Positions 1 through 64,000 of a DNA stretch of 64,000 nucleotides are shown here, in pieces (the first letter of the stretch is position 1; each line of letters starts with the position of its first letter). Location of the stretch: the NCBI GenBank assembly GCA_945881865.1, contig CAMCVK010000005.1, positions 1 through 64,000 of the forward strand. Direction: 5' to 3'. The position numbers and the translations under genes were made by a program. Source of the DNA: Fimbriimonas ginsengisoli Gsoil 348. Its GTDB lineage: Bacteria; Armatimonadota; Fimbriimonadia; Fimbriimonadales; Fimbriimonadaceae. The notes beneath the pieces were generated by a model, which did no database searches, had not been told where the DNA came from, and saw only the letters and a list, made by a program, of their open reading frames with translations.

Positions 1-7
1 CGGAGTA

Positions 8-54
8 CCAAGAAAGGCGATCTGGGGTGATTTTCCCTAGATCGCCTTTCTTGG
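8..54. repeat. Perfect hairpin between repeat copies
   Basis: A 16-bp perfect inverted repeat (8-23 with 39-54; arm CCAAGAAAGGCGATCT) closes a 15-nt loop. The outer CCA belongs to the end of a repeat copy whose start lies outside the window (positions 1-10 read CGGAGTACCA). The A-rich and T-rich flanks of a GC core resemble a bidirectional intrinsic terminator, but no gene is seen ending here. A degraded version of the same hairpin follows another repeat copy at 7419-7465. Confidence 0.8.
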
Positions 55-79
55 CATAGCGATGGGGTGAGAACTCGCT

Positions 80-136
80 GGGTTCGTTAGCGAAGCGCCG
101 CAAGTGAAACGAAGCGGTATACCGTCCGGAGTACCA
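80..136 (+). repeat. Dispersed intergenic repeat, copy 1
   Basis: About 57 bp starting GGGTTCGTTAGCGAAGCG and ending CCGTCCGGAGTACCA. The same sequence recurs, with substitutions or deletions, at 203-259, 4388-4423, 4974-5011, 5447-5503, 7365-7421, 9393-9449 and 17800-17856, always on the plus strand and between genes. Internally it holds a short TTCG/CGAA hairpin and two direct copies of CGAAGCG. It is preceded by a conserved spacer (52-79) that also precedes the next copy. Function unknown. Confidence 0.85.
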
Positions 137-177
137 AAATAAAAGAGGCACCCATCAGGGTGTCTCTTTTATTTTGG
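134..177. repeat. Second hairpin between repeat copies
   Basis: A 20-bp inverted repeat (134-153 with 158-177, one G-T wobble) around an ATCA loop; core AAAAGAGGCACCC. It has the form of a bidirectional rho-independent terminator. It occupies exactly the same place between two repeat units as the hairpin at 8-54, yet shares no sequence with it apart from the closing CCA/TGG. Confidence 0.8.
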
Positions 178-202
178 CATAGTGGCTGGGTGAGAACTCG
201 CC

Positions 203-259
203 GGGTTCGTTAGCGAAGCGCCACGAGTGAAACGAAGCGGTATACCGTCCGGAGTACCA
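203..259 (+). repeat. Dispersed intergenic repeat, copy 2
   Basis: A near-identical copy of the repeat at 80-136, offset by 123 bp, so the two form a tandem pair separated by an exchanged hairpin. It is followed by CACCTCTTTTC, which also follows the copy at 5447-5503. Confidence 0.85.
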
Positions 260-287
260 CCTCTTTTCAGGATTCTGCTTGCCCTGG

Positions 288-584
288 TCAGTCGGTCAAG
301 GTAACCTCACCACACGTCATCGTTCTGATCGTCAACCTGAACCGGTAGTTCTCGACGAACCTGAACGTTTCAGGCCGAACTTCTCGGAGGCTGACCGCAA
401 TCGTAGTGACGTCGGCCTTCTGAGCCCCCGACCATAAGCTCATCACGTCCACCCCGTGACCGGCCTCAATAAGGCGCTTGAAGGTCTGACAGGCCTCCTG
501 GGTTGCCTCCAAGTCGTCCTCGTCTTCCTCTTCCCAATCCTCACGCACGCCAAAGAGGGGAGATCGCAGTTCAATTCGAGACAA
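288..584 (-). CDS. Small acidic protein of unknown function
   Basis: I do not recognise this 98-residue protein. Its N-terminal third is strongly acidic (WEEEDEDDLE around residues 17-26), followed by an amphipathic region and a beta-rich C-terminus. There is no signal peptide or membrane segment. It is the first gene left of the three-gene operon at 776-3601 and on the same strand, but a 190-bp gap with a hairpin (674-708) separates them, so it is probably transcribed separately. Composition is protein-like rather than that of a chance frame. Confidence 0.55.
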   Translation of the reverse strand: MSRIELRSPLFGVREDWEEEDEDDLEATQEACQTFKRLIEAGHGVDVMSLWSGAQKADVTTIAVSLREVRPETFRFVENYRFRLTIRTMTCGEVTLTD

Positions 585-673
585 AGCTAGCGTGGAAGGG
601 CATACCTTTCGTGAAAGTTTAGACGAATTGGCGTTCTGTGCCCAGTGGTGATATGATCATTCACTGGTCCATG

Positions 674-708
674 GCTTAACGAGCTCGCAAGCTCATGACT
701 CGTTAGGC
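674..708. other. Intergenic hairpin in the 585-775 gap
   Basis: GCTTAACGAG (674-683) pairs with CTCGTTAGGC (699-708) with one mismatch, and an inner GAGCT-CGCA-AGCTC hairpin overlaps the stem. The ends fit the degenerate integron attC cores RYYYAAC and GTTRRRY. At 35 bp it is shorter than known attC sites and no integron integrase is present. It may simply be a structured 3' end of the operon above it. Confidence 0.4.
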
Positions 709-775
709 TTGGTTGGAAGGAGAATTTTTGCGGCTGAAGCTGATAACCAATGCCAACCCGCACAAAGGCTCGACA

Positions 776-1423
776 TCATCCCAAGTCACTCCAAGCCGCC
801 ACTGAGGCTCCAAGCATGACCTCGAAAAACTGTAGGTAGGGAGGGAAAACCAGATCCGAGCAAACAGCCATCTCAGTATAGAACTTCGTCCAGATCAGGA
901 GCGTCAGATCTACCTCCGACATTGAGTACCTGTAATTACTAGCAGACCTGGAGCTTTTTAGCGACCACACGAAGCTTTCATTTGCACAGCTCGACATATC
1001 GATCATCAAAGACCGATCCGTAGGGATCGCGCGCGCAAAGTCTTCGGGACCAAGCATATCTCTACCTATCTGAACACGACCCTTCGCAAAGTGGGTAAGA
1101 ACTACCGCAACATCAATCCCACCAAACCTAGCACACAAATCGCGTCCTTCGCGGACAGATGAAGCGAACATTCCTCTGTTCAACCACTCCTGCATACAGA
1201 GCTCCAGTGGTCGCTGAGCCCCGATGGTGTACTCTTCGTATCCGCTGAACTTTGCCTCAAACGAATCTGGAGATGAGGCTTTGCTTTCGCCAAACGCACG
1301 CTCATCGGTGGCCAGACCGACTAGCAACGCAACGCGATTTCGCTCCGTGATTGAGATTGCTGGTGAAGCCAAGTCTTTTCTCACTGCGCATCCAACCGCT
1401 GGGGAATGAGAATGTAGCGACAT
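776..1423 (-). CDS. Unknown protein with possible caspase/CHAT-like His/Cys dyad
   Basis: 215 residues, cytoplasmic by appearance. The middle reads VVLTHFAKG (His111), then an IP segment and LMIDMSSCANE (Cys146). The order hydrophobic strand-His-small loop-hydrophobic strand-Cys is what clan CD peptidases of the CHAT/caspase type show, but the HG and DSC signatures are not canonical, so this is a hypothesis. It is the third gene of a minus-strand operon. Its start overlaps the end of the preceding gene by 43 bp in another frame, suggesting translational coupling. No other ATG is available before residue 77. Confidence 0.55.
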   Translation of the reverse strand: MSLHSHSPAVGCAVRKDLASPAISITERNRVALLVGLATDERAFGESKASSPDSFEAKFSGYEEYTIGAQRPLELCMQEWLNRGMFASSVREGRDLCARFGGIDVAVVLTHFAKGRVQIGRDMLGPEDFARAIPTDRSLMIDMSSCANESFVWSLKSSRSASNYRYSMSEVDLTLLIWTKFYTEMAVCSDLVFPPYLQFFEVMLGASVAAWSDLG

Positions 1424-2820
1424 CCCATGAGCTCAAGCCTCACTTCCTGGGGAGCGATGCCGTGCTGCTTGTGTAGCACCCTAAACGTTCTGGACAAGCG
1501 TTCAGCTATGTTTTTGTACTTGACACGACCTTCTGCCTTGAAGGCTTCTATGAACGCGTCTAGGCTGCCCCTTGAAGTCATCTCAGCGATCAACGTCGTC
1601 TCTTGCCGACCAATAGCGATCGTGCACTCTGACCTCCAGCGTTCGCCAACCGGCTGAGCATTCGGGAACATGCGTCGGGTATAAGCGCCATGCTCCATCG
1701 CAAAGTCAACGCCAGATACATTGGATGCCTTCGGGATGATGCCGATCTGGACAGGCCGGGGAGAGGGCCCTAGCCGAGCAACTCGGAGCGAAGCCTCAAG
1801 GGCCTCGACATCGGAAGGGGTCATGTTCCAAGGAATCAACTGGACACTTTGAATGCCAGGCGGCACGAAATCAATCAGCGGCCGACTCAGATTTCCAGCT
1901 TTCGAATTTTCGAGATCCACAATTCTCTGCACGCACGCAATGGGGACTCCGAACGAGTCGAAAACTCGGTAGTAGTTGTTCTCCAGGGTAATTAGCCAAG
2001 CAACATAGGAGTCCGAACCCTTCGCCCCTAATCGCCGGGCCTCGCCGCCATATCGAACCGCCGATTTCACCAGCGGCGCAAGATTCTCTAGGGGCGTAAC
2101 ACTTTTTGATTCAATTGCTTCGCCGTGCCAGTATTTATCAAAGATTGCTTGCCTTGTTGCTACACGTGCCCTTGCCGGGTGCCAACTCGGAAGATTATCG
2201 AACAGCCGCGATAAGTCTTCATAAGAGCTCTTGAAGACTTCAGATCTTAAAGCCCATAGTTTGGATTGAGGATTACTTGAGGCGACAACAGCATCCCAAG
2301 TCTTCTGGGAAAGGATAGACCCACCAGGAGCGCTCGCAAGCAACCCTTGGTTTTCCAGCACAAGAAGACCTTCCGGCGCATCACCAATCTCTGCAGTTTG
2401 GATTTGGTCCGTTAGAGCAATTGACACCTCTGCCGATCTTCTCGCACCGAAGTATGACCCGGAAACCTGAAGCAACTTGCCACTAACGGCGTCCGAAAGG
2501 TTGCGTGCTGGAGCCACGGTCCCATCCTTCAAGGTCACCTTGACGGACACGCTTTGAACCATATAAACGGCTTCGAACCCTTGCCCTTTCGGTCCCGCCG
2601 CATTCTCATCGTAACACAGGGCAGGCAGGCTCTTTTGAGGCCCGCCAGGCCCTCCGGCACTGGAGAGAGTGAAGCCCTTGAACGGAAGGACGGCAAGGCG
2701 TTGCACCGTTAGGCGTTGCCCCTGAGCGCTGACTGCGGCAAGTAGCAGAAGAGTTGACAGCAGGAAGGCAACTATCGATTTGGTATACAGGCTAGAGGAA
2801 AATATCTGGTTTCTGTTCAT
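1381..2820 (-). CDS. Secreted protein of unknown function, operon middle gene
   Basis: 479 residues when started at the ATG at 2820. The frame is open further upstream to 2931, but this ATG gives a classical signal peptide (hydrophobic core VAFLLSTLLLLAAVSA, cleavage near AQGQ) and limits overlap with the preceding gene to 29 bp. The mature part begins with beta-rich sequence carrying a GGPGGP turn, then mixed alpha/beta regions. I recognise no catalytic motif. It lies between the unknown gene at 2792-3601 and the possible CHAT-like gene at 776-1423, overlapping both. An exported protein flanked by two cytosolic partners is unusual. Confidence 0.65.
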   Translation of the reverse strand: MNRNQIFSSSLYTKSIVAFLLSTLLLLAAVSAQGQRLTVQRLAVLPFKGFTLSSAGGPGGPQKSLPALCYDENAAGPKGQGFEAVYMVQSVSVKVTLKDGTVAPARNLSDAVSGKLLQVSGSYFGARRSAEVSIALTDQIQTAEIGDAPEGLLVLENQGLLASAPGGSILSQKTWDAVVASSNPQSKLWALRSEVFKSSYEDLSRLFDNLPSWHPARARVATRQAIFDKYWHGEAIESKSVTPLENLAPLVKSAVRYGGEARRLGAKGSDSYVAWLITLENNYYRVFDSFGVPIACVQRIVDLENSKAGNLSRPLIDFVPPGIQSVQLIPWNMTPSDVEALEASLRVARLGPSPRPVQIGIIPKASNVSGVDFAMEHGAYTRRMFPNAQPVGERWRSECTIAIGRQETTLIAEMTSRGSLDAFIEAFKAEGRVKYKNIAERLSRTFRVLHKQHGIAPQEVRLELMGCRYILIPQRLDAQ

Positions 2821-3601
2821 AGGTTTCTCCGTAGTAGTCGGTAGGCAAAAATTTGTCGTCAGGAGCCTGAACTGCTCCGCCCGGTCCGTCGCCGAGTTGA
2901 TGAAGGTCAGTTTTGCCGTACCAGTTAGCAAAAAGCTGGAACCCTGAAAAGAGGGGCGTGCAGGGCTGCTTATCTATTGAGGCGTATCCGATATCGTGCT
3001 GGGAAACGATCGATCCCTCCACCGACAAGCCCTCCAAATTCGGGCCAAGCGTTTGAAACGAGGCTCCTAAGTCAATGCTTACGCAGCCTTTTTCCCCGGC
3101 GGAAACGACCAGGGTCGCAGCGTTAGCGCACACAACCTGAGTCACTAGAACCGATCCAAGCGGAAACCTGGACTCATGTGGCATCTTCCCTCGATCCTCA
3201 TTAGCGAACTTCAGCATCAGCGCCAATGACGAGGCTGAGCCACCCTTGATCTCTAAAAACTGACCGGAGTCGTAATGGAGAAAGACGGCATCGTTCCGTT
3301 GAAGCTCAAGAAAAACTCCCGCATGCGCCTCAACCAACTCGCAGTAGCTGAAGGGGGCCTCTCCCGCCGCCTTAAATCGAGCGCTTACGCCCTTCTCTGA
3401 AGAAAACCGCCTCGATCCGGGCGAGCTGTTGGCTTGGACCTGCAGCTCAGAGCCGTAGTTTCGGATGTTCCCGAGCCTATGGATCCTCCCTTCGCTCATC
3501 GACAGGATGTCACCGACCTCCACTCGCATCTCCGGAGGCCACGTAAGTGACAGCCCGAGACCCTCACGGAACTCCTTGGCAACAGTCATGGGTATGTTCA
3601 A
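2792..3601 (-). CDS. Unknown protein, first gene of the 776-3601 operon
   Basis: 269 residues without signal peptide or membrane segment. The N-terminal part has VEVGDILSMSEGRIHRLGNI (about residues 27-46), a pattern seen in some uncharacterised proteins of bacterial conflict systems; the rest is beta-rich with several Cys residues. I can assign no function. The gene starts the operon: its 3' end overlaps the next gene by 29 bp. An alternative start is Met5. Upstream to 3670 I see no clear promoter. Confidence 0.6.
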   Translation of the reverse strand: MNIPMTVAKEFREGLGLSLTWPPEMRVEVGDILSMSEGRIHRLGNIRNYGSELQVQANSSPGSRRFSSEKGVSARFKAAGEAPFSYCELVEAHAGVFLELQRNDAVFLHYDSGQFLEIKGGSASSLALMLKFANEDRGKMPHESRFPLGSVLVTQVVCANAATLVVSAGEKGCVSIDLGASFQTLGPNLEGLSVEGSIVSQHDIGYASIDKQPCTPLFSGFQLFANWYGKTDLHQLGDGPGGAVQAPDDKFLPTDYYGETYEQKPDIFL

Positions 3602-4313
3602 TGGGACCTCACTGCTAGATCGTCCGGCATAGGACTACTATATCCTCGGGTCCACGGTAGTTGCTATAGGCATGGGCCCTAAACGGAGAAAAATTTGGAA
3701 ACGGGTGTATGATGACACGAGCGGCCAGCCGGGGTCAGGTGATTCGCCTGGGTCGAGGGCAATAGCCATCGGACCCAGAACTTGCATCAACGAGGTTCGA
3801 GGGTTGACTGAGAACCAAGTTAAGTGGACAGGATTAATCGCGCTCAGCGCTCACCCCTCCTGTCGCACAGTTGCGTCAGGAGTTAGGTGACGAAGCCCAC
3901 TCGGCTGCCCGGACAAGAGGAGGCTCTATGAGGTCGAAGAGGCGACCTCGTTCGCAGTGGAGTGCGAGAAGCCAGAGTCACGGGAATAACTCGCTGGTTC
4001 AGGGCGGCCCCTCCCTTGGCTTCAGCGTCGAGTCCTAACTGAGGTCTGCGAGGTACATGAGCCCTCGAAACCAGAGCGATTGTCAAAGTGATCAGCCTCA
4101 CCTTTGATCTATACAAGCTCGAGGTTATGGCGGAGTTCTTGCGATATCGGGCCGAACCTTCCACCGGTGCAGTCGCCCTTGCTGTGTCCGGGTCGCCAGC
4201 GGCAGAGACGGCCCCCGGAGACTCCTTATAAACAATCACACTGGTTTCATTTGCCTCTCACTCCTGGCAACGCCTAGTCACGCGATTGTGGCTTTCAACA
4301 CCTTTGGCTCGCC
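3602..4313. other. Long gene-poor stretch
   Basis: About 700 bp with no convincing gene. Open frames here (for instance 3883-4239 minus and 3672-3890 plus) are rich in Arg/Ala/Pro/Ser and have no recognisable domain, so I consider them chance. The only clear structure is a hairpin at 3857-3882: CTCCTG-T-CGCA closes on TGCG-T-CAGGAG with a single T-T mismatch and a CAGT loop. It has no T-run and is not an obvious terminator. The region may be decayed DNA. Confidence 0.5.
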
Positions 4314-4314
4314 C

Positions 4315-4386
4315 AGAGCATCTTCCCCATCGAACACGAGTGCTGCATGGGCGCGCCCCACCCGAACCAGCCTCTCTTTTGTGTTA
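4315..4386 (-). pseudogene. Duplicated fragment of the GNAT gene at 8563-9138
   Basis: About 70 bp nearly identical to 8915-8986, inside the GNAT acetyltransferase gene (shared CTTCCCCATCGAACACGAGT; five to eight differences by my count). The match stops at 4386, exactly where the dispersed repeat (4388-4423) begins, so a gene piece has been welded to a repeat. It is far too short to code for anything. Confidence 0.8.
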
Positions 4387-4387
4387 C

Positions 4388-4423
4388 AAGTGAAACGAAG
4401 CCGTATCCCTTCCGGAGTACCAC
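4388..4423 (+). repeat. Dispersed repeat, truncated copy
   Basis: Only the 3' half of the repeat is present: AAGTGAAACGAAGCCGTATC through TTCCGGAGTACCA. Its left edge is the junction with the GNAT fragment at 4315-4386. Confidence 0.8.
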
Positions 4424-4533
4424 CATCTCCGGCTCACAATCGGGCTCGGGCCAGAATGATTTCAAACTACTTCAACTTGAATTGAATAGACCGACCCTTG
4501 CCGGCGGCCTGAACGCAGCAGTATCCTTTCGAC

Positions 4534-4875
4534 ATGAGCATCGCCGTCCCCAATTTGCCCTCGTCTGACTTGTTCGTCGCCAAACAATTCTACGTGGAGA
4601 CCCTCGGGTTCCAGGTTCTTTTCGAGTCCTCGGAAGATGGCCATTCCGGACTCATGGGACTGGAGCGGGAAGGGATGAGGGTCAACGTTGACTCGCCGAT
4701 GGACGGCCACGGCCGAAAGGCCTGTGTAAGTCTTGAAGAGGACGATATCGACTCACTCTCTCGTGAGTGGTCCGCTAAAATTGAGGGGCTGGAACCGCCG
4801 GTAGAACAGCCGTGGGGCGCACGCACGTTCGGATTCCAAGATCCTGACGAAAACACTGTTTTCGTGCTCGGGTGA
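4534..4875 (+). CDS. VOC (glyoxalase/bleomycin-resistance-like) protein
   Basis: 113 residues forming a single vicinal-oxygen-chelate module. It starts with the family pattern LPSSDLFVAKQFYVETLGF (residues 8-26) and ends with the usual GARTFGFQDPDENTVFVLG arrangement, including the acidic residue near the C-terminus. Such proteins bind a metal or small hydrophobic ligand as dimers; substrate cannot be told from sequence. It is a single gene between repeat copies (4388-4423 upstream, 4928-5011 downstream). Length is normal for the family. Confidence 0.85.
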   Translation: MSIAVPNLPSSDLFVAKQFYVETLGFQVLFESSEDGHSGLMGLEREGMRVNVDSPMDGHGRKACVSLEEDDIDSLSREWSAKIEGLEPPVEQPWGARTFGFQDPDENTVFVLG

Positions 4876-4927
4876 CCACCTAGCCAACTCGGACATCTCG
4901 AGGTGGGAAGCTGTCTTCCACGCAGAG

Positions 4928-5011
4928 CCGAAACCCCGCCACAGGGAAACGTACGGGGTGAGTCGGGGCCGCCGGGTTCGTTAGCGGAGCGGTATCCTTC
5001 CCTCAGAACCA
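4928..5011 (+). repeat. Dispersed repeat, long form with internal deletion
   Basis: Starts with the GCCGAAACCCCGCCACAGGG module also found at 7312-7358 and 9298-9310, followed by the core repeat from 4974, which lacks about 19 bp (GAAGCGCCGCGAGTGAAAC is missing). It ends 20 bp before the nucleotidyltransferase start codon, so it may form part of that gene's promoter or leader region. Confidence 0.75.
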
Positions 5012-5030
5012 CTTTTCACCGAGGTGCCAC

Positions 5031-5408
5031 ATGAAGGCCACGCAGATATTAGAGGACAGGCGCACCGAAATCGAGTCGCTCTGCAAGCACTACGGAGTCA
5101 CACGGTTGCGCCTCTTTGGCAGTTCCGTGGGAGACCACTGGAATCCCGAATCAAGCGATTTTGACTTCCTCGCCGAGTTTGGCGAGCCACCCGTCGGCAT
5201 CAATCGCTTCCACCAGTTCTTTGGGCTACAGGTTGCCCTCGAAAATCTTCTCGGGCGCAAAGTCGACTTGGTCGACTGGAAGGTTGCTACGAAGCCCCAC
5301 TTTCGGGAGCAAGCTGAGTCCAGCGCGGTGACGTGGTTCACAGCTGCGACGCGATCGACCAGAATCGAATCCAAGACGCGGTCCGTGAGTACCTACCCCA
5401 ACTCCTAA
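5031..5408 (+). CDS. MntA-type minimal nucleotidyltransferase antitoxin, C-terminus altered by deletion
   Basis: 125 residues. The nucleotidyltransferase signature is intact: LFGSS (Gly30-Ser31) and SSDFDF (Asp43, Asp45), as in MNT proteins that AMPylate or otherwise neutralise a partner HEPN RNase. A Shine-Dalgarno-like GAGGTG lies before the ATG. From about residue 95 the frame runs into sequence that encodes, in another frame, the end of a HEPN protein (5321-5437), so the last 25-30 residues are probably not native. The toxin that should follow is missing. It may be an inactive relic or a solitary nucleotidyltransferase. Confidence 0.8.
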   Translation: MKATQILEDRRTEIESLCKHYGVTRLRLFGSSVGDHWNPESSDFDFLAEFGEPPVGINRFHQFFGLQVALENLLGRKVDLVDWKVATKPHFREQAESSAVTWFTAATRSTRIESKTRSVSTYPNS

Positions 5409-5437
5409 ACTGCGGTCGCGTTTTACTTGGCGAGTAG
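5321..5437 (+). pseudogene. Remnant of a HEPN (DUF86-type) toxin gene
   Basis: In the frame ending at the TAG 5435-5437 the translation is QRGDVVHSCDAID followed by a helix ending VREYLPQLL. That matches the end of DUF86-type HEPN toxins: the RNxxxH RNase motif (here R-GDVV-H), then YDxID, then the terminal LPxL helix. Everything upstream of the Arg is missing and is replaced by the antitoxin gene. A single deletion joining the 3' end of mntA to the 3' end of hepT explains the arrangement. Confidence 0.7.
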
Positions 5438-5446
5438 CGCCCCGCC

Positions 5447-5503
5447 GGGTTCGTTAGCGAAGCGCCGCGAGTGAAACGAAGCGGTAGCCCGTCCGGAGTG
5501 CCA
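5447..5503 (+). repeat. Dispersed repeat copy
   Basis: A full-length copy (GGGTTCGTTAGCGAAGCG to GTCCGGAGTGCCA) directly after the HEPN remnant. It is followed by CACCTCTTTTC, as is the copy at 203-259. Confidence 0.85.
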
Positions 5504-5547
5504 CCTCTTTTCGATCCTGTCTTAACCCGGCAGACCGAACGGTTCTG

Positions 5548-5632
5548 ACGTAGCCTTCCGCTTCCTGGGTGAGGAAGGTCTCTTGAGGGCCACTGGTTGC
5601 CCCGCGAACAGCGGAAGGCGTTAGTTAGTGGC
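5548..5632. other. Nested inverted repeats downstream of the esterase gene
   Basis: Three inverted repeats overlap: GCCTTCCGCT with AGCGGAAGGC, GGCCACT with AGTGGCC, and a local TTCCT-GGGTG-AGGAA hairpin. The region ends 3 bp from the stop codon of the minus-strand esterase gene, so it would be its 3' untranslated region. It could be a complex terminator or a small structured RNA; there is no T-run. Confidence 0.4.
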
Positions 5633-5634
5633 CG

Positions 5635-6936
5635 CTACTTCCGTCTTGCTCTCAGCTTGATGAGAACCTCGGCGAAAGCCTGTCCGATAGGCGCGATGAT
5701 CTTGGCGGCACCAAGGTAGTGGTAACCCCCGTTTGACACTCCCTGCTGCAGGCGTTTCCATTCCTCGGGGGTGAAGTTCTCGGCCATGAGCTTCATCTTG
5801 TTCTCCCAGGAATCTGCGTTGGGCTTATTCTGTTTCTTCGCTTCCTCGACCTTCGCGTCGACCTTCGGCCAAGAGGCGTTCATCCGCTCGTGGAGCTTCT
5901 CAAGGTCGTCGTCCCAGAAGGGAGCCGTTTCCACCGCAGCGACGTTCCCCTTGAACTCGTTCAGGGTCGCCACCTTCCGCTGGGCTTTCCGGAAGTGCAT
6001 CATGGGGGCATTGGTGTTCCCCCGCATGCCGTCGATGCCCATGACGCCCACTACGAACGGCATCTTCGGGGCGGACAGGTCTTTGCGGACGTCGCGGATG
6101 AAGTGGCCGAGCAGATTGGCGTAAGGGTCATAACCTCCGGGCTGGTTCTGTTGGGGGTACACCCCGCTATCAACATAGTCGTTGAACCCCTGGAACCATA
6201 CAAAGCCGGCAAGCTCGTAGCCCTGTTTGGTCTGGTAGTCGGGCACCACGCGCTTGATGTCCCTGAGGACCTTTCGGACGTGCGCGATCATTTCGCGGTA
6301 GTACACGCCGGTGGCAGCGGCCTTCTCGGAAAAGTACTTGGGCCGATCCTCAGTCTTGGGAATGCCGTGAGCACCCTGCGGATGTTGGTCCCAGAGTTCC
6401 TGGGTTTCTTTTGCGAGGACGTAAGGTCCGGCACTGGGTGGACGGAAGTCGGTGTGCAGGCTTCGGCCGCCCCACGAGGTCTTGATGATGAGCACCGGCT
6501 CATTCAGATGCTTTTCCATTGTCAAGCCGAAGGTGAACTCCGGACCAATCTTGTTTTCCGGTGCCCCGAAACCGGCGGTGAGCTTGCCCTTCGCCTCCGT
6601 CAGGTCAGAATAGGCGTCGCCGAGGCAACCAATTGAGGAGATCCAGACCTTCTCGGACACCTTGGGCTTCCCGTCTGGGGTCCGCATCTCCTTAAGCAAC
6701 AGGGCCGTCTTCGGGTCGCCGGCCATCGAATCGAATGTCGTGACACTCGCGTGCCCCTGCATGTTGGACTGGCCCGCCAGGATGAAAACCTTGAGAGGCT
6801 TTGCCGTGGCCCCCGGTCTCTTCGCCATCTGGGGAGCGACATTCCCCGTGCGAGCCACCTTCGCCTGAAGCGTCGATGGAAGGTACACAGCCATCAGGCT
6901 AACAAGTAGAAGCACCCGCGACAATGTGTTCCTCAT
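5635..6936 (-). CDS. Secreted SGNH/sialate O-acetylesterase-like carbohydrate esterase
   Basis: 433 residues from the ATG at 6936, chosen because it has a GAGG ribosome site and gives a signal peptide (VLLLVSLMAVYLPSTLQA); the frame is open to 6999. The mature protein opens with FILAGQSNMQGH, block I of the SASA/CE6-type SGNH fold with the catalytic Ser at about residue 57. It continues with a WFQGFND block and ends with GGYHYLGAAK carrying the probable catalytic His. Family members remove acetyl groups from sugars such as sialic acid or xylan. It is a single gene; the exported location suggests polysaccharide scavenging. The substrate is not predictable. Confidence 0.85.
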   Translation of the reverse strand: MRNTLSRVLLLVSLMAVYLPSTLQAKVARTGNVAPQMAKRPGATAKPLKVFILAGQSNMQGHASVTTFDSMAGDPKTALLLKEMRTPDGKPKVSEKVWISSIGCLGDAYSDLTEAKGKLTAGFGAPENKIGPEFTFGLTMEKHLNEPVLIIKTSWGGRSLHTDFRPPSAGPYVLAKETQELWDQHPQGAHGIPKTEDRPKYFSEKAAATGVYYREMIAHVRKVLRDIKRVVPDYQTKQGYELAGFVWFQGFNDYVDSGVYPQQNQPGGYDPYANLLGHFIRDVRKDLSAPKMPFVVGVMGIDGMRGNTNAPMMHFRKAQRKVATLNEFKGNVAAVETAPFWDDDLEKLHERMNASWPKVDAKVEEAKKQNKPNADSWENKMKLMAENFTPEEWKRLQQGVSNGGYHYLGAAKIIAPIGQAFAEVLIKLRARRK

Positions 6937-7219
6937 TTGATCCTCAGCCCAGCACCAGCTCGCTTGCGGCTGATTCGTCGGCTCGCTATCAATGGTCACG
7001 GCCTCCCGTGACCACTTTCAAGTATGCACCAAATGAAAGAGCACCCGGCTGACACCAGAAACTGAGCCGTCGTGGCAATCTTACCTACGGTTCCGCGTGT
7101 CCCTAGCCTCTAAGACTGCACTGCTTCCTGACCGAAACGAGCTAATCTCGCGAGCACGGAGACCCGATCCCGCGCTGAAAGATCTGCCTCGGATCAAGCA
7201 GTTACGTTTTCCAGAGTTT

Positions 7220-7465
7220 GCAAATCGTCTGGGATGGAGACCGACCAATTCCTGATTCAGAATCGCTGGGCAAGATTTAGCCATGTTGGGCCTGGTGAGA
7301 ATCTTGAGGCCGAAGGCCGAAACCCCGCCGCAGGGAAATGAGCCGAAGGCGAATCGGGGCCGCTGGGTTCGGTAGCGAAGCGCCGCGAGTGAAACGAAGC
7401 GGTATCCCGTCCGGGGTGCCAAGAAAGGCGATCCCGGGTGATTTTCATCGCGTCGCCTTTTAAGG
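7220..7465 (+). repeat. Long form of the dispersed repeat with hairpin
   Basis: Composite element: a 111-bp module (7220-7330) that recurs at 9200-9310 with one difference; a GCCGAAACCCCGCC module; the core repeat (7365-7421); and a degraded CCAAGAAAGGCGATC hairpin (7419-7465) like that at 8-54. The element fills most of the 6937-7585 gap. Minus-strand open frames across it (7081-7422, 7257-7448) are repeat-derived artefacts. Confidence 0.85.
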
Positions 7466-7585
7466 CCTAGCGACTGGACCCTAAAAGCTAGGCAAATTCT
7501 TCAATCCCCGGGCCGGAGGAGACTCTTTCACCTAACCCACCATCAGCCGTAGACGGTAACGATCCGCTTCCAACTTCTGCGGGGT

Positions 7586-8398
7586 CTACTGCCTCAGGTG
7601 ACCACTCAGGGACAATATTGTTTTTTGAGAAGTGTTCTTGACAACGATCGAGGCATGCTGGGTTGCAGCATCGAACTCGCTGTAGGAGTATAGTTTTTCA
7701 ACAACACCGTCAACCGTTTTGTTGGCCGTTTTGTCAGTCACGGACAGAGAGAAGCTCTTTGTTCCCGCATCTGCCACCGCAAGGATCAACCACTTGGGAT
7801 AGTTGATCTTTGAGTTTCTCGAGTAGCTGCCTCCAGCTCCGAGTAGATTCCCAACCACCATCAGATCGCCTGTTGGAATTCCCCACGCATATTTATAGGC
7901 ATCCTCAATGGAGGCAGCATAGCTTGCCGCTGCAGTGTTGATGGACGAAAAGGGATGATCGGATCCACCCTCATTTCTGACGATCCCGAGAGCAACGAAA
8001 GTTTGACCGCCGTTGTTTTTCGCCGAAATTGTATAGGTGCCGCCCTGAGACGTCGAAAAATCTGCCCCGCTGGCGTCAGCCCCGGTCACGACGTCCTTAC
8101 CGTTCGCATCCTTCACTGAGACTTCGATGTTTGATTCTTTGCCAGATACCCCTACAATGACGCCGTAGTCCGAAGGGTCATTCACCTTAATGGAGTAGTA
8201 AATGGAGCCTCCCTGCCTCAGTTCCCCTCCGAACAGGCATATTCCTGGATGAAAGCCCACGGTGGAAAGCTCTTTTTTGAGTTTTGATGCACCACTAGCA
8301 ACTTTGCTAAATGCGTCTTTGATTTGCTTCGGAACTGTTGGATCTTGGCCTTGAACCGGAGCAACCATCAGGAAGGCTAGAGTGACTTGAATTATCAT
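7586..8398 (-). CDS. Secreted beta-rich protein of unknown function
   Basis: 270 residues with a short signal peptide (IIQVTLAFLMVAPVQG, cleavage before QDP). After a helical stretch (about residues 25-45) comes GGELRQGGSIYYSIKVND and a beta-sandwich-like region resembling pre-peptidase C-terminal or P-domain folds (VSVKDANGKDV, then GGTYTISAKN), followed by a second part with an ASYAASIEDAYKYAWG helix. No catalytic motif is visible. It is a single gene flanked by repeat-containing DNA on the left. Confident as a gene, function unknown. Confidence 0.75.
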   Translation of the reverse strand: MIIQVTLAFLMVAPVQGQDPTVPKQIKDAFSKVASGASKLKKELSTVGFHPGICLFGGELRQGGSIYYSIKVNDPSDYGVIVGVSGKESNIEVSVKDANGKDVVTGADASGADFSTSQGGTYTISAKNNGGQTFVALGIVRNEGGSDHPFSSINTAAASYAASIEDAYKYAWGIPTGDLMVVGNLLGAGGSYSRNSKINYPKWLILAVADAGTKSFSLSVTDKTANKTVDGVVEKLYSYSEFDAATQHASIVVKNTSQKTILSLSGHLRQ

Positions 8399-8562
8399 AG
8401 TGGCACCCTACCATCCCAACAAGACTCACGTCAATGTGTAGAGTTAGGAACGATCACTTCCAAGCGGTCTTCTTACGTGTCATCCGTCACATACGAGATT
8501 CGAACCTTCTCTAGGAGCACGTTGCGACGGCCGCTCCAAATATCCAATCCGGATTCACGGCA

Positions 8563-9138
8563 CTAGGCGGGGCCGATGGTCTTTCTGACCACCCATTGGC
8601 TTTTGCCGATCTGTCGGACCTGCTCGAAGCCTTCGGCCAAGAACATTCGCACGGTTCCGCCATGAAGAAAGGAGCTCGAGGTCTTCACTGCCTCAACGTC
8701 GTAGGGGTATGCCTCGACCGTTCCGCCACCCAGCCGCGCGATTTCTTCGAGGGCTCCTCGGAGCGCGATCTTGGCTATGCCTCGTTTTCGATACCCTTTA
8801 CCAACAAAGAAACACGGCAGGCGCCAATCGGGGAGCTCATCCAATCCGGCCTCGTAGTTCTTCCGATTCTTAACATTGGGGAGCTCGACGGTCCGTCCAA
8901 ATTGACACCAGCCAAGAGCCTCTTCCCCATCGAACACGAGTGCTGCCTGGGCGCGCCCCTCCCGAACCAGCCTCTCTTTGGTGTCGCGATACGGCTTGCA
9001 TTGCCCCTTCGGTCCCGCCGGATCGAGGTGGAACGCGATGCACCAACAACCGCCAAAGATCCCGCCGTTGGCTTCGACGAGCTTGGCGAACGCCGGCCAC
9101 GTGCTCTCGTCGAGCATCCTTGTCGTGTACGCTCCCAT
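8563..9138 (-). CDS. GNAT family N-acetyltransferase
   Basis: 191 residues with the GNAT fold. The acetyl-CoA binding motif A is visible as CFFVGKGYRKRGIAKIALRG (residues about 109-128, containing the RKRGIA version of Q/RxxGxG/A). The N-terminal third has a Cys-rich stretch (GGCWCIAFH). The acceptor is unknown. A piece of this gene is duplicated at 4315-4386, and a copy of the long dispersed repeat starts about 60 bp upstream of its start codon (9200-9449), so this locus took part in repeat-associated rearrangement. Confidence 0.85.
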   Translation of the reverse strand: MGAYTTRMLDESTWPAFAKLVEANGGIFGGCWCIAFHLDPAGPKGQCKPYRDTKERLVREGRAQAALVFDGEEALGWCQFGRTVELPNVKNRKNYEAGLDELPDWRLPCFFVGKGYRKRGIAKIALRGALEEIARLGGGTVEAYPYDVEAVKTSSSFLHGGTVRMFLAEGFEQVRQIGKSQWVVRKTIGPA

Positions 9139-9199
9139 TGATTCATTTTAACGGGCGCGCCCTTTAAGCAGTCCTAAGCTACGACAAAATTCTAGCTTC

Positions 9200-9449
9200 G
9201 CAAATCGTCTGGGATGGAGACCGACCAATTCCTGATTCAGAATCGCTGGGCAAGATTTAGCCATGTTGGGCCTGGTGAGAATCTTGAGGCCGGAGGCCGA
9301 AACCCCGCCGAGCGAAACGAGGGCCACCAATGGAGTCAGAGATCCCGCCGCAGGGGAATAAGCGTAGCGAATCGGGATGAGTCGGGGCCGCTGGGTTCGC
9401 TAACGAAGCGCCGCGAGTGAAACGAAGCGATATCACATGCGGAGTCTCA
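9200..9449 (+). repeat. Long form of the dispersed repeat, second copy
   Basis: 9200-9310 is identical to 7220-7330 except for one base. It is followed by a variable stretch (9311-9385, with an extra GATCCCGCCGCAGGGGAATA-type block) and the core repeat at 9393-9449, whose 3' end has diverged (ATCACATGCGGAGTCTCAC). It fills most of the 9139-9505 gap. Confidence 0.85.
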
Positions 9450-9505
9450 CGAACATTCATCGTCCAATTCTTTGCTTCCCGCCCGACTCTGGGGCGATGA
9501 ACTCG

Positions 9506-10381
9506 CTAGTCGGCCATTAAAGAAGCGCGGTCGCACACCTTGGCAGACTGCGTTGCGGTCCAGTCTCGAAACGCTTGAATGCCAAGCCCCCGGATCAGAA
9601 AAGACTCCGCCTGGATCACGTTGTACAGATCACACGCAAGAGACATCTCGTCCGCCATGCCCCAAAGGCGCCGCAACTCGTCGCCGTAAAACGACGCACC
9701 CTCGCCGACATCCAGGCGAGCCGTAACCTCGGCAAGGCTCAGCCAATAGAGCGGATCACCGAAGCAGAATTGGTCGAGATCGACGATTCCCTGGAAGACC
9801 CCATCAAGCACGATCACGTTCTTCACGGTCAAGTCATCGAGGAAGCAGACGGGGCGAACGGAGCCAAAGTAGGGCTTCAAGAGTGCGACGACCCGTCGAA
9901 CTTCTGCCGAACATTCCAACGATTCGCGCTCAATGACGCCGGTCCAACTTGGAAACGGGCCCGGTACGTTAAGAGGTGTCCAGCCAAAGCCAGACCCTTG
10001 CGGCAATTGGTTGACTTTCCTTTCGATCGCGACGACTTGCTCCGCGAGTTTGGTCATTTCGAGTCGTGACATGTCACCCAAAACGTAGCCAATATCCTTT
10101 CCGGGAATCTTCCGCAGGACGAGGTAACTGAACCCTTCGAGCGTTCCCTTTTTCAAGACCTGCGGGACGGCGATTCCGAGGCCGGATAGCACCTGAATGT
10201 GATGTTCGGTATGGTCAAACGCCCCTTTTGAGTCGTGAGTCTTGAAAATGAATTCTCCAGGCGGCGAACGCACCTCGAAAGTGATTCCGGCGTGACCATA
10301 GGGCTGGAAAATTACTTCGTCAATATCGCCCAGGAGAGCCGCGGCAAGACGGATCACCTCCTGTCTTCGCTGCTCGACCAC
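9506..10381 (-). CDS. APH-like phosphotransferase with a replaced catalytic-loop His
   Basis: 291 residues of the aminoglycoside phosphotransferase/choline kinase fold. The N-lobe has FEVRSPPGEFIFKTH (nucleotide-binding Lys) and the hinge FSYLVLRKIPGKDI. The catalytic loop reads CFLDDLTVKNVIV instead of the usual HGDxxxxN: Asp and Asn are kept but His is Leu. The metal-binding segment GIVDLDQFCFGDPLYWL is normal. The substrate could be an aminoglycoside-like compound or a small metabolite; resistance should not be assumed. Single gene. Confidence 0.75.
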   Translation of the reverse strand: MVEQRRQEVIRLAAALLGDIDEVIFQPYGHAGITFEVRSPPGEFIFKTHDSKGAFDHTEHHIQVLSGLGIAVPQVLKKGTLEGFSYLVLRKIPGKDIGYVLGDMSRLEMTKLAEQVVAIERKVNQLPQGSGFGWTPLNVPGPFPSWTGVIERESLECSAEVRRVVALLKPYFGSVRPVCFLDDLTVKNVIVLDGVFQGIVDLDQFCFGDPLYWLSLAEVTARLDVGEGASFYGDELRRLWGMADEMSLACDLYNVIQAESFLIRGLGIQAFRDWTATQSAKVCDRASLMAD

Positions 10382-10571
10382 GAGTTGAGGCTACCTTTAG
10401 AGCAGGAATGCCAAGTACGACTATCCAAGGAGCCAAATGGGACGCCCTTTTTTCCTCATCTGGAACTCGACTTTATACGCAAATACTGCTTATGCTTTAT
10501 CAGTAAATTTCATATACTTACGTTTCAAAGCGCTTCTCAATTTGTTGGCGGGGCAATCCCCAGAACTCGAA

Positions 10572-10597
10572 CGGCTGCCGTTTCCGTTTGGCAGCCG
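10572..10597. terminator. Hairpin downstream of the subtilase operon
   Basis: CGGCTGCC (10572-10579) and GGCAGCCG (10590-10597) form an 8-bp GC-rich stem, 17 bp past the stop codon of the minus-strand subtilase gene. There is no run of T after it on the minus strand, so it is a weak or factor-dependent terminator at best. The rest of 10382-10613 is rather AT-rich and holds no gene I can support. Confidence 0.4.
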
Positions 10598-10613
10598 AAT
10601 CCGAGCCTCCGAG

Positions 10614-11930
10614 TCAAAGTCCGTTGAGAGACTCGACTACGTTCAGGCGGCCGAAGCCGAGGCTCTGGTCCCAGAGCGGTGTGCTTCGGCCGAGCAGGCT
10701 TTGCAGGTCGCTATAGGTCGCGCTTGGTTTCGACAGCAGCATTTTCGAGGCAACGCCAGCGACTAGGGGGGCCGAGAACGAGGTTCCCCATCCGCCGGCC
10801 CAGCGGCCACCCGGGAACGGCAACATCAGGGCTTCACCAGGGGCGGCCACCAAGGTGAAGTCGGAGCCAGCGTTGCTAAACGCGCTACGGCGGGACAGTA
10901 GAGAAATTGATGCCACACCGGTTACTTTTGGCACCGCTGCCGGGTAACTCGGGAGGTTTATGAGGCCATCGTTCCCGGTGGACGCAACCAGGATCACACC
11001 TTGATCTGAAACTTCCTCGGCAGTTCGGGCGAGTTCTGGCGAAAAGGTGTAGGTGTTCAGGCTGAGGTTCACCACTTTGGCGCCCCGAATCTGGGCCGCA
11101 TGGATGCCGCGAATGACATCGAAAAGGCGGCCGGTTCCGTTTTGGTGAAACGCACGGATCGGAAGGATGCGAGCATTCGGAGCGACCAGCCGCACGGCAC
11201 CGGCAACCATCGTGCCATGTCCCAAACCGATGGGGATGCGGGCGTAGACGGGGTTGGCCGCCGATCCGACCGGCAGTAGTGGTGCCGTTCCGTTTGAAAG
11301 GTGGGTAATTTGCGTGCGCAATAGAGGTGTCGTGGTGGGGTTAATGAAAGCAAGCACGTCGGCGGGCAGTCCGGTTAACTCGCTCCCAGTTCCGCCTGGC
11401 GTAAGGTAGTCGATGCCCGTCAGCAGTCGCCCGGCAAAGAATGGGTGCGACCGGTCCACCCCGGTGTCGATGACGGCGACCGTTCCGCCGCCTAGGCCCT
11501 GCATGTTCCATGAGAGATTTGCACTCACAAAGCCAAGCGGCGCTTGAGTGATAGCGCCCTGGGGGGCGGTAACGCCAAAAAAGTTGATCGGCAAGTTGCG
11601 ACTGAACGCCGTTTGCAGATCGCTCATGGCAGAAGTCTGCCGAGTCCTAAGGGACAATATCGGCAATCGCAGCGTCTGATCGAGTTCGATGGAAACGTCG
11701 TCATCCGTATCGGAGGAGATGCGTTGCACCAAAATGTCCGGCCGCCGATTCTGCAAGTCAATCACGGCGTGAATCGGGCGTGTCGGAACGCTGGCTTGAA
11801 GCTGCAGTCCATAGCGGGCAAGAAACGTTGGCAGCGGCTCGCTCTCGGTGTATCTAAGGATATAACGCGGATTCGCCTCGGCGATTCCGACCAGCAACAC
11901 GCCCAAACAAAGGAAAGGAATTCGGTTCAT
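10614..11930 (-). CDS. Secreted subtilisin-like (S8) serine peptidase
   Basis: 438 residues with a signal peptide (FLCLGVLLVGIAEA). A propeptide-like region of about 120 residues is followed by the S8 catalytic domain: AVIDTGVD (Asp155), GHGTMVAG (His238), the oxyanion Asn in ASTGND (Asn320) and GTSFSAPLVAG (Ser384). All triad residues are present, so it should be active outside the cytoplasm. Its ATG overlaps the stop codon of the preceding gene (ATGA at 11927-11930), so it is the last gene of the operon starting with the ECF sigma factor at 15638. It is probably the effector or substrate-processing arm of that system. Confidence 0.92.
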   Translation of the reverse strand: MNRIPFLCLGVLLVGIAEANPRYILRYTESEPLPTFLARYGLQLQASVPTRPIHAVIDLQNRRPDILVQRISSDTDDDVSIELDQTLRLPILSLRTRQTSAMSDLQTAFSRNLPINFFGVTAPQGAITQAPLGFVSANLSWNMQGLGGGTVAVIDTGVDRSHPFFAGRLLTGIDYLTPGGTGSELTGLPADVLAFINPTTTPLLRTQITHLSNGTAPLLPVGSAANPVYARIPIGLGHGTMVAGAVRLVAPNARILPIRAFHQNGTGRLFDVIRGIHAAQIRGAKVVNLSLNTYTFSPELARTAEEVSDQGVILVASTGNDGLINLPSYPAAVPKVTGVASISLLSRRSAFSNAGSDFTLVAAPGEALMLPFPGGRWAGGWGTSFSAPLVAGVASKMLLSKPSATYSDLQSLLGRSTPLWDQSLGFGRLNVVESLNGL

Positions 11931-12454
11931 TGTAGGTTCACCTGGTAGATACCGCGCAAACCGGCGGCCTCAAAAGTCAATTGGGGTTCGTCGCGGGCGA
12001 TCTCTAACATGAATTCGCCGATTTCATCACAAAAAGCTTCCGAAGCACCTGCCTTTACCGAAATGCTTCCAGATGCCGGGCCGGTAAAGAGACCGACGAC
12101 AGAAAGCCGCGTGGTGTTCGGGATGGGCTCGAGGCGCAATTCCACCTCGGCGTCGTCGAACTCGAAGCGCAAGTCTCGGGCCGCCGAGCCGCCATGCCGA
12201 AACCCCGGCATACCTCCTTGGCCAGAAAAGACCAACCGACCGATCCAGCGTGGGTAGGTCGTAGGTAGCACGGGCAACAACGCTTTCGCGCGGTTTACGA
12301 AGAACTCCGGTGCGGGGTCTGCCGCGGCCGCCAGCACCTGGCGAAGGAGGAAAATTCGCTCGCTGGCCTCAGGGTCTTGCTCCACGGCGAGGCGGTCCTC
12401 GCCGGATGCAATCCCGCGCACGTAATCTGAAATCTGTCCCCAGGTAGCTTTCAT
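11927..12454 (-). CDS. Small beta-sandwich protein of the sigma/CHAT operon
   Basis: 175 residues from the ATG at 12454; the frame is open further upstream, but that part overlaps the CHAT gene. The N-terminal 50 residues are helical, with a repeated acidic pattern (IASGEDRLAVEQDPEASERI) like proteins that bind a sigma factor. Then come RLVFSGQGGMPGFRHGG, LRFEFDDAEVELRLEP, and a C-terminal beta domain of the carboxypeptidase-regulatory type. Similar proteins sit next to ECF sigma and CHAT genes in other phyla. Anti-sigma or sensor function is my inference. It starts 38 bp after the CHAT gene and overlaps the subtilase start by 4 bp. Confidence 0.7.
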   Translation of the reverse strand: MKATWGQISDYVRGIASGEDRLAVEQDPEASERIFLLRQVLAAAADPAPEFFVNRAKALLPVLPTTYPRWIGRLVFSGQGGMPGFRHGGSAARDLRFEFDDAEVELRLEPIPNTTRLSVVGLFTGPASGSISVKAGASEAFCDEIGEFMLEIARDEPQLTFEAAGLRGIYQVNLQ

Positions 12455-12492
12455 TATCGTTGATATCTTAAGGGCAGGAACCCAATCGGAGT

Positions 12493-15033
12493 CTAACCAG
12501 AATTTTCGGACGGAGCACTTTCCGGAGGAGCCCCAAACATAGCGAAGGCCGCCCAGTCGGCTGGGTGCGGGTGTCTTTGGGCGATATTGGCTGAAGCACT
12601 TTGATAAGCGAACATCAAGCCTTGATCGATTTTCGAGTAGAAGACGTCCATCCACTCCAGGGTGACAGCATCGGAAACTGCCCACAGGGAGGCGATCACG
12701 GTCTGAGAGCCCGCTCCAAGGAACGCTTCGATAAATCCTTCAGCGTCTCGAAGTTCACCGGGTACCGAGACTCCAGTCGAACAACCGCTCAGGACGGTGA
12801 GCTCGGCCGAGAGCCGTAACCGAACCACATCGAAGACGCTTAAGTCTCGGTCACCCAGCTTCATAGCGCTAAAAAGTGGTCGATCCTCTCGAACAATTCC
12901 ATGGGCCGCAATGTGCAGAACACGGGCGGCGGGGGCTGCCGCTTCAAACGCGGCTGGCCATGTTATTTGCACACCAAGGCGATCTGAAACCATGTGCACT
13001 TCTTTGTCGATGTGTGGAGCAAGGGCGTCGCCCACGCCCATCACGAGGGCTCCGGTGGCTAACGGTCGCCGTCTGCGCAGGGCCAGCCAGCTTGCCGCGC
13101 TGGGCGCATACAACACCTGCTGTCCCGGCACAAGAGCATGAAACGGAATAGCCGACAACGGATCATCCCTTGCAATGACGAGGTTGCCCGTGCCGCCCAA
13201 AACGGGAGCGAAACACCGCGCAACTTGGGAAAGAACCGCCCAAATTCGATCCGTTCCGCGCGTGCGATCTCGTGCCAGGTGGAAACGGAAGAACCTCGCC
13301 ATCCGCGCGAACTCCTCAACCTGTCCAAGGAGCACTTCTTGCACGTCGCTACCTCGAATGACGAAGGCGTAAAGGCACCCCTGATCCGAGAACAGCTCGA
13401 GGATTTGCGTTCCATCGGGCACGGGTCCAAGCTCGGTTGGGCTTGGAATGGAGCCGGTGGCCAGGCTTTGCGCCTCGTGAAGCGCGGTTGTCAAAGCCTC
13501 CTCCGATTCGCCAGAGTAGAGCCGACTTCTTAGCAGGCTCAAGTCGGATCCGAAGGGCAGCGATTCTGGCGAGAGTGCGATCTCGGAAAGGGTCTGGTTT
13601 TTGATTCGCGCCACCACTTCGTGCCTTTCCTTAGCATCCCCCAGGGCGCGGAAGCACTCACGCAGTATCTTGGTTTGCGCGACGGCGGCGGCCTGACGAA
13701 GTCGAGCACCGCCGATTCGGTCCCGGTGTGCGTCATATTCCGAAAGTGCCGTCCTGGCCCACGCGGCCGCCAGCTCCAGATCGCCCCGCTGGCGCGCCGA
13801 CTTCGCATTCAGGGTTGGCGTTGGGGCAAGCCGCGTGAAGAGAGCGGTCTCCCCTAAATCAAGTGCGAGATCGCCGAGTGCCTGGCGTATGGAAGGCAGT
13901 CGTTCGTCCGTTGGTCCCTGAGCTTCCGCCCTCAGCAGCTGCGTGAGGGCAGCTCTGGGGCGGTCCAAAGCCGTCCAGTATTCGGCATAGGCTTGGTGAA
14001 CCAGGGCGTGCCAGTTATGGTTTGGCACTTTACGGATGAGTCCTCTGGCCTCGTCTAGCGTCGCCTTCGCCTCGGCAGCGCGACCACTTCTCACCAGTGC
14101 CATGCCGGCGAGTAACCGTGCTTTGCCTTTTTCAAACCGGGTGTCGAGTTTGTCGAATATGTCAGCTGCCCGGTTGGCAGCCGCCAACGCGTCGGTCCAG
14201 AGGCCAGCATCCAGCATGAAGTCTGCCTGATCCAGGAAGGAGTGACCGATCTCGAATCCCAGTTCCTCTGGCAGCTCATGCCGCAATTGCCGGTAGGCAA
14301 CCAGGGCCTCCCGGAGAAAGCCTCTTCGTCCCAACAGATATGCCCGGTTAAGATCAATTTCAAGTACGAGCGAGCGGTCGCCGGCGTGTTCGAAGACGGC
14401 CCTTGCTTGACCATACATTGCTTCGGCTCGGTCCAGCGCAAGGAGTCCCATCAGGCAAACGCCGTAGTTACGCGCGACGATGGCAAGGTCCGCGATCGCT
14501 CCTGCTGCCGCAAGCACCGGCATGGCCGCTTCGTAATGCTCCTGCGCCTCGGCAAGGCGGTCGAGACGATAGTGCGCATTGGCCAAATTTGCCTGCACCC
14601 TTGCGGCACGAAACCCGTCTCCGATACTTTGAAAATGCGCGAGGGCCTCCCCGGCAACTTCAAAAGCACGGACGTAATTTCCCACGTACGATAGCGCCTG
14701 CAACATTGCGACGGCGGTAGCGGCCCGTTCGTCAGGATGCTCGGCGAAGGATCTTCGCGCCGCTTCGTAATGCGGAACGGCCCGCGCTGCCTTGCCGCGG
14801 AGTAGCTCCGAATGGCCCGACAATCGTGAGGCCAACCCCTCGCCCCGGACATCCTTGAGCTGGCGGGCAAGTTTCCCGGCCGCCGCGGCAAGCCGAGACG
14901 CGGCCATGACGTCGTGCCGAATGATCGCCATACCTTCTTGCACAAGCGCTTCCACCGTCTCCGGCTGGCGCAAAGCGGCGGGCGCGATCCGGGCACTGAC
15001 CATCGCCTTTTCCACATACTCCGGCAACGTCAC
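12493..15033 (-). CDS. TPR-CHAT protein (caspase-like protease with TPR array)
   Basis: 846 residues from the GTG at 15033, whose GTGA overlaps the TGA of the sigma factor gene; the longer open frame would overlap that gene by 160 bp. Residues about 30-480 are tandem tetratricopeptide helices (for example HYRLDRLAEAQEHYEAAMPV and FEKGKARLLAGMALVRSGRA). The C-terminal 300 residues are a CHAT peptidase domain with HIAAHG (His711) and LSGCSTGV (Cys751). CHAT proteins are clan CD cysteine peptidases, some triggered by signals read by their TPR region; here likely substrates are the neighbouring sigma factor, the beta-sandwich protein or other targets. No membrane segment. Confidence 0.92.
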   Translation of the reverse strand: MTLPEYVEKAMVSARIAPAALRQPETVEALVQEGMAIIRHDVMAASRLAAAAGKLARQLKDVRGEGLASRLSGHSELLRGKAARAVPHYEAARRSFAEHPDERAATAVAMLQALSYVGNYVRAFEVAGEALAHFQSIGDGFRAARVQANLANAHYRLDRLAEAQEHYEAAMPVLAAAGAIADLAIVARNYGVCLMGLLALDRAEAMYGQARAVFEHAGDRSLVLEIDLNRAYLLGRRGFLREALVAYRQLRHELPEELGFEIGHSFLDQADFMLDAGLWTDALAAANRAADIFDKLDTRFEKGKARLLAGMALVRSGRAAEAKATLDEARGLIRKVPNHNWHALVHQAYAEYWTALDRPRAALTQLLRAEAQGPTDERLPSIRQALGDLALDLGETALFTRLAPTPTLNAKSARQRGDLELAAAWARTALSEYDAHRDRIGGARLRQAAAVAQTKILRECFRALGDAKERHEVVARIKNQTLSEIALSPESLPFGSDLSLLRSRLYSGESEEALTTALHEAQSLATGSIPSPTELGPVPDGTQILELFSDQGCLYAFVIRGSDVQEVLLGQVEEFARMARFFRFHLARDRTRGTDRIWAVLSQVARCFAPVLGGTGNLVIARDDPLSAIPFHALVPGQQVLYAPSAASWLALRRRRPLATGALVMGVGDALAPHIDKEVHMVSDRLGVQITWPAAFEAAAPAARVLHIAAHGIVREDRPLFSAMKLGDRDLSVFDVVRLRLSAELTVLSGCSTGVSVPGELRDAEGFIEAFLGAGSQTVIASLWAVSDAVTLEWMDVFYSKIDQGLMFAYQSASANIAQRHPHPADWAAFAMFGAPPESAPSENSG

Positions 15034-15638
15034 GTCACGCCTCTGCTTCGCAAAATCCGCTCCAGATCGTCCAGACAGCGTTGGCGCGTCATGCTGATGG
15101 ATTGAATTTTGATTCCTAGCTGTTTGGCAACTTCGGCATATGGGGTTGGCGGGTCGGCGAAAAATAGCCGTTTCACAAGCTCCTGACACCGATCGGTTAG
15201 AGAATGGACCGCGTCCCTCACGGTCTGTCGCATTTCCATCTGCTCCAGGTCACCGGCCAGATCACCGTCGAATAGAAATGGTTCTACAATTTCTAAAGAC
15301 ATGGGAGCCTTCGCAGCGCCGTCCCGCAACTTAACGGCCTGCCGCAGCGTCGTTTGGCGGAGCCACGGTCGGAGGTGGTCCTCGGCCGCTAACTTCGGAA
15401 GTGCTTTAAAAAGTTCCACAAAAACGTACTGGAACCCATCGGGCTGGTCGGCCTCTGGCACGCGTGCAGATCGCAACAGCCCGTAGACGTAAGCCGAATA
15501 CCGATCGATGACGGCGGCCCATGCGGTCGGGTCACCCGCTTTTGCGCCTCGGATCAACGCCGCATCCGTAGCCTCTGGACTCTGCCTACGACGGTTCGCC
15601 ATCGCTTGAATCATACGCTGGTATGCGGAATTCGTCAC
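15030..15638 (-). CDS. ECF-type RNA polymerase sigma factor
   Basis: 202 residues. Region 2 spans GDPTAWAAVIDRYSAYVYGL to ALPKLAAEDHLRPWLRQ (about residues 35-105). Region 4 starts at LTDRCQELVKRLFF and contains the helix-turn-helix YAEVAKQLGIKIQSISMTRQ (about residues 165-185). No extra anti-sigma domain is fused. Alternative starts are Met9 and Met13. It opens the operon sigma, CHAT, beta-sandwich, subtilase, with translational coupling to the CHAT gene. Divergent from the secreted protein gene at 15719, so both promoters must lie in 15639-15718. Confidence 0.92.
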   Translation of the reverse strand: MTNSAYQRMIQAMANRRRQSPEATDAALIRGAKAGDPTAWAAVIDRYSAYVYGLLRSARVPEADQPDGFQYVFVELFKALPKLAAEDHLRPWLRQTTLRQAVKLRDGAAKAPMSLEIVEPFLFDGDLAGDLEQMEMRQTVRDAVHSLTDRCQELVKRLFFADPPTPYAEVAKQLGIKIQSISMTRQRCLDDLERILRSRGVT

Positions 15639-15718
15639 GTGCGAAAAATCATGTTAGCACCGCCGCTTTGGGCTTCCCTTGAGAAGAGTGGTCGGAAAAT
15701 CGGCCCAGAGCAACGAAC

Positions 15719-16633
15719 ATGAAGAACCTCCTCACCCTCGCCCTCTGCCTTTCGGCCGGCATCGCTGCCGCCAACAACGTGACCGCTGAAATCTCCAGCA
15801 ACGACCTTAACCTCCGGGGCGATGCCTTCGGAAACCAGATCCGAGTCGACCGAACCGCCATCGGCGTTCGGATCATCGGCTTGTCGGGAACCCTCGTCAA
15901 CGGCCTGCCCAGCGTTCAGTTCGCCGTTACCGGCCCGCTGGTGAATGTATCGGCAAACATGGATGCCGGTAACGACGCCGTGACGTTCCGGAATGTCGGG
16001 AACCTCGGCGATGTGATCATCGAAGCCGGTCAGGGCAACGATCGTCTCACGGTTCTCGGTTCCTCCTCGACGGCCAACTTCAACCTGAAGGGCGAAGAAG
16101 GCAACGACGCGATCACCGTGACCAGCTCTTTTGCTGCCGGTGACATGCTGTTGGACGGCGGCTCCGGGGCGAACACGCTTCGGGCGACATCCGCGACTGC
16201 CGGAAACAGCCTCAGCGCTTTTGGCGGAGAATTGGCAGACCGTTTTGAACTTGCAGGCCTGACGGTGGGCGGCAGCCTCGAAGTATTCGGGGATAAAGGG
16301 AATGATCTTGTGACGGTGTCGGGTGCCGTTGTGGGAGAAAATGCCCTGCTGAGCACGGACGAAGGCGTGGATCGGCTAACCCTGACGAGCATGGAAATCG
16401 GCAAGGACATGATCGTTGAAACCGGCGCCATGAACGACGTTGCAGCCCTGAGCCAGATCACCATCTTTGGAAGCATCGGCGTGAACCTGGATTCCGGCGA
16501 CGACACCTTCAGCGCGACCAACGTGGCCGCTCAGCAAGACGCGGTCGCCATCGGCGGCGCGGGTCGAGACCGCTTCACGAACTTCGGATTCTCGGGAATC
16601 ACGAAGCGAGAAGTTCTCGAATTCGAACTCTGA
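15719..16633 (+). CDS. Secreted repetitive beta-helix-like protein with GNDxx repeats
   Basis: 304 residues with a signal peptide (LLTLALCLSAGIAAA). The mature part consists of about nine imperfect units of 20-25 residues, each with a small-residue/Asp turn such as MDAGNDAVTF, AGQGNDRLTV, GEEGNDAITV, GDKGNDLVTV and LDSGDDTFSA. The turns resemble calcium-binding RTX nonapeptides (GGxGxDxxx) but are spaced like a single-stranded beta-helix. No catalytic residues. It starts 81 bp from the divergently transcribed sigma factor gene and could be a target of that sigma factor. Confidence 0.8.
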   Translation: MKNLLTLALCLSAGIAAANNVTAEISSNDLNLRGDAFGNQIRVDRTAIGVRIIGLSGTLVNGLPSVQFAVTGPLVNVSANMDAGNDAVTFRNVGNLGDVIIEAGQGNDRLTVLGSSSTANFNLKGEEGNDAITVTSSFAAGDMLLDGGSGANTLRATSATAGNSLSAFGGELADRFELAGLTVGGSLEVFGDKGNDLVTVSGAVVGENALLSTDEGVDRLTLTSMEIGKDMIVETGAMNDVAALSQITIFGSIGVNLDSGDDTFSATNVAAQQDAVAIGGAGRDRFTNFGFSGITKREVLEFEL

Positions 16634-16658
16634 CCCTAGGGAAATCGTACGAGCTGGC

Positions 16659-16711
16659 GTGTCACGGGTCAAGGGCGGACAATCACCGCCCTTGACTCGT
16701 GGCACTTTTTT
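16659..16711 (+). terminator. Rho-independent terminator
   Basis: A 20-bp stem (16659-16678 with 16686-16705; core TCAAGGGCGG/CCGCCCTTGA perfect) with a 7-nt loop is followed by six T (16706-16711). It lies 26 bp after the stop codon of the secreted repeat protein gene. Confidence 0.9.
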
Positions 16712-16806
16712 CCTGAAAATGTCGTCGCGAATTGCTTCAACTCGATAAAACGAAAAGGAGACCACCTTTTGTTTGCGGGGTCAAACGAGGTTAGACTGCT
16801 CCCAAA

Positions 16807-17769
16807 ATGCGCACGATCCAACGATTTGACCAGGTGACTCCGGCATGGCTTTCTGGGGTGCTCGGCGAGGAAGTTGTGAGCGTCGAGTTGTCGACTTCCA
16901 CCAGCAATTGGGCGCAAAGTGCTTCCATCACGGCCCGAATGGCGGGCGGCCAAAGTCGAAAGTTATGGATAAAGCTGTGCATGGGCAGCACATTTGGCAG
17001 TTCGGAAGTTGACTACTATTTGCGAGATTACATTGATCTCCCGAACGCTCCCCTGGTCGCCTGCCACGACGCCTGCTATGAACCAGGGATTGGCTACCAC
17101 GTGTTACTCGATGACCTATCCGACGATTTTCAGGATCGGAAAACAGCGCCCCCAACGTTAGAACATGGCCTTGCCCTAGCCGAGGCAATTGCGCGGATGG
17201 GCGCTCACCTCTGGGAGAGCGGCACGCCGCCAACGTCATCCCAATGGGACGCCTACTTCGAACACATTTGCGCCGGCATTGAGCCAATTGAACTGGAAAC
17301 CGGGCTGTCTTTTCGCGCAAACTTCGATTCCCACGAGGCCCGCCTCCGCGAACGATGGAGCAATCCAACGGGATTGACGCTGCTCCACGGCGATATCAAC
17401 CCGACCAACGTGCTGGCACCCAAGGGAGCCGAATCACCGGTCTACATCCTGGATCGGCAACCGTTTGATTGGACGATCACGTACGGGCTAGCCGTCTTTG
17501 ACCTTGCGTATTCGATTGTTCCCTGGTGGCCCCATGAATTCCGAGGGAGTCATCAAAAGGTCATATTAAGGCAATGGTTTGACATTCTTGGTCAGCCGGG
17601 ATACACCTGGGAGCAGGCGCAGGCGGACTGGGACCTATCGGTGGAACACTGCCTTCACATCCCAATCGAGTGGTGTCGTGACTCGGAAGATCTTGAGAGG
17701 ATGCGTGGCCTTTGGGAATGGCAACTCGAAAACATAAAGGGTCAAGCCGTCCGCAGCGGACGACAATGA
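16807..17769 (+). CDS. APH/ecdysteroid-kinase-like phosphotransferase
   Basis: 320 residues with a complete kinase core: LLHGDINPTNVL (catalytic HGDxxPxN, about residues 197-208) and YILDRQPFDWT (metal-binding Asp). The N-lobe has the LWIKLCMG Lys and the hinge GYHVLLDDLS. This spacing is like bacterial ecdysteroid-kinase-like or DUF1679 proteins rather than classic aminoglycoside kinases. The substrate is unknown. It follows a strong terminator and is probably transcribed alone. Confidence 0.85.
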   Translation: MRTIQRFDQVTPAWLSGVLGEEVVSVELSTSTSNWAQSASITARMAGGQSRKLWIKLCMGSTFGSSEVDYYLRDYIDLPNAPLVACHDACYEPGIGYHVLLDDLSDDFQDRKTAPPTLEHGLALAEAIARMGAHLWESGTPPTSSQWDAYFEHICAGIEPIELETGLSFRANFDSHEARLRERWSNPTGLTLLHGDINPTNVLAPKGAESPVYILDRQPFDWTITYGLAVFDLAYSIVPWWPHEFRGSHQKVILRQWFDILGQPGYTWEQAQADWDLSVEHCLHIPIEWCRDSEDLERMRGLWEWQLENIKGQAVRSGRQ

Positions 17770-17799
17770 GACTCGGCAAATCCAGGCTTTAGAGACACG

Positions 17800-17856
17800 G
17801 TGTTCGCTAACGATGCTCCGCGAGTGAGTTGAAGCGAAATCCTGTCCGGAATCCCA
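17800..17856 (+). repeat. Degenerate dispersed repeat copy
   Basis: TGTTCGCTAACGATGCTCCG ... GAGTGAGTTGAAGCGAAATC ... GTCCGGAATCCCA follows the core repeat order with many substitutions. It is the rightmost copy I find in the window. Confidence 0.65.
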
Positions 17857-17880
17857 TTCGTTATCGATCGGGCCCTTGGC

Positions 17881-18231
17881 TCACACGCTTGGTTTGGTGG
17901 TTGAGCTTGGGCCGTCAACGATCACGAACACGAGCTCCCGAGGGCCCGTGAAATCTTCGAGCCTGATCACAATACCCAGTACGGGTTTGTCTCCAGGCAC
18001 CGTGTACGGTCGATCCAGTTGGACCCTGAAATTTACTATAGGTACATTCAACGCGATTGGAAAGGCGTCCGTAGAAAGCGAAATTTTGCCGCTATCAAGG
18101 ACCTTGTCATCTCCGAGCGCCCTGCCGTTCCCGAAAAATCGGACGCTACAGTCAGGCAGAAATTCATTCTTGTATTTGACGCTAACGGTGAGGACAGCGG
18201 TATTTACAGTCTTTGTCTCGATGTTGCTCAT
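17881..18231 (-). CDS. Small beta-rich protein of unknown function
   Basis: 116 residues from the ATG at 18231 (the frame is open to 18279). Alternating hydrophobic stretches (AVLTVSVKYKNEF, NVPIVNFRVQLDRPY, VLGIVIRLEDF) predict one beta domain. There is no signal peptide and I recognise no family. Single gene between a repeat and the thioredoxin-like gene. Confidence 0.6.
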   Translation of the reverse strand: MSNIETKTVNTAVLTVSVKYKNEFLPDCSVRFFGNGRALGDDKVLDSGKISLSTDAFPIALNVPIVNFRVQLDRPYTVPGDKPVLGIVIRLEDFTGPRELVFVIVDGPSSTTKPSV

Positions 18232-18437
18232 CCTGCCGATCATACTCCAGTCCACCCGACGGCGAGCGGCGGAACGCAAATCGCGGTCAATAGCCCCAAA
18301 AACCAGGAACCGTGGGCGGCGGACTTCATTCTTCCCTGCAACCCCGGCGACTCGTTCGAAGTATCACACCTGCTAGAGTTGAGTTTGCCCGTCGCATCCT
18401 TGGCCACGCGATGATCTTGATCCCCGAAGGTAGCCCA

Positions 18438-18911
18438 ATGAGCAAACAGCATTCCGAACCGAGCCCATCCCCACCACCACAAAAGAAGAAATTCAACTTC
18501 TGGAAATGGTTTTGGCTGGGCACCATTCCCGTTTCGCTCGGCTGGCTGTGGCACGACTTCTACGCCCCCGACAATCAGGTCACTTGGGCGAAAGACTTCG
18601 CCTCGGCGGAGCAACAAGCCACCAAATCCGATCGTCCAATGATCCTGTTCTTCACGGGTGCATGGTGCAGCCCGTGTCGAATCATGAAGCGCGAGGTGTG
18701 GGCGGATCGTGAGGTGGAATCCATCGTCAACGCGCGATTCGTTCCGGTGATGATTGACGTGGACGACCCGAAGGTGGCCGCGGTGCGAAATCGTTACCGA
18801 GTCGGCGCGACTCCCGTAACGATCGTTACGGATGCAAAGGGCAATGTCCTTCGGTACGCACTGGGCGGCATCGGCAAATCCGACTTCCTCAAATTGCTTG
18901 CTACGCCCTAG
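18438..18911 (+). CDS. Membrane-anchored thioredoxin-like protein
   Basis: 157 residues from the ATG at 18438, which has GAAGG 8 nt upstream. A Pro-rich tail with Lys residues precedes one membrane segment (WKWFWLGTIPVSLGWLWH, about residues 20-38). The rest is a thioredoxin fold with WCSPC (CxxC) and the cis-Pro in GATPV. Disulfide reductase or thiol exchange role at the outer face of the inner membrane. The CSPC dipeptide differs from thioredoxin CGPC and suggests a specialised DsbD-gamma- or TlpA-like role. Single gene. Confidence 0.85.
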   Translation: MSKQHSEPSPSPPPQKKKFNFWKWFWLGTIPVSLGWLWHDFYAPDNQVTWAKDFASAEQQATKSDRPMILFFTGAWCSPCRIMKREVWADREVESIVNARFVPVMIDVDDPKVAAVRNRYRVGATPVTIVTDAKGNVLRYALGGIGKSDFLKLLATP

Positions 18912-19009
18912 GGCGATCAAATCCTTTTTTGCTATAGATTGCGATTCGAATCTCCGCGCCGGCCCGGCTTGGTGGTGAACCGCCCCTTTGGTGGTTCGTC
19001 AATCCAAGT

Positions 19010-19855
19010 TCAGGCAGCAGTCACCAACGGCAACGGTTTGCGGGTCGGAACGAAGAGCAAGGTCACCGCGACCAGCAGTTGGAGTCCGGTTAACAGAACA
19101 AATGGTCGCCAGACCGTCGCCGTCGGGATGATCGCGAGAATCCCCGCCCAGGCGTTCAGCGACGTGTGCAACACGAGCGCCGGCACAACACTTCCCCGCG
19201 TTCGGTCAAAGATCCACCCGAAAATGACGGCACCCGCGAGAATGTTGAGAATAAAAACCGACATCGCCATCGCGGCCTGCGGAGTGCCGGCCGTAAAGAA
19301 GAGCGGCAGGTGCCAAACTCCCCAAATCACGCCGACGACCAGGCTCGCGGCGCGCCAATTCATGCGGGCCGTAAGCGCGGGCGTCAGGTAGCCGCGCCAG
19401 CCAAACTCCTCCCCCAGCGGGCCACCGAGAACCAGCACCAGCCCGAAATTTGTGATCGCCAGCGGGATCTTTTCGGCGGCAAGGAACCCTGGCATCACGC
19501 CGCCCAGCGCGACATCGAGCCAGATCGCGGCGACGATGAGGATCGGCGGCGTCAGGAACGCCAGCCCGTACCAGCGCCATCCGACGCGCCAATCCAGGCA
19601 GCGAACGAGCCACGCGCGAAGCCCCGCCGAACCCTGGGTAACGCCGACCACCGCGACGGCGGCAAGGCTCGGCCCGAAGGTCGCCAAAATCCGAAGCCCA
19701 TTGCCCAGCGCGAGGAGATCGCCTTTGAATTGGCCGGCGATGAAGCTGAGTCCCCACGTCCAGGCAAAGGTCAGCGCGATGAAGGCGAAGATGGCGACCT
19801 TCGACTGCGCCCGCGTCGGGAGGACGAGACCGCTGCGGGCCGGGCTGGATTGCAT
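19010..19855 (-). CDS. CPBP family intramembrane metalloprotease (CAAX protease-like)
   Basis: 281 residues, seven or eight hydrophobic helices. The three Abi/CPBP motifs are present: GEEFGWRGYL (Glu149, Glu150, Arg154), WGVWHLPLFF (His182) and LHTSLNAW (the HxxxN-type motif near residue 230). Such proteins cleave substrates within the membrane; in bacteria some process peptides or provide self-immunity. Single gene; the 19856-20028 stretch upstream holds only an AT-rich patch. Confidence 0.9.
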   Translation of the reverse strand: MQSSPARSGLVLPTRAQSKVAIFAFIALTFAWTWGLSFIAGQFKGDLLALGNGLRILATFGPSLAAVAVVGVTQGSAGLRAWLVRCLDWRVGWRWYGLAFLTPPILIVAAIWLDVALGGVMPGFLAAEKIPLAITNFGLVLVLGGPLGEEFGWRGYLTPALTARMNWRAASLVVGVIWGVWHLPLFFTAGTPQAAMAMSVFILNILAGAVIFGWIFDRTRGSVVPALVLHTSLNAWAGILAIIPTATVWRPFVLLTGLQLLVAVTLLFVPTRKPLPLVTAA

Positions 19856-20028
19856 GGTCTACATTGGCACTCAACGGCGGAGGAAATCGCGTCCGGCCTT
19901 TGGCGTACACCTTCCGGTGGCATGTGTTCCCCTGTTCAGAAAGTTCGGTTTTTAGGAAATAACTATTTTTTTACCTTAGAGGTGAAGTCATATTTCTGGC
20001 AGTCAGGCACAGGGTTCTTCCCAGGTGA

Positions 20029-20718
20029 CTAAACCTCAAGATTCCCACGTGCGGGATGACCCATCCTTGCGATTGCGACGCGCGAGCGGATCAGCATGCC
20101 CGAGGCCGTGTGCCTGAGCCCCAGCGGTGAGAACTGCAGCACCATCGCTTTTCGAACTCCGGCCGTGAGGTTTGGCCCACTTTTGTGGATCGTTTGGCTC
20201 CAAAACACGGCGATGCTCCCCGCCGAAAGCGGGACGAGAACCCCCTGGTCCGGGTCGTCGAATCGGTGGCATTCCAGCCCAAACGAACCGCGCCAGTGGT
20301 GCACCAAACCCCGCTTGTGGGAACCGGGCAACACGGAGACGCAGCCGTTCTCGGGCGTGGCGTCGTTAATTGCGATCCACACCGTTAGATATGGCGAAGG
20401 CTCAACCGGGCCATAACCTTCATCCTGATGCCAGGAGAACGCGTTCTCGCCGTTTGGATTTTTATAAACTTTTTGATTGAAGTAAAGGTCGGTATCCGGC
20501 CCCAGAAACGCGGTGGAAATCTCAACAAAGACGTCCTGTTGCGCGAAGGCACGGACGCGCTCATCCCGCTCGGCGACTTTTTGCGTAAAGACAACTTCCC
20601 GGCTTTCCAAATTCTCCCGGGCGAGCCGCGCTTCGAAGTCTTCTAGTGCCTGATTGAGATCCTCCATTTCGGCGGCAGAAAAAAGCGCGTCAACGGTGAA
20701 GAACCCAACGTCATCCAT
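20029..20718 (-). CDS. Phytanoyl-CoA dioxygenase family protein
   Basis: 229 residues from the ATG at 20718. An AGGAG lies only about 1 nt before it, which is closer than usual, so a different start cannot be excluded; the longer frame to 20901 overlaps the pseudopilin gene. Iron ligands of this Fe(II)/2-oxoglutarate family are visible: WHQDEGYG (His97, Asp99) and TIHKSGPN (His178), followed by an Arg in GVRKAM for 2-oxoglutarate. Substrate unknown. Its first 81 bp have a diverged duplicate at 21601-21681 beyond the neighbouring pseudopilin gene. Confidence 0.88.
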   Translation of the reverse strand: MDDVGFFTVDALFSAAEMEDLNQALEDFEARLARENLESREVVFTQKVAERDERVRAFAQQDVFVEISTAFLGPDTDLYFNQKVYKNPNGENAFSWHQDEGYGPVEPSPYLTVWIAINDATPENGCVSVLPGSHKRGLVHHWRGSFGLECHRFDDPDQGVLVPLSAGSIAVFWSQTIHKSGPNLTAGVRKAMVLQFSPLGLRHTASGMLIRSRVAIARMGHPARGNLEV

Positions 20719-20782
20719 CTCCTGTCTTCGACCAGCCAGCCTAGCCCGCTTAGTGACGGGACCGGACTGCCCGCTCCCACCT

Positions 20783-21550
20783 TCAGCGCTGCTCGGCATT
20801 GCCCGTGCCCATCCAGAATCCGTTGTCGGGATTGCCATTGCCGTCCCGGTCATCGATCCGGCGGCGAGGAATCGAAGTCGCGTGCCCGTCGCACCAGGCA
20901 ATGGTCACCCGGCCAACTGCCCATTCGGCGGGCGTGCTCCGACACCCGTCCGGGCCGCTTCCGCATTCTCCACCATCGCCGTAAAAGCCACTTGCCTTGC
21001 CACTCCCGCGAAGGCTGGGCAAGGGCGGGTCGATGGTGTATTCACCTGCGCTGAGTGTCCCGTTGTCGCGCCGAACGCCGCGGGTATCGGTGATCGCGAC
21101 CGTCTCGGCTGAGTATTGAATCGCGGTGTCGGAAGCGGAGAAAGGAAAGTTGCTGTCACCTGGAACAATTCGTGAATTTCCCAGATATTGATAGTTATAA
21201 CCGTAGCCGCCGTATCTTCGCGTCGGATCATGCGCCCAGGCTTTCGAGAACATTTCCTTCGGTGCCAGGGGGCCGTTGAAGATGTCAGCGCTCTTCATGT
21301 ACGGGTAAATCGCGTCCGGCCAACGCGTCCGGCGAATCTGACTGGAAGGCGACGACATCATCGGATAGCCCTCGTGGTCGCTCGTATACATTTGCAGACT
21401 GAGGCTCAGCTGCTTCAAGTTGCTTAAATTGGCCGTGCGCTTCGCCGCCGTCTTCGACTGTGCAAACACGGGGAAGAGGATGGCGGCCAGGACGGCGATA
21501 ATAGCGATCACGACTAGAAGCTCGATCAGCGTAAAGGCTCGAACCGGCAT
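20783..21550 (-). CDS. Type II pseudopilin-like protein with H-X9-DG-type C-terminus
   Basis: 255 residues from the ATG at 21550. It has a short basic leader (MPVRA), then the prepilin peptidase site and helix FTLIELLVVIAIIAVLAAIL with Glu5 of the mature protein, then FPVFAQSKTAAKRTANLSNL. This N-terminus together with the later AWCDGHAT motif is the pattern of the many pseudopilin-like surface proteins of Armatimonadota and Planctomycetes (DUF1559-related). Upstream in-frame codons to 21640 belong to a duplicated fragment of the dioxygenase gene and are not part of this gene. Confidence 0.9.
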   Translation of the reverse strand: MPVRAFTLIELLVVIAIIAVLAAILFPVFAQSKTAAKRTANLSNLKQLSLSLQMYTSDHEGYPMMSSPSSQIRRTRWPDAIYPYMKSADIFNGPLAPKEMFSKAWAHDPTRRYGGYGYNYQYLGNSRIVPGDSNFPFSASDTAIQYSAETVAITDTRGVRRDNGTLSAGEYTIDPPLPSLRGSGKASGFYGDGGECGSGPDGCRSTPAEWAVGRVTIAWCDGHATSIPRRRIDDRDGNGNPDNGFWMGTGNAEQR

Positions 21551-21600
21551 CCCCTTACTATACTGTACTTTACTGTCATGATTCGCTCTCGGGGTGAGCC

Positions 21601-21681
21601 GCGTTTCCAAGTCCTCTACCGCTTTATCGAGATCTGACATTTCGCCGGCAGAAAAATGCGCGTCAACGGTGAAGAACCCAA
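21601..21681 (-). pseudogene. Duplicated 5' fragment of a phytanoyl-CoA dioxygenase gene
   Basis: 81 bp aligning without gaps to the 5' end of the dioxygenase gene (20628-20708), with 13 differences by my count; the last 24 bp are identical. It encodes GFFTVDAHFSAGEMSDLDKA against GFFTVDALFSAAEMEDLNQA in the intact gene. Several differences are synonymous or conservative, suggesting a once-functional second copy. The rest of that copy is gone; the pseudopilin gene now sits in its place. Confidence 0.8.
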
Positions 21682-21783
21682 GCCTAGATGGACGGAAGCC
21701 GCGTCTTAGATTTCTCGGACACTAACTCACGGACGTCCTTCATAAGGCATGAGCCAAGAGACCGAATCCGCGATACTGAGGGT

Positions 21784-22479
21784 ATGCGTCGACTCCATAC
21801 CGAAGGTCATAAATCCCATCACATCGGCTGGCTGCGAGCCGCGGTCCTGGGTGCAAACGACGGCGTCGTGTCGGTTTCGAGCCTGGTGGTTGGCGTCGCC
21901 GCGAGCGGAGCTAGCAAAAGCAATTTGATGCTAACCGGCATCGCTGGGCTGGTGGCGGGCGCGCTTTCGATGGCGGCGGGGGAATACATCTCCGTTCAAT
22001 CGCAAGCCGACACCGAGAACGCGGACTTGGCCAAAGAGCGCGGCGAACTTGCCAATCAGGCGGACCACGAGCTCGATGAACTCACCGCGATTTACGTCTC
22101 TCGGGGCCTGGATGAACGCCTGGCGAAGGAAGTTGCCGTTCAGCTGACGGCCCACGATTCGCTTTCGGCCCACGCTCGCGAGGAACTCGGAATCACCGAG
22201 ACGCTGATGGCGAAACCCGTTCAGGCGTCCCTTTCGTCGGCCGCTGCCTTTGCGATCGGCGCCTTCGTGCCAATCCTCGCCTGCTTGGTCACCCCAATCG
22301 GATCGATCAGCCTCGTGACCATCGTCGCGACGGTCGTTACCTTGGCCGGTCTTGGCGCGGTGGCGGCGTATATCGGCGGCGCGTCCGTCTGGCGCGGAGC
22401 GGTTCGGGTGACCTCCTGGGGAGTTCTGGCAATGGCAATTACGGCCGCGGTTGGCAAAATGTTTGGCGCGGCTTTGTAG
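21784..22479 (+). CDS. VIT1/CCC1 family divalent-cation (Fe/Mn) transporter
   Basis: 231 residues from the ATG at 21784 (the frame is open to 21688, but the family pattern starts here). The N-terminus HIGWLRAAVLGANDGVVSVS is the first VIT helix with its conserved GANDG. It continues to GALSMAAGEYISVQSQAD, a cytosolic Glu/Asp-rich metal-binding stretch (NADLAKERGELANQADHELD), and three more hydrophobic helices. Likely an iron or manganese exporter. Single gene. Confidence 0.92.
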   Translation: MRRLHTEGHKSHHIGWLRAAVLGANDGVVSVSSLVVGVAASGASKSNLMLTGIAGLVAGALSMAAGEYISVQSQADTENADLAKERGELANQADHELDELTAIYVSRGLDERLAKEVAVQLTAHDSLSAHAREELGITETLMAKPVQASLSSAAAFAIGAFVPILACLVTPIGSISLVTIVATVVTLAGLGAVAAYIGGASVWRGAVRVTSWGVLAMAITAAVGKMFGAAL

Positions 22480-22691
22480 ACGTTCGGGGTTGCTTATGGG
22501 CCGGGAGATGATTTTGCGCCGCGACGGTAGCCGACGATCGAACATGGAGATGCTTGTCCTGATGCCGACCACAACAACGTTCTCATTCAGAGTACTGCTT
22601 TCCAACACCTCACCGACAGGCACCGACCGCTCACTTTTGATTTCGTGCGAATTCTAACAGAACCTGTATGGTTTTGTGCAATACTAGATGC

Positions 22692-23498
22692 ATGCCGAAA
22701 AAGCCCGGACGCGGCGGCCCCAGGATCAACTCAGGCCGCCCCAAAAACTTCGACGAGAAGACTATTCCTGTCAGACTGCCCGAATCGATTGCAGCCGACA
22801 TTGTGGACTTGACCAAAAATAGCCGACCTGCTCTTGAGCAACTCTTGGTGACTGGGGAAGTCATTTCTCGTGATGAGTTTTATTCCCTGCCAGAGTTTTC
22901 GTGGAGTGTTACGGAAATGCTCCCTAACCCGCTAGGAGGGATTACGGTTCGGGGAAACATGATCTACAGCGAGGAGGGTGTGCCGCAACTAAAGAATCAC
23001 TTCTGGTCGATGGTTCAGAGTGGCGCCCTGAAACCCGGAAAGATTCGGACAACCAGTCCGTTTTCGATTGAGATCTTCTTTGGGCATCCGGAATGGAGTG
23101 GCGAATCGATGGGATATAGGATCAACGTCTCGCCGGACGAATTCAATTTCACCACACTTCGTCTGCATCTCCAAGCGCAGTTGGTTGAAGGATCCTGCGA
23201 CGACTTCGTCGGTCCGCTGGTCGTGCACCAGAGCGATAGCACCTCGATTGACATAACACAAGAAATCAATGCAATAACTTTAAATTTGCTGAGAGACCCG
23301 CAAGGCGCTTCAAGATACTTCGCCTTCCAGGCACCAGGATCAAAGACGTTCACTTTCGACACCATCCAGGCAGCCGAGCGGGCACGGCACCTCGCCCAGA
23401 CAATTATCGACAGATCTAGCTGCTTTATGGCAGAGGTTGAGGCGGAATTTGGTTTGGGAAAGTATAGGACTGCTTTTGCTGGTCCGGAATCGGAATAA
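22692..23498 (+). CDS. Unknown protein with basic GRGGPRxxSGRPK N-terminus
   Basis: 268 residues from the ATG at 22692. The first 20 residues (PKKPGRGGPRINSGRPKN) resemble the basic, AT-hook-like tails of phage-type and regulatory DNA-binding proteins. Residues 25-60 (IPVRLPESIAADIVDLTKNS) could form a small helical DNA-binding unit. The remainder (about 200 residues) is alpha/beta without a motif I recognise. No operon partner. The 22480-22691 gap shows no other feature. Confidence 0.6.
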   Translation: MPKKPGRGGPRINSGRPKNFDEKTIPVRLPESIAADIVDLTKNSRPALEQLLVTGEVISRDEFYSLPEFSWSVTEMLPNPLGGITVRGNMIYSEEGVPQLKNHFWSMVQSGALKPGKIRTTSPFSIEIFFGHPEWSGESMGYRINVSPDEFNFTTLRLHLQAQLVEGSCDDFVGPLVVHQSDSTSIDITQEINAITLNLLRDPQGASRYFAFQAPGSKTFTFDTIQAAERARHLAQTIIDRSSCFMAEVEAEFGLGKYRTAFAGPESE

Positions 23499-23573
23499 GG
23501 GCGCGAAGGACCATGCCATCCTGCACCGGTTTGCAGCGGATTGTAGTCCGCGCACCCAGGACTCACAGAGTCC

Positions 23574-24161
23574 TCACAGACGGGACACGGACTTCTCTGG
23601 CAATTGGCGCGCCAAAAGCTGCATTCCGCCGGGCGTAACCGAAACTGGGAGCACCAGTTGGTCTAGAAACACCATCGTCCCGAGCGGCACCAGGTCGGCA
23701 TCCGAAATCTTCGTGTTGTACAGGAAGAGCGTTCGCACCGGAGAGATCGCTGCTAGGCCCTTTGCCGAAATCTGATTGCCTCCGATATCCAGCTTTGTTA
23801 GCACTTTGCAACGCCCGATCCGCTTGAGTTCGGCGTCCGCAAGTCCATTCCCGGTCACCACCAGCAGCTCCAGCCGAGGCAGTTGCGCAAGCACCGAAAG
23901 ACTCCAACCTTCCGTCCTCCCTCCCAAAATCCGCAACGCCCCCAGCCTTTTCAGCGATTGAATCTTGGTGCAGTCGAACGCTTTGCCCTTGTTTTCGATG
24001 TCCACGCTGAGCATCCAGGGCGCGTCCGATTCGCTTGAATCCGGTGAAACCCAGGCCACTGTCCCGCCCACCGGCTGGATGCGCTCCTTCACCCGCAACT
24101 CCTCCCGGCTAAGCTCCGCCGGAGCCTGCAACAGCATCAAGAACGAAAGCGACGCCTGCAT
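23574..24161 (-). CDS. Leucine-rich-repeat protein, probably secreted
   Basis: 195 residues from the ATG at 24161, chosen because it starts a short hydrophobic leader (MQASLSFLMLLQAPAEL). From about residue 75 there are five irregular leucine-rich repeats, for example LGALRILGGR, LPRLELLVVTGNGLADAEL, VLTKLDIGGNQISAKGL, VRTLFLYNTKISDADL. LRR domains mediate protein binding. It lies next to a large pentapeptide-repeat protein and near a second, broken LRR gene (26862-27455) on the same strand. Confidence 0.7.
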   Translation of the reverse strand: MQASLSFLMLLQAPAELSREELRVKERIQPVGGTVAWVSPDSSESDAPWMLSVDIENKGKAFDCTKIQSLKRLGALRILGGRTEGWSLSVLAQLPRLELLVVTGNGLADAELKRIGRCKVLTKLDIGGNQISAKGLAAISPVRTLFLYNTKISDADLVPLGTMVFLDQLVLPVSVTPGGMQLLARQLPEKSVSRL

Positions 24162-24360
24162 CGGTGTGATCTCTTTTCTGGGAAACCCTGAGCGGCTCAG
24201 GAGAATAAAACTCGCTGCCGGGTCGACCGAACTCTTTGGACGATGCGGTTTCGCGGACGGCTTCCAGTCGCAACGGCTATCGGTTCTCATTGAGTTAATG
24301 AACGAGGGGGATCTGCCCGGAAAACGCACTGCCCGGAGCACCGCACCACGGTACTGACAG

Positions 24361-26664
24361 TCAATCCGATGGATTCGTCAACCTAATGTACTCTCTTTCA
24401 AGGTCTTCCGGATTCCCGAAAGTCTCAACTCGGTAACTGCCGATGGAACCATCTCCCTTTCGAAATGTTAATTTTGTTGCCGACAAAACATAACCCGATG
24501 GGAACCAGGGTTCAAATCCATCCTCCCAGTAGGCTCCGGTGAAGTTGGCGCGGGTTAGGTCCGTCCCGTCGAAATTTGCACTGGTCAGGTTGGCACCAGT
24601 AAGAGTGGCATTGTACAGCACTGCACCGTCGAGGTTTGCACGGGTCAGGTTTGCCCCAGTGATGGTGGCACGAGCCAGACTTGCCCCAGTGAGCGTGGCC
24701 TCGGACAGGTCGGCCCCGGTGAGGGTGGCATCCCGCAGGATTGCCCTGGTTAGGTTGGCACGGCTCAGGTTGGCCGCTGAGAGGGTCGCACGTTCCATCT
24801 TTGTTCCGAAGAGGGCGGCACTCGACAAGTTTGTCCCGGTGAGGGTTGCACGGGACAGGTTTGCTCCCGCAAGAGAGGCTTCCAGTAAGTTCGCGCTACT
24901 TAGGGTGGCACCCGACAGGTCTACTCCGCTGAGGGTTGCACGGTACAGGTTTGCCCCGGTTAAATCGGCCCGAGACAGGTTTGCCCCGGCGAAGAACGAA
25001 CCGCTCATCTGGGCGAACGTCAACGTCGGTCCTCGCCTCGCCAAATCGTCCCACCATGCGCTGCCGCGCAAATCTGCGCCGGTGAAATTGGCCCCCGTCA
25101 GATCCGCCCCCCGGAAGTCACTGTTGACGAGGAACCCGTACGAAGCGTCGAGGAATCGTAGGTTATGCTGGCGCTTCATATCTCCCACGCGTGCGAACGA
25201 AATGCGAGGAACCAGTCGGGCCTTATTTTCCCCGTCGGCCCTAAGCTCCTGAACAAGACCCGTTATCCTCTTGGAATAGGAATTCCGGGCCCGGGTTAGG
25301 AGGGCTGCCATTTCTTTTGGCGTTGGTTCGAAGTTTGGGGTTTTGGGTTCAACCCAATCTTTTGTGAACCGTGTTTGGTCTTCGCGGATGCTGCCAAAAG
25401 CGCTGATCGGTTGCCACCGTAGGACGGCCGTCGCCCATCGGTTCGATTCAAACTGCCGCCGCAACTTCGCCTGCGCGTCAAGAGCCGCTTTTTCTTGTGC
25501 TTCCAAAGCGTCAAGCCGCCCTGGTTCATCTTTCAGCAAATCCTTAGCGCGATTCAGTCGCTCCGAAAATCGCTTATCCCAAGAGTCTGAATTGGCCGTT
25601 GCGTAAATGCCCAAGTCCTGGAGCATTCGCTCCTGCTCGCCGATCGCATCCAGAGGAACCCCGAGCTCAACGGCTCGGTTCACCTGGAACGGCAGAATTC
25701 CACCAACGGCCGTCAACACCAACGCCAATGGAGTAACAATCACCGATATCCATTTCCGATCTGCTCTGCCGGCCAGCATCGTCCGGCGGTGGGTCCAACA
25801 CGCGCCGAGAGCAGCAACCGCGGACGCGGCAACGAAGCCGGCGGCCGCATTGCTGAGGTTCACATCGTGCTTGGGGAGCACGCGAAGCCAAACCGTGACA
25901 ACCGTTACCGGTACGAAGAGGTACGCGACGAGCGAATAGAACACGACCTGCGGGCGAAACTGATTCTTCAGCCGTGGGAAGGCGAAGACGACGAGGTCGT
26001 TAAGAAGCCATGGGTACGTTTTTTGCTCGACCGGGACCCCGTCGGGAAAGACGGCGGGCAGGGTCGCCATCATTGACCAAAGACGTCCAAGGTGCAGGTG
26101 CACCGAAACGTAGAGGGCAAGGAGGACAACAGGGGCGATGGTGAAAAACGTTGACGTGCCGACGGCGACGTTGAGGATCGGGAGCTGGGCGGTGCCGGTG
26201 TTAGAGAGGAGCTGCATGTCGCCGGTACTGACGACCGTGATGAGGACGAAGACGCAGGCTAGCATGCTCGTTAGGAATATGGCCCCCGCGTTCTTTGAGG
26301 CTTCGCGGACGTTTTCGAGTTGGGGAAAATTATTAACTCCGTCGGGCAACTTGCACCGGGTCAGGTCCGCGCCCAAGAGTTGCTCGGGAATGAGGCCAGT
26401 AACGGTCTCCAAGTTTGCTTCAGTCAAATCGGCGTCGCGGAATTTGGTGTCGGTGACATCGGAACCGGTGAAGTCGACGCCTTTCAGGTTCGCGTCCGAA
26501 AAGTCAGCATTGCGGAGGTCTAGACGGCGGAGGCTCCCGGAAACCGTTGCGTTTGTGAAGTCTGCCCACTCGCCGTTCGCTTGCGCAGCTTTCAGCTCCG
26601 TCATGACCTCGTATCTCGTGAACGAACGAGGTTGAGGCTTTGGTTTCTTGCTTCGTTGAATCAT
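24361..26664 (-). CDS. Pentapeptide-repeat membrane protein
   Basis: 767 residues. A first set of pentapeptide repeats (A(D/N)LXX; LRNADFSDANLKGVDFTGSD) covers about residues 45-110. The middle (about 130-330) has five or six hydrophobic helices, then a soluble helical part. The C-terminal block from about residue 500 to 720 is a long right-handed quadrilateral beta-helix of some 35 pentapeptides (ANLSRADLTGANLYRATLSG and so on). Pentapeptide helices bind proteins or mimic DNA; with a membrane core the role could be sensing or scaffold. The regular repeats create long antisense open frames, which are not genes. Confidence 0.85.
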   Translation of the reverse strand: MIQRSKKPKPQPRSFTRYEVMTELKAAQANGEWADFTNATVSGSLRRLDLRNADFSDANLKGVDFTGSDVTDTKFRDADLTEANLETVTGLIPEQLLGADLTRCKLPDGVNNFPQLENVREASKNAGAIFLTSMLACVFVLITVVSTGDMQLLSNTGTAQLPILNVAVGTSTFFTIAPVVLLALYVSVHLHLGRLWSMMATLPAVFPDGVPVEQKTYPWLLNDLVVFAFPRLKNQFRPQVVFYSLVAYLFVPVTVVTVWLRVLPKHDVNLSNAAAGFVAASAVAALGACWTHRRTMLAGRADRKWISVIVTPLALVLTAVGGILPFQVNRAVELGVPLDAIGEQERMLQDLGIYATANSDSWDKRFSERLNRAKDLLKDEPGRLDALEAQEKAALDAQAKLRRQFESNRWATAVLRWQPISAFGSIREDQTRFTKDWVEPKTPNFEPTPKEMAALLTRARNSYSKRITGLVQELRADGENKARLVPRISFARVGDMKRQHNLRFLDASYGFLVNSDFRGADLTGANFTGADLRGSAWWDDLARRGPTLTFAQMSGSFFAGANLSRADLTGANLYRATLSGVDLSGATLSSANLLEASLAGANLSRATLTGTNLSSAALFGTKMERATLSAANLSRANLTRAILRDATLTGADLSEATLTGASLARATITGANLTRANLDGAVLYNATLTGANLTSANFDGTDLTRANFTGAYWEDGFEPWFPSGYVLSATKLTFRKGDGSIGSYRVETFGNPEDLEREYIRLTNPSD

Positions 26665-26861
26665 CAGATTTTCAGATCATCCCGGCAATTGTCTCATTCA
26701 TGAAGGGCTACTACAAATCGCCCAAAAGGGCACGATACTCGAAATCTGAGCTGACGGTCTAGGCGGCATTCGCGGTTGCGTCTTCGCGTGCCGGCTGGTG
26801 CTGAAGGCGCCGCGTTGGCGTGCGATCCGGTGGTCCCGTGGTTAAGGAGGAAAACAGCCTG

Positions 26862-27455
26862 TTACATTTGGAAGATCTTGACCTGCGGGTACCGGCTCAG
26901 GAGTTGCTCAAACCACTCGGTCCGTGCGTTCATGGCGATGAATAGCTTCAACCGAGTGGTCTCGGGCAAGCCCTCCGGCTCCTCGTGGCCACTCATCTCC
27001 GTCGCCCCCCAGAACGACCGGAGGCCGGGTGATGAGAGTATCAAAGGCCATGAGGCTGGCGTCAAGTTCGTGTAGTACGCCGTTAGCGTCCGCAACTTGC
27101 TGAACTGAACCACTACCTTTAGGTCGGCGTCGTCGAAGGGCGAATCCGACACATCAAGGTCACATAGGCGCTTCAGCCGTTTCAATGCGCCCCAGGGCAG
27201 ACGCACCCCCGGACGCCACACCAGATCCAAGCGCGTTAGGTTCGAGTTTCCGGCGACCCACTCCAGAATTTTCGGGGTTACGGGCGAATTCAGACACATC
27301 AACCTGAGCGACTTGCAGTTTGGGAGCGAAGCAAGCTATTCGATGGAGTCCAGATTGTTCACGCACACGTCTTCAAGACTCTCGCTCCAAAATGCCGCGA
27401 CCGCGTCGCGCGCGAGCGCCGCGGCAAGGCAAGGCGGCCGTTCGATCTCTAGCAG
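26862..27455 (-). pseudogene. Broken leucine-rich-repeat gene with internal amber stop
   Basis: The frame 27302-26862 encodes LRR-like sequence (LTRLDLVWRPGVRLPWGAL, LKRLCDLDVSDSPFDDADL, KLRTLTAYYTNLTPASW). Reading the same frame upstream through a TAG at 27336-27338 gives more LRR-like sequence on both sides (SESLEDVCVNNLDSIE, stop, LASLPNCKSLRLMCLN), back to 27455 where it meets the arsI-like gene end. No start codon with a leader is evident. So it is an LRR gene that lost its 5' part and gained a nonsense codon, or an in-frame stop caused by a sequencing error. Confidence 0.6.
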
Positions 27456-27922
27456 CTACCGCCGCAGCCGCAAGTAGTCGCCTCCGTAGTTGCTTCCGCA
27501 ACGGCTAACGTCGCGCAACAGTTCCCGGCCTCCGCTTTCGGCGGATCTTCCGGCTGATCATCCGTGATGGAGTAGATCTCCCAGGCGTTACCGTCGGGAT
27601 CGCTTACCCAAAATTTGTCTTGTCGAGCGTGGCAGCATAGGACTCCATCCTCGCGCCGCGCAACCAAGCCCGCCGCCTCGAGTCGTTCTCGCTCCGACTC
27701 GACCATCGCAGAATCCTCAACTAGAATCCCCAGGTGGTTGAGCGGCCCACGAGACTCCGCCGTGCGAGCATTGAGGGCGAGCTTGAGAGCGGGGTTGTCG
27801 AGGTCGAAGTTGGCGTAGCCATCGCGAACCTTGTGGGGAGGTCGAGCGAAGAAGGTTGCGTACCAGAGGGTCGAGGTCTCGACGTCGTTGACGTTAAGCG
27901 ATAGGTGGAGTTTTGTTTTCAT
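27449..27922 (-). CDS. arsI: ArsI/CadI-type VOC metalloenzyme (C-As lyase-like)
   Basis: 157 residues. A single VOC domain has the vicinal Cys pair and following pattern of the ArsI C-As lyase family: GVLCCHARQDKFWVSDPDG (Cys96-Cys97). Metal ligands expected at His6, His63 and the Glu in AWEIY. A Cys-rich tail ends in CGCGGSC, as in many ArsI proteins. ArsI demethylates trivalent organoarsenicals; CadI relatives bind cadmium, so the substrate is not certain. No ars partner is adjacent. Two palindromes at 28046-28102 upstream may be its operators. Confidence 0.82.
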   Translation of the reverse strand: MKTKLHLSLNVNDVETSTLWYATFFARPPHKVRDGYANFDLDNPALKLALNARTAESRGPLNHLGILVEDSAMVESERERLEAAGLVARREDGVLCCHARQDKFWVSDPDGNAWEIYSITDDQPEDPPKAEAGNCCATLAVAEATTEATTCGCGGSC

Positions 27923-28045
27923 AAGTTTGGTTCTTAGTCGGATGGACCTACCATCCTACAGGTTGGGCGATGAACGGCGACGTAGCGAAGCCGGCGTCTG
28001 TCGAAACCAATCAAATCATCGTTCGACCCGGCCGCACACCTCGCC

Positions 28046-28102
28046 ATCATTTCGACATTCATCGAAATGATCATACCATACATTTCGATGGATTTCGAAA
28101 TG
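28046..28102. promoter_or_regulatory. Two identical palindromes, probable repressor operators
   Basis: CATTTCGA-N6-TCGAAATG occurs twice, at 28048-28069 and 28081-28102, each with perfect 8-bp arms (the first extends to 10) and a 6-bp spacer. Their centres are 33 bp apart, close to three helical turns. This is the form of a tandem operator for a dimeric regulator. Candidate targets are the arsI-like gene on the left (start 27922) or the DUF5694 gene on the right (start 28411). No regulator gene is adjacent. Confidence 0.7.
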
Positions 28103-28114
28103 AAATTTTGAGTT

Positions 28115-28160
28115 GTCGATATGGATGACCTGAACGGTGGCGTGCGAGCCTGGCAGGACC
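28115..28160 (-). pseudogene. Remnant of a DinB-family gene end
   Basis: 46 bp about 78 % identical (by my count) to the C-terminal codons of the DinB gene at 30132-30614. Minus-strand translation gives QVLPGSHATVQVIHID against MVLPGWHATVHLGQID, including the metal-binding His. Flanks do not match. The remainder of the 27923-28410 gap holds the palindromes above and no gene I can support. Confidence 0.55.
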
Positions 28161-28410
28161 TGGAAAGCCTCTGGGCCCGAAGGTTCCGGTCCCATCGGCC
28201 CGATCAAGGCGGTGCGGCAGATTCCGAGGGCGGGGAAAGAAGAAAACGGAACTTGCCAGCCGGGCCTATTCGTATCTTTTCGAACCCGTCTAAGCTCAGC
28301 TCCATGGCGACCAGTTCAAGCTCACCGCTCCACCAGACATACGCCACGTTGTCGCGCGAAGCCGCCAGCAATGGTCCTATGGCGAGCCAACCGCAAAGGT
28401 AAAAAACCGT

Positions 28411-29211
28411 GTGCTTGCCGTTCTCGCCCTCGCTCCTTTTGCCCAGGTTATGATTTTGGGTACTTATCACTTTGCCGATGCGGGTTTGGATGCGGTCAAG
28501 ACCCAACTTCGCGACACCAAGTCGTCGGTACGACAGGCCGAGATCCTCGATATCGTGAAGCGACTCAAGGCCTTCCGCCCGACAAGGATCGCTATCGAAG
28601 CCACGCCGGACCGCGCCGACGAGATCAATCAGCGGCTGTTGGCTTACTCCGAAGGCAACTACACCCTGAGCGCAAATGAGATCGATCAGCTTGGCTTTCG
28701 GATCGCAAAGCAATGCGGAGTCAACCAGCTAACTCCAATCGACAGTAAGCTGAACCTTGATTTTTCCAGCCTCATGCAGTTCCTCGGTGCACACGACGCC
28801 CAACGAGCGGGAACGCTCGGACCCCTTATGCAAGGTATTGGTAAGAAGTTTGAAAATTGGGACAAACGCTTCTCGGTTAGCCAGATGCTGGCTATTCACA
28901 ATAGCAAAACCTACATCCGCGAATCCCACCGATTTTACGTGTCCCTTTGTGACGCCACTGATGGCAATCTCTCCCCTGGAGCCGACATTTTGGGCGACTG
29001 GTACAAGCGTAACGCCCGGATCTACGGGAACCTCCGACGGAACATTCAGAAGGACGACCGCGTTTTGGTGATTTACGGCTCCGGACACTCAAAAATCTTG
29101 CGAGAGCTCGTCCAAGATTCGGGAGACCTCGAGCTGGTCGAAGCCAGCAACTACTTGCCCGCGTGTCCCGTTCCGGCATCCGAAATCCGGTTCATCGATG
29201 GCGCTGAATGA
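28411..29211 (+). CDS. DUF5694 family protein, exported
   Basis: 266 residues, GTG start with AAAGG 12-16 nt upstream. It opens with a short leader (LAVLALAPFAQ) and the DUF5694 signature VMILGTYHFADAGLD, then RQAEILDIVKRLKAFRPTRIAIE. This family is distantly like TraB/GumN-type proteins (GTxH near the N-terminus, Glu in IAIE, and a late VLVIYGSGHSKIL with His), suggesting a metal-dependent hydrolase fold. Biochemical role unknown. Single gene. Confidence 0.82.
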   Translation: MLAVLALAPFAQVMILGTYHFADAGLDAVKTQLRDTKSSVRQAEILDIVKRLKAFRPTRIAIEATPDRADEINQRLLAYSEGNYTLSANEIDQLGFRIAKQCGVNQLTPIDSKLNLDFSSLMQFLGAHDAQRAGTLGPLMQGIGKKFENWDKRFSVSQMLAIHNSKTYIRESHRFYVSLCDATDGNLSPGADILGDWYKRNARIYGNLRRNIQKDDRVLVIYGSGHSKILRELVQDSGDLELVEASNYLPACPVPASEIRFIDGAE

Positions 29212-29240
29212 ATCGGCTCCCAACTGCTATCACAACACCG

Positions 29241-30095
29241 CTAGTTTGATTTGAAGGCGCGCAGAAACTCGATGATCGCCGTTCCAAACGTCGGGTTCGC
29301 GAGTGTTGTCATGTGGTCCGCGCCGACGACAACCTTCTCCTGGGCCCCGGGCAGGACCTTGAGCAACGCCGCAATTCGAGTCCGCGTCGACTCGGACTCC
29401 CTCGAACCGTAAATGAACAGCGCCCGCCGCGAGCCCTTTTTAAGGTCTTCTCTTCTCACTTCCAGCCCTTTGAAGGTCTGCCCGGCCAACGCCCACGCCT
29501 TGACGTCCTTCCCCGTGTACAAGATCTTGGCGAGAGCGTCGGCTGATTCAGCGGTCAGTTCTGGCCTCACGAATCGGAGGTAAGGTCCCAATCCCTTGCC
29601 TTCTTCCACTGCCTGGGCAAAAACATCAATCTCCTTCGAGCCCGCTTCCCCGGTAAGCAGCGGCGCTTGCCCGCCGTAAATGACGCTAAGCACGCGATTC
29701 GGGTGGGTGGCCGCCACTTTGCCCGCGATAAATGCCCCCATGGAATAGCCGACCAAATGCGCTTTCTTCAATTTGAGGTGATCGAGCAGCCGCACCACAT
29801 CCGCCGCCATTTCCGCGCCGTACTGGTTGGGGTCGCGCGGCTTGTCGCTCTTGCCGTGCCCCCGGCAGTCGAGCGCGATCAGATTAAAGCCATCCAGCGG
29901 CGAGAGCTTCGGCCCCCACATCGTGACGTCGCTCATCCAGCCATGAATGAGAACGACGGGCTCGCCCTCTCCGGCGGTGACGTATCGAATCTTCACGCCG
30001 TTCGAGTCGAAAACTCCATCTTCCGCGTGCGACCGAACGGCGACGGAAAGACAGGTGAAGACGACGAGCGACAGATACGCAAGCTTCATCGCCAT
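29241..30095 (-). CDS. Secreted alpha/beta hydrolase
   Basis: 284 residues with a signal peptide (LSLVVFTCLSVAVRSHA). It has a complete alpha/beta hydrolase fold: oxyanion VVLIHGWMSD, the RGHGKSD loop, nucleophile elbow GYSMGA (Ser at about 118), an acid after the FIYGSRESE strand and the His in GADHMTTL. The substrate is unknown; the family includes esterases and C-C hydrolases. It ends convergently with the DUF5694 gene, 29 bp apart. Confidence 0.88.
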   Translation of the reverse strand: MAMKLAYLSLVVFTCLSVAVRSHAEDGVFDSNGVKIRYVTAGEGEPVVLIHGWMSDVTMWGPKLSPLDGFNLIALDCRGHGKSDKPRDPNQYGAEMAADVVRLLDHLKLKKAHLVGYSMGAFIAGKVAATHPNRVLSVIYGGQAPLLTGEAGSKEIDVFAQAVEEGKGLGPYLRFVRPELTAESADALAKILYTGKDVKAWALAGQTFKGLEVRREDLKKGSRRALFIYGSRESESTRTRIAALLKVLPGAQEKVVVGADHMTTLANPTFGTAIIEFLRAFKSN

Positions 30096-30131
30096 TGTTT
30101 ACTTGAGAAGTGGCCGGCCCGTTGCGACGGC

Positions 30132-30614
30132 TCAACCGACATACACCTGCTGGTCGTCCCAACAGGTTTGCAGATAGTCGATCTGGCCAAGGTGAACCGT
30201 CGCGTGCCAGCCCGGCAGGACCATCAGTTGCTGCATCGGCATCGACCATCCTTGCCCAGAATCGAGCGTTAGCTCCACATCTTCTGGGGCCAGGCCGTCG
30301 AGTGCCTCAAGGACTTGCGCTGTGCCCTCGCGGAATGCCCGTTCCATCTCTTCTCGGTTGGTGATGGCGATTTCCTCGGCGTCCCTTTCGGCCAGCCACT
30401 CTCCCAAGTTTTCGGGCACCGGAAGCCGCCGATCCTGGATCATGCGCGCGAATCGGCCCATGTAGAGAGCGGTGTGGGCGGCGATCCGCAGGGCAGACTT
30501 CGATGTCGGCGTTGGCGTCCAGGTGAGACGGTCGTCAGGCACGTAAGAAAAGTTCCGCAGGAAAATCTCCATGCCGCTCACGGCGCGCTGTTTCGACGAA
30601 TCGATCAGATCCAC
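30132..30614 (-). CDS. DinB family protein
   Basis: 160 residues forming the DinB/YfiT four-helix bundle. The metal-binding His pattern is present: SALRIAAHTALYMGRF (first His) and LPGWHATVHLGQIDYLQ (two more His). Many relatives are bacillithiol or mycothiol S-transferases; others are unassigned. It lies 36 bp downstream of the hydrolase gene on the same strand, so the two may share a transcript. A fragment of a related gene end is at 28115-28160. Confidence 0.85.
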   Translation of the reverse strand: MDLIDSSKQRAVSGMEIFLRNFSYVPDDRLTWTPTPTSKSALRIAAHTALYMGRFARMIQDRRLPVPENLGEWLAERDAEEIAITNREEMERAFREGTAQVLEALDGLAPEDVELTLDSGQGWSMPMQQLMVLPGWHATVHLGQIDYLQTCWDDQQVYVG

Positions 30615-30717
30615 GGCAGGAATAATACGCCGTCTGCCTGCCCTCCGGCCGGAGCAACACGTAATCGCGAATCCAAATTTGATCCTACCGACGCAAAGGA
30701 GTTGGTATTCTCGGCCG

Positions 30718-31458
30718 ATGATTGATCTGACGTTTGACTGCAGAGAAGATGCGCGCGGACGCGACCCAGACTCAAACAGCCCGACCCTTAGGCGATACCA
30801 CCAAATCTTCTGGAGTAAGCCTCTACCAAATGGCCAAGTATTTCAGCTCGATATCTCAGGCCCGAAGCCGTTTCTCGTCCATCGGTCTGACTTGGGAGAA
30901 TATCACTTGACTAGTGACGCCATAACGCACAGATATGCTAGCCGCGCGAAGCTGAAGCCGTTTGTAGAACGATTGCCCGAACCTCACCAAGCCTTCGCAC
31001 AGTTTGGGGGATGGCTCATCCCGGAGTGCATTCTATTTCCCGGCAAAAGGGTTAATCGGCAGAATACGATTAATGGCGCGCGAGGGATGAACCGACGTAT
31101 TGGAGATCGCTTCGACCTTACACTCGAGTGCATTCGACGACACTATTTGGGCGAATCAAGTCCTTTAACGGACGTGCTCGGACGGTATTCGGCCTTCTTT
31201 AGCTTGTTTGAAAATTTCGAAGGCTATGTCGAGTTTTTTCTGCTGCAAGACCTCGTAACCTCAGACTTTAGGGACATAAACTTCTACTTACCCTTTGACG
31301 CCTTCAAAGATGATCCCTTACCGCAGGATTTCGAATCGTACGTTTCGTACCTTGGGAACGTTGAGAAGTTCGCCATCAACCGCGCACAACGCATGCAGCG
31401 CTGGTGCTTCGAACATTCCATTCCAGTTCAGTGCGGGCCGGATGGTGTGCCTCAATAG
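30718..31458 (+). CDS. Conserved unknown protein (DUF6994-like)
   Basis: 246 residues from the ATG at 30718; an AAAGGAG is about 17 nt upstream, a rather long spacing. The start MIDLTFDCREDARGRDPDSN with SPTLRRYHQIFWSKPLPNG matches my memory of a conserved uncharacterised family (DUF6994). No signal peptide or membrane segment; the C-terminal half is helical and aromatic-rich (YSAFFSLFENFEGYVEFFLL). Function unknown. Divergent from the DinB gene. Confidence 0.7.
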   Translation: MIDLTFDCREDARGRDPDSNSPTLRRYHQIFWSKPLPNGQVFQLDISGPKPFLVHRSDLGEYHLTSDAITHRYASRAKLKPFVERLPEPHQAFAQFGGWLIPECILFPGKRVNRQNTINGARGMNRRIGDRFDLTLECIRRHYLGESSPLTDVLGRYSAFFSLFENFEGYVEFFLLQDLVTSDFRDINFYLPFDAFKDDPLPQDFESYVSYLGNVEKFAINRAQRMQRWCFEHSIPVQCGPDGVPQ

Positions 31459-31623
31459 TTTCATCAGGTTCGCGAGTTGGGGAAGCGCACGCGCTAGTGC
31501 GTGCTCTCGGACGTAGCTAAACCCCGGATGCAAGTGAAATCGCTCCGGCTCAAGTCGCTTGGTCTTCAGATCCTCTTGGGCTTGGCATTTCGGCCGAGAA
31601 GGCCTATCATGAAAGCGAGGTTT

Positions 31624-32634
31624 ATGATGAAATTTCATCGATTGCTTTTGCTTTGTCTCCTGTTGGTTGCGTCGGTTGCGGCAAATGCCCAGAGCGCGCT
31701 TCTGCCGCTGCTCATTCGGCAGGCCGGACCAACCCTTTCCTTCGTGAACATCACCCTTCCGACGGTCAACTTCCCTGGCTCGGCCGCCGTAAGGATGACT
31801 GAACCAGCCGGTGTCGGCGGCCAACGCATCAACCTTTCCTCGCGAACGCTTCGCGGCGTTTCACCGGTCGTCACCGTGCCGGGAAGCATAGTCATCGCCG
31901 CCGGCCAAACGCAGCGATTGTTCTACTTTTTCCCTTCCCCCACTGCGGTGCTGGGCAACCAATACACGATTACCGCCACGATTCCGGGAGGTTCATCGGT
32001 AACAACGGAGAGCTTGGGATTCACCATCCCGTTCGTACAATCGGTAACCGTCAGCCCCCTTCTCATGGACCTCGGCGAACCAGGCTATTTCTACGGCGGA
32101 AAGACGCTCGCTGCCACCGTAGTTCTAAATGCGCCCGCGCTCGCGCCCGGGCTCGTACTCAATCTTTCTGACGAGGCCAACACCGGAGCCCTTTCGCTTC
32201 CGGCGACCGTAACTGTCCCCGCGGGTGTCCGTCGGTTTGCGTTCTACTTCGCCACCCGGCGCGTCCTCAACGTGACCCTCCCAAGTCTTCGGGTGCAGGA
32301 TGGTTTTGCCGTGGTATCGAGGCCATTCTGGCTCATGTTCCCGGGTGTGAAGCGCGTCTCGACGATTGACACCTTGGTTCGGGTTGGCCAAAAGGTTCGG
32401 CTAGCGGTTGAACTAGATTGGACGGCCGCCGACGGACTCGAAGTCATCGCTCTCTCCCAAAGCTTCACCAGCGGCCGGCTCACGGCAGACCGGGTGAGTA
32501 ACTTAATGAGGGCTGGTCAAGGTTCCATTACGCTCACCTACACCGCCACCGCGCCCGGCGTCGTGCGTGCCGGTGCCGAAGTTCCTGGCTTCCGCGGACA
32601 GATATTCTCACCCGAAATCACGATTGTCGAATAA
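31624..32634 (+). CDS. Secreted protein with Ig-like beta domains
   Basis: 336 residues from the ATG at 31624 (ATG at 31627 equally possible; GCGAGG precedes both). Signal peptide LLLLCLLLVASVAANAQS. The mature part is almost entirely beta strands in three units of about 90 residues (VNFPGSAAVRMTEPAGVGG, VVTVPGSIVIAAGQTQRLFY, VTVPAGVRRFAFYFATRRV), like bacterial Ig or CARDB domains. No catalytic residues. Surface or extracellular structural role is likely. Confidence 0.78.
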   Translation: MMKFHRLLLLCLLLVASVAANAQSALLPLLIRQAGPTLSFVNITLPTVNFPGSAAVRMTEPAGVGGQRINLSSRTLRGVSPVVTVPGSIVIAAGQTQRLFYFFPSPTAVLGNQYTITATIPGGSSVTTESLGFTIPFVQSVTVSPLLMDLGEPGYFYGGKTLAATVVLNAPALAPGLVLNLSDEANTGALSLPATVTVPAGVRRFAFYFATRRVLNVTLPSLRVQDGFAVVSRPFWLMFPGVKRVSTIDTLVRVGQKVRLAVELDWTAADGLEVIALSQSFTSGRLTADRVSNLMRAGQGSITLTYTATAPGVVRAGAEVPGFRGQIFSPEITIVE

Positions 32635-32642
32635 CGCCGGGG

Positions 32643-33476
32643 CTACGAGCGGTTCCGCAGGTGCTGTTCTAGCTCTTGCACCGCCGTGTTGCTCGTTTCC
32701 AGTTCGACGCGGGCTTCTCGCAGATTCGCGAGCGGGTCGGCGAGGGCCTGGCGCTCCGCCAAACTAGCGTGCTCGAGCAGCGACTGGTCGAGCAATCGGA
32801 GTTCTGCGAGAAGCGGCTGGGCCCAAGCCAGCGCACGAGTCTGCGCCTGCGGATCCTTCAGCACGGCGACTTCCATCAACCGCGCCATCGAGTCCTCGAT
32901 GGCGCTCACCGCCTTGGCCGAAGCGCTTCCCTCGACGGCCGCATGGCGAAGGTAGATTCCGGCGGCTTCGTCCAACAGCGTCGCAAAGTCTTGCGGCATC
33001 GCCTGCTCGCCCATCACGATGTTGCCAAAGCTGCCGTATTGCTGCCCAAACTTCAGAATCAGCCCGCGCAGGTGTCGCCTTGCGGGCGGGACGGACGTGT
33101 AGAGTCGGTAGAAAATGAACCACGCGCCGGCTGTCAAAATCGCGGTTAGCCCTGTGCCAAGAATCAGCGGAAGGCCGGTGTTCCCCGAAAGCCAGGCGAC
33201 GAACACGGTGAAACCGCCAAAGGTTGCGATGCCCGCCGGAATCGCGCAGGAAAGCACGAAGTAGTTGTAGGTTGGTTGCCGACCGGACTCCGCGTCGATC
33301 AATGCTTCCAGGTTGGGCAGTTCGGCTTGGCGAACCACCCCCGGCACGCGCCGCGCCAGCCGCACCCATGACAAGACACCCATCGCATATGCATACCAGG
33401 TAGCCCGCGCCCAGGTTGCGCCGCGGTAGGCTTTTTGGGTGATTGGCCTTTGAGGCTGTGACCCGTTCAAATTCAT
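32643..33476 (-). CDS. Membrane protein of unknown function
   Basis: 277 residues. Two membrane segments (YFVLSCAIPAGIATFGGFTV and LILGTGLTAILTAGAWFIFY, about residues 72-125) are followed by a long helical, Ala/Glu-rich cytoplasmic part (to residue 277) that could be a coiled coil. The N-terminal coding region (33416-33449) shares 31 of 34 bp with 35009-35042 at the start of the metallopeptidase gene. Convergent with the Ig-like gene, 8 bp apart. Confidence 0.7.
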   Translation of the reverse strand: MNLNGSQPQRPITQKAYRGATWARATWYAYAMGVLSWVRLARRVPGVVRQAELPNLEALIDAESGRQPTYNYFVLSCAIPAGIATFGGFTVFVAWLSGNTGLPLILGTGLTAILTAGAWFIFYRLYTSVPPARRHLRGLILKFGQQYGSFGNIVMGEQAMPQDFATLLDEAAGIYLRHAAVEGSASAKAVSAIEDSMARLMEVAVLKDPQAQTRALAWAQPLLAELRLLDQSLLEHASLAERQALADPLANLREARVELETSNTAVQELEQHLRNRS

Positions 33477-33762
33477 GCAAGCTATTTAGTGGACTTGAAG
33501 CCCTGTCGTCTGAGCATTTCGACTTAAAGTCTTATTTTGTTGATATTAGTTGTGGTGACAGCTCCTAGTTCCCGGCCAGGGATGAGCAGCGGTTCGGCAA
33601 ACTGAGGATATGCAAGCAGCGGATGTCACTCTGGCAAGTAGAAGGATGTATACTACAGTCGAAAGCCGTTCCGTACGAAAGTGTGTGCGCTCAATCTGAT
33701 TGGCCTTCAATGCGTTCATACCTGAGAGACGGCAAACTGCAAACCCACGGAGAACACTAGCC

Positions 33763-34449
33763 ATGCCTACCTTTCCCTACGCACAGCCCATGGGGGCTGT
33801 AGACCAAATTATCTCAAGACTTCGTAGCAGCTTCCCGGAAAAAGTGGATTCTGCTGTATTGAAGAGGCTCGCGATTGCCCGAAGTAACGAGACATACATC
33901 ATCAACACGATTCGCTTCCTTGGCGTTATCGATAAAGAGGGCAATAGAACCTCATCTGCCCACGATCTCTTCGTTCTGGGAGATGAGGATTTTCGAGCTG
34001 GATTTGCAACCATGATCAAATCGGCTTACAAGAGCCTTTTTGACCTCTACGGTGACGAAGCTTGGGACCTGGTAAAGCCGAAGCTTATTGCATTCTTTAG
34101 GCAGGAAGATAAATCAACCGATCTCGTCGGCGGTCGCCAGGCGGATACTTTCATTAAGCTAGCTGTGGTTGCTGGAAAACGAGCTAGTACAACCAACGGC
34201 ACTTCGGACACTCCTAAGCGAGAGGCGCCTAAGCGGGCCAAACGTACAACGTCAAAACCAAAAGCGGAAAATCGGGCGGAGGTAGCGCCATTACCAACGG
34301 CTGAACCTCTGTCGAACAAGGAGGGAGATGGTATCGCTGCGGTATCTCTTGCGGTAAAGATCGAGGTCAACCTGCCCGCGACGGCGGATCAGAGTGTTTA
34401 CGACGCCATTTTCAAGAGCATCAGGGCAAACCTCTTAGACCGTGACTAA
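33763..34449 (+). CDS. DUF5343 family protein
   Basis: 228 residues from the ATG at 33763 (CGGAGAA upstream; the frame is open to 33700). Residues 1-140 are the DUF5343 domain: QPMGAVDQIISRLRSSFPEK, then NETYIINTIRFLGVIDKEGN as a winged-helix-like unit, and GRQADTFIKLAVVAG. Then a basic linker (KRAKRTTSKPKAE) and an acidic C-terminal strand-helix unit (KIEVNLPATADQSVYDAIFK) follow. The latter could be an oligomerisation or partner-binding tail. Its stop overlaps the GTG start of the next gene by 8 bp. DUF5343 genes often sit in defence islands; role unproven. The 33477-33762 gap upstream shows no other gene. Confidence 0.85.
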   Translation: MPTFPYAQPMGAVDQIISRLRSSFPEKVDSAVLKRLAIARSNETYIINTIRFLGVIDKEGNRTSSAHDLFVLGDEDFRAGFATMIKSAYKSLFDLYGDEAWDLVKPKLIAFFRQEDKSTDLVGGRQADTFIKLAVVAGKRASTTNGTSDTPKREAPKRAKRTTSKPKAENRAEVAPLPTAEPLSNKEGDGIAAVSLAVKIEVNLPATADQSVYDAIFKSIRANLLDRD

Positions 34450-34921
34450 TCTAAAGCTTTTTGAACGGATCGCTCGCACGGCGAATCGACTCTTGGCGCT
34501 GCCTGCGCCAGATCATGCGCTTCACCCTTTCGAGACAAGGAACATCCATCCGGATCTGCCAAAAAAAGTTCGGAGGCTGTTCGATGATGGTCATTACTCA
34601 GAAGCGACTTTCGAAGCCTGCAAATTCTTGGATGCTTTCGTGGGGAAGCATGCACCCAGTACGAAGTCCGGAGAGGCGCGAATGATGGAAGCGTTCAAAG
34701 ACAGCGCGCCCCTAATCCAACTCAATCCAATGACAACGGATTCAGAGAAAGATGAGCAGCGTGGGTATCGTTTCTTGTTTGCAGGCACGATGGTCGCCAT
34801 ACGCAATCCAAGAGGGCATGAACATTCGGTTGCCGATGACCCTGGCGTGTGTTTGGATCACATCGGACTCGTTTCCGCACTATTGAGACGCCTGAATGAT
34901 GCCGGATTAGATTGGCCTTAG
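34442..34921 (+). CDS. TIGR02391 (Ymh) family protein, HEPN-like RNase candidate
   Basis: 159 residues from a GTG start. The family pattern is clear: HPDLPKKVRRLFDDGHYSEA, ATFEACKFLDAFVG, and FAGTMVAIRNPRGHEHS. RNPRGH (Arg121, Asn122, His126) is the R-N-x3-H motif of HEPN RNases. I infer RNA cleavage or partner-controlled toxicity. Gene overlap with DUF5343 implies co-translation and complex formation. The downstream gap is short; no third component on this strand. Confidence 0.85.
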   Translation: MTNLKLFERIARTANRLLALPAPDHALHPFETRNIHPDLPKKVRRLFDDGHYSEATFEACKFLDAFVGKHAPSTKSGEARMMEAFKDSAPLIQLNPMTTDSEKDEQRGYRFLFAGTMVAIRNPRGHEHSVADDPGVCLDHIGLVSALLRRLNDAGLDWP

Positions 34922-35031
34922 CAATTGGTTGGAGAATCTGAGCTGAAGATGCTCCTACCGACGATAACGCACCCATCGAGAAGTGATATCAGCTACCCCT
35001 CGTGCGCGTTGCACTGCGGTAGGCTTTTTGG

Positions 35032-35706
35032 GTGCTTGGCCTGCTCACGTTCCTCGCCGCCACTTCGACGACCGCGATCCAGCTTGAGGGTTGGAAAGTC
35101 GAGCTCGGCACCGGAGTTCTGAAGGACCCTTCCTGGAGTGTGGCCAAGCTGGAGCTCACGCGCCAGCTACAGAAGATCAAGCGCGTTGTCGGCGAACCGG
35201 CTCTTGCGAAGCTGCAAAAAGTCACCATTTGGGTGAACTCTAAGAGCGAAATCACCGCGTGCATGGCCTATCACCCCGGGCGGGAGTGGCTTAAGGAGCA
35301 TAAGGAGAACCCGGATATGGCCAAAGGCGTCGAGATCGGCAACTGCCTAAACTTCGCTTCTTGGACGTACGAGCAGCCCTGGATGGTGATGCACGAGCTC
35401 GCCCATGCCTATCACGACCAGTACTTAGAGAACGGTTTTTCGAATCCGGACGTTTTGGAGACCTTCAACAAGTCGATGAAGGACAAGCGCTACGACTCGG
35501 TGCTGCACTGGGCCGGCGGAAAATCGAAGCATTACGCAACCACCAACCAGATGGAGTTCTTCGCCGAAACCACCGAGAGCTACTTCGGCACCAACGACTT
35601 CTACCCGTTCGTCCGGGCCGAACTGATGAACTTCGACCCGGACGCCTTCCAACTGATGAAACGAATCTGGGGCGACCCAGTCAAGCGCACCGGCGCCGGG
35701 AAGTAG
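35032..35706 (+). CDS. Exported zincin metallopeptidase (HExxH)
   Basis: 224 residues from GTG 35032. VMHELAHAYHD is the HExxH zinc site and MEFFAETTESYFG supplies the third ligand Glu, as in anthrax lethal-factor-like and related zincins. The leader is short (LGLLTFLAATSTTA) and lies immediately after an in-frame TAG (35020-35022). The start codon is inside a 34-bp segment shared with another gene (33416-33449), so the original 5' end may have been replaced. Catalytic part complete. Confidence 0.8.
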   Translation: MLGLLTFLAATSTTAIQLEGWKVELGTGVLKDPSWSVAKLELTRQLQKIKRVVGEPALAKLQKVTIWVNSKSEITACMAYHPGREWLKEHKENPDMAKGVEIGNCLNFASWTYEQPWMVMHELAHAYHDQYLENGFSNPDVLETFNKSMKDKRYDSVLHWAGGKSKHYATTNQMEFFAETTESYFGTNDFYPFVRAELMNFDPDAFQLMKRIWGDPVKRTGAGK

Positions 35707-35723
35707 TGGTTCGGAGATCTAGC

Positions 35724-36470
35724 TCAAGCCTCGCCTTGCTTCTTGCGTTCTCGGTTTAGCTTCCGGCGGGTCTTGCGCTCGCTGGGGGCGTTGGACCGGA
35801 AGCTCTCGGGTCCGAAGCCTTTCTGCTGGGCGATGACTTCGTCGCTGCCGACCGTGCGGACGCTCTCATCGAGCTTGGCGAGGGCCGAGCCCAGGTACAT
35901 GGCGACCTCCTGGAAGGCCGCCGTCGCCCCAAACTGCTTCTGAAAGTCTAGGTTGAAGCTTCGAAAATTGGTGAAAACGCGGAGCTTCCGAACATCCGCC
36001 CACCGCGAATTGAGCGCCAACGCAAGCCAAATGGGCGCGCCAATCAGTCGAAAAGTGTCGGCGCTAATCTCCACCCCTTGGCGATCAAGCACTTTCAAGC
36101 TTCGCATGAGTCGCGAACGCTCCCAATCGCGGCCCCTGTCTTTGCCGTACCTTTCGTCGCACCATGCCACGAGATTCTCATAAGTCATCACCGGGCTCTG
36201 AGGAACCTTTTTCGTTAGGGACTCGAGGGAAGGCGTAAAATCCGGGACCAAGTAGACCGGATAGAGTCGGCCGCAGAATCCGATGACGTATAGCCTTGGT
36301 CGGAACTCGCGATCGTAACGCTCCTCATCCAAGATTTCACAGATACGCGGATCTAGGGAGTCAGCGCGAAGGTCCTTTGTTTCGAATCGGCGCTGGTAGA
36401 TGAGGGTTGGGTCATAGCCCAGGCTCAGCGCCGTATCGTAATAATCATGAAATGGGGAGATGATCCTCAA
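35724..36470 (-). CDS. Conserved unknown protein (MRIISPFHDYYD family)
   Basis: 248 residues. The opening RIISPFHDYYDTALSLGYDP belongs to a conserved family of uncharacterised bacterial and phage proteins. Later parts contain FCGRLYPV and a strongly basic C-terminus (SERKTRRKLNRERKKQ) that could bind nucleic acid. No membrane segment. Convergent with the metallopeptidase gene (17 bp between stops). Confidence 0.7.
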   Translation of the reverse strand: MRIISPFHDYYDTALSLGYDPTLIYQRRFETKDLRADSLDPRICEILDEERYDREFRPRLYVIGFCGRLYPVYLVPDFTPSLESLTKKVPQSPVMTYENLVAWCDERYGKDRGRDWERSRLMRSLKVLDRQGVEISADTFRLIGAPIWLALALNSRWADVRKLRVFTNFRSFNLDFQKQFGATAAFQEVAMYLGSALAKLDESVRTVGSDEVIAQQKGFGPESFRSNAPSERKTRRKLNRERKKQGEA

Positions 36471-36645
36471 CGACTTCGATTATCCCACGTGTACGCGCAT
36501 CGGTTGGGCCGAGTTTCCACGGCGGGACTTGGGTTGCGCCCGAGCGGATTCTGAGCCCTCCCACCGGCTGTCTTGTCCTTTTCGGAAAGATCGTGTAGTG
36601 TACGGTAGCAGACTGAAAATCTCGGCTGCGCAAAGAAGGACAATT

Positions 36646-37164
36646 ATGTCGTACGTTAAAGAAAAAATGGAGATTGCCATCTCAATCGCCGCGAAACCCC
36701 TAGTCATGTTGCTGGGCTTCCTGCTCCTGGCACTTGCCCCAGTGAAGGCTTCGGCCGGCATGATCGAGATCTGCTTCGACAGCGGTGACTGCTTCGTCGT
36801 AGAAGGTTCCTGCGATGGTTGGTGCCCAAATGCCCCGTTCGCGCCGACCTGCACCACACAGTCAGCCTTCAAGCCGGCGTTAGACTATTTTGTGTGGAAT
36901 AAGCTTACGACAACCGCCCTACTCGTTACCCCGAAGGAAACGTTCAAGGTCGGTTCCGACAAGCTAGTACAGTTCATCGGGAAGATCAAAGCCAAGTACG
37001 GCAAGGCGGCGGCGGGCGATAAGAAGCTTCAGCAACGCATTAGCGCGGAGTACAAAGCTTTTCGAAAAACCGACGACGGAATCGTCAGCGCGGCGAGACT
37101 GGCACGGCTGGCCAAAGAGACCGGCCTAAAAATTCGGCAGACCGACAAAAAGCCAGTCGGCTAG
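36646..37164 (+). CDS. Small secreted or membrane-anchored protein with Cys-rich segment
   Basis: 172 residues from the ATG at 36646, preceded by AAGAAGGA at good spacing. A hydrophobic segment (PLVMLLGFLLLALAPVKASA) acts as signal peptide or anchor. Next is a compact Cys-rich stretch (ICFDSGDCFVVEGSCDGWCP, with one further Cys), then a Lys-rich helical tail. Function unknown. A strong terminator follows. Confidence 0.7.
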   Translation: MSYVKEKMEIAISIAAKPLVMLLGFLLLALAPVKASAGMIEICFDSGDCFVVEGSCDGWCPNAPFAPTCTTQSAFKPALDYFVWNKLTTTALLVTPKETFKVGSDKLVQFIGKIKAKYGKAAAGDKKLQQRISAEYKAFRKTDDGIVSAARLARLAKETGLKIRQTDKKPVG

Positions 37165-37173
37165 GAACCCGCC

Positions 37174-37218
37174 TGCCAAAGATCTCCAGAGAATCTTGAG
37201 ATCTTTGGCAAACTTTTC
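37174..37218 (+). terminator. Rho-independent terminator
   Basis: A 13-bp perfect stem (TGCCAAAGATCTC at 37174-37186 with GAGATCTTTGGCA at 37198-37210) is followed by AACTTTT. It lies 10 bp after the stop codon of the small secreted protein gene and may also serve the convergent carbonic anhydrase gene. Confidence 0.85.
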
Positions 37219-37247
37219 AAGCCTCAGATTCGCGGCAATCCGAGATG

Positions 37248-37907
37248 TTAGTCAAGGAACCGAACCGTTCCGGAAGCCATGTCGTATATGGCTCCCTTAA
37301 CGGTGATCTGGCCGCTCTTCACCATGTCCGCCGTCATCTTGTTCTTCGTCGAAAGCACCTTTTCGACGGCTTTCACGTTGATCGCAATGCCTTCGTCAAG
37401 CGAAATCTTCGTCTTCGGAAGGGCGCGCTGAATCGGCTTCACGGCGGCCGGAATATTGCCGGGCAGCTTGCCGCCCTTCATGGCCGCATCCACCGCGCCG
37501 CATTTGTCGTGGCCCAGCACCACGACCAGGCGGGCACCCAGCACGGCGGTGGCATACTCGACGCTGCCAAGATTCTCCGGATCAGCGGTGTTACCGGCCG
37601 TTCGAACAACGAACAAATCGCCGATGCCTTGATCGAAGATCAGCTCCGGCGAAAGGCGCGAGTCGGAGCAGGTCACGACGACGGTGTGCGGAGTCTGCTT
37701 GAGGGCGACCTTTGCTCGATGTGCCGGAGACTGGTTCGGACGCTCCGGAGTGCCCGCAACAAACCGCTTGTTGCCGTCCGAGATGACCTTTAGCGCGGCA
37801 TCTGGAGAAACGCCCTTGCCGCTCTCATCGGCAAAGCCGGTCAAGAGCAGCATGGAAACGGCGGCGAGAGCACAAGGGGTCTTGTAGGATTTCATAGGAT
37901 TTCTCAT
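37248..37907 (-). CDS. Beta-class carbonic anhydrase, exported
   Basis: 219 residues. The zinc site is complete: VTCSDSR (Cys80, with the Asp82-Arg84 dyad) and LGHDKCG (His133, Cys136). The enzyme interconverts CO2 and bicarbonate. An N-terminal leader (YKTPCALAAVSMLLLTGFA) indicates export or, because of LLTGFA without a lipobox Cys, a cleaved signal. Met5 is an alternative start. Export of a beta-class enzyme is less common than of alpha-class. Single gene. Confidence 0.9.
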   Translation of the reverse strand: MRNPMKSYKTPCALAAVSMLLLTGFADESGKGVSPDAALKVISDGNKRFVAGTPERPNQSPAHRAKVALKQTPHTVVVTCSDSRLSPELIFDQGIGDLFVVRTAGNTADPENLGSVEYATAVLGARLVVVLGHDKCGAVDAAMKGGKLPGNIPAAVKPIQRALPKTKISLDEGIAINVKAVEKVLSTKNKMTADMVKSGQITVKGAIYDMASGTVRFLD

Positions 37908-38159
37908 CTAGTTCGGATTCTTGGTGCGAACCACACGGGGTTCCGTACCTTGGCCCATCGGCCTGAATCCGCCCCAATTTACGCGCCCTGCCCAGACGAA
38001 AATGGCGATCTGGACGGCATTTTTTAGTCCGGTTGGAGTCTTTTCCTACCCGCAGCCGGGTTGTCCGGGCGACCAAAAGAAGCTGAATTCGAAGAGCGAC
38101 CAGCCGGCACGGTTTTCGCATCCCGAAGCAGTTTTCGCGTTTGCAAGTAGCCTGGAATT

Positions 38160-38579
38160 ATGAGAAAACCGCCGCTGAGCCGCCTTGCCAAAACTGCAAT
38201 AGGGCTCGAAGGCTTGTTGGCACTTTCCGCTCTGGCCGGAGGCGCCTTGCTCATGGCCGGGCCGCACGGGGAGTTCATTCCGCTACCGATGCACTTGCTC
38301 GAAGGGTCCATGTTCGCCGATTACTTCTTTCCCGGGTTCATTTTGTTCGCGGTTCTCGGGCTTGGTTCTGTAGCGGCAGCTTGTCTCGCGGGAAAACGGC
38401 ATCGCCTTGCCCCTCTGGCCGCCGGCGTTGTCGGCTTGGCACTCTTGATCTGGATGGGAGTCGAGATTTCGATCGTCGGGTTCAGCGATAATCCTCCGCT
38501 GCAACCAACCTACATCGTTCTGGGGGTGGCGATCTTCTGGGTCGGCTTGGCTTGGCAAGCGAGGCAGCCGAGACGCTAG
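38160..38579 (+). CDS. Small four-helix membrane protein
   Basis: 139 residues with four hydrophobic helices (GLEGLLALSALAGGALLMAG, YFFPGFILFAVLGLGSVAAA, LAPLAAGVVGLALLIWMGVE, PTYIVLGVAIFWVGLAWQA). No charged residues within the helices suggest transport. It resembles unnamed DoxX-sized or DUF-type integral membrane proteins. Start codon ATG at 38160. Function unknown. Confidence 0.7.
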   Translation: MRKPPLSRLAKTAIGLEGLLALSALAGGALLMAGPHGEFIPLPMHLLEGSMFADYFFPGFILFAVLGLGSVAAACLAGKRHRLAPLAAGVVGLALLIWMGVEISIVGFSDNPPLQPTYIVLGVAIFWVGLAWQARQPRR

Positions 38580-38655
38580 CTGCTCGGGACGCAAACTGAG
38601 AATGACCGCAAACATTTGGGAACCTATTTTTGCGGGGCTGTCTTCTTCAAGTGCT

Positions 38656-39750
38656 ATGAGAAACTTCACTCCACTCTTTGCAATCTTCACGATGGCACTT
38701 GGCGCAGTTCAACCTGCCCTTGCAGCTCCCGACTCTTCCTTCGTCTACGTGATGACGAACAATACGGGATCCAATTCCGTGATCGCCTTCAAGCCGGGTA
38801 ACGATGGCTCGCTAACGATGGCCGGAACCTACAAGACCGGCGGAAAGGGAATCGCCGGCGACATCGACGACCAGCACAGCCTGCGAGTTTCGGGTGATTG
38901 GGTGTTCGCAGCGAACCCGGGAAGCAACGACATCACGGTGTTCAAAAAGGAATCGAAGGGCCTGAAAAAGATGGGCCAGTATCCTAGCGGCGGGATGAAC
39001 CCGGTAAGCATTGCCGTCTATGGCAATAAGCTCGCAGTGGCGAATCAGGCCATCAGCAGCGGCACGCCGAACATTAGTACCTTCAACATCGGCATGGACG
39101 GCAGCCTGAAGCCGACCGGAAACGCGTTGGTATCTTTCATGGCCGGAGCCGGTCCCGCTGACGTAGACTTCTCGCCAAACGGCAAGATGCTTGCGGTTAG
39201 CTACGGCTACCAAGCCGCCGCAACCAGCATGGTGGCGACGTATGCCGTTGACGGCGAAGGCATGCTCTCGAAAGCTTCTGAGGCCCCCGCATTTGGCCCG
39301 GTCGGCCTTTCTTGGAACCTGAATGGGAACCGTATCTACGTGAGCACGTTCCGTAATGCGTCCATCCTCACCTTCGGCGTCGCAGAAGACGGCAAGCTGA
39401 CGGCAATGCAGACGTTGAACGACACGGAAACCGCCGCCTGCTGGACCTGCGTAAACGCAGCCGGCGATCGGCTCTACGTTGCAAACTTCGTCAGCAACTC
39501 GGTCAGCACCTACAGCCTGGACAAGGCAGGCGACGCCAAGTTCATTTCGGCCGCAAAGCGACCGAACGTCTCCGGCAACGACACCAAGGACGTAGCTTTG
39601 TCGGCCGACGGCAAGTTCCTCTACGTTTTGGGCTCCACGTCAAAGCGCATTGACACCTTCAAGGTCGGCATGGACGGGACGCTCACGTTCTTGAGCTCAA
39701 CGAAGTCGATGATGGGCGAAGATAACTGGAAGGGTCTCGCGATCCACTAA
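38656..39750 (+). CDS. Secreted seven-bladed beta-propeller (lactonase-like)
   Basis: 364 residues from the ATG at 38656 (signal peptide LFAIFTMALGAVQPALAA; the frame is open to 38602). Repeating units such as SSFVYVMTNNTGSNSVIAFK, GDWVFAANPGSNDITVFKKE, GDRLYVANFVSNSVSTYSLD and GKFLYVLGSTSKRIDTFKVG mark a 6-phosphogluconolactonase-type or YVTN-type propeller. Secretion argues for a binding or surface role rather than the cytosolic pentose-phosphate step. Bidirectional terminator follows. Confidence 0.85.
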   Translation: MRNFTPLFAIFTMALGAVQPALAAPDSSFVYVMTNNTGSNSVIAFKPGNDGSLTMAGTYKTGGKGIAGDIDDQHSLRVSGDWVFAANPGSNDITVFKKESKGLKKMGQYPSGGMNPVSIAVYGNKLAVANQAISSGTPNISTFNIGMDGSLKPTGNALVSFMAGAGPADVDFSPNGKMLAVSYGYQAAATSMVATYAVDGEGMLSKASEAPAFGPVGLSWNLNGNRIYVSTFRNASILTFGVAEDGKLTAMQTLNDTETAACWTCVNAAGDRLYVANFVSNSVSTYSLDKAGDAKFISAAKRPNVSGNDTKDVALSADGKFLYVLGSTSKRIDTFKVGMDGTLTFLSSTKSMMGEDNWKGLAIH

Positions 39751-39770
39751 GGCGACGCACGCCGCCGCTC

Positions 39771-39805
39771 GTAAGCCCACCGATGCCAGTCGTCGGTGGG
39801 CTTAC
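39771..39805. terminator. Bidirectional terminator between convergent genes
   Basis: A 13-bp perfect stem (GTAAGCCCACCGA at 39771-39783, TCGGTGGGCTTAC at 39793-39805) separates the propeller gene and the minus-strand gene ending at 39802; it even includes the latter's stop codon. T-runs are weak on both sides. Confidence 0.75.
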
Positions 39806-41376
39806 TTCGTTCCGGCTATCGCCGCGCTGCGAGCTTTGATATCGGCGGCGAGGCGCCCTGCCGACTCGATCATATCGAACCGAAGCGAGGCACCTGGACC
39901 GTTCATCCTCAGTCGTGCCGACTCCTTTACAAGCGCATCTGCCTTCGAGTTAATCGAGGCGATGGCGGCTCCATCCTTCCCCACTTCGGCAACCCGAAGC
40001 GACCAAACCGCATCGGCCATCGCGTGCCAAACCTTTGCGGTGGCACGAGAAATCTCTAGTCGCGTTTGCCAATCGGCGGCGTCTCGCGCTTTCAAACGAT
40101 CCGCAATCCGGCCAAAGTCGGCCACGTTTTCTTCGGCCAGCCGAACGGCGGCCGTTCGGTCTGCCATGATCCGGTTGTAAGTCGAAGCCGATGGGTTCAG
40201 TAATTGATCCTCCGTTTCCTTCTGCGCCGGATCCCAGAGCGCACTGGATTTGCCGCGAATAGAACCTTCGATGCTGCGGACCGAGCTTGGGATCATCGAC
40301 TGATCTTTGGGCATCCAAAAACCCAGCGTGTAGTACATCTTTTTCGCTTGCTCAAAGGTGCGTTCGTAGATTTTCGTAAGCGTTTGAGACTCGGCGGAGC
40401 CGGCCCGAAGGCCGTACCGTTTCGCATTCCAGGCGCGGTAGATGTCTTCCGGCGTCGAGCTCGGCTTCGCTAGATAACGAGAGAGCGCAAAGAGATTGAT
40501 CTCACTCGGTGTGTCGAGCGCGGTCTCGTCGCCCCGGTCGATGCGGGCCACCACGCCTTGGCAGCCGCGCGCTCGGTCGTAATCCCAGTGGGCTTTGATG
40601 TACCGCACCAACGAAACCGGGAACAGCGACCTGCCCCAGTATTCGGCGCCCAGGTCCGCTTCGATTACCTGCCGCGTGGTGCCGACCGCGCCGATTGCGA
40701 AAGAGTCGGGATAGAAGAGTTGCCAGTCTTGCGGCGTCCATTTGGAGTGCAGCGTGATGTCCGGATGGTCCTGAAATGCACCCACGATCCACTTCAGTTC
40801 CTGCGGCGAATGGTTGAAGTCACGAACAAACACGCGCTTTTTCAGTGGTTTCGTTACGGCCAGAAACTGATCAGTGACAAACCGAATCCGCGCTTCCATC
40901 GATTTTCCTCGCCAAAACGGAGAAGGATCGGGAACGTACCAAATCTCGGTCGGCGTTGAGGCATAGCTGAGGACAATCCCGCTTATGTAAGGAGCTCTTT
41001 GCAACGCAAGCCGAAGCGCATTCTGCCGTTTGGTCCAAAACTCGGCACCTGCGGCGGTGCCGGGGTCCAAAACAAGGTTCCTCTCGCGGGTGTTCAGCTC
41101 TCGCACCCAGATGTAGGGGTCAATTCCTTGGGACCGGGCGGCCCTGGACGTCTTCTCCACTTGCGCCCCGGCCGGCCCGACCATCTCGTGTGAGAACGTC
41201 GGGTTGTCACCCGCGATCTCGAGATGGTTGATTCCGTATTCTCTCGCTTTTTGCAGAACCAGCCGATGATAAGCCGGACTCGAGCCATGGATCATCCATC
41301 CGCGCACCTGCTTTCCGCCGCTCGGCGGACCAAAGGCAGTTGAGAACAAAACCAGCGAAGAAAGGAGGAGGTTCAT
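39802..41376 (-). CDS. Secreted TIM-barrel glycoside-hydrolase-like protein
   Basis: 524 residues with a signal peptide (LLLSSLVLFSTAFG). The first 320 residues look like a beta/alpha barrel: RGWMIHGSSPAYHRLVLQK, INHLEIAGDN, IDPYIWVRELN, YISGIVLSYAST, KRVFVRDFNHSPQELKW, ITLHSKWTPQDW. The C-terminal 200 residues are helical. The arrangement recalls alpha-glucuronidase-type (GH67/GH115) proteins of Planctomycetes and Armatimonadota, but I cannot place the catalytic residues. Single gene. Confidence 0.7.
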   Translation of the reverse strand: MNLLLSSLVLFSTAFGPPSGGKQVRGWMIHGSSPAYHRLVLQKAREYGINHLEIAGDNPTFSHEMVGPAGAQVEKTSRAARSQGIDPYIWVRELNTRERNLVLDPGTAAGAEFWTKRQNALRLALQRAPYISGIVLSYASTPTEIWYVPDPSPFWRGKSMEARIRFVTDQFLAVTKPLKKRVFVRDFNHSPQELKWIVGAFQDHPDITLHSKWTPQDWQLFYPDSFAIGAVGTTRQVIEADLGAEYWGRSLFPVSLVRYIKAHWDYDRARGCQGVVARIDRGDETALDTPSEINLFALSRYLAKPSSTPEDIYRAWNAKRYGLRAGSAESQTLTKIYERTFEQAKKMYYTLGFWMPKDQSMIPSSVRSIEGSIRGKSSALWDPAQKETEDQLLNPSASTYNRIMADRTAAVRLAEENVADFGRIADRLKARDAADWQTRLEISRATAKVWHAMADAVWSLRVAEVGKDGAAIASINSKADALVKESARLRMNGPGASLRFDMIESAGRLAADIKARSAAIAGTK

Positions 41377-41469
41377 TTCGTCAACTCATCAGGCGCCAAG
41401 CCAGTTTTCCAGATTTGAACTTTGCGGCACCGGCAAACCCAACAAGCTTGCCGGGGCCCTCCATGTGCC

Positions 41470-41985
41470 TCAAACGCGGTAGAAGTGCACTTTCATGAAC
41501 TCCGTGAAGGAGCCATCCGGGGTCTCCCCGAAGGAAGTGAGTGTGCGATGGTTGTCGTCCAGAAACTCGATGACGTCGCGGTAGTTTGCCGTACCGTCAT
41601 CGTCGCCCATGCTCGGCCCGACGCAGTCGATCGTCATCGTGTTCCCATCTTCGCTCAGCGTGCCGACGCCTTTCCAAAGGTGCGAGGACATCGACATGAT
41701 CCAGGAACTTCGGTAGCCCTTCGCCGAAACGTCGTAGCCAATTCCCCAAAGGCTGCCCATCGTGACGTCCGCCGACATCTTCGTAACGCTTTCTCCGGTG
41801 GCCCAGAGTCCACCGAAGTTCCGAACGGTTTCGGTTCCTTCCGCGAAGCTTTCCGGTGCATCCGGGCCCATACGATAGGTCATTTCGCTGCGCCAGTTCC
41901 CGACCAATCGATCTAACCAGGCATGCTCTGGCAACGGTTTGGTTCCCTGTTCGGCGATGTCAGTTGTAGACGTTTGTTCACTCAT
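41470..41985 (-). CDS. DUF1579 family protein
   Basis: 171 residues from the ATG at 41985 (the frame is open to 42078). The DUF1579 pattern is evident: HAWLDRLVGNWRSEMTYRM, NFGGLWATGESV, GSLWGIGYDVSAKGYRSSWI, ending with FTEFMKVHFYRV. The fold is a small lipocalin-like beta barrel. Function is unknown for the family. It lies downstream of nothing on its own strand; the P-type ATPase gene upstream ends at 42075. Confidence 0.85.
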   Translation of the reverse strand: MSEQTSTTDIAEQGTKPLPEHAWLDRLVGNWRSEMTYRMGPDAPESFAEGTETVRNFGGLWATGESVTKMSADVTMGSLWGIGYDVSAKGYRSSWIMSMSSHLWKGVGTLSEDGNTMTIDCVGPSMGDDDGTANYRDVIEFLDDNHRTLTSFGETPDGSFTEFMKVHFYRV

Positions 41986-42074
41986 CTGCCGTATTTTACG
42001 AGCACCTAGAAAGCTTGTCAAGAGGGGCGTGATGTATTTTTCAGACAATTTTTGCCCGCGCAAAGCACGCGAGT

Positions 42075-44663
42075 TCACGGACTTTCGGTTCTCTTTAAGC
42101 CACCGGCGACGGTTGCCGGAGCATTTTTCCGCTTGTACAGCTTGACGAGCTCAAACCACATGACGCTGAGGATTCCGGCACCAACGGCAATCGCCAGGTC
42201 GAGCGGCCGGACAACGGAGAATCGGAAGAGGTTCCGAAGGAACGGCACCGAAAGCACGGCAACAATGGACGCCGAGACTCCGCCCAGAACCAACCACATC
42301 GCCGGGTTGGGCTGTTTGAGGATTTTGAAAATGGAGCGAGACCACGACAAGTTCGTCACGATCAAGCCAAGATTCGCAACGATCAGCGTCGTGTAGCAGA
42401 GCGTTCTCGCCGCGTTTTCTCCTCGCCCGTCAAACGTTGACCAAGCGTAGATCGCGACCGTAGCCGCCAACACTGCCGCGCCCTGAAGCAGGCTCAAGAT
42501 GAGCCGCGCTCGCGTGAACATCGGCTCCTTTGAGTCTCGCGGCGGCCGCTGCATGGTCTCGGCGTCCTCGGGCTCCGCCTCGAAAACGACCGAACAAGCC
42601 GGGTCAATCACCAGCTCAAGAAAAACGATATGAACCGGCAGAAGGATAAGCGGCCACCCAAGCAAAACGGGCAACAGCGACAGCCCGGCAATCGGCACGT
42701 GGGCGGCCATAATGTAGGCCATCGCATCCTTGATGTTCGTGAAAATCCTGCGCCCAAGTCGGATCGCTTGAACGATCGACGAAAAGTCATCATCGAGCAA
42801 AACGAGATCGGCGGCTTCACGGGCTACGTCCGTCCCGCGCTTGCCCATCGCGATTCCGATATGGGCAGACTTCAGCGCGGGAGCGTCGTTGACGCCGTCG
42901 CCCGTCATTGCGACGATCTCGCCGCTGGACTTCAGCGCGTTCACCAGCCGCAGCTTCTGCTCTGGCATCACCCTCGCGAAAATATTGACCGAGCGGATGC
43001 GATCGGTAAGGTCAGCGTCGGTCATTTGGCCGAGGTCAGGCCCGGAGATGAACTCCTCTGGTTGGCGAAGACCAATCTGGCGCGCGATGCTTTGCGCGGT
43101 CTCCGGATAGTCGCCGGTGATCATGATGACCCGGACCCCGGCGCTGTAACACTCCATCAGTGCCGCCGGCACTGCCGGACGCACCGGATCGGCGAACCCG
43201 AGAAGCCCCAAGAAACTCAGAGAGAACTCCCGCTGGTCATCATGAAGCGCGACGGATTCAAAGTCTTGTTTGGCAACCGCAATCACCCGCAGTCCCTGCT
43301 GAGCGAGCGCCTTCACGTCAAGATCCAGCGCGACTTTCTCGCCTGAGGTCAGACGGCAAAGCTCCGCCATCGCCTCCGGTGCTCCCTTTGCCGCGATGAC
43401 GAGATGCACCTGGTCGGGTGCCTTCCAAGCTTGCGACATCGCAAGCAGTTGCGGGGACAACGCATACTGGCGTACCAAAACCCAATCCTTGCGCGTGGCG
43501 TCTGCCGGCGACGCCGTCGATTCCAAAATGTGAATCGCCTTCTCCATGGGGTCGAACGGCTCCGGCTGACTTGCCAGAACGCCGTAATGCAACAGCTCGG
43601 ACCACTCGTCGGGCAGCTTGCCTTCCGTGACGTCGTAAATGACACCCTTCATTCCCAGCTTGGTCACCGACATTTGGTTTTGGGTGAGCGTGCCGGTCTT
43701 GTCCACGCAAAGTACCGTTGCGGCACCGAGGGTTTCGATGGCCGTAACGTGGCGGGTGAGGACGTTCTTTTGCGCGATTCGCCACGCCCCGAGCGCCAGA
43801 AAGATGGTCAGCACCACCGGGAACTCCTCCGGGATCATTGAGATGGCCATGGTGATTCCGGCCAGAACGCCCTTCAGCCAGTCCCCACGGCTGAGGCCGT
43901 AGACCACGACAACGACCACGCACAAGGACAAGCCGACGATCGCGAACGTACGGACGAGACGCTTTGTGTTGCGCTCAAGCAGGGTCGCCTCATGCGGGAC
44001 TCCCTGCAAGGCTTTCCCGATTTTGCCGACCTCCGTGCGCACACCGGTGGACTCGACTCTTGCTACTCCCCGCCCTTGCACGACCAAGGTTCCCGAGTAA
44101 AGAAACGGTAAGTCGTCGCCTCCCGGACGCTCCATCGCTCGGCCTTTTGGTGCCGCGACTTTCCTGGCCGGGACGGACTCGCCGGTCAAGAGCGACTCAT
44201 CGGCGGCCACATTGTGCCCCGAAATCAGCGTGCAGTCGGCGGGCACTCGGTCGCCTTCTGCGAGAACAATGAGGTCGCCGGTGACGACTTCGCGCCCGGG
44301 AATTCGCTTCTCCTCGCCGCCCCGGATCACCAGCGCGCGCGGGCTAGAGAGATCCCGGAGTGCCTGCAGAGTTCGTTCGGTCTTCTGCTCTTGGTAGAGA
44401 GTGATGCCGATGACGACCCCGACCGCCCCAACGAGCATCAGAGCCCCTTCCTTGTCGCCCAGAATCAAGTAGACAATTGCGCATGCAACAAGCAGCAGAA
44501 ACATCGGTTCCCTGACCACGCCCAACGCGATCAGGAGCGGACTTCGGGGCTTTGCCGATGGCAGCTCGTTCGGACCGTCGATTTTTAGCTTTTCGGCGGC
44601 GTCCGCATTTGCGAGCCCGGTATGGGTAAGGTCGCGCTCGGCTCGTTCTTCAATTTTGATCAA
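42075..44663 (-). CDS. P-type cation ATPase, calcium-pump-like (P2)
   Basis: 862 residues. Domain order is N-terminal cation ATPase domain, two helices, actuator with TGESVP (about 159-164), phosphorylation site CVDKTGTLTQNQ (Asp321), nucleotide-binding domain, hinge GDGVNDAP (about 587) and six C-terminal helices. Pump pattern PEEFPVVLTIFLALGAWRI follows the sequence of bacterial SERCA/PMCA-like pumps (Ca2+, possibly Mn2+). The C-terminal helix set contains VIDPACSVVFEAEPED, typical of this branch. Length is normal. Confidence 0.92.
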   Translation of the reverse strand: MIKIEERAERDLTHTGLANADAAEKLKIDGPNELPSAKPRSPLLIALGVVREPMFLLLVACAIVYLILGDKEGALMLVGAVGVVIGITLYQEQKTERTLQALRDLSSPRALVIRGGEEKRIPGREVVTGDLIVLAEGDRVPADCTLISGHNVAADESLLTGESVPARKVAAPKGRAMERPGGDDLPFLYSGTLVVQGRGVARVESTGVRTEVGKIGKALQGVPHEATLLERNTKRLVRTFAIVGLSLCVVVVVVYGLSRGDWLKGVLAGITMAISMIPEEFPVVLTIFLALGAWRIAQKNVLTRHVTAIETLGAATVLCVDKTGTLTQNQMSVTKLGMKGVIYDVTEGKLPDEWSELLHYGVLASQPEPFDPMEKAIHILESTASPADATRKDWVLVRQYALSPQLLAMSQAWKAPDQVHLVIAAKGAPEAMAELCRLTSGEKVALDLDVKALAQQGLRVIAVAKQDFESVALHDDQREFSLSFLGLLGFADPVRPAVPAALMECYSAGVRVIMITGDYPETAQSIARQIGLRQPEEFISGPDLGQMTDADLTDRIRSVNIFARVMPEQKLRLVNALKSSGEIVAMTGDGVNDAPALKSAHIGIAMGKRGTDVAREAADLVLLDDDFSSIVQAIRLGRRIFTNIKDAMAYIMAAHVPIAGLSLLPVLLGWPLILLPVHIVFLELVIDPACSVVFEAEPEDAETMQRPPRDSKEPMFTRARLILSLLQGAAVLAATVAIYAWSTFDGRGENAARTLCYTTLIVANLGLIVTNLSWSRSIFKILKQPNPAMWLVLGGVSASIVAVLSVPFLRNLFRFSVVRPLDLAIAVGAGILSVMWFELVKLYKRKNAPATVAGGLKRTESP

Positions 44664-44695
44664 TAGATGTCGTACGCCTTGGCATAAAAACTTAG

Positions 44696-45475
44696 TTAGT
44701 CACCGTCTGATTCCGAACTTTCCTGTTGCTCATTCGCTCCGCCGGCATAGCCCTCGCCTTCCGATTCGCCGAGCAGAAGTAGCGTACCAATCAGCGGCCA
44801 CTTTGTGGAGCCAGTGGCCGGATTGAATGAAGTAGCTAAGCTGCCAAAAAAGAACCCAATCAAGGCCAGGAATGCGACGCCGGCGAGGGCATGGGAGCCC
44901 TTGATCGCATCGCCCGGATCTCCTTGCTTATGCCCGTGGACCATGCTGAGAATGATTCCGTCTCGCTTGCGAAGGGCGTGAAACACTACACCGCAGACGT
45001 GCACGCCCGAGACTGCCAGCAAGATATTGGCAAGTATCCCGTGGACGCTCTCCAACTCGCCCCCAGCCGCTGTTTGGTAACCCGTCCAGCCGAGGGCCAA
45101 CACGAGGGCAAACATGATGAGCACCGTCCACCTCGTTGCGGGGTTATGGCCGGTGTATTCCTTACCTCTTGACGAAAAAATGCCTCGAAAGTAGGCAATG
45201 AGTTCTCCTGGATAAATGAGAAGCTCCGAAAACCTCGCCCATCGCGTGCCAATAAAGCCCCACACCAGTCGCAGCAGGACCATCAGCCCAAGGGTGAGCC
45301 CGAGCATCGCATGGTACGGAAACGCCGCAGATTCCTCGCCGAGGAATTTAGCAATGTAGTACGCGGCGAGGAAGCCACCCGCCAAAAGCCAGTGGAATAG
45401 CCGAACCGGGATGTCCCAAACCAGGATTCGTTGCTTGACCGGGCCCGGAGTCGCCGAGCTAAGTTTTTGGTCCAC
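44696..45475 (-). CDS. Cytochrome b561-like (Ni/Fe-hydrogenase-type b) membrane protein
   Basis: 259 residues, four helices with haem-ligand His residues: VRLFHWLLAGGFLAAYYIA, AFPYHAMLGLTLGLMVLLRL, and VHGILANILLAVSGVHVCGVVFH. The start VWDIPVRLFHWLL is the signature of the dihaem cytochrome b/b6 family that moves electrons between periplasmic donors and quinone. An acidic tail (ESEGEGYAGG...ESSESDGD) is unusual. It starts the minus-strand stretch before the ATPase gene, 32 bp away. Confidence 0.88.
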   Translation of the reverse strand: MDQKLSSATPGPVKQRILVWDIPVRLFHWLLAGGFLAAYYIAKFLGEESAAFPYHAMLGLTLGLMVLLRLVWGFIGTRWARFSELLIYPGELIAYFRGIFSSRGKEYTGHNPATRWTVLIMFALVLALGWTGYQTAAGGELESVHGILANILLAVSGVHVCGVVFHALRKRDGIILSMVHGHKQGDPGDAIKGSHALAGVAFLALIGFFFGSLATSFNPATGSTKWPLIGTLLLLGESEGEGYAGGANEQQESSESDGD

Positions 45476-45564
45476 CTACCAAGCTGGCACGCACGGTCAC
45501 ACGAAGTCTTGTCAGCGCTTTGCCGGACTCAAGTTCGTGTCCATCGAATGGACTCCGCCTTGAC

Positions 45565-46225
45565 CTAACCTTTTCCGTTCACCAGGCCTTCTTTCCACGC
45601 GAACACCGCCGCCTGCGTGCGATCATGCAACTGTAGCTTCCACAAGACGTTACTGACGTGGGTCTTGACGGTCTTCTCCGAAATGAACAGCTTTTCGGCG
45701 ATTTCTGCGTTCGAGAGCCCGGCAGCAATCAGCTTTAGCACTTCGGTTTCGCGCTGGGTGAGGTCCGCGATCAGGGCTTCGGTAGAAGTGCTGGCTGGCT
45801 TTTGAAGGAACGCCACCAACTGCGCCGCAACGCGGGACTCCATGACAACCTCACCTGCGACCGCGCGGCGAATAGTTTGAACGAGGTCCTCCGGACCAAC
45901 ATCCTTCAGTACATAGGCCGAGGCTCCGGCCGCCATCGCCGTCAACACGTGTTCTCGCTCCTGGGAGCTGGTCAGCACGATCAGAACCGTTGTTGGGCTG
46001 AGCGCCTTTGATCCTTCGGGTTGCCTCGATGCCGCCCATGCCGGGCATCATCAAGTCCATCAGCACCACTTCTGGCGCGTGCTCTTCCACCCATTTGATG
46101 GCGACCTCGCCGGAATCTGCTTCGCCGATAATCTGAAAATCGTCCTGACTTTCAAGATAGAGGCGAACGCCCTTCCTGACCATTGAGTGGTCGTCAACCA
46201 ATAGAATTCGTAGTTTGTCATTCAT
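45565..46225 (-). pseudogene. NarL/FixJ-type response regulator, split by a one-base frameshift
   Basis: Reading from 46225, the receiver is normal (ILLVDDHSMVRKG; VLMDLMMPGMGG with Asp57) up to RRIKG. From there the frame goes wrong, but the other frame continues with ALSPTTVLIVLTSSQ, the rest of the receiver and the LuxR-type helix-turn-helix (LTQRETEVLKLIAAGLSNAE; ISEKTVKTHVSNVLWKL). One extra base in the run at 46003-46007 explains it; removing it gives a typical 219-residue protein. Either a real mutation or a sequence error. The start overlaps the kinase stop codon (46222-46225). Confidence 0.85.
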
Positions 46226-47196
46226 GTAATTTGCTCCAGAAATTCAATTTTAATGATCGTGCCGCGTTGCCCGTTCGGGCCGATCGAGAAGTTGCCCCCG
46301 GGAAGCATCTCTGCCCGCTCGCGCATCGTCTGCAACCCCATTCCGGCCGAATTCACGGACCGGGGCATGCCGACCCCGTTGTCCGCCACCGTCAACCGGT
46401 AGCGGCCCTCGTATTGGTGAAGGCCGATGAGCACGGTTGTCCCCCGGCTGTGCTTGACGGCGTTGGCAACGGCCTCATCGGTGATGCGCGTAAGTTGCTG
46501 CACCAGCCCGGGAGCAAGCTCGTAATCGCCGCCGCGCTGCACGCGGATGGTTAGGTTCGAGCGTCGCGCCCAATTCAAAGAGATTGTCTCCAGCGCATCC
46601 GAAACCGATGCCTGGATCCCGTCGGCGCGAAGCTGCATCAGGATGGTGGACAAGTCGGTTTGCATTTTTCTCGCCAACTCATAGGCTTCTGCGAGGGCCT
46701 CGGATAGGTTCGCATCATCCTTCTTGAGGTGGTACTGCTGGGCCGAACTCACCATCAAGGCGGTGGCAAAAGCCTCTTGCTTCACCGTGTCGTGAAGGTC
46801 CCGGGTGATGCGCTGTCGTTCTTCGAGCGTCGCCAGCGTGTTCCGCACCGAGATCAACTCCTTGAGGTCGCCGGCCATCCCGTTCAGCTTTCTCGCCAGT
46901 TGGCCGATTTCATCCGCCGGAACCTCCTCCGCGGTAACGGAGAGATCACCTTTTGCCCATTGGTCGGCGGTTGCGGAGATTCCCAGGAGGCGAGCCGAGT
47001 CACCCTCGATCTTGAGCCGGCCGTTTCGACAGCTCACCGCTGCGCCGAGCTTGAAGGGTCGCCCGAGAACTTGCCGGTAACCCACCCAGCTCGGGAAGAA
47101 CTCTAACTCGACGACACACTTCCGAGCCGTGACAATCTCTAAGTCGGTAAACAACTCGCTCATGCGCGAATCCTTTTCCCGACTTCTTTGGAACAT
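46222..47196 (-). CDS. LiaS/NarX-type sensor histidine kinase without membrane segment
   Basis: 324 residues. HisKA_3 core EERQRITRDLHDTVKQ (phospho-His135) and a HATPase_c domain (TDEAVANAVKHSRG, ADNGVGMP, GMGLQTMRERA) are intact. Residues 75-112 resemble a HAMP linker (WAKGDLSVTAEEVPADEIGQ), yet no membrane helix precedes it; the first 60 residues are soluble. The transmembrane sensor part seems replaced or lost. Met12 is an alternative start. The kinase and the frameshifted regulator form one operon (ATGA overlap). Confidence 0.85.
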   Translation of the reverse strand: MFQRSREKDSRMSELFTDLEIVTARKCVVELEFFPSWVGYRQVLGRPFKLGAAVSCRNGRLKIEGDSARLLGISATADQWAKGDLSVTAEEVPADEIGQLARKLNGMAGDLKELISVRNTLATLEERQRITRDLHDTVKQEAFATALMVSSAQQYHLKKDDANLSEALAEAYELARKMQTDLSTILMQLRADGIQASVSDALETISLNWARRSNLTIRVQRGGDYELAPGLVQQLTRITDEAVANAVKHSRGTTVLIGLHQYEGRYRLTVADNGVGMPRSVNSAGMGLQTMRERAEMLPGGNFSIGPNGQRGTIIKIEFLEQIT

Positions 47197-47305
47197 CCGA
47201 CCTGGCGATCGACGAGTGATTTCTGCAACTGGCTACGGCTGTTTGTTTGCATGATCTCATTTTGTATGAAGCCGAAATCCGTCCCACCGCGCAAAGACCG
47301 AACGT

Positions 47306-47914
47306 CTATTTCTTCGCCTTCCTCGGCTCCGGCGGGTCAAGGAGCGATCGAAAAAAGTTTAGGGCGTTTGGCTCCGAAACATCATAGAACGCGACGCCCT
47401 TTAGCTTCGCTTGTTCGCCGGCCAACTTAACGTCTTCCGTAACGAAGGTTCGACCATATGACTCGGGCATTCGGAACATGTGATATCTCGGCTTCCACGA
47501 AGTCCTTACCGCGAATGAGTTATCGAGGCCGTGATAATTCGTCCGGGCCCGCAGGCGATCGGTCTCTACCGGGTCAATCAAATCCTCCTCGAAGTACGTT
47601 GCGTTGAGGACGAAAAACGGAACTCCGCGGATGGGGCCTAATGGGATCACTTCGACGTGCTCGAGGAAGGGTTCAAACGCTTTGAGGGCGCGTTCCGAGC
47701 ACACCGAGTCCGGCCCAGAAAACCAATAAATCATATCGTTTAAAGTGCCGTTTTTAGTCGCGATTTTGAAGCCTGGGTCAATCCATAAATGAGCTACCGG
47801 CCGGCCGTCGAAGTACTCCGGCACCCCCGGGGGACATAGCACGGCTCTGGCATCAGGGGACAGATCGTAAAGTTTAACGCCCCTGCGATAGTTAGGCGAA
47901 ATCTCAAATATCAC
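47306..47914 (-). CDS. Immunity-like protein, family E (DUF1629/Imm43-like), copy 2
   Basis: 202 residues, GTG start. The central part SVCSERALKAFEPFLEHVEV, IPLG, then FFVLNATYFEEDLIDPVE fits the pattern of the DUF1629/Imm43 polymorphic-toxin immunity families (V-S-E-R/K near the middle and a later vLN..D stretch). The second half of the array repeats the same gene order: a 172-residue family C protein followed by family E. It is closely related to 49039-49659 throughout, including identical blocks such as NGTLNDMIYWFSGPDSVCSE. No toxin gene is adjacent. Confidence 0.7.
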   Translation of the reverse strand: MIFEISPNYRRGVKLYDLSPDARAVLCPPGVPEYFDGRPVAHLWIDPGFKIATKNGTLNDMIYWFSGPDSVCSERALKAFEPFLEHVEVIPLGPIRGVPFFVLNATYFEEDLIDPVETDRLRARTNYHGLDNSFAVRTSWKPRYHMFRMPESYGRTFVTEDVKLAGEQAKLKGVAFYDVSEPNALNFFRSLLDPPEPRKAKK

Positions 47915-47960
47915 GGTGTCATCTTCATTCTATCTTCTCGAAGAATCCGAAACGACGCGT

Positions 47961-48479
47961 CTATTCGTCCTCGGATAGGCCCAGTTCGAGCTGAATCTCC
48001 CGAGCGCGCTCCGCGCCCAGCCATTTGATGCGGTCCTCGGGGGAGTACAGCTTGACGAGTTCCTTCTTGTTGGCAATCAGATGCATCTGCGGGGCAAGGA
48101 TCTCATCGCACACATAGTCGATATACGTTTGCTCCTTCTTAGCTTCCTCTTTTGTTGGCAAGTATGGATTCCCTGTATACGGGTCTTTGAGTCCGAGCGA
48201 TTTCAGGATCTTCCCTTTTTGCGCCCGCTGATAGAAGATACTTAGCATGAAACACCAGCTTGTTAGCCCGTCGACCCACGTTGGTTCATACTCCTTGGAC
48301 CAGATCATGAAAGGGAGTTCCCCGCCTACCAGCCACATATCGAGAGGATTCCCCGCCAACCCAGTTGCCCGAAAATCCCAGACAGCGAAGCGATCATAAC
48401 GCTGAATCTCAGTAACGGTAGGCCCATCGAGGACCTTGCTTTCTGCCAACCGTTTGCCGAGCAGCTCTTCAATCGTCAT
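47961..48479 (-). CDS. Array protein family C, copy 3
   Basis: 172 residues, exactly the length of its paralogues at 49716-50234 and 51191-51709. Shared segments are ELPF, TWVDGL-x2-WCF, KAKKGKILKS-like (here RAQKGKILKSLGLKDPYTG) and the C-terminus WLGAERAREIQLELGLSE. It is the most diverged copy. No known domain; soluble. Start preceded by AGGAGG. It precedes the family E gene by 46 bp. Confidence 0.75.
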   Translation of the reverse strand: MTIEELLGKRLAESKVLDGPTVTEIQRYDRFAVWDFRATGLAGNPLDMWLVGGELPFMIWSKEYEPTWVDGLTSWCFMLSIFYQRAQKGKILKSLGLKDPYTGNPYLPTKEEAKKEQTYIDYVCDEILAPQMHLIANKKELVKLYSPEDRIKWLGAERAREIQLELGLSEDE

Positions 48480-48494
48480 CTCCGCTCCAGCCTC

Positions 48495-49001
48495 CTATCG
48501 AGCGTATAGCCGCTTATATTCAAGCCACATTTCATAAGAATATCGGTTAATGCCCGTAAGAAGGCGCTCCTCCAGCAGCTGGTAGTTTGAGATTTGCAGC
48601 ATTTCAAGATGCTGAAGTTCCGGTGGTACCGTTCGGCCGAGCTTTCTCAGTTTATCTTTCTCCATCAAAAACCATTCCTCCGGATATGGGGGCTCAAAGT
48701 ACAGTGCTGGTCCAAGCTTTTGGCGACCGGGATCTTGAACACCAACCTTCTTCCACCCGCCCTCCCGGATCGCCGCCCGATACCCGAAGCCGTGGCAATC
48801 GATCATCAGCGATGGCTCGCAAATTTGATCCCCCCGGTAAACCCGCACGAAGGGCCCGTAAAGCTCCCGGACAATGTAGAAGTGCAGCGTGTAAACACTT
48901 CCTCCGATCTCCTTCTGCAATACAAGCCCAAGATCCGGTGGCCTTTCTACCTCTTTCCTAAAAATTCTGCCTAACCGCCAGTATTTGTCCAGGCTACTCA
49001 T
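48495..49001 (-). CDS. Array protein of unknown function, single copy (F)
   Basis: 168 residues from the ATG at 49001 (GTG at 49010 possible). Mixed alpha/beta, aromatic-rich (SLDKYWRLGRIFRKEVERPP, YTLHFYIVRELYGPFVRVYR, EEWFLMEKDKLRKLG). No motif recognised. It lies between the two C-E pairs of the array and has no paralogue in the window. Immunity role is only inferred from position. Confidence 0.65.
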   Translation of the reverse strand: MSSLDKYWRLGRIFRKEVERPPDLGLVLQKEIGGSVYTLHFYIVRELYGPFVRVYRGDQICEPSLMIDCHGFGYRAAIREGGWKKVGVQDPGRQKLGPALYFEPPYPEEWFLMEKDKLRKLGRTVPPELQHLEMLQISNYQLLEERLLTGINRYSYEMWLEYKRLYAR

Positions 49002-49038
49002 GCGCTGCACCCCATTCCGCCGCTCGACGTCAGAACTT

Positions 49039-49659
49039 CTAACCTGCAGAGGGCTTTCTCGCCTTCCTCGGCTTCGACGGCTGGCCCAGCGAGCGGAAAA
49101 AGTTTAGGGAATTAGGTTCAGAAACATCATAAAATGCTACTCCTTTGAGCTTTGCCTGCTCGCCGGCCGACCTGACCTCCTCCGTAACGAAAGTGTCGCC
49201 GAACCGTCCGCTGATCCTGAAGATGTGATATCTCGGCTTCCACAAGCTCCTTACCGCGAATGAGTGATCGAGCACGTTGTGATTCGTCCGGGCGCGTAGG
49301 CGATCGGTCTCTTCCGGGTCAATCGCATCTTCCTCGAAGTACGTTGCGTTGAGGACGAAAAACGGAACTCCGCAGATGGGGCCTAATGGGATAACTTCGA
49401 CATGATCGAGAAAGGGTTCAAACGCTTTGAGCGCGCGTTCCGAGCACACCGAGTCCGGCCCCGAAAACCAATAAATCATATCATTTAAAGTGCCGTTTTT
49501 GTCCATCACTTCGAAGCCAGGTTCAACCCACAAATGAGCGATCGGCCTTCCGTCGAAGTACTTCGGCACGTCCGGTGGGCACAAGACGGCTCGTGCCTCA
49601 GGCGACATTTCATAGAGGGATAGGCCTCGATTGTATTGTGGCTTTATAAAGTAGATCAT
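49039..49659 (-). CDS. Immunity-like protein, family E, copy 1
   Basis: 206 residues, ATG start. It is a close paralogue of 47306-47914: same length, same central SVCSERALKAFEPFLDHVEV and FFVLNATYFEEDAIDPEE segments, and the same KLKGVAFYDVSEPN near the C-terminus. Differences cluster near residues 1-15 and 140-165. It follows the family C copy at 49716-50234 by 56 bp. Confidence 0.72.
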   Translation of the reverse strand: MIYFIKPQYNRGLSLYEMSPEARAVLCPPDVPKYFDGRPIAHLWVEPGFEVMDKNGTLNDMIYWFSGPDSVCSERALKAFEPFLDHVEVIPLGPICGVPFFVLNATYFEEDAIDPEETDRLRARTNHNVLDHSFAVRSLWKPRYHIFRISGRFGDTFVTEEVRSAGEQAKLKGVAFYDVSEPNSLNFFRSLGQPSKPRKARKPSAG

Positions 49660-49715
49660 GGCCTTAGTTCCATGATATCCTCCCTTCCTAACGTTTTGGG
49701 CCCGTCACGGCTCAC

Positions 49716-50234
49716 CTATTCGTGCTCGGATAAGCCAAGCTCAAGCTGAATCTCCCGCGCGCGCTCTGGCCCCAGCCACTTGATGCGGTCCTCGGGCGAA
49801 TAAAGTCTGACCAGCGTCTTTAGGTTCTGAATTTCACCCATGTGATGGACGAGAATTTCATCACAAACGTGGTCAACGTACACCTGCTCCTTCTTAGCCT
49901 CGTCCCTTGTCGGGCTGTAAGGCTCCCCGGTGTAGGGGTCTTTCAGGCCAAACGATTTCAGGATCTTCCCCTTCTTTGCCTTATCATAGAAGTCGCTCAT
50001 GAGAAAGCACCAGCCTGCAAGTCCATCTACCCAGGTTGGCCGGTACTCTTTGCCGAGGCTGAAGAATGGCAGTTCCCCACCGATGATCCAATTGTCTATG
50101 TGATCGCCAACGAGCCCCGTGGATTCATAGCTCCAAATCCGAATGCGGTCGTACGCCTTGACCTCGGTTATGAACGACGGACCCTTTACGAAGTACCTCG
50201 CCGTCTCCGCCTGTATAAGCTCATCAATCGTCAT
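49716..50234 (-). CDS. Array protein family C, copy 2
   Basis: 172 residues. It is almost identical to the copy at 51191-51709 (differences scattered around residues 40-60 and 95-105, and a few others), which points to a recent duplication. Same pattern: EVKAYDRIRIWSYESTGLVG, TWVDGLAGWCFLMSDFYDKA, DEAKKEQVYVDHVCDEILVH. Function unknown. Confidence 0.75.
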   Translation of the reverse strand: MTIDELIQAETARYFVKGPSFITEVKAYDRIRIWSYESTGLVGDHIDNWIIGGELPFFSLGKEYRPTWVDGLAGWCFLMSDFYDKAKKGKILKSFGLKDPYTGEPYSPTRDEAKKEQVYVDHVCDEILVHHMGEIQNLKTLVRLYSPEDRIKWLGPERAREIQLELGLSEHE

Positions 50235-50266
50235 CCGCCACCTCTCTGAACCGATCTCGCGAACCG

Positions 50267-50887
50267 TTACGGAAGCCGCGGCATCCCTTCTGCGATAAAG
50301 CGCTCAAGAATCGCAATAATGTACTCCCTCTGTTGGGGATCGGCCATACCGTACGGTCGCAATAGCTTGATCGCCTCTGGTATCGACTTGCCTCGTAAAG
50401 CAACGAGCCGAAGCGCCTCTTGAACCTGCGCAGCGTGAATTTTCCGCCAGGCTTGCTCGCCGTCGATAATTCTCATCTCGTTGTACCAAGGATAGAGAGC
50501 CGGTTCCCAGATCGTGCAAGGCCCCCAGTTTCCACTGATGAGAAAGTCGAAAAAACGATTGGAGATCAAGAAAATGAACTTGCCGTGGCGGTTCCCAACA
50601 ATGTCTTGGTCGCCGATATCGGGCACCCCGATTCCGCTAGGGAGGAGTGCCATTTCAACCTCCTCATCGGTGTAGGCGTAAGCTCGGACGCTTACAGAGC
50701 AATCTGGCTCTTCGATTTCCTGAGATGCTGAGACCTCCCAAACGCTGTCTCCGCCGTACCTTCCAATGGTTTCAATCTCTCGATATTCCAGCCCGACCAG
50801 CTGCGCCTCAATCGCCGCCGACTTGAATTGAGAGGAAACGAAGAGCGAGAATGGATAGTCGTCCGACCACCACATCCCTGAATTCAT
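50267..50887 (-). CDS. Array protein of unknown function, single copy (D)
   Basis: 206 residues from the ATG at 50887 (the frame is open to 51016, but that part looks non-native). It includes WWSDDYPFSLFVSSQFKSAA, a central beta-rich part and a helical end with LRGKSIPEAIKLLRPYGMAD. No known domain. Soluble. It lies 32 bp upstream of the family C copy 2 in the same direction. Confidence 0.6.
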   Translation of the reverse strand: MNSGMWWSDDYPFSLFVSSQFKSAAIEAQLVGLEYREIETIGRYGGDSVWEVSASQEIEEPDCSVSVRAYAYTDEEVEMALLPSGIGVPDIGDQDIVGNRHGKFIFLISNRFFDFLISGNWGPCTIWEPALYPWYNEMRIIDGEQAWRKIHAAQVQEALRLVALRGKSIPEAIKLLRPYGMADPQQREYIIAILERFIAEGMPRLP

Positions 50888-51012
50888 TGATTTCAATCTA
50901 AGTGGTGAGCCAGGATCGCCGAAACGCTGTCGAATGGCACCGCCCGCCCGTTTCCCGGTCGGCGGCCATTTGCAGCTTGGCGCCCAAGATGACGCCGAGC
51001 AGAGTAGATAAC

Positions 51013-51099
51013 TCAATCAAACACCGTCGGCGACAACCCATACCTTTCCGCCATATATCTCGCCCGTTCCAGAATCTGCTCTTTGGAGATGCGCTTCAT
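51013..51099 (-). CDS. Very short open frame in the array gap
   Basis: 28 codons encoding a basic amphipathic helix followed by YGLSPTVFD. Too short to be found by usual gene calling; the frame is open upstream to an in-frame TAG, giving at most about 44 residues. It could be a leftover of a toxin C-terminus, a gene remnant, or chance. Confidence 0.3.
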   Translation of the reverse strand: MKRISKEQILERARYMAERYGLSPTVFD

Positions 51100-51190
51100 T
51101 GTGTTGATTAAGCCAAGTCTCCACAATATATTATCAGCCTAGTTTCTCGAGATCCTCCGTTCTCGCCGCTTCGACCCAGTTACGGCATGC

Positions 51191-51709
51191 TTATTCGGCT
51201 TCCGAAAGCCCAAGTTCGAGCTGAATCTCCCGCGCGCGCTCCGCGCCCAGCCATTTGATGCGGGCCTCGGGCGAATATAGCCTAACCAGCGTTTTTACGT
51301 TCTGAATTTCACCCATGTGATGGACTAGGATTTCATCACAAACGTAGTCAACGTACACCTGCTCCTTCTTAGCCTCGTCCCTTGTCGGGCTGTAAGGCTC
51401 CCCGGTGTAGGAGTCTTTGAGCTCGAATGATTTCAGAATCTTCCCCTTCTTTGCCTTATCATAGAAGTCGCTCATGAGAAAGCACCAGCCTGCAAGTCCA
51501 TCTACCCAGGTTGGCCGGTACTCTTTGCTTAGACCGATGAAAGGTAGCTCTCCACCTATGATCCATTTGTCGATATGGTTTCCGACCGTGCCCGTGGATT
51601 CATAGCTCCAAATCCGAATGCGGTCGTACGCCTTGACCTCGGTTATGAACGACGGACCCTTGACGAAGTACCTCGCCGTCTCCGCCTGTATAAGCTCTTC
51701 AATCGTCAT
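51191..51709 (-). CDS. Array protein family C, copy 1
   Basis: 172 residues, nearly identical to 49716-50234. The leader from the AGGAGG ribosome site to the start codon (51707-51728) is identical to that of copy 3 (48477-48499). It is followed by a 300-bp gap that contains only the short frame at 51013-51099, not by a family E gene, unlike the other two copies. Confidence 0.75.
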   Translation of the reverse strand: MTIEELIQAETARYFVKGPSFITEVKAYDRIRIWSYESTGTVGNHIDKWIIGGELPFIGLSKEYRPTWVDGLAGWCFLMSDFYDKAKKGKILKSFELKDSYTGEPYSPTRDEAKKEQVYVDYVCDEILVHHMGEIQNVKTLVRLYSPEARIKWLGAERAREIQLELGLSEAE

Positions 51710-51733
51710 CTCCGCTCCAGCCTCCTATCGCCA

Positions 51734-52045
51734 TCACATTTGTTTCTGCACAACCTCTTCACGTATACCTTTGCAATCTGGAAAGTCGGCAATGATCTCT
51801 GCTCCGGCGTCATAGACCAAGTCCTGCTCATCAGCGTCGAGCTCCCACTTAGCGACAAACCTTAAGTGGATGTATTCGGCCGACGCGCTGACTATGTCGA
51901 CCCGGTCAAGAAACGAATACTCCTCAGGCGGCAGAATCGCCCGCCGAATTGAGAACGGGAGGCGCCGTAAGACTTCATCGTTACTTCGGATTTGCTGAGG
52001 AGTCATGGGACCAACCATTTCTGTTGTACCCTTATTGCCCGTCAT
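51734..52045 (-). CDS. Array protein family A, copy 2
   Basis: 103 residues from the ATG at 52045 (Met10 and Met14 are alternatives). It aligns along its length with the copy at 52346-52696: RRLPFSIRRAILPPEEYSFL against AALPYSIRRAITPAEEYEFL, then IHLRF, KWEL, and DAG-x2-IIADF-x-DC. The conserved Cys and acidic residues may bind a partner. No known domain. Confidence 0.7.
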   Translation of the reverse strand: MTGNKGTTEMVGPMTPQQIRSNDEVLRRLPFSIRRAILPPEEYSFLDRVDIVSASAEYIHLRFVAKWELDADEQDLVYDAGAEIIADFPDCKGIREEVVQKQM

Positions 52046-52085
52046 CGGATCGACGTCGCTCCCAAGGCCGTTTCCGACGTCGCGC

Positions 52086-52376
52086 TCACGAGTGAGAGCC
52101 GGATTCCTCTTTTCTATCCTGTAGGATGTAAATAATTCGCAAGGCATCGCTAATCTTGTCGTCCACCCAGCGCCCGTAAGCATTCGGTTCGTCATCCTGC
52201 CTAAGCCCGTGGGAAACGAGCACGCCTGCCAAAACATTGTTAGTTAGCTTCTCCAGCAACTCGATCGACGGGATTGGCACCGCGAGCATCAACTGCTCCT
52301 CTTCGACCGCAGCCCTGACCCACCCGTCCCGTTCCAGCTCCGTGACTAGCTTCCTCCACAACTCGCCGATAGACAT
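52086..52376 (-). CDS. Small array protein of unknown function (B)
   Basis: 96 residues, helical, acidic (ELWRKLVTELERDGWVRAAV, DDKISDALRIIYILQDRKEE). It overlaps the end of the upstream family A gene by 31 bp. No motif. It may be an immunity protein or part of a pair with family A. Confidence 0.6.
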   Translation of the reverse strand: MSIGELWRKLVTELERDGWVRAAVEEEQLMLAVPIPSIELLEKLTNNVLAGVLVSHGLRQDDEPNAYGRWVDDKISDALRIIYILQDRKEESGSHS

Positions 52377-52696
52377 TCCCTCCTTTTCATTGGATCAGCT
52401 CGAATATAAGAGACACCTGGCGTCGCGGCATCAACGACGACGATCTCCTCCCAAATAGACTCGCAGTCCGTAAAGTCGGCAATGACTTGGCCACCGGCAT
52501 CGTGTACGAAATCAAACTCATCTGGGTTGAGTTCCCACTTGACAAAGAATCTTAGGTGAATAAGCTTAGGCGTGGCTTCCACAATCTCCACTCGATCTAG
52601 AAACTCGTATTCTTCAGCCGGAGTGATCGCCCGCCTTATTGAGTACGGCAGCGCGGCCAAAATCTCTTCACTGTTTCGGTCTCCTAGGTTGGACAT
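52346..52696 (-). CDS. Array protein family A, copy 1
   Basis: 116 residues, the first gene of the array in the direction of transcription. The core matches 51734-52045, but it carries about 25 extra C-terminal residues (PGVSYIRADPMKRRECLSAS). These overlap the next gene and may be a read-through of a changed stop. No known domain. Confidence 0.68.
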   Translation of the reverse strand: MSNLGDRNSEEILAALPYSIRRAITPAEEYEFLDRVEIVEATPKLIHLRFFVKWELNPDEFDFVHDAGGQVIADFTDCESIWEEIVVVDAATPGVSYIRADPMKRRECLSASCGGS

Positions 52697-52843
52697 GAAT
52701 TGCTCTTTCTCGATCCTACACTGCTCGGTCCACTGTGGACTGGTATATCTTGTCCCGAAGACTTGGATTGCCCCAAGGCTGGGGCGACCCGTTGCCCGGG
52801 CGCTTCAATTCCGTCAGCCCGCCCACGGGGTACCTTACGGTAA

Positions 52844-55800
52844 GTGAGATCCGCCGAGGCGATTGCATGGTTGCCCGACCTACTTGCGCCAAATTCTCCC
52901 GCCCAGCCGACGCTGATTGAGTCTTGTGCGCCCGAGGCCCGCCCGCTGCTGGTAGCCCGCAGCTACCTCGCGCACCCTCGAACCATCCTCGTCGTCACCG
53001 GAAGCTACGACCGCGCCCTTGCCTGGCAAGCAAAGCTGCAACTTTGCGGCGTGCCAAGTGAGCAAATCTCCCAGCTTCTCAGCGGTTCTAGCGGGCTTTT
53101 CGAGGACTCCGCGCCGGAATACATCGCTCTCAGCGACCGTCTGGGCGCCCTGCGCGCACTCATCGACCCGGCACCCTGCATCGTCATCGCCACCCCGCAA
53201 GCCGCCCTAGAGCGCACCCTCCCGCGCGAGGTCTTGGTGGATTCCCACGCCGAAATCCGCACCGGACAAGAGATCAACTCGGATGCCTTCCTGAACCAGC
53301 TCGATAACCTTGGCTACGAGGTTTCGGAACCGGTACGAATTCCGGGCCAGTACTCCCGGCGCGGCGGCATTATCGACGTTTTTGCCACCGGCAAGCAGCT
53401 TCCGGTACGAATCGAGCTGTTCGGCGACGACGTCGAATCCATCCGACAGTTCGACCCGAACACCCAGCGCAGCGTCGGCAACATTCCGTTCCTCTCGCTC
53501 ACGCCTTCGCGCGAGACCATTTACCCCGGCGGCGGCGTGGACATCACCGGCGACGTGCGCGAACTGGCCGAACGAGAAGGCAGTACCTTGGATGATGAAT
53601 CGGAAGCCCGACTGCAAACGATGATCCAGATGGACATCGCCGCCCTGTCGCAGCGATCCTATTTCGACCGGCTCGACCTCTACCGCCCCTGGCTTCACCC
53701 GGATTCCGGTTCGGCGATCGACCTGCTCACCGAGACCGACCTGCTGGTGCTGGACGAAGCCCTGGAGCTCGATCTGATCGGCGCGCGCGCCGAAGAGGAG
53801 CTCGGGCAAGCCCTCGACGCCCGCGCCAAACGCGGCGAAATGCTTCGCGGAACGGCAACCGACTTCATGCGGCCGGTCGAGGCCCTCGGCACGTTGCCAA
53901 ACTCCGTGGCGTTTTCCACGATGAACGCGCTGCCGAACTGGTTCGAATCAAAGCGGTCGAGCGAGTTGGGCGCGGTCTCGTTGGAAGGCTATCGCGGTCG
54001 CGCCGACGCCCTCTCGATGACGCTGCGGAACTACCTGAAGGAGAACTTCCGCGTCGTCTTCACCACTGATCAGCCGAATCGCGCGAAGACGGTGCTGGGC
54101 CAAGCCGAAATCTTCATCAGCGAGACGAACCATGCGGTGGAAGAGGCGGAATCCGGCCAGGCATTCCTGGCCCACGGAAACCTGGGCGGCGGATTCGTGG
54201 TGCCAAACCTGCGGCTAGCGTTCGTATCCGATGCCGAGTTGTTCGGCGTTGCCCGCCTCAAGCTTCCGCAAAAGCGGTTCATGGAGGGCGCGCCGATCGC
54301 CACCGTGCTGGACCTCAAGCCGGGCGACTACGTTGTGCACATCAACTTCGGCATCGGCATCTTCCGCGGGCTGACAAAGAAGACGGTCGAGGGAGTCGAA
54401 AAAGAGTATCTTTTCATCGAGTATCAGGCACCGGATAAGCTGTTTGTGCCCGCCGAACAGCTAGACCGAATCCAGAAGTACCTGAACCCCGGAGACGACA
54501 CGCCCAAGCTCAACAAGCTGACGGGAGGTGAATGGCAACGCACTCTGGGAAAAGCCAAGGAGGAGGCGAAAGCCTTCGCCCGCGACCTCGTTAAGCTCTA
54601 CGCGCAACGGCAACAAGTACAGCGGAGGCCATACGGGCCCGATACCCCGTTCCAATTGGAAATGGAAACGACGTTCCCGTGGGTCGAAACGCCTAGCCAG
54701 CTCCACGCCATCCGTGAGGTGAAGCGAGACATGGAAACCGGCGTACCTATGGACCGCCTGGTTTGCGGTGACGTTGGTTTCGGCAAGACTGAGGTCGCCA
54801 TTCGGGCGGCGTTCAAGGCCGTGCAAAGCGGCCGGCAGGTGGCGGTTCTCTGCCCCACCACGATTCTCAGTGAGCAACACTATCGCAACTTCGAGGAGCG
54901 GCTGGGCTCGTTCGGCACCAAGCTCGGCCTTGTAAACCGGTTCACCCACGCAAGCGAGCGTCGAGAACTGTCGAAATCGCTGAAAAACGGCGAAACCGAA
55001 ATCATCGTTGGAACCCACTCGTTGCTCGGCAAACAGATCGAATTTCGCGACCTCGGCATGGTCATCATCGACGAAGAGCACAAGTTCGGCGTGAAGCAAA
55101 AAGAAATGCTGAAGCAACTGCGGACGGAAGTCGACGTACTAAGTCTTTCCGCCACGCCGATTCCGCGAACCCTCAGCATGGCGCTCATGGACATCCGGCA
55201 GATGTCGCTGATCAACGATCCGCCACCCGGCCGGTTGCCGATCCGAACCTACGTTCGTCCCTATGCTGCCGAAGTCGTGCGCGAGGCGATCCTGCGCGAA
55301 ATGTCGCGCGGCGGCCAGGTGTTCTACGTATACAACCGGGTCGAATCCATTGGCCACGTCGCCGAAAAGCTCCGTCTGCTCGTGCCGACCGCCCGCATCG
55401 GCGTCGGCCACGGGCAAATGAACGAGAACGAACTGGAGCCAATCATGGTCGGCTTCGTCAAGGGCGAAATCGACATCCTACTTTCAACCACGATCATCGA
55501 GAACGGCATCGACATTTCGAACGCAAACACACTCATTGTTGAGGGTGCCGATCGCCTCGGTCTCAGCCAACTGTATCAGTTGCGGGGTCGTGTCGGACGA
55601 TCCGACCGTCAGGCGTACGCCTATTTCCTCTTCAGCGGAAAGATGGATATGTCATTCATCTCGCGTGGGCCGGGCGAGACCTCGCCCGAATTGCGGAAGA
55701 AGTACAAGACGGTGAGCGAGGGCGCGATCGCGCGATTGCAAGCGCTGCAAGAGTTTTCCTCGCTCGGCTCGGGCTACTCCCTCGCGTTTCGCGACTTGCA

Positions 55801-56440
55801 GATTCGCGGCGCGGGGCAACTTCTCGGCGCAAAGCAGAGCGGAACGATGCTCACGGTTGGTTATGAGTTGTACAGCCAACTCATAACCGAGGCCGTCTCT
55901 CAGCTGAAGCTAACCGTCGATGGATCACCCGAGTCATCGGACGATGTTCGGGATCCGCTGGCGAATCTGGCTCCGCTGCCGACGTTCGAAATTCCGGTCG
56001 TTGCGTTGCTACCCGAGGGCTATATCCGCGACCAAGCGCAACGTCTCTTCTTCTACCAAAAGATGATGTCGTGCCGGGACGAATTGACGCTCGCCGCCGT
56101 TCAGGCCGAAATCGACGATCGCTACGGACGCCCCACCGAGGAGGTCCGCAACGCATTCGTTGTGATGGGGATGCGGATTCTGGGCAGGGATCTCGGCATC
56201 GAAAAGCTGGACGCTCGGGGCGGCCGCGCCGCCATCACCTTCAAGGACAAGTCGCTCGTTCCCATTCGGGTCTTCGCGATTCTTGGCAAGCGAAACAAGG
56301 AGAGCTACGTGACGCGAGACGGCATGGTTTGGCCGTTTACGGGAAGCGCACTGGCCGCCACCCGCCGGTTCTTGGATGAGTTCCTCGCGGCGACAACGGA
56401 AGTAGAAGAATCTCGTGCCCGGCTCGAAGCCCTAGGCTAA
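52844..56440 (+). CDS. mfd: Transcription-repair coupling factor Mfd
   Basis: 1198 residues from the GTG at 52844. Domain order matches Mfd: UvrB-like N-terminal part (about 1-330, with YSRRGGIIDVFATG), the RNA-polymerase-interacting CarD-like domain (about 489-545, GDYVVHINFGIGIFRGL), a RecG-type helicase with GDVGFGKTEVA (Walker A at about 641) and DEEH (about 741), then helicase C and the TRCF C-terminal domain (about 1045-1150). It removes stalled RNA polymerase at lesions and recruits UvrA. Length is normal. The start could be one or more codons downstream. Confidence 0.95.
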   Translation: MRSAEAIAWLPDLLAPNSPAQPTLIESCAPEARPLLVARSYLAHPRTILVVTGSYDRALAWQAKLQLCGVPSEQISQLLSGSSGLFEDSAPEYIALSDRLGALRALIDPAPCIVIATPQAALERTLPREVLVDSHAEIRTGQEINSDAFLNQLDNLGYEVSEPVRIPGQYSRRGGIIDVFATGKQLPVRIELFGDDVESIRQFDPNTQRSVGNIPFLSLTPSRETIYPGGGVDITGDVRELAEREGSTLDDESEARLQTMIQMDIAALSQRSYFDRLDLYRPWLHPDSGSAIDLLTETDLLVLDEALELDLIGARAEEELGQALDARAKRGEMLRGTATDFMRPVEALGTLPNSVAFSTMNALPNWFESKRSSELGAVSLEGYRGRADALSMTLRNYLKENFRVVFTTDQPNRAKTVLGQAEIFISETNHAVEEAESGQAFLAHGNLGGGFVVPNLRLAFVSDAELFGVARLKLPQKRFMEGAPIATVLDLKPGDYVVHINFGIGIFRGLTKKTVEGVEKEYLFIEYQAPDKLFVPAEQLDRIQKYLNPGDDTPKLNKLTGGEWQRTLGKAKEEAKAFARDLVKLYAQRQQVQRRPYGPDTPFQLEMETTFPWVETPSQLHAIREVKRDMETGVPMDRLVCGDVGFGKTEVAIRAAFKAVQSGRQVAVLCPTTILSEQHYRNFEERLGSFGTKLGLVNRFTHASERRELSKSLKNGETEIIVGTHSLLGKQIEFRDLGMVIIDEEHKFGVKQKEMLKQLRTEVDVLSLSATPIPRTLSMALMDIRQMSLINDPPPGRLPIRTYVRPYAAEVVREAILREMSRGGQVFYVYNRVESIGHVAEKLRLLVPTARIGVGHGQMNENELEPIMVGFVKGEIDILLSTTIIENGIDISNANTLIVEGADRLGLSQLYQLRGRVGRSDRQAYAYFLFSGKMDMSFISRGPGETSPELRKKYKTVSEGAIARLQALQEFSSLGSGYSLAFRDLQIRGAGQLLGAKQSGTMLTVGYELYSQLITEAVSQLKLTVDGSPESSDDVRDPLANLAPLPTFEIPVVALLPEGYIRDQAQRLFFYQKMMSCRDELTLAAVQAEIDDRYGRPTEEVRNAFVVMGMRILGRDLGIEKLDARGGRAAITFKDKSLVPIRVFAILGKRNKESYVTRDGMVWPFTGSALAATRRFLDEFLAATTEVEESRARLEALG

Positions 56441-56529
56441 TGAGGGATTGGCCTAGCAAGCGGTTCGGAAGCGGCCTAAGCCATAATAGTTCCCGGGTCG
56501 GATGCATTTGAATCCGGCCAGGATTTAAT

Positions 56530-56781
56530 ATGACGCGAGAGGAGCTTTTCAACCACGTCCGAGGTCTTGTCGAGCAGTCCATTCGGGATGGCGGCAATGA
56601 ACCCCCCGAAATCACGGAAGCCACCGTATTGCTGGGAAGTGGAATCGGCCTCGACTCGCTCGGCCTCGCCACCATCGTGGTTGAGTTGGAAGAAAAAACG
56701 GGCGTCAGCCCCTTCTCGGGCGGATTTGTGAACTTCACGACAGTCGGCGAGCTCGTCACGCTGTTCCACAAAGAAGACTAA
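56530..56781 (+). CDS. Acyl carrier protein
   Basis: 83 residues. The phosphopantetheine attachment site is GLDSLGLA (Ser43). The helical pattern is that of a stand-alone acyl or peptidyl carrier protein, but the loop before the site (LLGSGIG) and after it (VVELEEKTGVSPFSGGFV) differs from fatty-acid AcpP, suggesting a dedicated carrier. The gene starts the cluster with an AMP-ligase 3 bp downstream, so the pair probably loads an acyl group. Confidence 0.88.
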   Translation: MTREELFNHVRGLVEQSIRDGGNEPPEITEATVLLGSGIGLDSLGLATIVVELEEKTGVSPFSGGFVNFTTVGELVTLFHKED

Positions 56782-56784
56782 CCC

Positions 56785-58038
56785 GTGGCAAGTCAACTCG
56801 CTTTGGTTGGCCCAGATCATCGGCAGACCCAAGAGGATCTTGCCGAGATTTCTGGCCGTTTCATCGCCCCTTCCGGAAAATTGCTGGCCATCGACGCCAA
56901 CGATCCGGCCCGGGTGATCGCGGCCCTGCTGGCCCCCGAACTGAGAGAGGCCGACCTGATTCTCGTCCGGGACTGGGCTCCGCTCGATGAGGCTGCGTTA
57001 ACAAACCTTGGCGTGGCCGAGGCGATGGACGAGAACGGCATTGTTCGAATAATTTCGGAACGGAAAGCCACCGCAACCGGCGGAATCTGGCTACAGACTT
57101 CGGGAACTACCGGACCACCAAAGCTTGTTCGCCACGACCGCGAGCGGCTGCAAGGCCGAATCCGGCAGCCCATCACGGAAGGTCCCGCGCGCTGGATGCT
57201 CACCTATCATCCGGGCTCGTTCGCGGGCTTGCAGGTGTTGCTCACCGCCTTCCCTTCCGGCCAACCGATTGTGTACGCCGATCGCGCCAAGCTGGCGAGC
57301 CTAAGCAACTTCCCCGCCGACGAACTCCCGACCTGCATCAGCGCGACCCCAACCTATTGGCGCGCGATGCTCTCGGCACTCGGCGCGACTGTCCAGCAGT
57401 TTCCCATTGAGATCGCGACCCTGGGCGGGGAAATCGCCGATCAGCCGGTGCTCGATCTTCTTGCCGCAACCTTCCCCACGGCAAAGATCACGCACGTCTA
57501 CGCCGCCACAGAACTGGGGGTCATCCTCAGCGTTTCCGACCGACTCGCCGGCTTCCCCGAAAGCTGGCTAGACGCCGAGCGCGAGATCAAAGTAACGGTG
57601 CGCGACGGCATGCTTTTTGTGCAAAGCCCCTTCGCGGCGGGCCAGACGGTGCGGGCAGGGAGCTCAGTCGACGCCGAGTTCGCGGGCAATTGGACCGGCA
57701 CCGGCGACCTCGTCGAGATTCGCGATGGACGCGTATTCTTCATGGGTCGGGAAGATTCGGTCATCAACGTTGGCGGCCAAAAAGTCTTCGCCGAAGACAT
57801 TGAGCAGATCCTGCAGCGGCACCCAGCGGTGCGGGATATCAGGATTTACGCGGTGCCAAATCCCATCCTTGGCACGGCGGTTGCCGCCGATGTCGTTCTC
57901 GAAGGTGACGACCTCGCGGGCCTGAAAACCTTTGCCCGGGAGCACCTCTCGCGATTGCAGATTCCCGTGAAGTGGAACGTCCTCGACACGCTAGAAATGA
58001 ACGCCGCCGGCAAAAAGACCCGAAAAGCAACGCCATGA
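56785..58038 (+). CDS. AMP-dependent acyl ligase (ANL superfamily)
   Basis: 417 residues, GTG start 3 bp after the ACP gene. Core motifs: LQTSGTTGPPKLVRH (A3), THVYAATELG (A5), TGDLVEIRDGRVFFMGRED (A7/A8 hinge) and the late NAAGKKTRK catalytic Lys (A10). Shorter than full acyl-CoA synthetases at the N-terminus. It adenylates a carboxylic acid and presumably transfers it to the ACP next door. Overlaps the SDR gene by 4 bp (ATGA). Confidence 0.88.
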   Translation: MASQLALVGPDHRQTQEDLAEISGRFIAPSGKLLAIDANDPARVIAALLAPELREADLILVRDWAPLDEAALTNLGVAEAMDENGIVRIISERKATATGGIWLQTSGTTGPPKLVRHDRERLQGRIRQPITEGPARWMLTYHPGSFAGLQVLLTAFPSGQPIVYADRAKLASLSNFPADELPTCISATPTYWRAMLSALGATVQQFPIEIATLGGEIADQPVLDLLAATFPTAKITHVYAATELGVILSVSDRLAGFPESWLDAEREIKVTVRDGMLFVQSPFAAGQTVRAGSSVDAEFAGNWTGTGDLVEIRDGRVFFMGREDSVINVGGQKVFAEDIEQILQRHPAVRDIRIYAVPNPILGTAVAADVVLEGDDLAGLKTFAREHLSRLQIPVKWNVLDTLEMNAAGKKTRKATP

Positions 58039-58790
58039 CCCCAGAACCTACTTCGCCGTCGAAAGTTGTCTTGCTCACCGGAGGCAGTAAGGGCCTGGGC
58101 CTGGGCATTGCCAAAGTGCTGCTTGCGAACGGCTACAGGGTGGCGACATGCAGCCGAAAGCGAACCGGGTTCGTGGACGACCTGCTGGCCGAAGTCGGCG
58201 AAGACCGATTCTTCTGGACCGAAGGTGAGATCGGAAACGAGGCCTCGGAAGTCGCCTTCATGGATTCGGCGGTCGCATGGGCCGGCTCCGACCCCCTGTA
58301 CGGACTCATCAACAACGCCGCCATTGCCGGCGACGGCGTGCTCGCCACCTTCCCTAACGTCGACACGATGCGGATCATGGAGATCAACCTCATCGGTGCG
58401 ATCCGCCTCACCCGACTTTTCCTCCGCAAGATTTTGAATCAGCGCGAGGGCCGCGTCATCAACGTCAGTAGCATTGTCGGCCAGCGCGGCTACACCGGAC
58501 TGACGGTTTACAGCGCGACGAAGGCCGGCCTGGATGGATTTACCCGTGCGCTTGCCCGTGAAGTCGGCCGCCGCCAGATCACGGTGAACTCGGTTGCGCC
58601 GGGATACATGGAGACCGACATTTCGGCCGGGCTAGGCGAGCGTCAGCTCCAGCAGATCGTGAACCGCACGCCGCTGGGCCGACTCGCCACCACCGAAGAC
58701 GTCGCCTTCCTCGTCAAGTTTTTGCTCTCGCCCGAAGCCAGCATGATTACCGCCCAGACGATCACCGTCGACGGCGGCATCACGATGTAG
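58035..58790 (+). CDS. Short-chain dehydrogenase/reductase, FabG-like
   Basis: 251 residues from the ATG at 58035 overlapping the ligase stop. TGGSKGLGLGIAK (cofactor loop), INNAA, INVSSIVGQRG (catalytic Ser) and YSATKAG (Tyr-x3-Lys) are complete, with the FabG-like C-terminus ITVDGGITM. In this cluster it could reduce a beta-ketoacyl group bound to the ACP. Ten bp before the sugar transferase gene. Confidence 0.9.
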   Translation: MTPEPTSPSKVVLLTGGSKGLGLGIAKVLLANGYRVATCSRKRTGFVDDLLAEVGEDRFFWTEGEIGNEASEVAFMDSAVAWAGSDPLYGLINNAAIAGDGVLATFPNVDTMRIMEINLIGAIRLTRLFLRKILNQREGRVINVSSIVGQRGYTGLTVYSATKAGLDGFTRALAREVGRRQITVNSVAPGYMETDISAGLGERQLQQIVNRTPLGRLATTEDVAFLVKFLLSPEASMITAQTITVDGGITM

Positions 58791-58800
58791 GAGAACCCCA

Positions 58801-59430
58801 ATGCGAAAAGATGGATTTTACGCCCGGTTTGTCAAGCGCGCCATTGACTTCTTTGGAAGCCTAACGCTGCTGATCCTCCTTTTCCCGTTGCTGGTGGTGC
58901 TCTATTTCGTCATCGCGTGGAAGATGGGCCGGCCGGTCTTCTTCCGCCAGATGCGCTCCGGTTACAAGGGGAAGCGTTTCAGCCTGATTAAGTTCCGATC
59001 GATGACCGACGCGCGCGACAAGGACGGAAAGATTTTGCCCGACGAAGAGCGGCTTCCCCGGTTTGGCCACATTCTGCGGAAGACCAGCCTTGATGAACTG
59101 CCCGAGCTCATCAACATATTCTTGGGTCACATGTCGCTCGTCGGCCCGCGCCCGCTGGTCGTCGAATACGACGAAATCTACACCGAGAACCACAAGCGAC
59201 GGCTCGACGTCCGTCCCGGCCTCACCGGTCTTGCCGCCGTCCGCGGTCGAAACGCCCAACGATGGCGCAATATTTTTGACTCCGACGTCGAATACGTTGA
59301 CAAAATTTCTCTCGGCCTCGATCTCCAGATCATCTGGCTGACGTTCCTGACCGTGGTCAAGCGAAGCGGCGTCGACCGTCCGACCCACTACGTGAAGGTG
59401 CTCGGGCCCGGCTACGAGAACGAGGGTTAA
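58801..59430 (+). CDS. Sugar-phosphate transferase (PglC/WcaJ-type) initiating a lipid-linked glycan
   Basis: 209 residues. One N-terminal membrane element (DFFGSLTLLILLFPLLVVLY) is followed by the bacterial sugar transferase domain: KFRSMTDARDKDGKILPDEE, LRKTSLDELPELINIFLGHM, LVGPRPL, and VRPGLTGLAAVRGRN. This small, single-domain form is like PglC, which transfers a sugar phosphate from UDP-sugar to undecaprenyl phosphate. It suggests the cluster makes a modified glycan. Confidence 0.93.
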   Translation: MRKDGFYARFVKRAIDFFGSLTLLILLFPLLVVLYFVIAWKMGRPVFFRQMRSGYKGKRFSLIKFRSMTDARDKDGKILPDEERLPRFGHILRKTSLDELPELINIFLGHMSLVGPRPLVVEYDEIYTENHKRRLDVRPGLTGLAAVRGRNAQRWRNIFDSDVEYVDKISLGLDLQIIWLTFLTVVKRSGVDRPTHYVKVLGPGYENEG

Positions 59431-59434
59431 TCGC

Positions 59435-60268
59435 ATGGAAGTCGTCTGGTTGACTTCGGCGGAAGCCTATGAGGAGCACGCGTCTGCCCTTGGTGACCTG
59501 TTTCAACGATGCTTCGGCCGACCGATCAACGAGCCGCTTTGGAATCGTTGCTACCGCGAGAACTTGGTTGGTCCGCCGGTCAGCGTTGCCGTTCGTCAGG
59601 ACGGCGCGTTCGTCGCCCATCACGGCTCGGTCTCGCAGTCCTGGATTCAGAACGGCGAGCGGTTCGATTGCCGACTCCTGATGAGCTTGATGGTAGATCC
59701 GGCAGCGCGGTCCACCGGCGCGTTCACGTTCATGGAGCAAAACTACATGCCCGGGCTACGCGAACGCGGCGGCGAGAACCTGCTCGCGTTCCCTAATCAG
59801 CAGTCGTTTGCCCTGCACGTTGGGCTTCTCGGATGGAAACGGCTGGACGCCGACCTGTTCGTCACTACTCCCGTGGTCCCAGGCGGCTACTCGCCTGCGG
59901 AATACGCCTTGGCCGACGTGCCCCGCTCGCTTGAAGCCACCAATCCCGCCTTTTGGGAGTGGCGCGCGTGGGCCGAGTTTCACGGGTTTCGAACCGCCGA
60001 CGGCGGGGGCTTCTCGCTGAAAGTTGACTCGCCGACGAGCGTTGTCATCATGGAGTGCTTCGGGGCGGTAACGGCCGCTGAGGTATCGGCGGCAGCGGCG
60101 AATTACGGTGCGACGGAGATCAAAGGGTTGAAGGAAACCTTCCTCTCCGCCGGATTCCCGGCCGAGGGGCTAACCGAAACCGGCTACCAAGTTCGAAAGT
60201 GCGGCATCGGCGACCTCGACGGGTTGCGTGGCCTCGGCCTCTCGCTCTACCTCGGCGACGTGTTCTAA
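59435..60268 (+). CDS. GNAT-like acyltransferase
   Basis: 277 residues. The N-terminal half has the GNAT pattern: FQRCFGRPINEPLWNRCYR, VAVRQDGAFVAHHGSV, RLLMSLMVDPAARSTGAFTF (motif A region), NLLAFPNQQSFALHVGLLGW. The C-terminal half is less conserved. As the fifth gene of the ACP/ligase/SDR/transferase cluster, it may transfer an acyl group to an amino sugar. Donor CoA or ACP not known. Confidence 0.8.
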   Translation: MEVVWLTSAEAYEEHASALGDLFQRCFGRPINEPLWNRCYRENLVGPPVSVAVRQDGAFVAHHGSVSQSWIQNGERFDCRLLMSLMVDPAARSTGAFTFMEQNYMPGLRERGGENLLAFPNQQSFALHVGLLGWKRLDADLFVTTPVVPGGYSPAEYALADVPRSLEATNPAFWEWRAWAEFHGFRTADGGGFSLKVDSPTSVVIMECFGAVTAAEVSAAAANYGATEIKGLKETFLSAGFPAEGLTETGYQVRKCGIGDLDGLRGLGLSLYLGDVF

Positions 60269-60270
60269 TT

Positions 60271-60711
60271 TCACTTGTGGTTGCAGTGGACGCCGCCGCA
60301 GGCATGCTGCATGCGGTTGTTCACCACGTGAAACGTCACCAGACTTAGGCCCGCCACCACGTTAAGAACCGTTGCGGGAAGGTGGGCCGGATCCAGCATC
60401 AACTCCGGATGATCATGATGGTGGTCGTGCCCCAAGAAGAGGTGGCTCACCAGCATGCAGCCGATTCCAAAGGCGAAGATGAGGCTGGGCACAATCGAGT
60501 GGTGCTTTCGATGGCCGTGGTAAAGCGCGAACGAACCGACAACGACCGCGAACGCGATGAAGCCAACCTCGGCTTGCGGCGAGCCAATGAAGCCGAGCCC
60601 GAAAACGCTGAGCAAGCCAAACGCGACCCCGGTTAGCAGGCAATGGACGGCGCAAACGGTGCTCGCAATCGCCCCGATGCGATCCAGATTTAACCGACTT
60701 CCGAGGTTCAT
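60271..60711 (-). CDS. MerC-family membrane protein
   Basis: 146 residues, four helices. The first helix holds IASTVCAVHCLLTGVAFG, the Cys-x3-Cys-like metal pair (CAVHC) of MerC proteins. A His-rich loop (FLGHDHHHDHPEL) and the end NRMQHACGGVHCNHK provide more metal ligands. MerC moves Hg(II) inward; homologues of this small size may handle other metals. A CsoR/RcnR-like palindrome lies just upstream (60720-60738), consistent with metal-controlled expression. Confidence 0.85.
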   Translation of the reverse strand: MNLGSRLNLDRIGAIASTVCAVHCLLTGVAFGLLSVFGLGFIGSPQAEVGFIAFAVVVGSFALYHGHRKHHSIVPSLIFAFGIGCMLVSHLFLGHDHHHDHPELMLDPAHLPATVLNVVAGLSLVTFHVVNNRMQHACGGVHCNHK

Positions 60712-60719
60712 GCCCAGAA

Positions 60720-60738
60720 TATACCCCTTAGGGGTATA
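60720..60738. promoter_or_regulatory. Metal-sensor (CsoR/RcnR-like) operator palindrome
   Basis: TATACCCCTTAGGGGTATA is a perfect 9-bp palindrome around one central base. It has the form of operators of the CsoR/RcnR/FrmR family (TAx-CCCC-n-GGGG-xTA). It ends 8 bp upstream of the MerC-like start codon, so it overlaps the leader rather than a -35 element; binding would block initiation or translation. No csoR gene in the window. Confidence 0.8.
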
Positions 60739-60753
60739 CCTATCTAGGCCCCG

Positions 60754-61710
60754 TTAAGCGGGACTGGTCCAGTCAAAAACGTAAGTGACGGCCGACAGGT
60801 TCGTCCGAAGTTGGGCGTAGGCGTAGTCCGCTTCTTCCGGCTGAATGACTCCGGTAATCAGCTCCTTCACCGAGATCGCGCCCCGATCCAGCAAGTTCAG
60901 CACGGCAACGAGATCGGCCCGACCGACGTCGCGCGGGAGGTGAAACGTGAGTTCCTTCAAAAACGCCTGCTGGTAATTCGTCGAAAACTCTTCCGGGTAG
61001 CTTCCCTGGATGACGATGCGCGGCGACTTTGCCTCTTCGTTCCCCCAGGGGTGGGCGCGGGCAAGTTCCACGGCGAAGTTGAGGCCCTTTAGCGACCCGG
61101 TCGCATCCACGACGACATCAGCCGAGTTAGCCAGCGCAACCCCGGCCTCTTCGGGCGAAAGCGTCTCAACGCCGGAAATGGCCGCCACCGCCCGGCGCTC
61201 GGCAACCGGATCTACCGCGATCACACGGGCGCCGCTAAGCCGGAACAAGCGGGCCGACATTTGCCCGATTGCGCCCAAGCCCAGAATTACGACCTTTTCG
61301 TGCGGCTGTGCATTGGCGAGTCGGTACCCCCGGTAGGCAATTCCGGCCAGCCGAATGATCGACGCATCGAATGTATCGACCGACTCGGGGATCGGAATGA
61401 GTTCGGCAGTCGGCTTGATGATGGCCGACATGTGGGCTCCCCACGCGGTTTTGATCGGCGACCGAGATGTGCCGGAGGTCAGCACGCGCTTGCCGGTGTC
61501 GGTTCGAAGGCCGACGAACGCATAACCTGGGATGAAGGGAAATTCAGTGAGGCCCGGCTGTTTGCCCGCCAGACAGCGGAGTTCGGTGCCGGGGCTGATT
61601 CCGGTCGCCAGTGCCGTCACTACAACTTCGCCGGATTCCGGGGCAGGGAGCTCCAGCGTGGTGAGGCCCATTCGGTTCACTTCTTCGGCAATGACGGCGC
61701 GAACTTGCAT
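60754..61710 (-). CDS. Zinc-independent MDR dehydrogenase (BchC/threonine dehydrogenase-like)
   Basis: 318 residues. GroES-like N-terminus (ALATGISPGTELRCLAGKQP, FPFIPGYAFVG) and Rossmann cofactor domain (VVILGLGAIGQMSARLF, then VIAVDP). The usual catalytic zinc ligands (Cys-x-His in the GHE segment) are not present; the equivalent is PGYAFVG. This matches MDR proteins like BchC or DUF-type oxidoreductases using NAD(P). Substrate unknown. Single gene. Confidence 0.85.
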   Translation of the reverse strand: MQVRAVIAEEVNRMGLTTLELPAPESGEVVVTALATGISPGTELRCLAGKQPGLTEFPFIPGYAFVGLRTDTGKRVLTSGTSRSPIKTAWGAHMSAIIKPTAELIPIPESVDTFDASIIRLAGIAYRGYRLANAQPHEKVVILGLGAIGQMSARLFRLSGARVIAVDPVAERRAVAAISGVETLSPEEAGVALANSADVVVDATGSLKGLNFAVELARAHPWGNEEAKSPRIVIQGSYPEEFSTNYQQAFLKELTFHLPRDVGRADLVAVLNLLDRGAISVKELITGVIQPEEADYAYAQLRTNLSAVTYVFDWTSPA

Positions 61711-61752
61711 TTCCGAAGTATGCCGAATCTGGCCGATTTTGGTGGCTCGGCG

Positions 61753-62178
61753 CTACCAGGACCCTTTGGCACCGCGATACAGCCCGCACCCGAGCATGAC
61801 AAACCAAGGCACAGTCACGACGCCGATCACCGGATAATTCAGGATGAAAAACGGTAGCGATAGGCCGAAAATGGCGGCAGGCAATGCGAGCAACGCGGTC
61901 GCGAACCAGAACGACGGCGTGTCGCCGCGAAGCATTCGCGGGGTCAAGAGGATCCCAGCCACGACGGCCGCGGCTCCCGCGACGAAGAAGAACCCCAATA
62001 CGAAAGGCGCGCCGAGAACTCCCATCCCGGCATTGGGCTTTCGATATTCACTCACAAAAAACAGGAAGCCGAACATCGAAAGCAGCAAGGTCACGACGCA
62101 CAAACAAGCAAAGCATGTCGCAAAGACGGTGTCGCCTCGGCTGTGAGTCTGGCCCGTGACAATCGGCGGTGGCCTCAT
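61753..62178 (-). CDS. Small four-helix membrane protein
   Basis: 141 residues from the ATG at 62178 (the frame is open to 62217). Four hydrophobic helices (FACLCVVTLLLSMFGFLFFV, APFVLGFFFVAGAAAVVAGI, FATALLALPAAIFGLSLPFF, VIGVVTVPWFVMLGCGLYRG). No domain recognised. 42 bp upstream of the dehydrogenase on the same strand. Confidence 0.68.
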   Translation of the reverse strand: MRPPPIVTGQTHSRGDTVFATCFACLCVVTLLLSMFGFLFFVSEYRKPNAGMGVLGAPFVLGFFFVAGAAAVVAGILLTPRMLRGDTPSFWFATALLALPAAIFGLSLPFFILNYPVIGVVTVPWFVMLGCGLYRGAKGSW

Positions 62179-62281
62179 CGGTACCGGGAGTCTAGCACCT
62201 GCCGCAGATCGATTCAAGTTCCGAAACGGCCGGTTCTCAGCGGAGCGACCTCCGTCTCACCGTACGGCACGAAAAGGAAAT

Positions 62282-62357
62282 TGGCGCGCTCGAGAGGACT
62301 CGAACCTCCGACCCCCAGCTCCGCAAGCTGATGCTCTATCCACTGAGCTACGAGCGC
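62282..62357 (-). tRNA. tRNA-Arg (anticodon GCG)
   Basis: 76 nt with encoded CCA (62282-62284 on the plus strand is TGG). Acceptor GCGCTCG/CGAGCGC is perfect, the D stem GCTC/GAGC is intact, the anticodon stem TCAGC/GCTGG encloses the loop TTGCGGA, and the T arm is GGAGG-TTCGAGT-CCTCT. Anticodon GCG reads Arg codons CGC and CGU. Most bacteria use ACG (edited to ICG) for this box. Confidence 0.93.
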
Positions 62358-62372
62358 ACGCGAGCCCAAAGG

Positions 62373-63569
62373 TTACCCGAAACGCACCTTGAGGGTATCG
62401 ACGATGTGGTCGCCGATGGCCAGCGCGGCCGTTGCGGCGGGCGACGGCGCATTCACCACATGAACCGAGCGCTTCGTCTCCTCGAAGGAAAAGTCGTCCA
62501 TGAGAGTGCCATCCGGCAGCACGGCTTGCGCGCGCACCCCAGCATCGATCGGCATCAACTGGTCCACCGTGATGTCGGGAACGAGGCGTTGGAGCGCCTT
62601 AACAAAGGCGGCCTTGGAAAAACTTCGGTGGATTTCGCCAAGACCCATCTTCATATGCTTGGTGGCGATCTTCAGGAAACCTGGATAGGCCAGCGTTTCG
62701 AGAAGCTCTGGCAAGACGACTTTGGTCTTGGAATATCCTTCGCGGGCGAAGGCCAACACTGCGTTTGGGCCACACTCAACGCCGCCATGAATCATTCGCG
62801 TAAAGTGGACGCCCAGGAACGGAAAACTGGGATCGGGAACCGGATAGATCAGGTTTTTGCAGACATGCTCGGCCTCCGGCTTGAGTTGGAAATACTCCCC
62901 GCGGAACGGCACGATCTGCGCCTTCGGCTTTAGGCCGGCGAGTTTCGCCAGCTTGTCGGAGTACAGGCCGCCGCAGTTGACAAAATACTTGGCCGTGAAC
63001 GATCCGGTGGTCGTTTCGACTTCAACGCCGGTCTCGGTTTCCTTAATTCCCGTGACCTTGCCGCCAAGGACGATTTGGTGGCCGCGCCCGCGCAGAATCT
63101 CGGCGATTTTCTCGCAGAAGCCAACGTAATCGACGATCCCCGTTTCGTGAACTTGAATCCCTTTGATGCCGTTTACGGAAGGCTCACGCTCCTTCACCTG
63201 GGCGGCATCAATAATTTCGCAACGAACGCCGTTTGCCTGGCCGCGCTCATAAATCTTCTGCAAAGCCGGAAGCTCAGCTTCGTTGAGAGCCACGATGGTT
63301 TTGCCACATACTTCGAAATCCACGCCGTTCTCAGCGCAGAACGCCTCTAGGGCGGCTTTACCTTCGCGGCAGGTGGTGGCCTTCAGCGAGCCCGGTTTGT
63401 AGTAGATGCCGGAGTGGATGACTCCGGAGTTGCGGCCGGTTTGGTGGCGCGCAAGGGCCGGTTCTTTTTCAAGAATCAGCAGTTTGAGGGTGGGAAAGCG
63501 TTCCGAAAGACGGTAGGCGGTGGATAGACCAACTATCCCACCGCCTACGAGAATGACGTCTGGACTCAT
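62373..63569 (-). CDS. lhgO: L-2-hydroxyglutarate dehydrogenase/oxidase
   Basis: 398 residues of the FAD-dependent DAO fold: VILVGGGIVGLSTAYRL (GxGxxG), ARHQTGRNSGVIHSGIYYKP (substrate and flavin loop, with RNSGVIH typical of LhgO), and FVNCGGLYSDKLAKLAGL. Late motifs KMGLGEIHRSFSKAAFV and MPIDAGVRAQAVLPDG match the LhgO family. Oxidises L-2-hydroxyglutarate to 2-oxoglutarate, passing electrons to the membrane. Length normal. The tRNA gene lies 15 bp downstream. Confidence 0.92.
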   Translation of the reverse strand: MSPDVILVGGGIVGLSTAYRLSERFPTLKLLILEKEPALARHQTGRNSGVIHSGIYYKPGSLKATTCREGKAALEAFCAENGVDFEVCGKTIVALNEAELPALQKIYERGQANGVRCEIIDAAQVKEREPSVNGIKGIQVHETGIVDYVGFCEKIAEILRGRGHQIVLGGKVTGIKETETGVEVETTTGSFTAKYFVNCGGLYSDKLAKLAGLKPKAQIVPFRGEYFQLKPEAEHVCKNLIYPVPDPSFPFLGVHFTRMIHGGVECGPNAVLAFAREGYSKTKVVLPELLETLAYPGFLKIATKHMKMGLGEIHRSFSKAAFVKALQRLVPDITVDQLMPIDAGVRAQAVLPDGTLMDDFSFEETKRSVHVVNAPSPAATAALAIGDHIVDTLKVRFG

Positions 63570-63580
63570 GCGCCTAAAGA

Positions 63581-64000
63581 CTACTTCAGAACGATGGGTC
63601 GCGTGTCTTCGTCGATGGATTCGGTCGTGGCGTCAACTAGCGATCGGAGCCATCCATTTTCCGTTCGGAAAACGTTCGGTCCGGCCTTCTCTTGCAGGAA
63701 CTTCACGTTGCTGTAAGCGGCGTCCTGATAGTTCGTCACCTTTCCGGTTTCGAAGGCCTGGATGACCTGAGCGATGCCGGACTCCAGCGTCCACTCGGGC
63801 TTGTAGTCGAGGCGATTCTTAAGTTTGGAGAAGTCGACGCGGTAATTTCGTCGGTCGCCGTCGTTTCCGCTGGAAATGATCTCCGCCGTGGGAACCTGGT
63901 CGCGAATCATCTTGCCGATATCGCCGAGGGTCTTGTTCTGCTCGTCCGATCCGACGTTGAAGATCTCTCCGCCGACGGCCGAGAGAGGCGCTTCGAGAAC
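63581..64000 (-). CDS. NAD-dependent epimerase/dehydratase, 3' part (runs past window edge)
   Basis: The visible 139 codons are open to the window end. GGEIFNVGSDEQNKTLGDIG, RRNYRVDFSKLKNRLDYKPE and WTLESGIAQVIQAFETGKV match the C-terminal substrate-binding part of extended SDR nucleotide-sugar epimerases (GalE/RfbB type). The cofactor-binding N-terminal part is outside the window. It lies 11 bp upstream of lhgO on the same strand, so the two may be co-transcribed. Confidence 0.85.
   Translation of the reverse strand, partial: VLEAPLSAVGGEIFNVGSDEQNKTLGDIGKMIRDQVPTAEIISSGNDGDRRNYRVDFSKLKNRLDYKPEWTLESGIAQVIQAFETGKVTNYQDAAYSNVKFLQEKAGPNVFRTENGWLRSLVDATTESIDEDTRPIVLK

Follow-up and report, generated by a model that had tools for sequence, protein, structure and literature searches.

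We interpret the three overlapping minus-strand genes at positions 776-3601 as a bacterial gasdermin-type suicide module that is released by a protease and has unusual partners, a reading to which we give a probability of roughly 60%. Gasdermins are proteins that perforate membranes when cells kill themselves upon infection. Positions are those of the window, by which we mean the whole 64,000-nucleotide stretch of DNA that was analysed.

Organisation of the operon

The operon comprises the following features, all on the minus strand.

2792-3601, minus: gene 1, 269 aa, TTG start; proposed effector, a divergent bacterial-gasdermin-like pore former
2795-2908, minus: C-terminal tail of gene 1 (residues 232-269), a variable linker with an acidic/aromatic end LPTDYYGETYEQKPDIFL
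1381-2820, minus: gene 2, 479 aa from its ATG; orphan, exported, with an N-terminal Sec signal peptide
776-1423, minus: gene 3, 215 aa; a cytosolic orphan and candidate peptidase of clan CD (caspase/CHAT-like)
1091-1093, minus: His111 codon in gene 3, for the candidate catalytic histidine, as read from the sequence
986-988, minus: Cys146 codon in gene 3, for the candidate catalytic cysteine, as read from the sequence
2792-2820, minus: overlap of genes 1 and 2, 29 bp
1381-1423, minus: overlap of genes 2 and 3, 43 bp
3607-3610, minus: Shine-Dalgarno-like GAGG in the sequence 5 nt before the TTG of gene 1
2827-2830, minus: GGAG ribosome-binding site of gene 2, inside gene 1 and 6 nt before the ATG of gene 2

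The overlaps are exact and agree with the first-pass annotation, which had described three overlapping genes in an accessory, repeat-rich region. The latter description also holds: the operon DNA was sought in other genomes of the same genus and none has it, and short repeats lie on both sides (1-260 and 4311 onward). Within its own genome, the operon DNA is present as a single copy. When codon usage was scored with the window's long ORFs as the reference, the annotated frame ranked top of six for all three genes, with scores below those of most resident genes. Their GC content is 0.516-0.548 and their GC3 0.54-0.63, compared with a GC3 of 0.62-0.77 in the other long ORFs, and this combination of atypical codon usage and low GC and GC3 fits genuine genes of recent acquisition.

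The trio was absent from the 112 other genomes of the class, save for one distant relative of gene 1, and the three-gene set as such is not conserved. Searched singly against Pfam, NCBIfam, PADLOC, PHROGs and the PDB, none of the three genes gave a credible match, and a scan for promoters and terminators returned nothing beyond chance. Because the window opens at the end of a contig, the sequence past gene 3 is visible for 775 bp only and ends at base 1.

Distribution of the gene 1 family

Using tblastn of gene 1 against plasmids, we found relatives in Gemmatirosa (E = 6e-8, across 84% of the length) and Embleya, and blastp of gene 1 against its relatives gave the same E-value of 6e-8. Searches from these first relatives led to Mesorhizobium and Streptomyces avidinii, and then to Streptomyces NRRL S-244 and Phenylobacterium. 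A further relative is present in one other genome of the same taxonomic family (G079), the distant relative mentioned above. Pairwise BLAST links gene 1 to the Gemmatirosa, S-244 and Phenylobacterium proteins over most of its length. In an alignment of eight members, Trp21, Gly30 and Asp31 are invariant. An alignment of six was too diverse for pattern scanning. Gene 1 bears VGDILSMSEGRIHRLGNI, and the VGDI...RLGNI segment to which the first-pass annotation had drawn attention is present and contains the family-invariant Gly30-Asp31 pair.

By these comparisons, the gene 1 family is real but rare, spanning at least four phyla. Its patchy occurrence, in 3 of the 291 genomes of the phylum, suggests horizontal transfer. 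Scans of viral contigs with the gene 1 profiles returned no match, and none was found in phages. A further gene 1-like copy, in genome G121, is frame-broken: the reading frame of the gasdermin-like gene (L012 1453-1965) breaks off some 150 residues in, and no peptidase was recognised on its 11-kb contig.

Similarity of gene 1 to bacterial gasdermins

The first-pass annotation had left gene 1 as a protein of unknown function, and its likeness to gasdermins is now seen at the profile level. Compared with the PDB (177,635 sequences), the eight-member profile of the gene 1 family placed the bacterial gasdermin 7N50 at the top with an E-value of 1.4e-4, the next match lying at 0.077. Gasdermin 7N50 was also first with a six-member profile (E = 0.0084) and with a five-member subset (E = 0.0029). 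A disjoint three-member subset, which includes the window protein, returned two matches only, and both were gasdermins (8SL0, E = 1.0, and 7N51, E = 1.3). By comparison, a phmmer search with the 7N50 core reaches the accepted gasdermin 7N52 at an E-value of only 0.4, which makes such divergence normal among gasdermins. The similarity is colinear and extends over about 150 of 250 positions. Outside the PDB, one family member matched the PADLOC model of bacterial gasdermins (bGSDMs; PDLC02986) at E = 0.003 and another the NCBIfam prok_gasdermin model (NF051890) at E = 0.14, both below the cut-off, and no single sequence of the family reaches any curated gasdermin threshold.

The gasdermin N-domain fold has a twisted antiparallel beta-sheet and peripheral helices. 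AF2 modelling of gene 1 from three input sequences gave a structure of very low confidence, with a pLDDT of 36.6. Foldseek of this poor model against the PDB ranked bacterial gasdermins first and second (E = 0.009 and 0.011; TM 0.14-0.17), a match that we count as weak support because the viral library returned unrelated tail-tube proteins at E = 0.004. With unrelated viral proteins at similar E-values, we dropped the Foldseek result as strong proof.

On the strength of the profile comparisons, we consider gene 1 very likely to be gasdermin-like. It appears to belong to a divergent gasdermin clade that the Pfam, NCBIfam and PADLOC models miss and that the primary bGSDM literature may already recognise. 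Bacterial gasdermins are then probably under-counted by these models, and the range of their activators under-estimated. Canonical bGSDMs were also sought in the phylum, with one partial, frame-broken match only, in another genome.

In the eight-member alignment, a conserved PLF core is followed by a variable linker and, in the relatives, by short acidic/aromatic ends (VDYDHFA, VDYEDFS and ADYGDA). In bGSDMs, cleavage takes place some 20 aa before the C-terminus (PMC9612521), and by analogy the gene 1 tail, whose length is suitable, is proposed to be an autoinhibitory peptide that proteolysis would remove. No member of the family has a cysteine within its first 15 residues; an N-terminal palmitoylated cysteine is found in most bGSDMs and is not a required feature (PMC9612521).

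Peptidase genes beside the gene 1 relatives

If gene 1 is gasdermin-like, a protease partner is to be expected. We found that all seven intact relatives of gene 1 have a neighbouring gene encoding a peptidase or peptidase-like domain: CHAT in four, a caspase-FGE fusion in one, an amidase-papain fusion in one and, weakly, a transglutaminase-like region in one. The gene order is identical in Streptomyces NRRL S-244 and Phenylobacterium, where the gene 1-like gene, a TPR gene, a CHAT gene and a gene for an unknown protein of ~210 aa lie nearly end to end (L014 6719-10778 and L015 6720-10710); this four-gene operon looks like a separate defence system. In Embleya, a TPR-CHAT gene is immediately upstream of the gene 1-like gene, and in S. 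avidinii an adjacent TPR-CHAT gene is divergent. Mesorhizobium has a caspase (EACC1-associated type)-FGE fusion in an adjacent divergent unit, with a CHAT gene 2.5 kb off.

The divergent neighbour in G079 encodes an Amidase_2-papain fusion. Near the same gasdermin-like gene lies a long repeat array (L006 1149-3364, with FIPTGVGLL/GSSPQAWGS translations), which is probably a CRISPR array. Directly upstream of the Gemmatirosa relative (L007 4426-5940) is a gene for a protein with a TIR-like N-terminus, recognised by eye, and a transglutaminase-like region, which matches DUF553 at E = 0.024 and the anti-phage protein ProA at E = 4e-19.

Such peptidase neighbours are a known bGSDM architecture, in which the operon partners include C14 and CHAT caspase-like proteins, FGE-annotated C-type lectins and amidases (PMC9612521); fungal gasdermins also have CHAT protease partners (PMC10989679). 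The protease-based system suggested by the first-pass annotation thus has strong indirect support from the relatives, with a peptidase-type neighbour in 7/7 and CHAT in 4/7, while its tentative assignment of gene 3 as CHAT-like is not confirmed. Genes 2 and 3 were not seen with any gene 1 relative.

Gene 3 as a candidate activating peptidase

Gene 3 contains the His111 and Cys146 pair previously noted in it, and hydrophobic stretches precede both residues (VAVVLTH and SLMIDMSSC, respectively). The CHAT-like identity proposed alongside the pair gained neither a family match nor a score that beats shuffled sequences. No match was found to PF12770 or PF00656. When gene 3 was aligned to a CHAT profile with hhalign, the best alignment placed His111 and Cys146 next to the catalytic residues, terminating at the catalytic cysteine of CHAT and setting the histidine regions side by side, with a score of 13.9 that was matched or exceeded by 58 of 200 shuffles. 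The His-Cys block pattern, which was written after viewing the sequence, is met by 1.8% of gene 3 shuffles. His111 is followed by Phe (HF) instead of the usual Gly or Ala (HG/HA), and the His-Cys spacing is 35 residues, where nearly all CHATs compared have 38 or more. The single-sequence AF2 model (pLDDT 34, all helical) is meaningless, and its best Foldseek match was only at E = 1.7. Homologues of gene 3 were absent from the 291 genomes, plasmids and viral contigs; a match in genome G203 (E = 0.004) was rejected as spurious because it sits in a radical-SAM-like ORF. We hold the odds that gene 3 is the activating peptidase to be about even, mainly on account of its position in the operon.

The activator of a gasdermin-type gene 1 could instead be a peptidase encoded elsewhere and acting in trans, with genes 2 and 3 otherwise employed as sensor, inhibitor or immunity factors. 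We consider this unlikely, even with gene 3 lacking direct CHAT homology and a usable model, and even with candidates in the window: a true TPR-CHAT gene (12493-15189) lies 9 kb away, beside a gene for a subtilisin-like protein (10614-11930) that is a possible trans activator given that subtilases activate fungal gasdermins (PMC10989679). Against it, a peptidase-like gene directly adjoins the gene 1 relative in all 7 intact cases, and the sole cytosolic partner in the operon is gene 3, with its His-Cys block. The TPR-CHAT gene of the window, moreover, is accompanied by a sigma-factor-like gene of its own, and a same-genus genome without gene 1 holds a 41% relative of it.

A further explanation, in which gene 1 belongs to a family of peptidase-linked effectors or substrates that are cleaved or regulated by CHAT or caspase proteins, are gasdermin-like in local sequence pattern only and form no gasdermin pore, would accommodate a similarity that is confined to profiles and about 150 of 250 positions, the missed curated thresholds and the poor gene 1 model, but it is improbable, since gasdermins were the top PDB match of every profile, two disjoint subsets included, the similarity is colinear, and the operon partners fit known bGSDM operons (PMC9612521).

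Gene 2, an exported orphan

By inspection, the N-terminus of gene 2 has a K followed by SIVAFLLSTLLLLAAVSA/QGQ, a textbook Sec signal, in agreement with the signal peptide claimed for the middle product. Searches for homologues yielded only scattered partial matches (E = 0.002-0.05), several of them across stop codons, which we judged to be noise, and scans of genome contigs and viral contigs gave no match. As an exported protein without a protease signature, gene 2 was ruled out as the gasdermin-cleaving protease. A part as an envelope-side sensor, regulator or auxiliary factor is a doubtful assignment that we carry into the model below.

Proposed mechanism and comparison with known systems

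Under our preferred reading of a protease-released, gasdermin-type module, gene 1 would be built around a beta-rich core that forms the pore and bears an N-terminal helix, and its short C-terminal tail would hold it inactive. Upon a trigger, most likely phage infection, a peptidase would remove this tail, and the freed core would oligomerise in the inner membrane and permeabilise it, leading to death or growth stop. The activator would most likely be the product of the co-translated gene 3, a cysteine peptidase of caspase/CHAT-like type that would be highly derived and use His111 and Cys146, and the Sec-exported gene 2 product may act on the envelope side. The model follows bGSDMs, in which an inhibitory C-terminal peptide of ~20 aa is cut by a neighbouring protease to give the pore (PMC9612521, PMC10989679), and by this analogy we think it probable that gene 1 is activated by proteolysis.

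The gene 1 family resembles bGSDMs (7N50, 7N51, 7N52 and 8SL0; NF051890; PDLC02986) in its length of about 250-270 aa, in the short C-terminal tail that follows the core, in its patchy distribution and in being linked on the genome to genes for caspase/CHAT proteins, FGE fusions and amidases. It differs in staying below the curated thresholds and in having no N-terminal palmitoylation cysteine. Where bGSDMs have a recognisable protease partner, this operon instead has an exported protein and a putative peptidase, both orphans, and no exported component like gene 2 has been described for bGSDM operons. The two-gene gasdermin-caspase/CHAT systems (the Runella-type bGSDM-caspase and the fungal GSDM-subtilase/CHAT pairs) are similar in placing a pore former beside its activating protease, CHAT being a known partner, whereas here there are three overlapping genes, a candidate protease that is invisible to homology searches and an extra exported protein. 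The CARD-NLR gasdermin defence operons (Lysobacter type) likewise have a gasdermin effector in an accessory multi-gene operon, but no trypsin-like protease, NLR-like ATPase or CARD protein was recognised in the three genes. Gene 3 itself is like CHAT peptidases (PF12770) and caspases (PF00656) in its hydrophobic-His and hydrophobic-Cys blocks, 35 residues apart, and departs from them in its non-significant scores, its HF in place of HG/HA and its shorter His-Cys spacing.

More tentatively, the gene 1 family may represent an unannotated, multi-phylum gasdermin clade with diversified activators (CHAT, caspase-FGE, papain-amidase and TIR-transglutaminase), and in this operon would use a peptidase too derived for homology to reveal, together with an exported partner that would couple envelope sensing with pore formation. 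The clade bears on the number of peptidase types recruited to pyroptosis-like death and offers natural CHAT-gasdermin, caspase-FGE-gasdermin and papain-gasdermin pairs for direct testing. The exported gene 2 product is a possible link from envelope events to gasdermin activation.

Other features of the window

The TPR-CHAT gene belongs to an apparent minus-strand cluster at 10614-15638, which has the look of a conflict or regulatory module distinct from the operon. It comprises a sigma-factor-like gene (15030-15638), the TPR-CHAT gene (12493-15189), a gene for a 252-aa protein (11927-12685) and a gene for an exported subtilisin-like protease (10614-11930). Closer to the operon, a plus-strand ORF (5031-5408) carries a minimal-nucleotidyltransferase-like motif, RLFGSSVGDHWNPESSDFDFLAEF, of the kind found in HEPN-MNT toxin-antitoxin pairs, and its C-terminal part looks out of place. 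A dispersed repeat that contains GGGTTCGTTAGCGAAGCGCCGCGAGTGAAACGAAGCGGTAT...CCGTCCGGAGTACCA and has several copies between genes occurs at 51-259, 4386-4424, 4954-4991, 5418-5503, 7336-7421 and 9364-9449, and hairpin-like repeats are present at 1-62 and 7412-7473.

Follow-up and report, generated by a model that had tools for sequence, protein, structure and literature searches.

A conserved operon encoding an ECF sigma factor, a TPR-CHAT protease, a predicted soluble anti-sigma factor and a secreted subtilase in Fimbriimonas ginsengisoli

Introduction

CHAT proteases are mostly regarded as immune or death effectors, and the best-known CHAT protease tied to a sigma inhibitor lies inside a CRISPR system. 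In the 64,000-nucleotide stretch of Fimbriimonas ginsengisoli DNA analyzed here (the window), a gene for a CHAT protease is coupled to genes for an ECF sigma factor, a small protein and a subtilase. This raises the question whether the four genes form one system and, if so, what the CHAT protease cuts. A first-pass annotation had read them as a possible single signalling cascade with the secreted subtilase as its output.

Results

Operon structure and gene identities

All four genes lie on the minus strand in the order sigma factor (15030-15638), TPR-CHAT protease (12493-15033), small protein (11927-12454) and S8 peptidase (10614-11930). The start of the TPR-CHAT gene overlaps the sigma stop codon (GTGA), a 38-nt gap (12455-12492) separates it from the small protein gene, and the S8 gene overlaps the latter (ATGA). 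These positions and overlaps were found as first annotated, and the operon is genuine and conserved.

The sigma factor matches NCBIfam TIGR02937 above its cut-off (E 3.7e-17), while Pfam region 2 and region 4 matches both fall below theirs. Its ORF opens at GTG 15638, the start given in the first annotation; comparison with the relatives in G013, G014 and G006 makes an internal ATG at 15602 (or 15614) the likely true start. With a start at ATG 15602 the gap to the divergently transcribed secreted gene is about 116 bp. The second gene encodes an 846-aa caspase/separase-like cysteine protease with a CHAT domain (PF12770, E 8.2e-32) behind TPR repeats (TPR_12, E 1.8e-10). The fourth encodes a subtilisin-like serine protease (PF00082, E 7.1e-29) with a signal-like N-terminal segment, as judged by eye; its catalytic D, H, S and N are kept in all 36 rows that reach the sites.

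Co-occurrence in other genomes

In 36 genomes of the class to which the window organism belongs we identified 39 relatives of the small protein. An ECF sigma factor gene adjoins it in all 39 loci (in the window the CHAT gene sits between the two), a TPR-CHAT gene lies beside it in 37/39 and an S8 protease gene in 36/39. Loci with missing genes stop at contig ends, and S8 is encoded in every uncut operon. On these counts the recurrence of the four genes around the small protein is far beyond chance, which bears out the proposal of a single system. The count of 39 leaves out TPR-CHAT or TPR matches in relatives (L041-L044, L047-L050, L053 and others), which belong to other loci and not to this operon, as well as L046. 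The latter is a CHAT-S8 pair at a contig start in G048, a genome in which a sigma and anti-sigma gene pair (L080) ends another contig. Related arrangements without S8 occur at L051, L069 and L113.

The module is also present in other families of Armatimonadota and, in part, in Actinobacteriota. A search of genome contigs with profile A4 gave 11 loci; the small protein sequence searched directly against genome contigs gave 82 pattern matches and no relatives. For plasmid CHAT matches the neighborhoods in 4 of 107 records were inspected, and none of these matched the sigma, anti-sigma or S8 profiles.

We also compared the distance matrices of the four proteins, uncorrected for phylogeny. Correlation with the small protein was highest for CHAT (0.86), followed by S8 (0.79) and sigma (0.73). 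Values among sigma, CHAT and S8 (0.89-0.94, likewise uncorrected) lie above all of these.

The small protein as a predicted anti-sigma factor

The AF2 model of the 175-aa small protein shows a four-helix head (residues 1-60; helices 5-13, 18-26, 28-44 and 50-59) and a beta-sandwich (residues 69-173), so that the helical head noticed in the first annotation was recovered. By eye we saw no transmembrane segment. On its own the window protein matched nothing significantly in Pfam, NCBIfam or PADLOC, and no anti-sigma model matched it. A profile of the head alone was more informative: all eight fetched loci matching it encode a zf-HC2 protein directly after an ECF sigma factor, and each of the eight proteins has a zf-HC2 match, seven of them above the Pfam cut-off. 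RsiW is matched by the profile at E 0.0017, a weak score that a dodecin, presumably by chance, bettered in the same search (5.2e-4); the RsiW match spans both the HxxxCxxC motif and an AP...LP stretch in helix 4.

The HxxxCxxC motif is kept in 16/39 relatives and absent from the window protein; its zinc ligands are lost in 23/39. Among these 23 are all nine members that share the window's gene order, with the gene placed after CHAT. Four helices are a feature of class I anti-sigma domains; zinc-less versions of these are common, and some are known to work without zinc (PMC7406223). With the whole model, Foldseek returned no match below 0.001, and a further structure search found common beta-sandwiches (best Z 7.8), with no anti-sigma or Csx30 chain among the matches listed. 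From the head homology we conclude that the small protein is probably a soluble class I anti-sigma factor of the zf-HC2/RsiW type rather than an accessory component; its membership in the system, as first annotated, stands. The head would be expected to bind and inhibit the ECF sigma factor.

The CHAT domain and a predicted cleavage site

The catalytic residues His711 and Cys751 are invariant in all 37 rows reaching the site. Asp788 is invariant as well and is a candidate for the acid of the S1 pocket. Using the AF2 model of the protease (pLDDT 89.4), Foldseek placed Csx29 (chain 8eey_B, E 5.9e-15) first and separase (E 1.2e-14) among the best matches, and Csx29 was also the sole sequence match in the PDB (E 0.0089). 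In VIA-align TPR-only chains ranked level with Csx29, suggesting that the fold similarity is partly due to the TPR array. The TPR half resembles Rap/NprR peptide receptors with Z of about 28, a value to be read against the wide range of structures that TPR superhelices match. The NCBIfam Csx29 equivalog model NF041237 scored 20.7 bits, far below its cut-off of 300.

Since the small protein is identified as an anti-sigma factor, it, and not the sigma factor, is the most likely substrate of CHAT. The first annotation had suggested that CHAT could free or destroy the sigma factor; freeing, by way of the anti-sigma factor, is the reading proposed here. Arg86 (codon 12197-12199, minus strand) is the only invariant column of the anti-sigma alignment (39/39) and is invariant in the cross-phylum alignment, too (19/19). 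It is preceded by Ala in 23/39 sequences and followed by Ser, Gly or Ala in 30/39. In the AF2 model it lies in the block of lowest pLDDT, a loop preceding the main strands of the beta-sandwich, low pLDDT being no proof of flexibility. Separases are described as cleaving after Arg (PMC4357240). We predict Arg86 as the P1 residue of a CHAT cleavage site; it could alternatively be a structural or docking residue.

A promoter-like element upstream of secreted genes

Divergent from the sigma gene lies a gene for a secreted GND-repeat protein (15719-16633, plus strand), which the first annotation had suspected to be a target and which we regard as a candidate regulon member. Its orthologue is divergent from sigma in seven operons, and in all seven a promoter-like element aligns 67 to 78 nt ahead of the start codon. 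In the window this element reads TGTTAGC-N17-CCCTTG (15652-15681, plus strand) and points towards the GND gene. The first annotation had suggested looking for a shared promoter motif in 15639-15718 and elsewhere. A similar element, TGTATCA-N17-CTCTTG, precedes other secreted neighbors and some unlinked DUF4382 lipoprotein genes; the element of the window clade is related to it in a relaxed form.

How far these elements extend was assessed by counting matches. The whole genome of the window organism (G000) holds two matches to the window-clade element, the one ahead of the GND gene and another inside a coding ORF, versus 3 in the reversed control, and no further regulon beyond the GND gene was found there. 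The element occurs in 11/14 small secreted neighbors versus a background of 0.007 per 150 nt, the pattern having been written after seeing them. A motif profile scored best the same intergenic regions on which it was trained, with 32/46 not above the shuffled maximum. Among non-seed DUF4382 upstream regions, 7/26 outscored the best forward-strand control, compared to 0 in that control. The exact pattern gave 10 matches in 18 operon-bearing genomes, six of which are training sites and four new, versus two in the reversed control. AAGAG-N17-TGATACA was considered as the sigma factor's own promoter and set aside, because DUF4382 genes carry the motif above control only in the opposite sense.

Discussion

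Taken together, we favor a cytoplasmic switch in which CHAT cleavage of the anti-sigma factor frees the ECF sigma factor to transcribe a regulon of secreted proteins, and assign this circuit as a whole a probability of roughly 0.6. The degenerate zf-HC2/RsiW-type head would hold the sigma factor until the TPR array of the protease senses a signal. TPR-CHAT would then cut the anti-sigma factor once, after Arg86 in the loop ahead of the main beta-sandwich strands, thereby disabling the inhibitor and releasing sigma. RNA polymerase with the released sigma factor would read promoters of the form TGT(A/T)..-N17-C(T/C)CTTG, here that of the divergent GND-repeat gene and elsewhere those of other secreted neighbors and DUF4382 lipoproteins. 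Outside the cell, the S8 protease encoded last in the operon would act, perhaps maturing products of the regulon.

The closest known system is Csx29/Csx30/CASP-sigma of type III-E CRISPR, in which Csx29 cuts the sigma inhibitor Csx30 once, in a flexible loop of its C-terminal part, and the N-terminal domain of Csx30 binds sigma (PMC10028731). Both systems encode a TPR-CHAT protease, a sigma inhibitor and an ECF sigma factor together, and Csx29 is the top fold match of the window protease. They differ in that the window's inhibitor, 175 aa long, belongs to the class I anti-sigma factors and carries a beta-sandwich, that the operon adds a secreted S8 protease and secreted neighbors, and that the presumed cut site has a fixed Arg, whereas no essential residue was reported at the Csx30 site (PMC10028731). 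Csx30 was absent from the matches of anti-sigma profile A2 at E up to 10. A direct-repeat search found no CRISPR-like array in the 64-kb window, whose sole ORF longer than 900 aa looks, on inspection by eye, like a repair helicase and not like Cas7-11.

With class I anti-sigma factors such as RsiW, RsrA, ChrR and RseA the window protein shares the N-terminal four-helix domain, the HxxxCxxC motif in part of its family and a gene lying close to or directly beside that of an ECF sigma factor. It differs in its beta-sandwich C-terminal half, in having no transmembrane segment visible by eye and in its putative trigger, a cytosolic caspase-like protease in place of redox or membrane proteolysis. 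In DdvA, a transmembrane anti-sigma factor (PDB 8rot) matched by our CHAT profile (E 7.9e-8), a CHAT domain is likewise linked with ECF sigma control, that of DdvS (PMC4374960); there one membrane protein carries what the window divides between two proteins. Separase, of clan CD, shares the helical-repeat array, the caspase-like domain and, as predicted here, cleavage after Arg, but is eukaryotic and acts on cohesin. The first-pass annotation had traced CHAT-sigma pairs to studies of conflict systems; PMC8195603 describes ECF sigma factors beside caspase/EACC2 systems, which is a different arrangement.

Other readings of the operon were weighed against this circuit. Signal-bound TPR-CHAT might pull the anti-sigma factor off sigma as a pure binding switch, its catalysis being used elsewhere. 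TPR arrays are binding modules, and the resemblance to Rap/NprR receptors would suit such a role, for all that TPR superhelices match widely; the invariance of the CHAT His and Cys and an invariant Arg followed mostly by small residues, as at a cut site, speak against it, and we hold it to be unlikely, if worth keeping in mind. Next in plausibility, and likewise unlikely, is that CHAT cuts something else, either sigma or host proteins as a conflict or cell-death effector, and that the sigma/anti-sigma pair only controls expression of the protease genes. CHAT is an effector domain of bacterial conflict systems (PMC10907252), and in PADLOC the S8 protease fits a subtilase model at E 3.2e-19, with a weak match of CHAT to BovA (E 0.0012). 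However, none of the nine scanned neighbors in the window belongs to a PADLOC family at 1e-3, the promoter-like element points towards secreted proteins, and among its partners the anti-sigma factor covaries most with CHAT.

The loss of the zinc ligands in the window's lineage, together with the gene position behind CHAT, could also mean that the small protein there is no longer an inhibitor and serves as an adaptor presenting sigma or cargo to CHAT. We think this quite improbable, given that the window protein still has the helix-4 stretch and Arg86 and that zinc-less class I domains can be functional. That the S8 protease acts upstream, maturing a secreted signal whose product re-enters the cell and activates TPR-CHAT, would fit its presence in every uncut operon and the peptide-receptor-like TPR fold; yet S8 acts outside while the anti-sigma factor is cytosolic, and TPR arrays show nonspecific fold similarity, which leaves this reading very improbable.

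No description of the four-gene module was present among the literature matches listed, and it may figure in ECF classification as an unstudied context. Beyond the window, and at slightly less than even odds, we propose a widespread CRISPR-free signalling class in Armatimonadota and Actinobacteriota, in which a cytosolic, separase-like, Arg-specific TPR-CHAT protease cleaves a soluble anti-sigma factor once behind an invariant Arg and thereby switches on a regulon of secreted proteins; Craspase's sigma arm would be a relative of this class captured by CRISPR. With one predicted Arg, four genes and one predicted promoter, the question of the CHAT substrate is directly testable. If true, the system could serve synthetic circuits as a compact protease switch gated by Arg, and the same three roles in two phyla without CRISPR genes alongside would be a plausible source of the Craspase sigma arm.

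Conservation of the four-gene operon

The four genes lie on the minus strand in the order ECF sigma factor (15638-15030), TPR-CHAT protease (15033-12493), small protein (12454-11927) and S8 peptidase (11930-10614); the ORFs, overlaps and 38-nt gap described in the first-pass annotation all agreed with the window sequence. The sigma factor probably starts at the ATG at 15602, since relatives from three genomes (G013, G014, G006) align from that codon. APH-type phosphotransferase-like genes flank the operon and the divergent secreted GND-repeat gene (15719-16633, plus strand) at 9506-10381 and 16807-17769, the latter scoring under the Pfam cut-off. A 767-aa ORF at 24361-26664, with 13 copies of a 30-nt direct repeat, resembles by eye a pentapeptide-repeat protein.

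As sole query the small protein had matches in 5 of 61 genomes, its own among them, and the flanks in the other four carry the same genes. At E 1e-3 the small protein's 17-row profile (A1) had hits in 62 of the class's 113 genomes. Thirty-nine matches in 36 genomes extend into the beta-sandwich at E 3.4e-8 or better; most remaining ones cover the head only. The proposal that the four genes co-occur was borne out at these 39 loci, where hmmsearch of the fetched flanks detected an ECF sigma factor in 39, TPR-CHAT in 37 and S8 in 36. Three loci are incomplete (L080, L090, L092), each stopping at a contig end, and the CHAT gene of L092 and the S8 gene of L086 are cut. In most loci the order is sigma factor, small protein, CHAT, S8; nine, the window's group, have CHAT before the small protein. 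Among rows long enough to include them, counting one locus outside the 39 (L046), the catalytic His/Cys of CHAT are retained in 37/37 and D/H/S/N of S8 in 36/36. In L077 (3500-5446) CHAT is split into two ORFs and the sigma factor is short, reflecting either decay or an assembly frameshift. One operon comes from a record titled Methanoregulaceae archaeon (L118), yet its genome groups with the window's family; the assembly is probably mislabelled or mis-binned.

The small protein as a putative anti-sigma factor

Sequence and structure prediction identify the small protein as a putative anti-sigma factor. C...HxxxCxxC occurs in the head of many relatives; HxxxCxxC is kept in 16 of the 39 proteins and absent from the window group. 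Shorter ORFs also match the profile head, and the eight fetched each lie directly 3' of an ECF sigma gene and match zf-HC2, seven above the Pfam cut-off. In single-sequence scans 3 of 17 members matched zf-HC2 (best E 0.044). Among the hits of a 38-member profile (A2) was the RsiW chain from the SigW/RsiW structure (E 0.0017), with HxxxCxxC and the helix-4 AP...LP stretch inside the alignment; a better score went to a dodecin chain (E 5.2e-4), which we take as chance. The helical head and beta-sandwich foreseen by the first reading appear in the AlphaFold model (pLDDT 85.4, pTM 0.55) as four helices followed by a sandwich. This agrees with the class I anti-sigma layout, in which zinc-less members are common according to an excerpt of PMC7406223. 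The matches listed by a structure search with the whole model were general beta-sandwiches.

Range beyond the class

Of the phylum's 291 genomes, 76 gave an A2 match at 1e-5, many through the head alone. Sixteen further loci were fetched: six contain all four genes (L101, L103, L104, L105, L108, L109), as does L107 with the sigma gene on the opposite strand; in L110 no sigma factor was detected, and L102 and L106 are cut. Five of the other six appear to be ordinary anti-sigma heads, three with an adjoining sigma gene; L113 lacks S8 but has sigma factor, anti-sigma factor and a shorter ORF resembling CHAT. In three arrangements of related appearance (L051, L055, L069) with TPR-CHAT and sigma/anti-sigma-like genes partly assigned by eye, the gene after CHAT encodes another secreted-looking protein of ~260-270 aa instead of S8.

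In the order of the starting Acidimicrobiales-titled genome, CHAT matched at 1e-40 in 6 of 298 genomes (three candidates per genome scored). The five of these with new flanks had an anti-sigma-like protein near CHAT in 5/5, a sigma factor in 4/5 and S8 in 3/5. The starting genome has sigma factor, anti-sigma factor and CHAT at L142, and CHAT with S8 at L140, which is cut upstream, and at L141, where no anti-sigma factor was detected. S8 and CHAT lie on opposite strands in the actinobacterial loci L144, L145 and L146; the two S8 starts inspected (L144, L146) showed no obvious export signal. In Nonomuraea gerenzanensis, sigma factor, CHAT and S8 surround a tblastn match (E 3e-16) of the actinobacterial anti-sigma-like protein, which A2 did not detect at this locus.

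CHAT fold and candidate cut site

With the CHAT model (pLDDT 89.4, pTM 0.87) Foldseek ranked Csx29 best (8eey_B, E 5.9e-15) and separase next (E 1.2e-14). VIA-align placed TPR-only chains level with Csx29 (APPBP2 Z 29.6, Rap 28.8, Csx29 28.7), Csx29 superposing at 11 A rmsd. A PDB sequence search gave one match, Csx29 (E 0.0089), and a CHAT-domain profile retrieved Csx29-type chains (E 2e-8), DdvA and separase. Weak profile matches in similar settings were ~870-aa proteins whose start resembles adenylate/guanylate cyclases by eye (L041-L044, L070). In raw distance-matrix correlations, kinship included, across 34 complete operons the anti-sigma factor followed CHAT (0.86) more closely than S8 (0.79) or sigma factor (0.73), and likewise minus the window group (0.84, 0.71, 0.67); sigma factor, CHAT and S8 correlate among themselves at 0.89-0.94 in the full set, above every anti-sigma value.

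The 39 anti-sigma sequences differ widely (mean identity 22% across the 34 complete operons compared), and their single invariant column is Arg86, also kept in 19/19 sequences of a cross-phylum alignment (five actinobacterial). It falls in the least certain block of the model (residues 81-90, mean pLDDT 50); P2 is Ala in 23 of the 39, and 30 have Ser, Gly or Ala at P1'. Separases, of clan CD, cleave after Arg (PMC4357240, in excerpt). An excerpt of PMC10028731 describes Csx29 cutting the sigma inhibitor Csx30 inside a small flexible loop, uncut Csx30 blocking CASP-sigma. By analogy CHAT would cut the anti-sigma factor with Arg86 as P1. Arg86 could instead be a structural residue, and the same excerpt holds a point against a cut site at Arg86, namely that no single residue is essential in Csx30.

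A promoter-like element and candidate regulon

When spaced 5-mer pairs were counted de novo in the regions preceding 46 sigma genes, up to seven regions had AAGAG..ATACA and six had AAGAG..TGATA; ten shuffles reached 3-4. A profile of the element, trained on those same regions, scored 14 of the 46 above the maximum of 460 shuffled regions (16.9). Exact AAGAG-N17-TGATACA (TGTATCA-N17-CTCTT on the opposite strand) occurs ten times in 18 operon-bearing genomes (reversed control, 2) and once in 20 genomes without an A2 match (control, 1). Six of the ten sites adjoin sigma genes and are training sites, two lie upstream of DUF4382-type lipoproteins, one lies elsewhere and one lies between sigma and anti-sigma genes of the G063 operon (L155, 1501-1529), directed towards the latter, possibly an internal promoter.

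Among regions upstream of 30 DUF4382-type matches, some being fragments of one gene, 11 had the element in the lipoprotein's orientation with scores exceeding the forward-control maximum of 12.6, vs none in that control. Setting aside two that adjoin sigma genes and two that had pointed to the family left 7 of 26, four exceeding 14.8, the maximum of 150 shuffled regions. In L103 (5853-7319) and L105 (3447-4991) a gene of this family, which bears the element elsewhere, lies between sigma and anti-sigma genes in the same direction.

Divergent secreted-looking families adjoin the sigma gene: GND-repeat in seven operons including the window's, a ~125-aa family in 14 and DUF4382 in two. TGTAT(C/T)..C(T/C)C(T/C), composed after viewing the 14 regions, precedes 11 of the 14 ~125-aa family genes (background 0.007 per 150 nt). 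TGT(T/C)..CCCT, taken from the alignment of the seven GND orthologues itself, is common to them at -67 to -78. The first-pass annotation had suggested looking for a shared promoter motif in 15639-15718 and elsewhere; the element is present at 15652-15681 and shared among the orthologues, but the window's genome has two matches vs three in the reversed control. We saw no further target in that genome, because the second match is inside an ORF and the control has three. From co-occurrence we infer that the element is read by the operon's own sigma factor.

Relation to known systems

The operon's proposed way of working resembles the Csx29/Csx30/CASP-sigma arm of type III-E CRISPR, but by sequence it appears not to belong there, because the window CHAT scored 20.7 bits against the NCBIfam Csx29 cut-off of 300, no CRISPR-like array was found in the 64-kb window, no PADLOC family among nine neighbours scanned, and Csx30 was not among the matches listed for A2. 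DdvA, in excerpt an anti-sigma factor bearing CHAT, is another link. The components (ECF sigma, anti-sigma, CHAT, S8) are ordinary; their conserved four-gene combination is undescribed in the literature searched, and it yields a sharp testable prediction.
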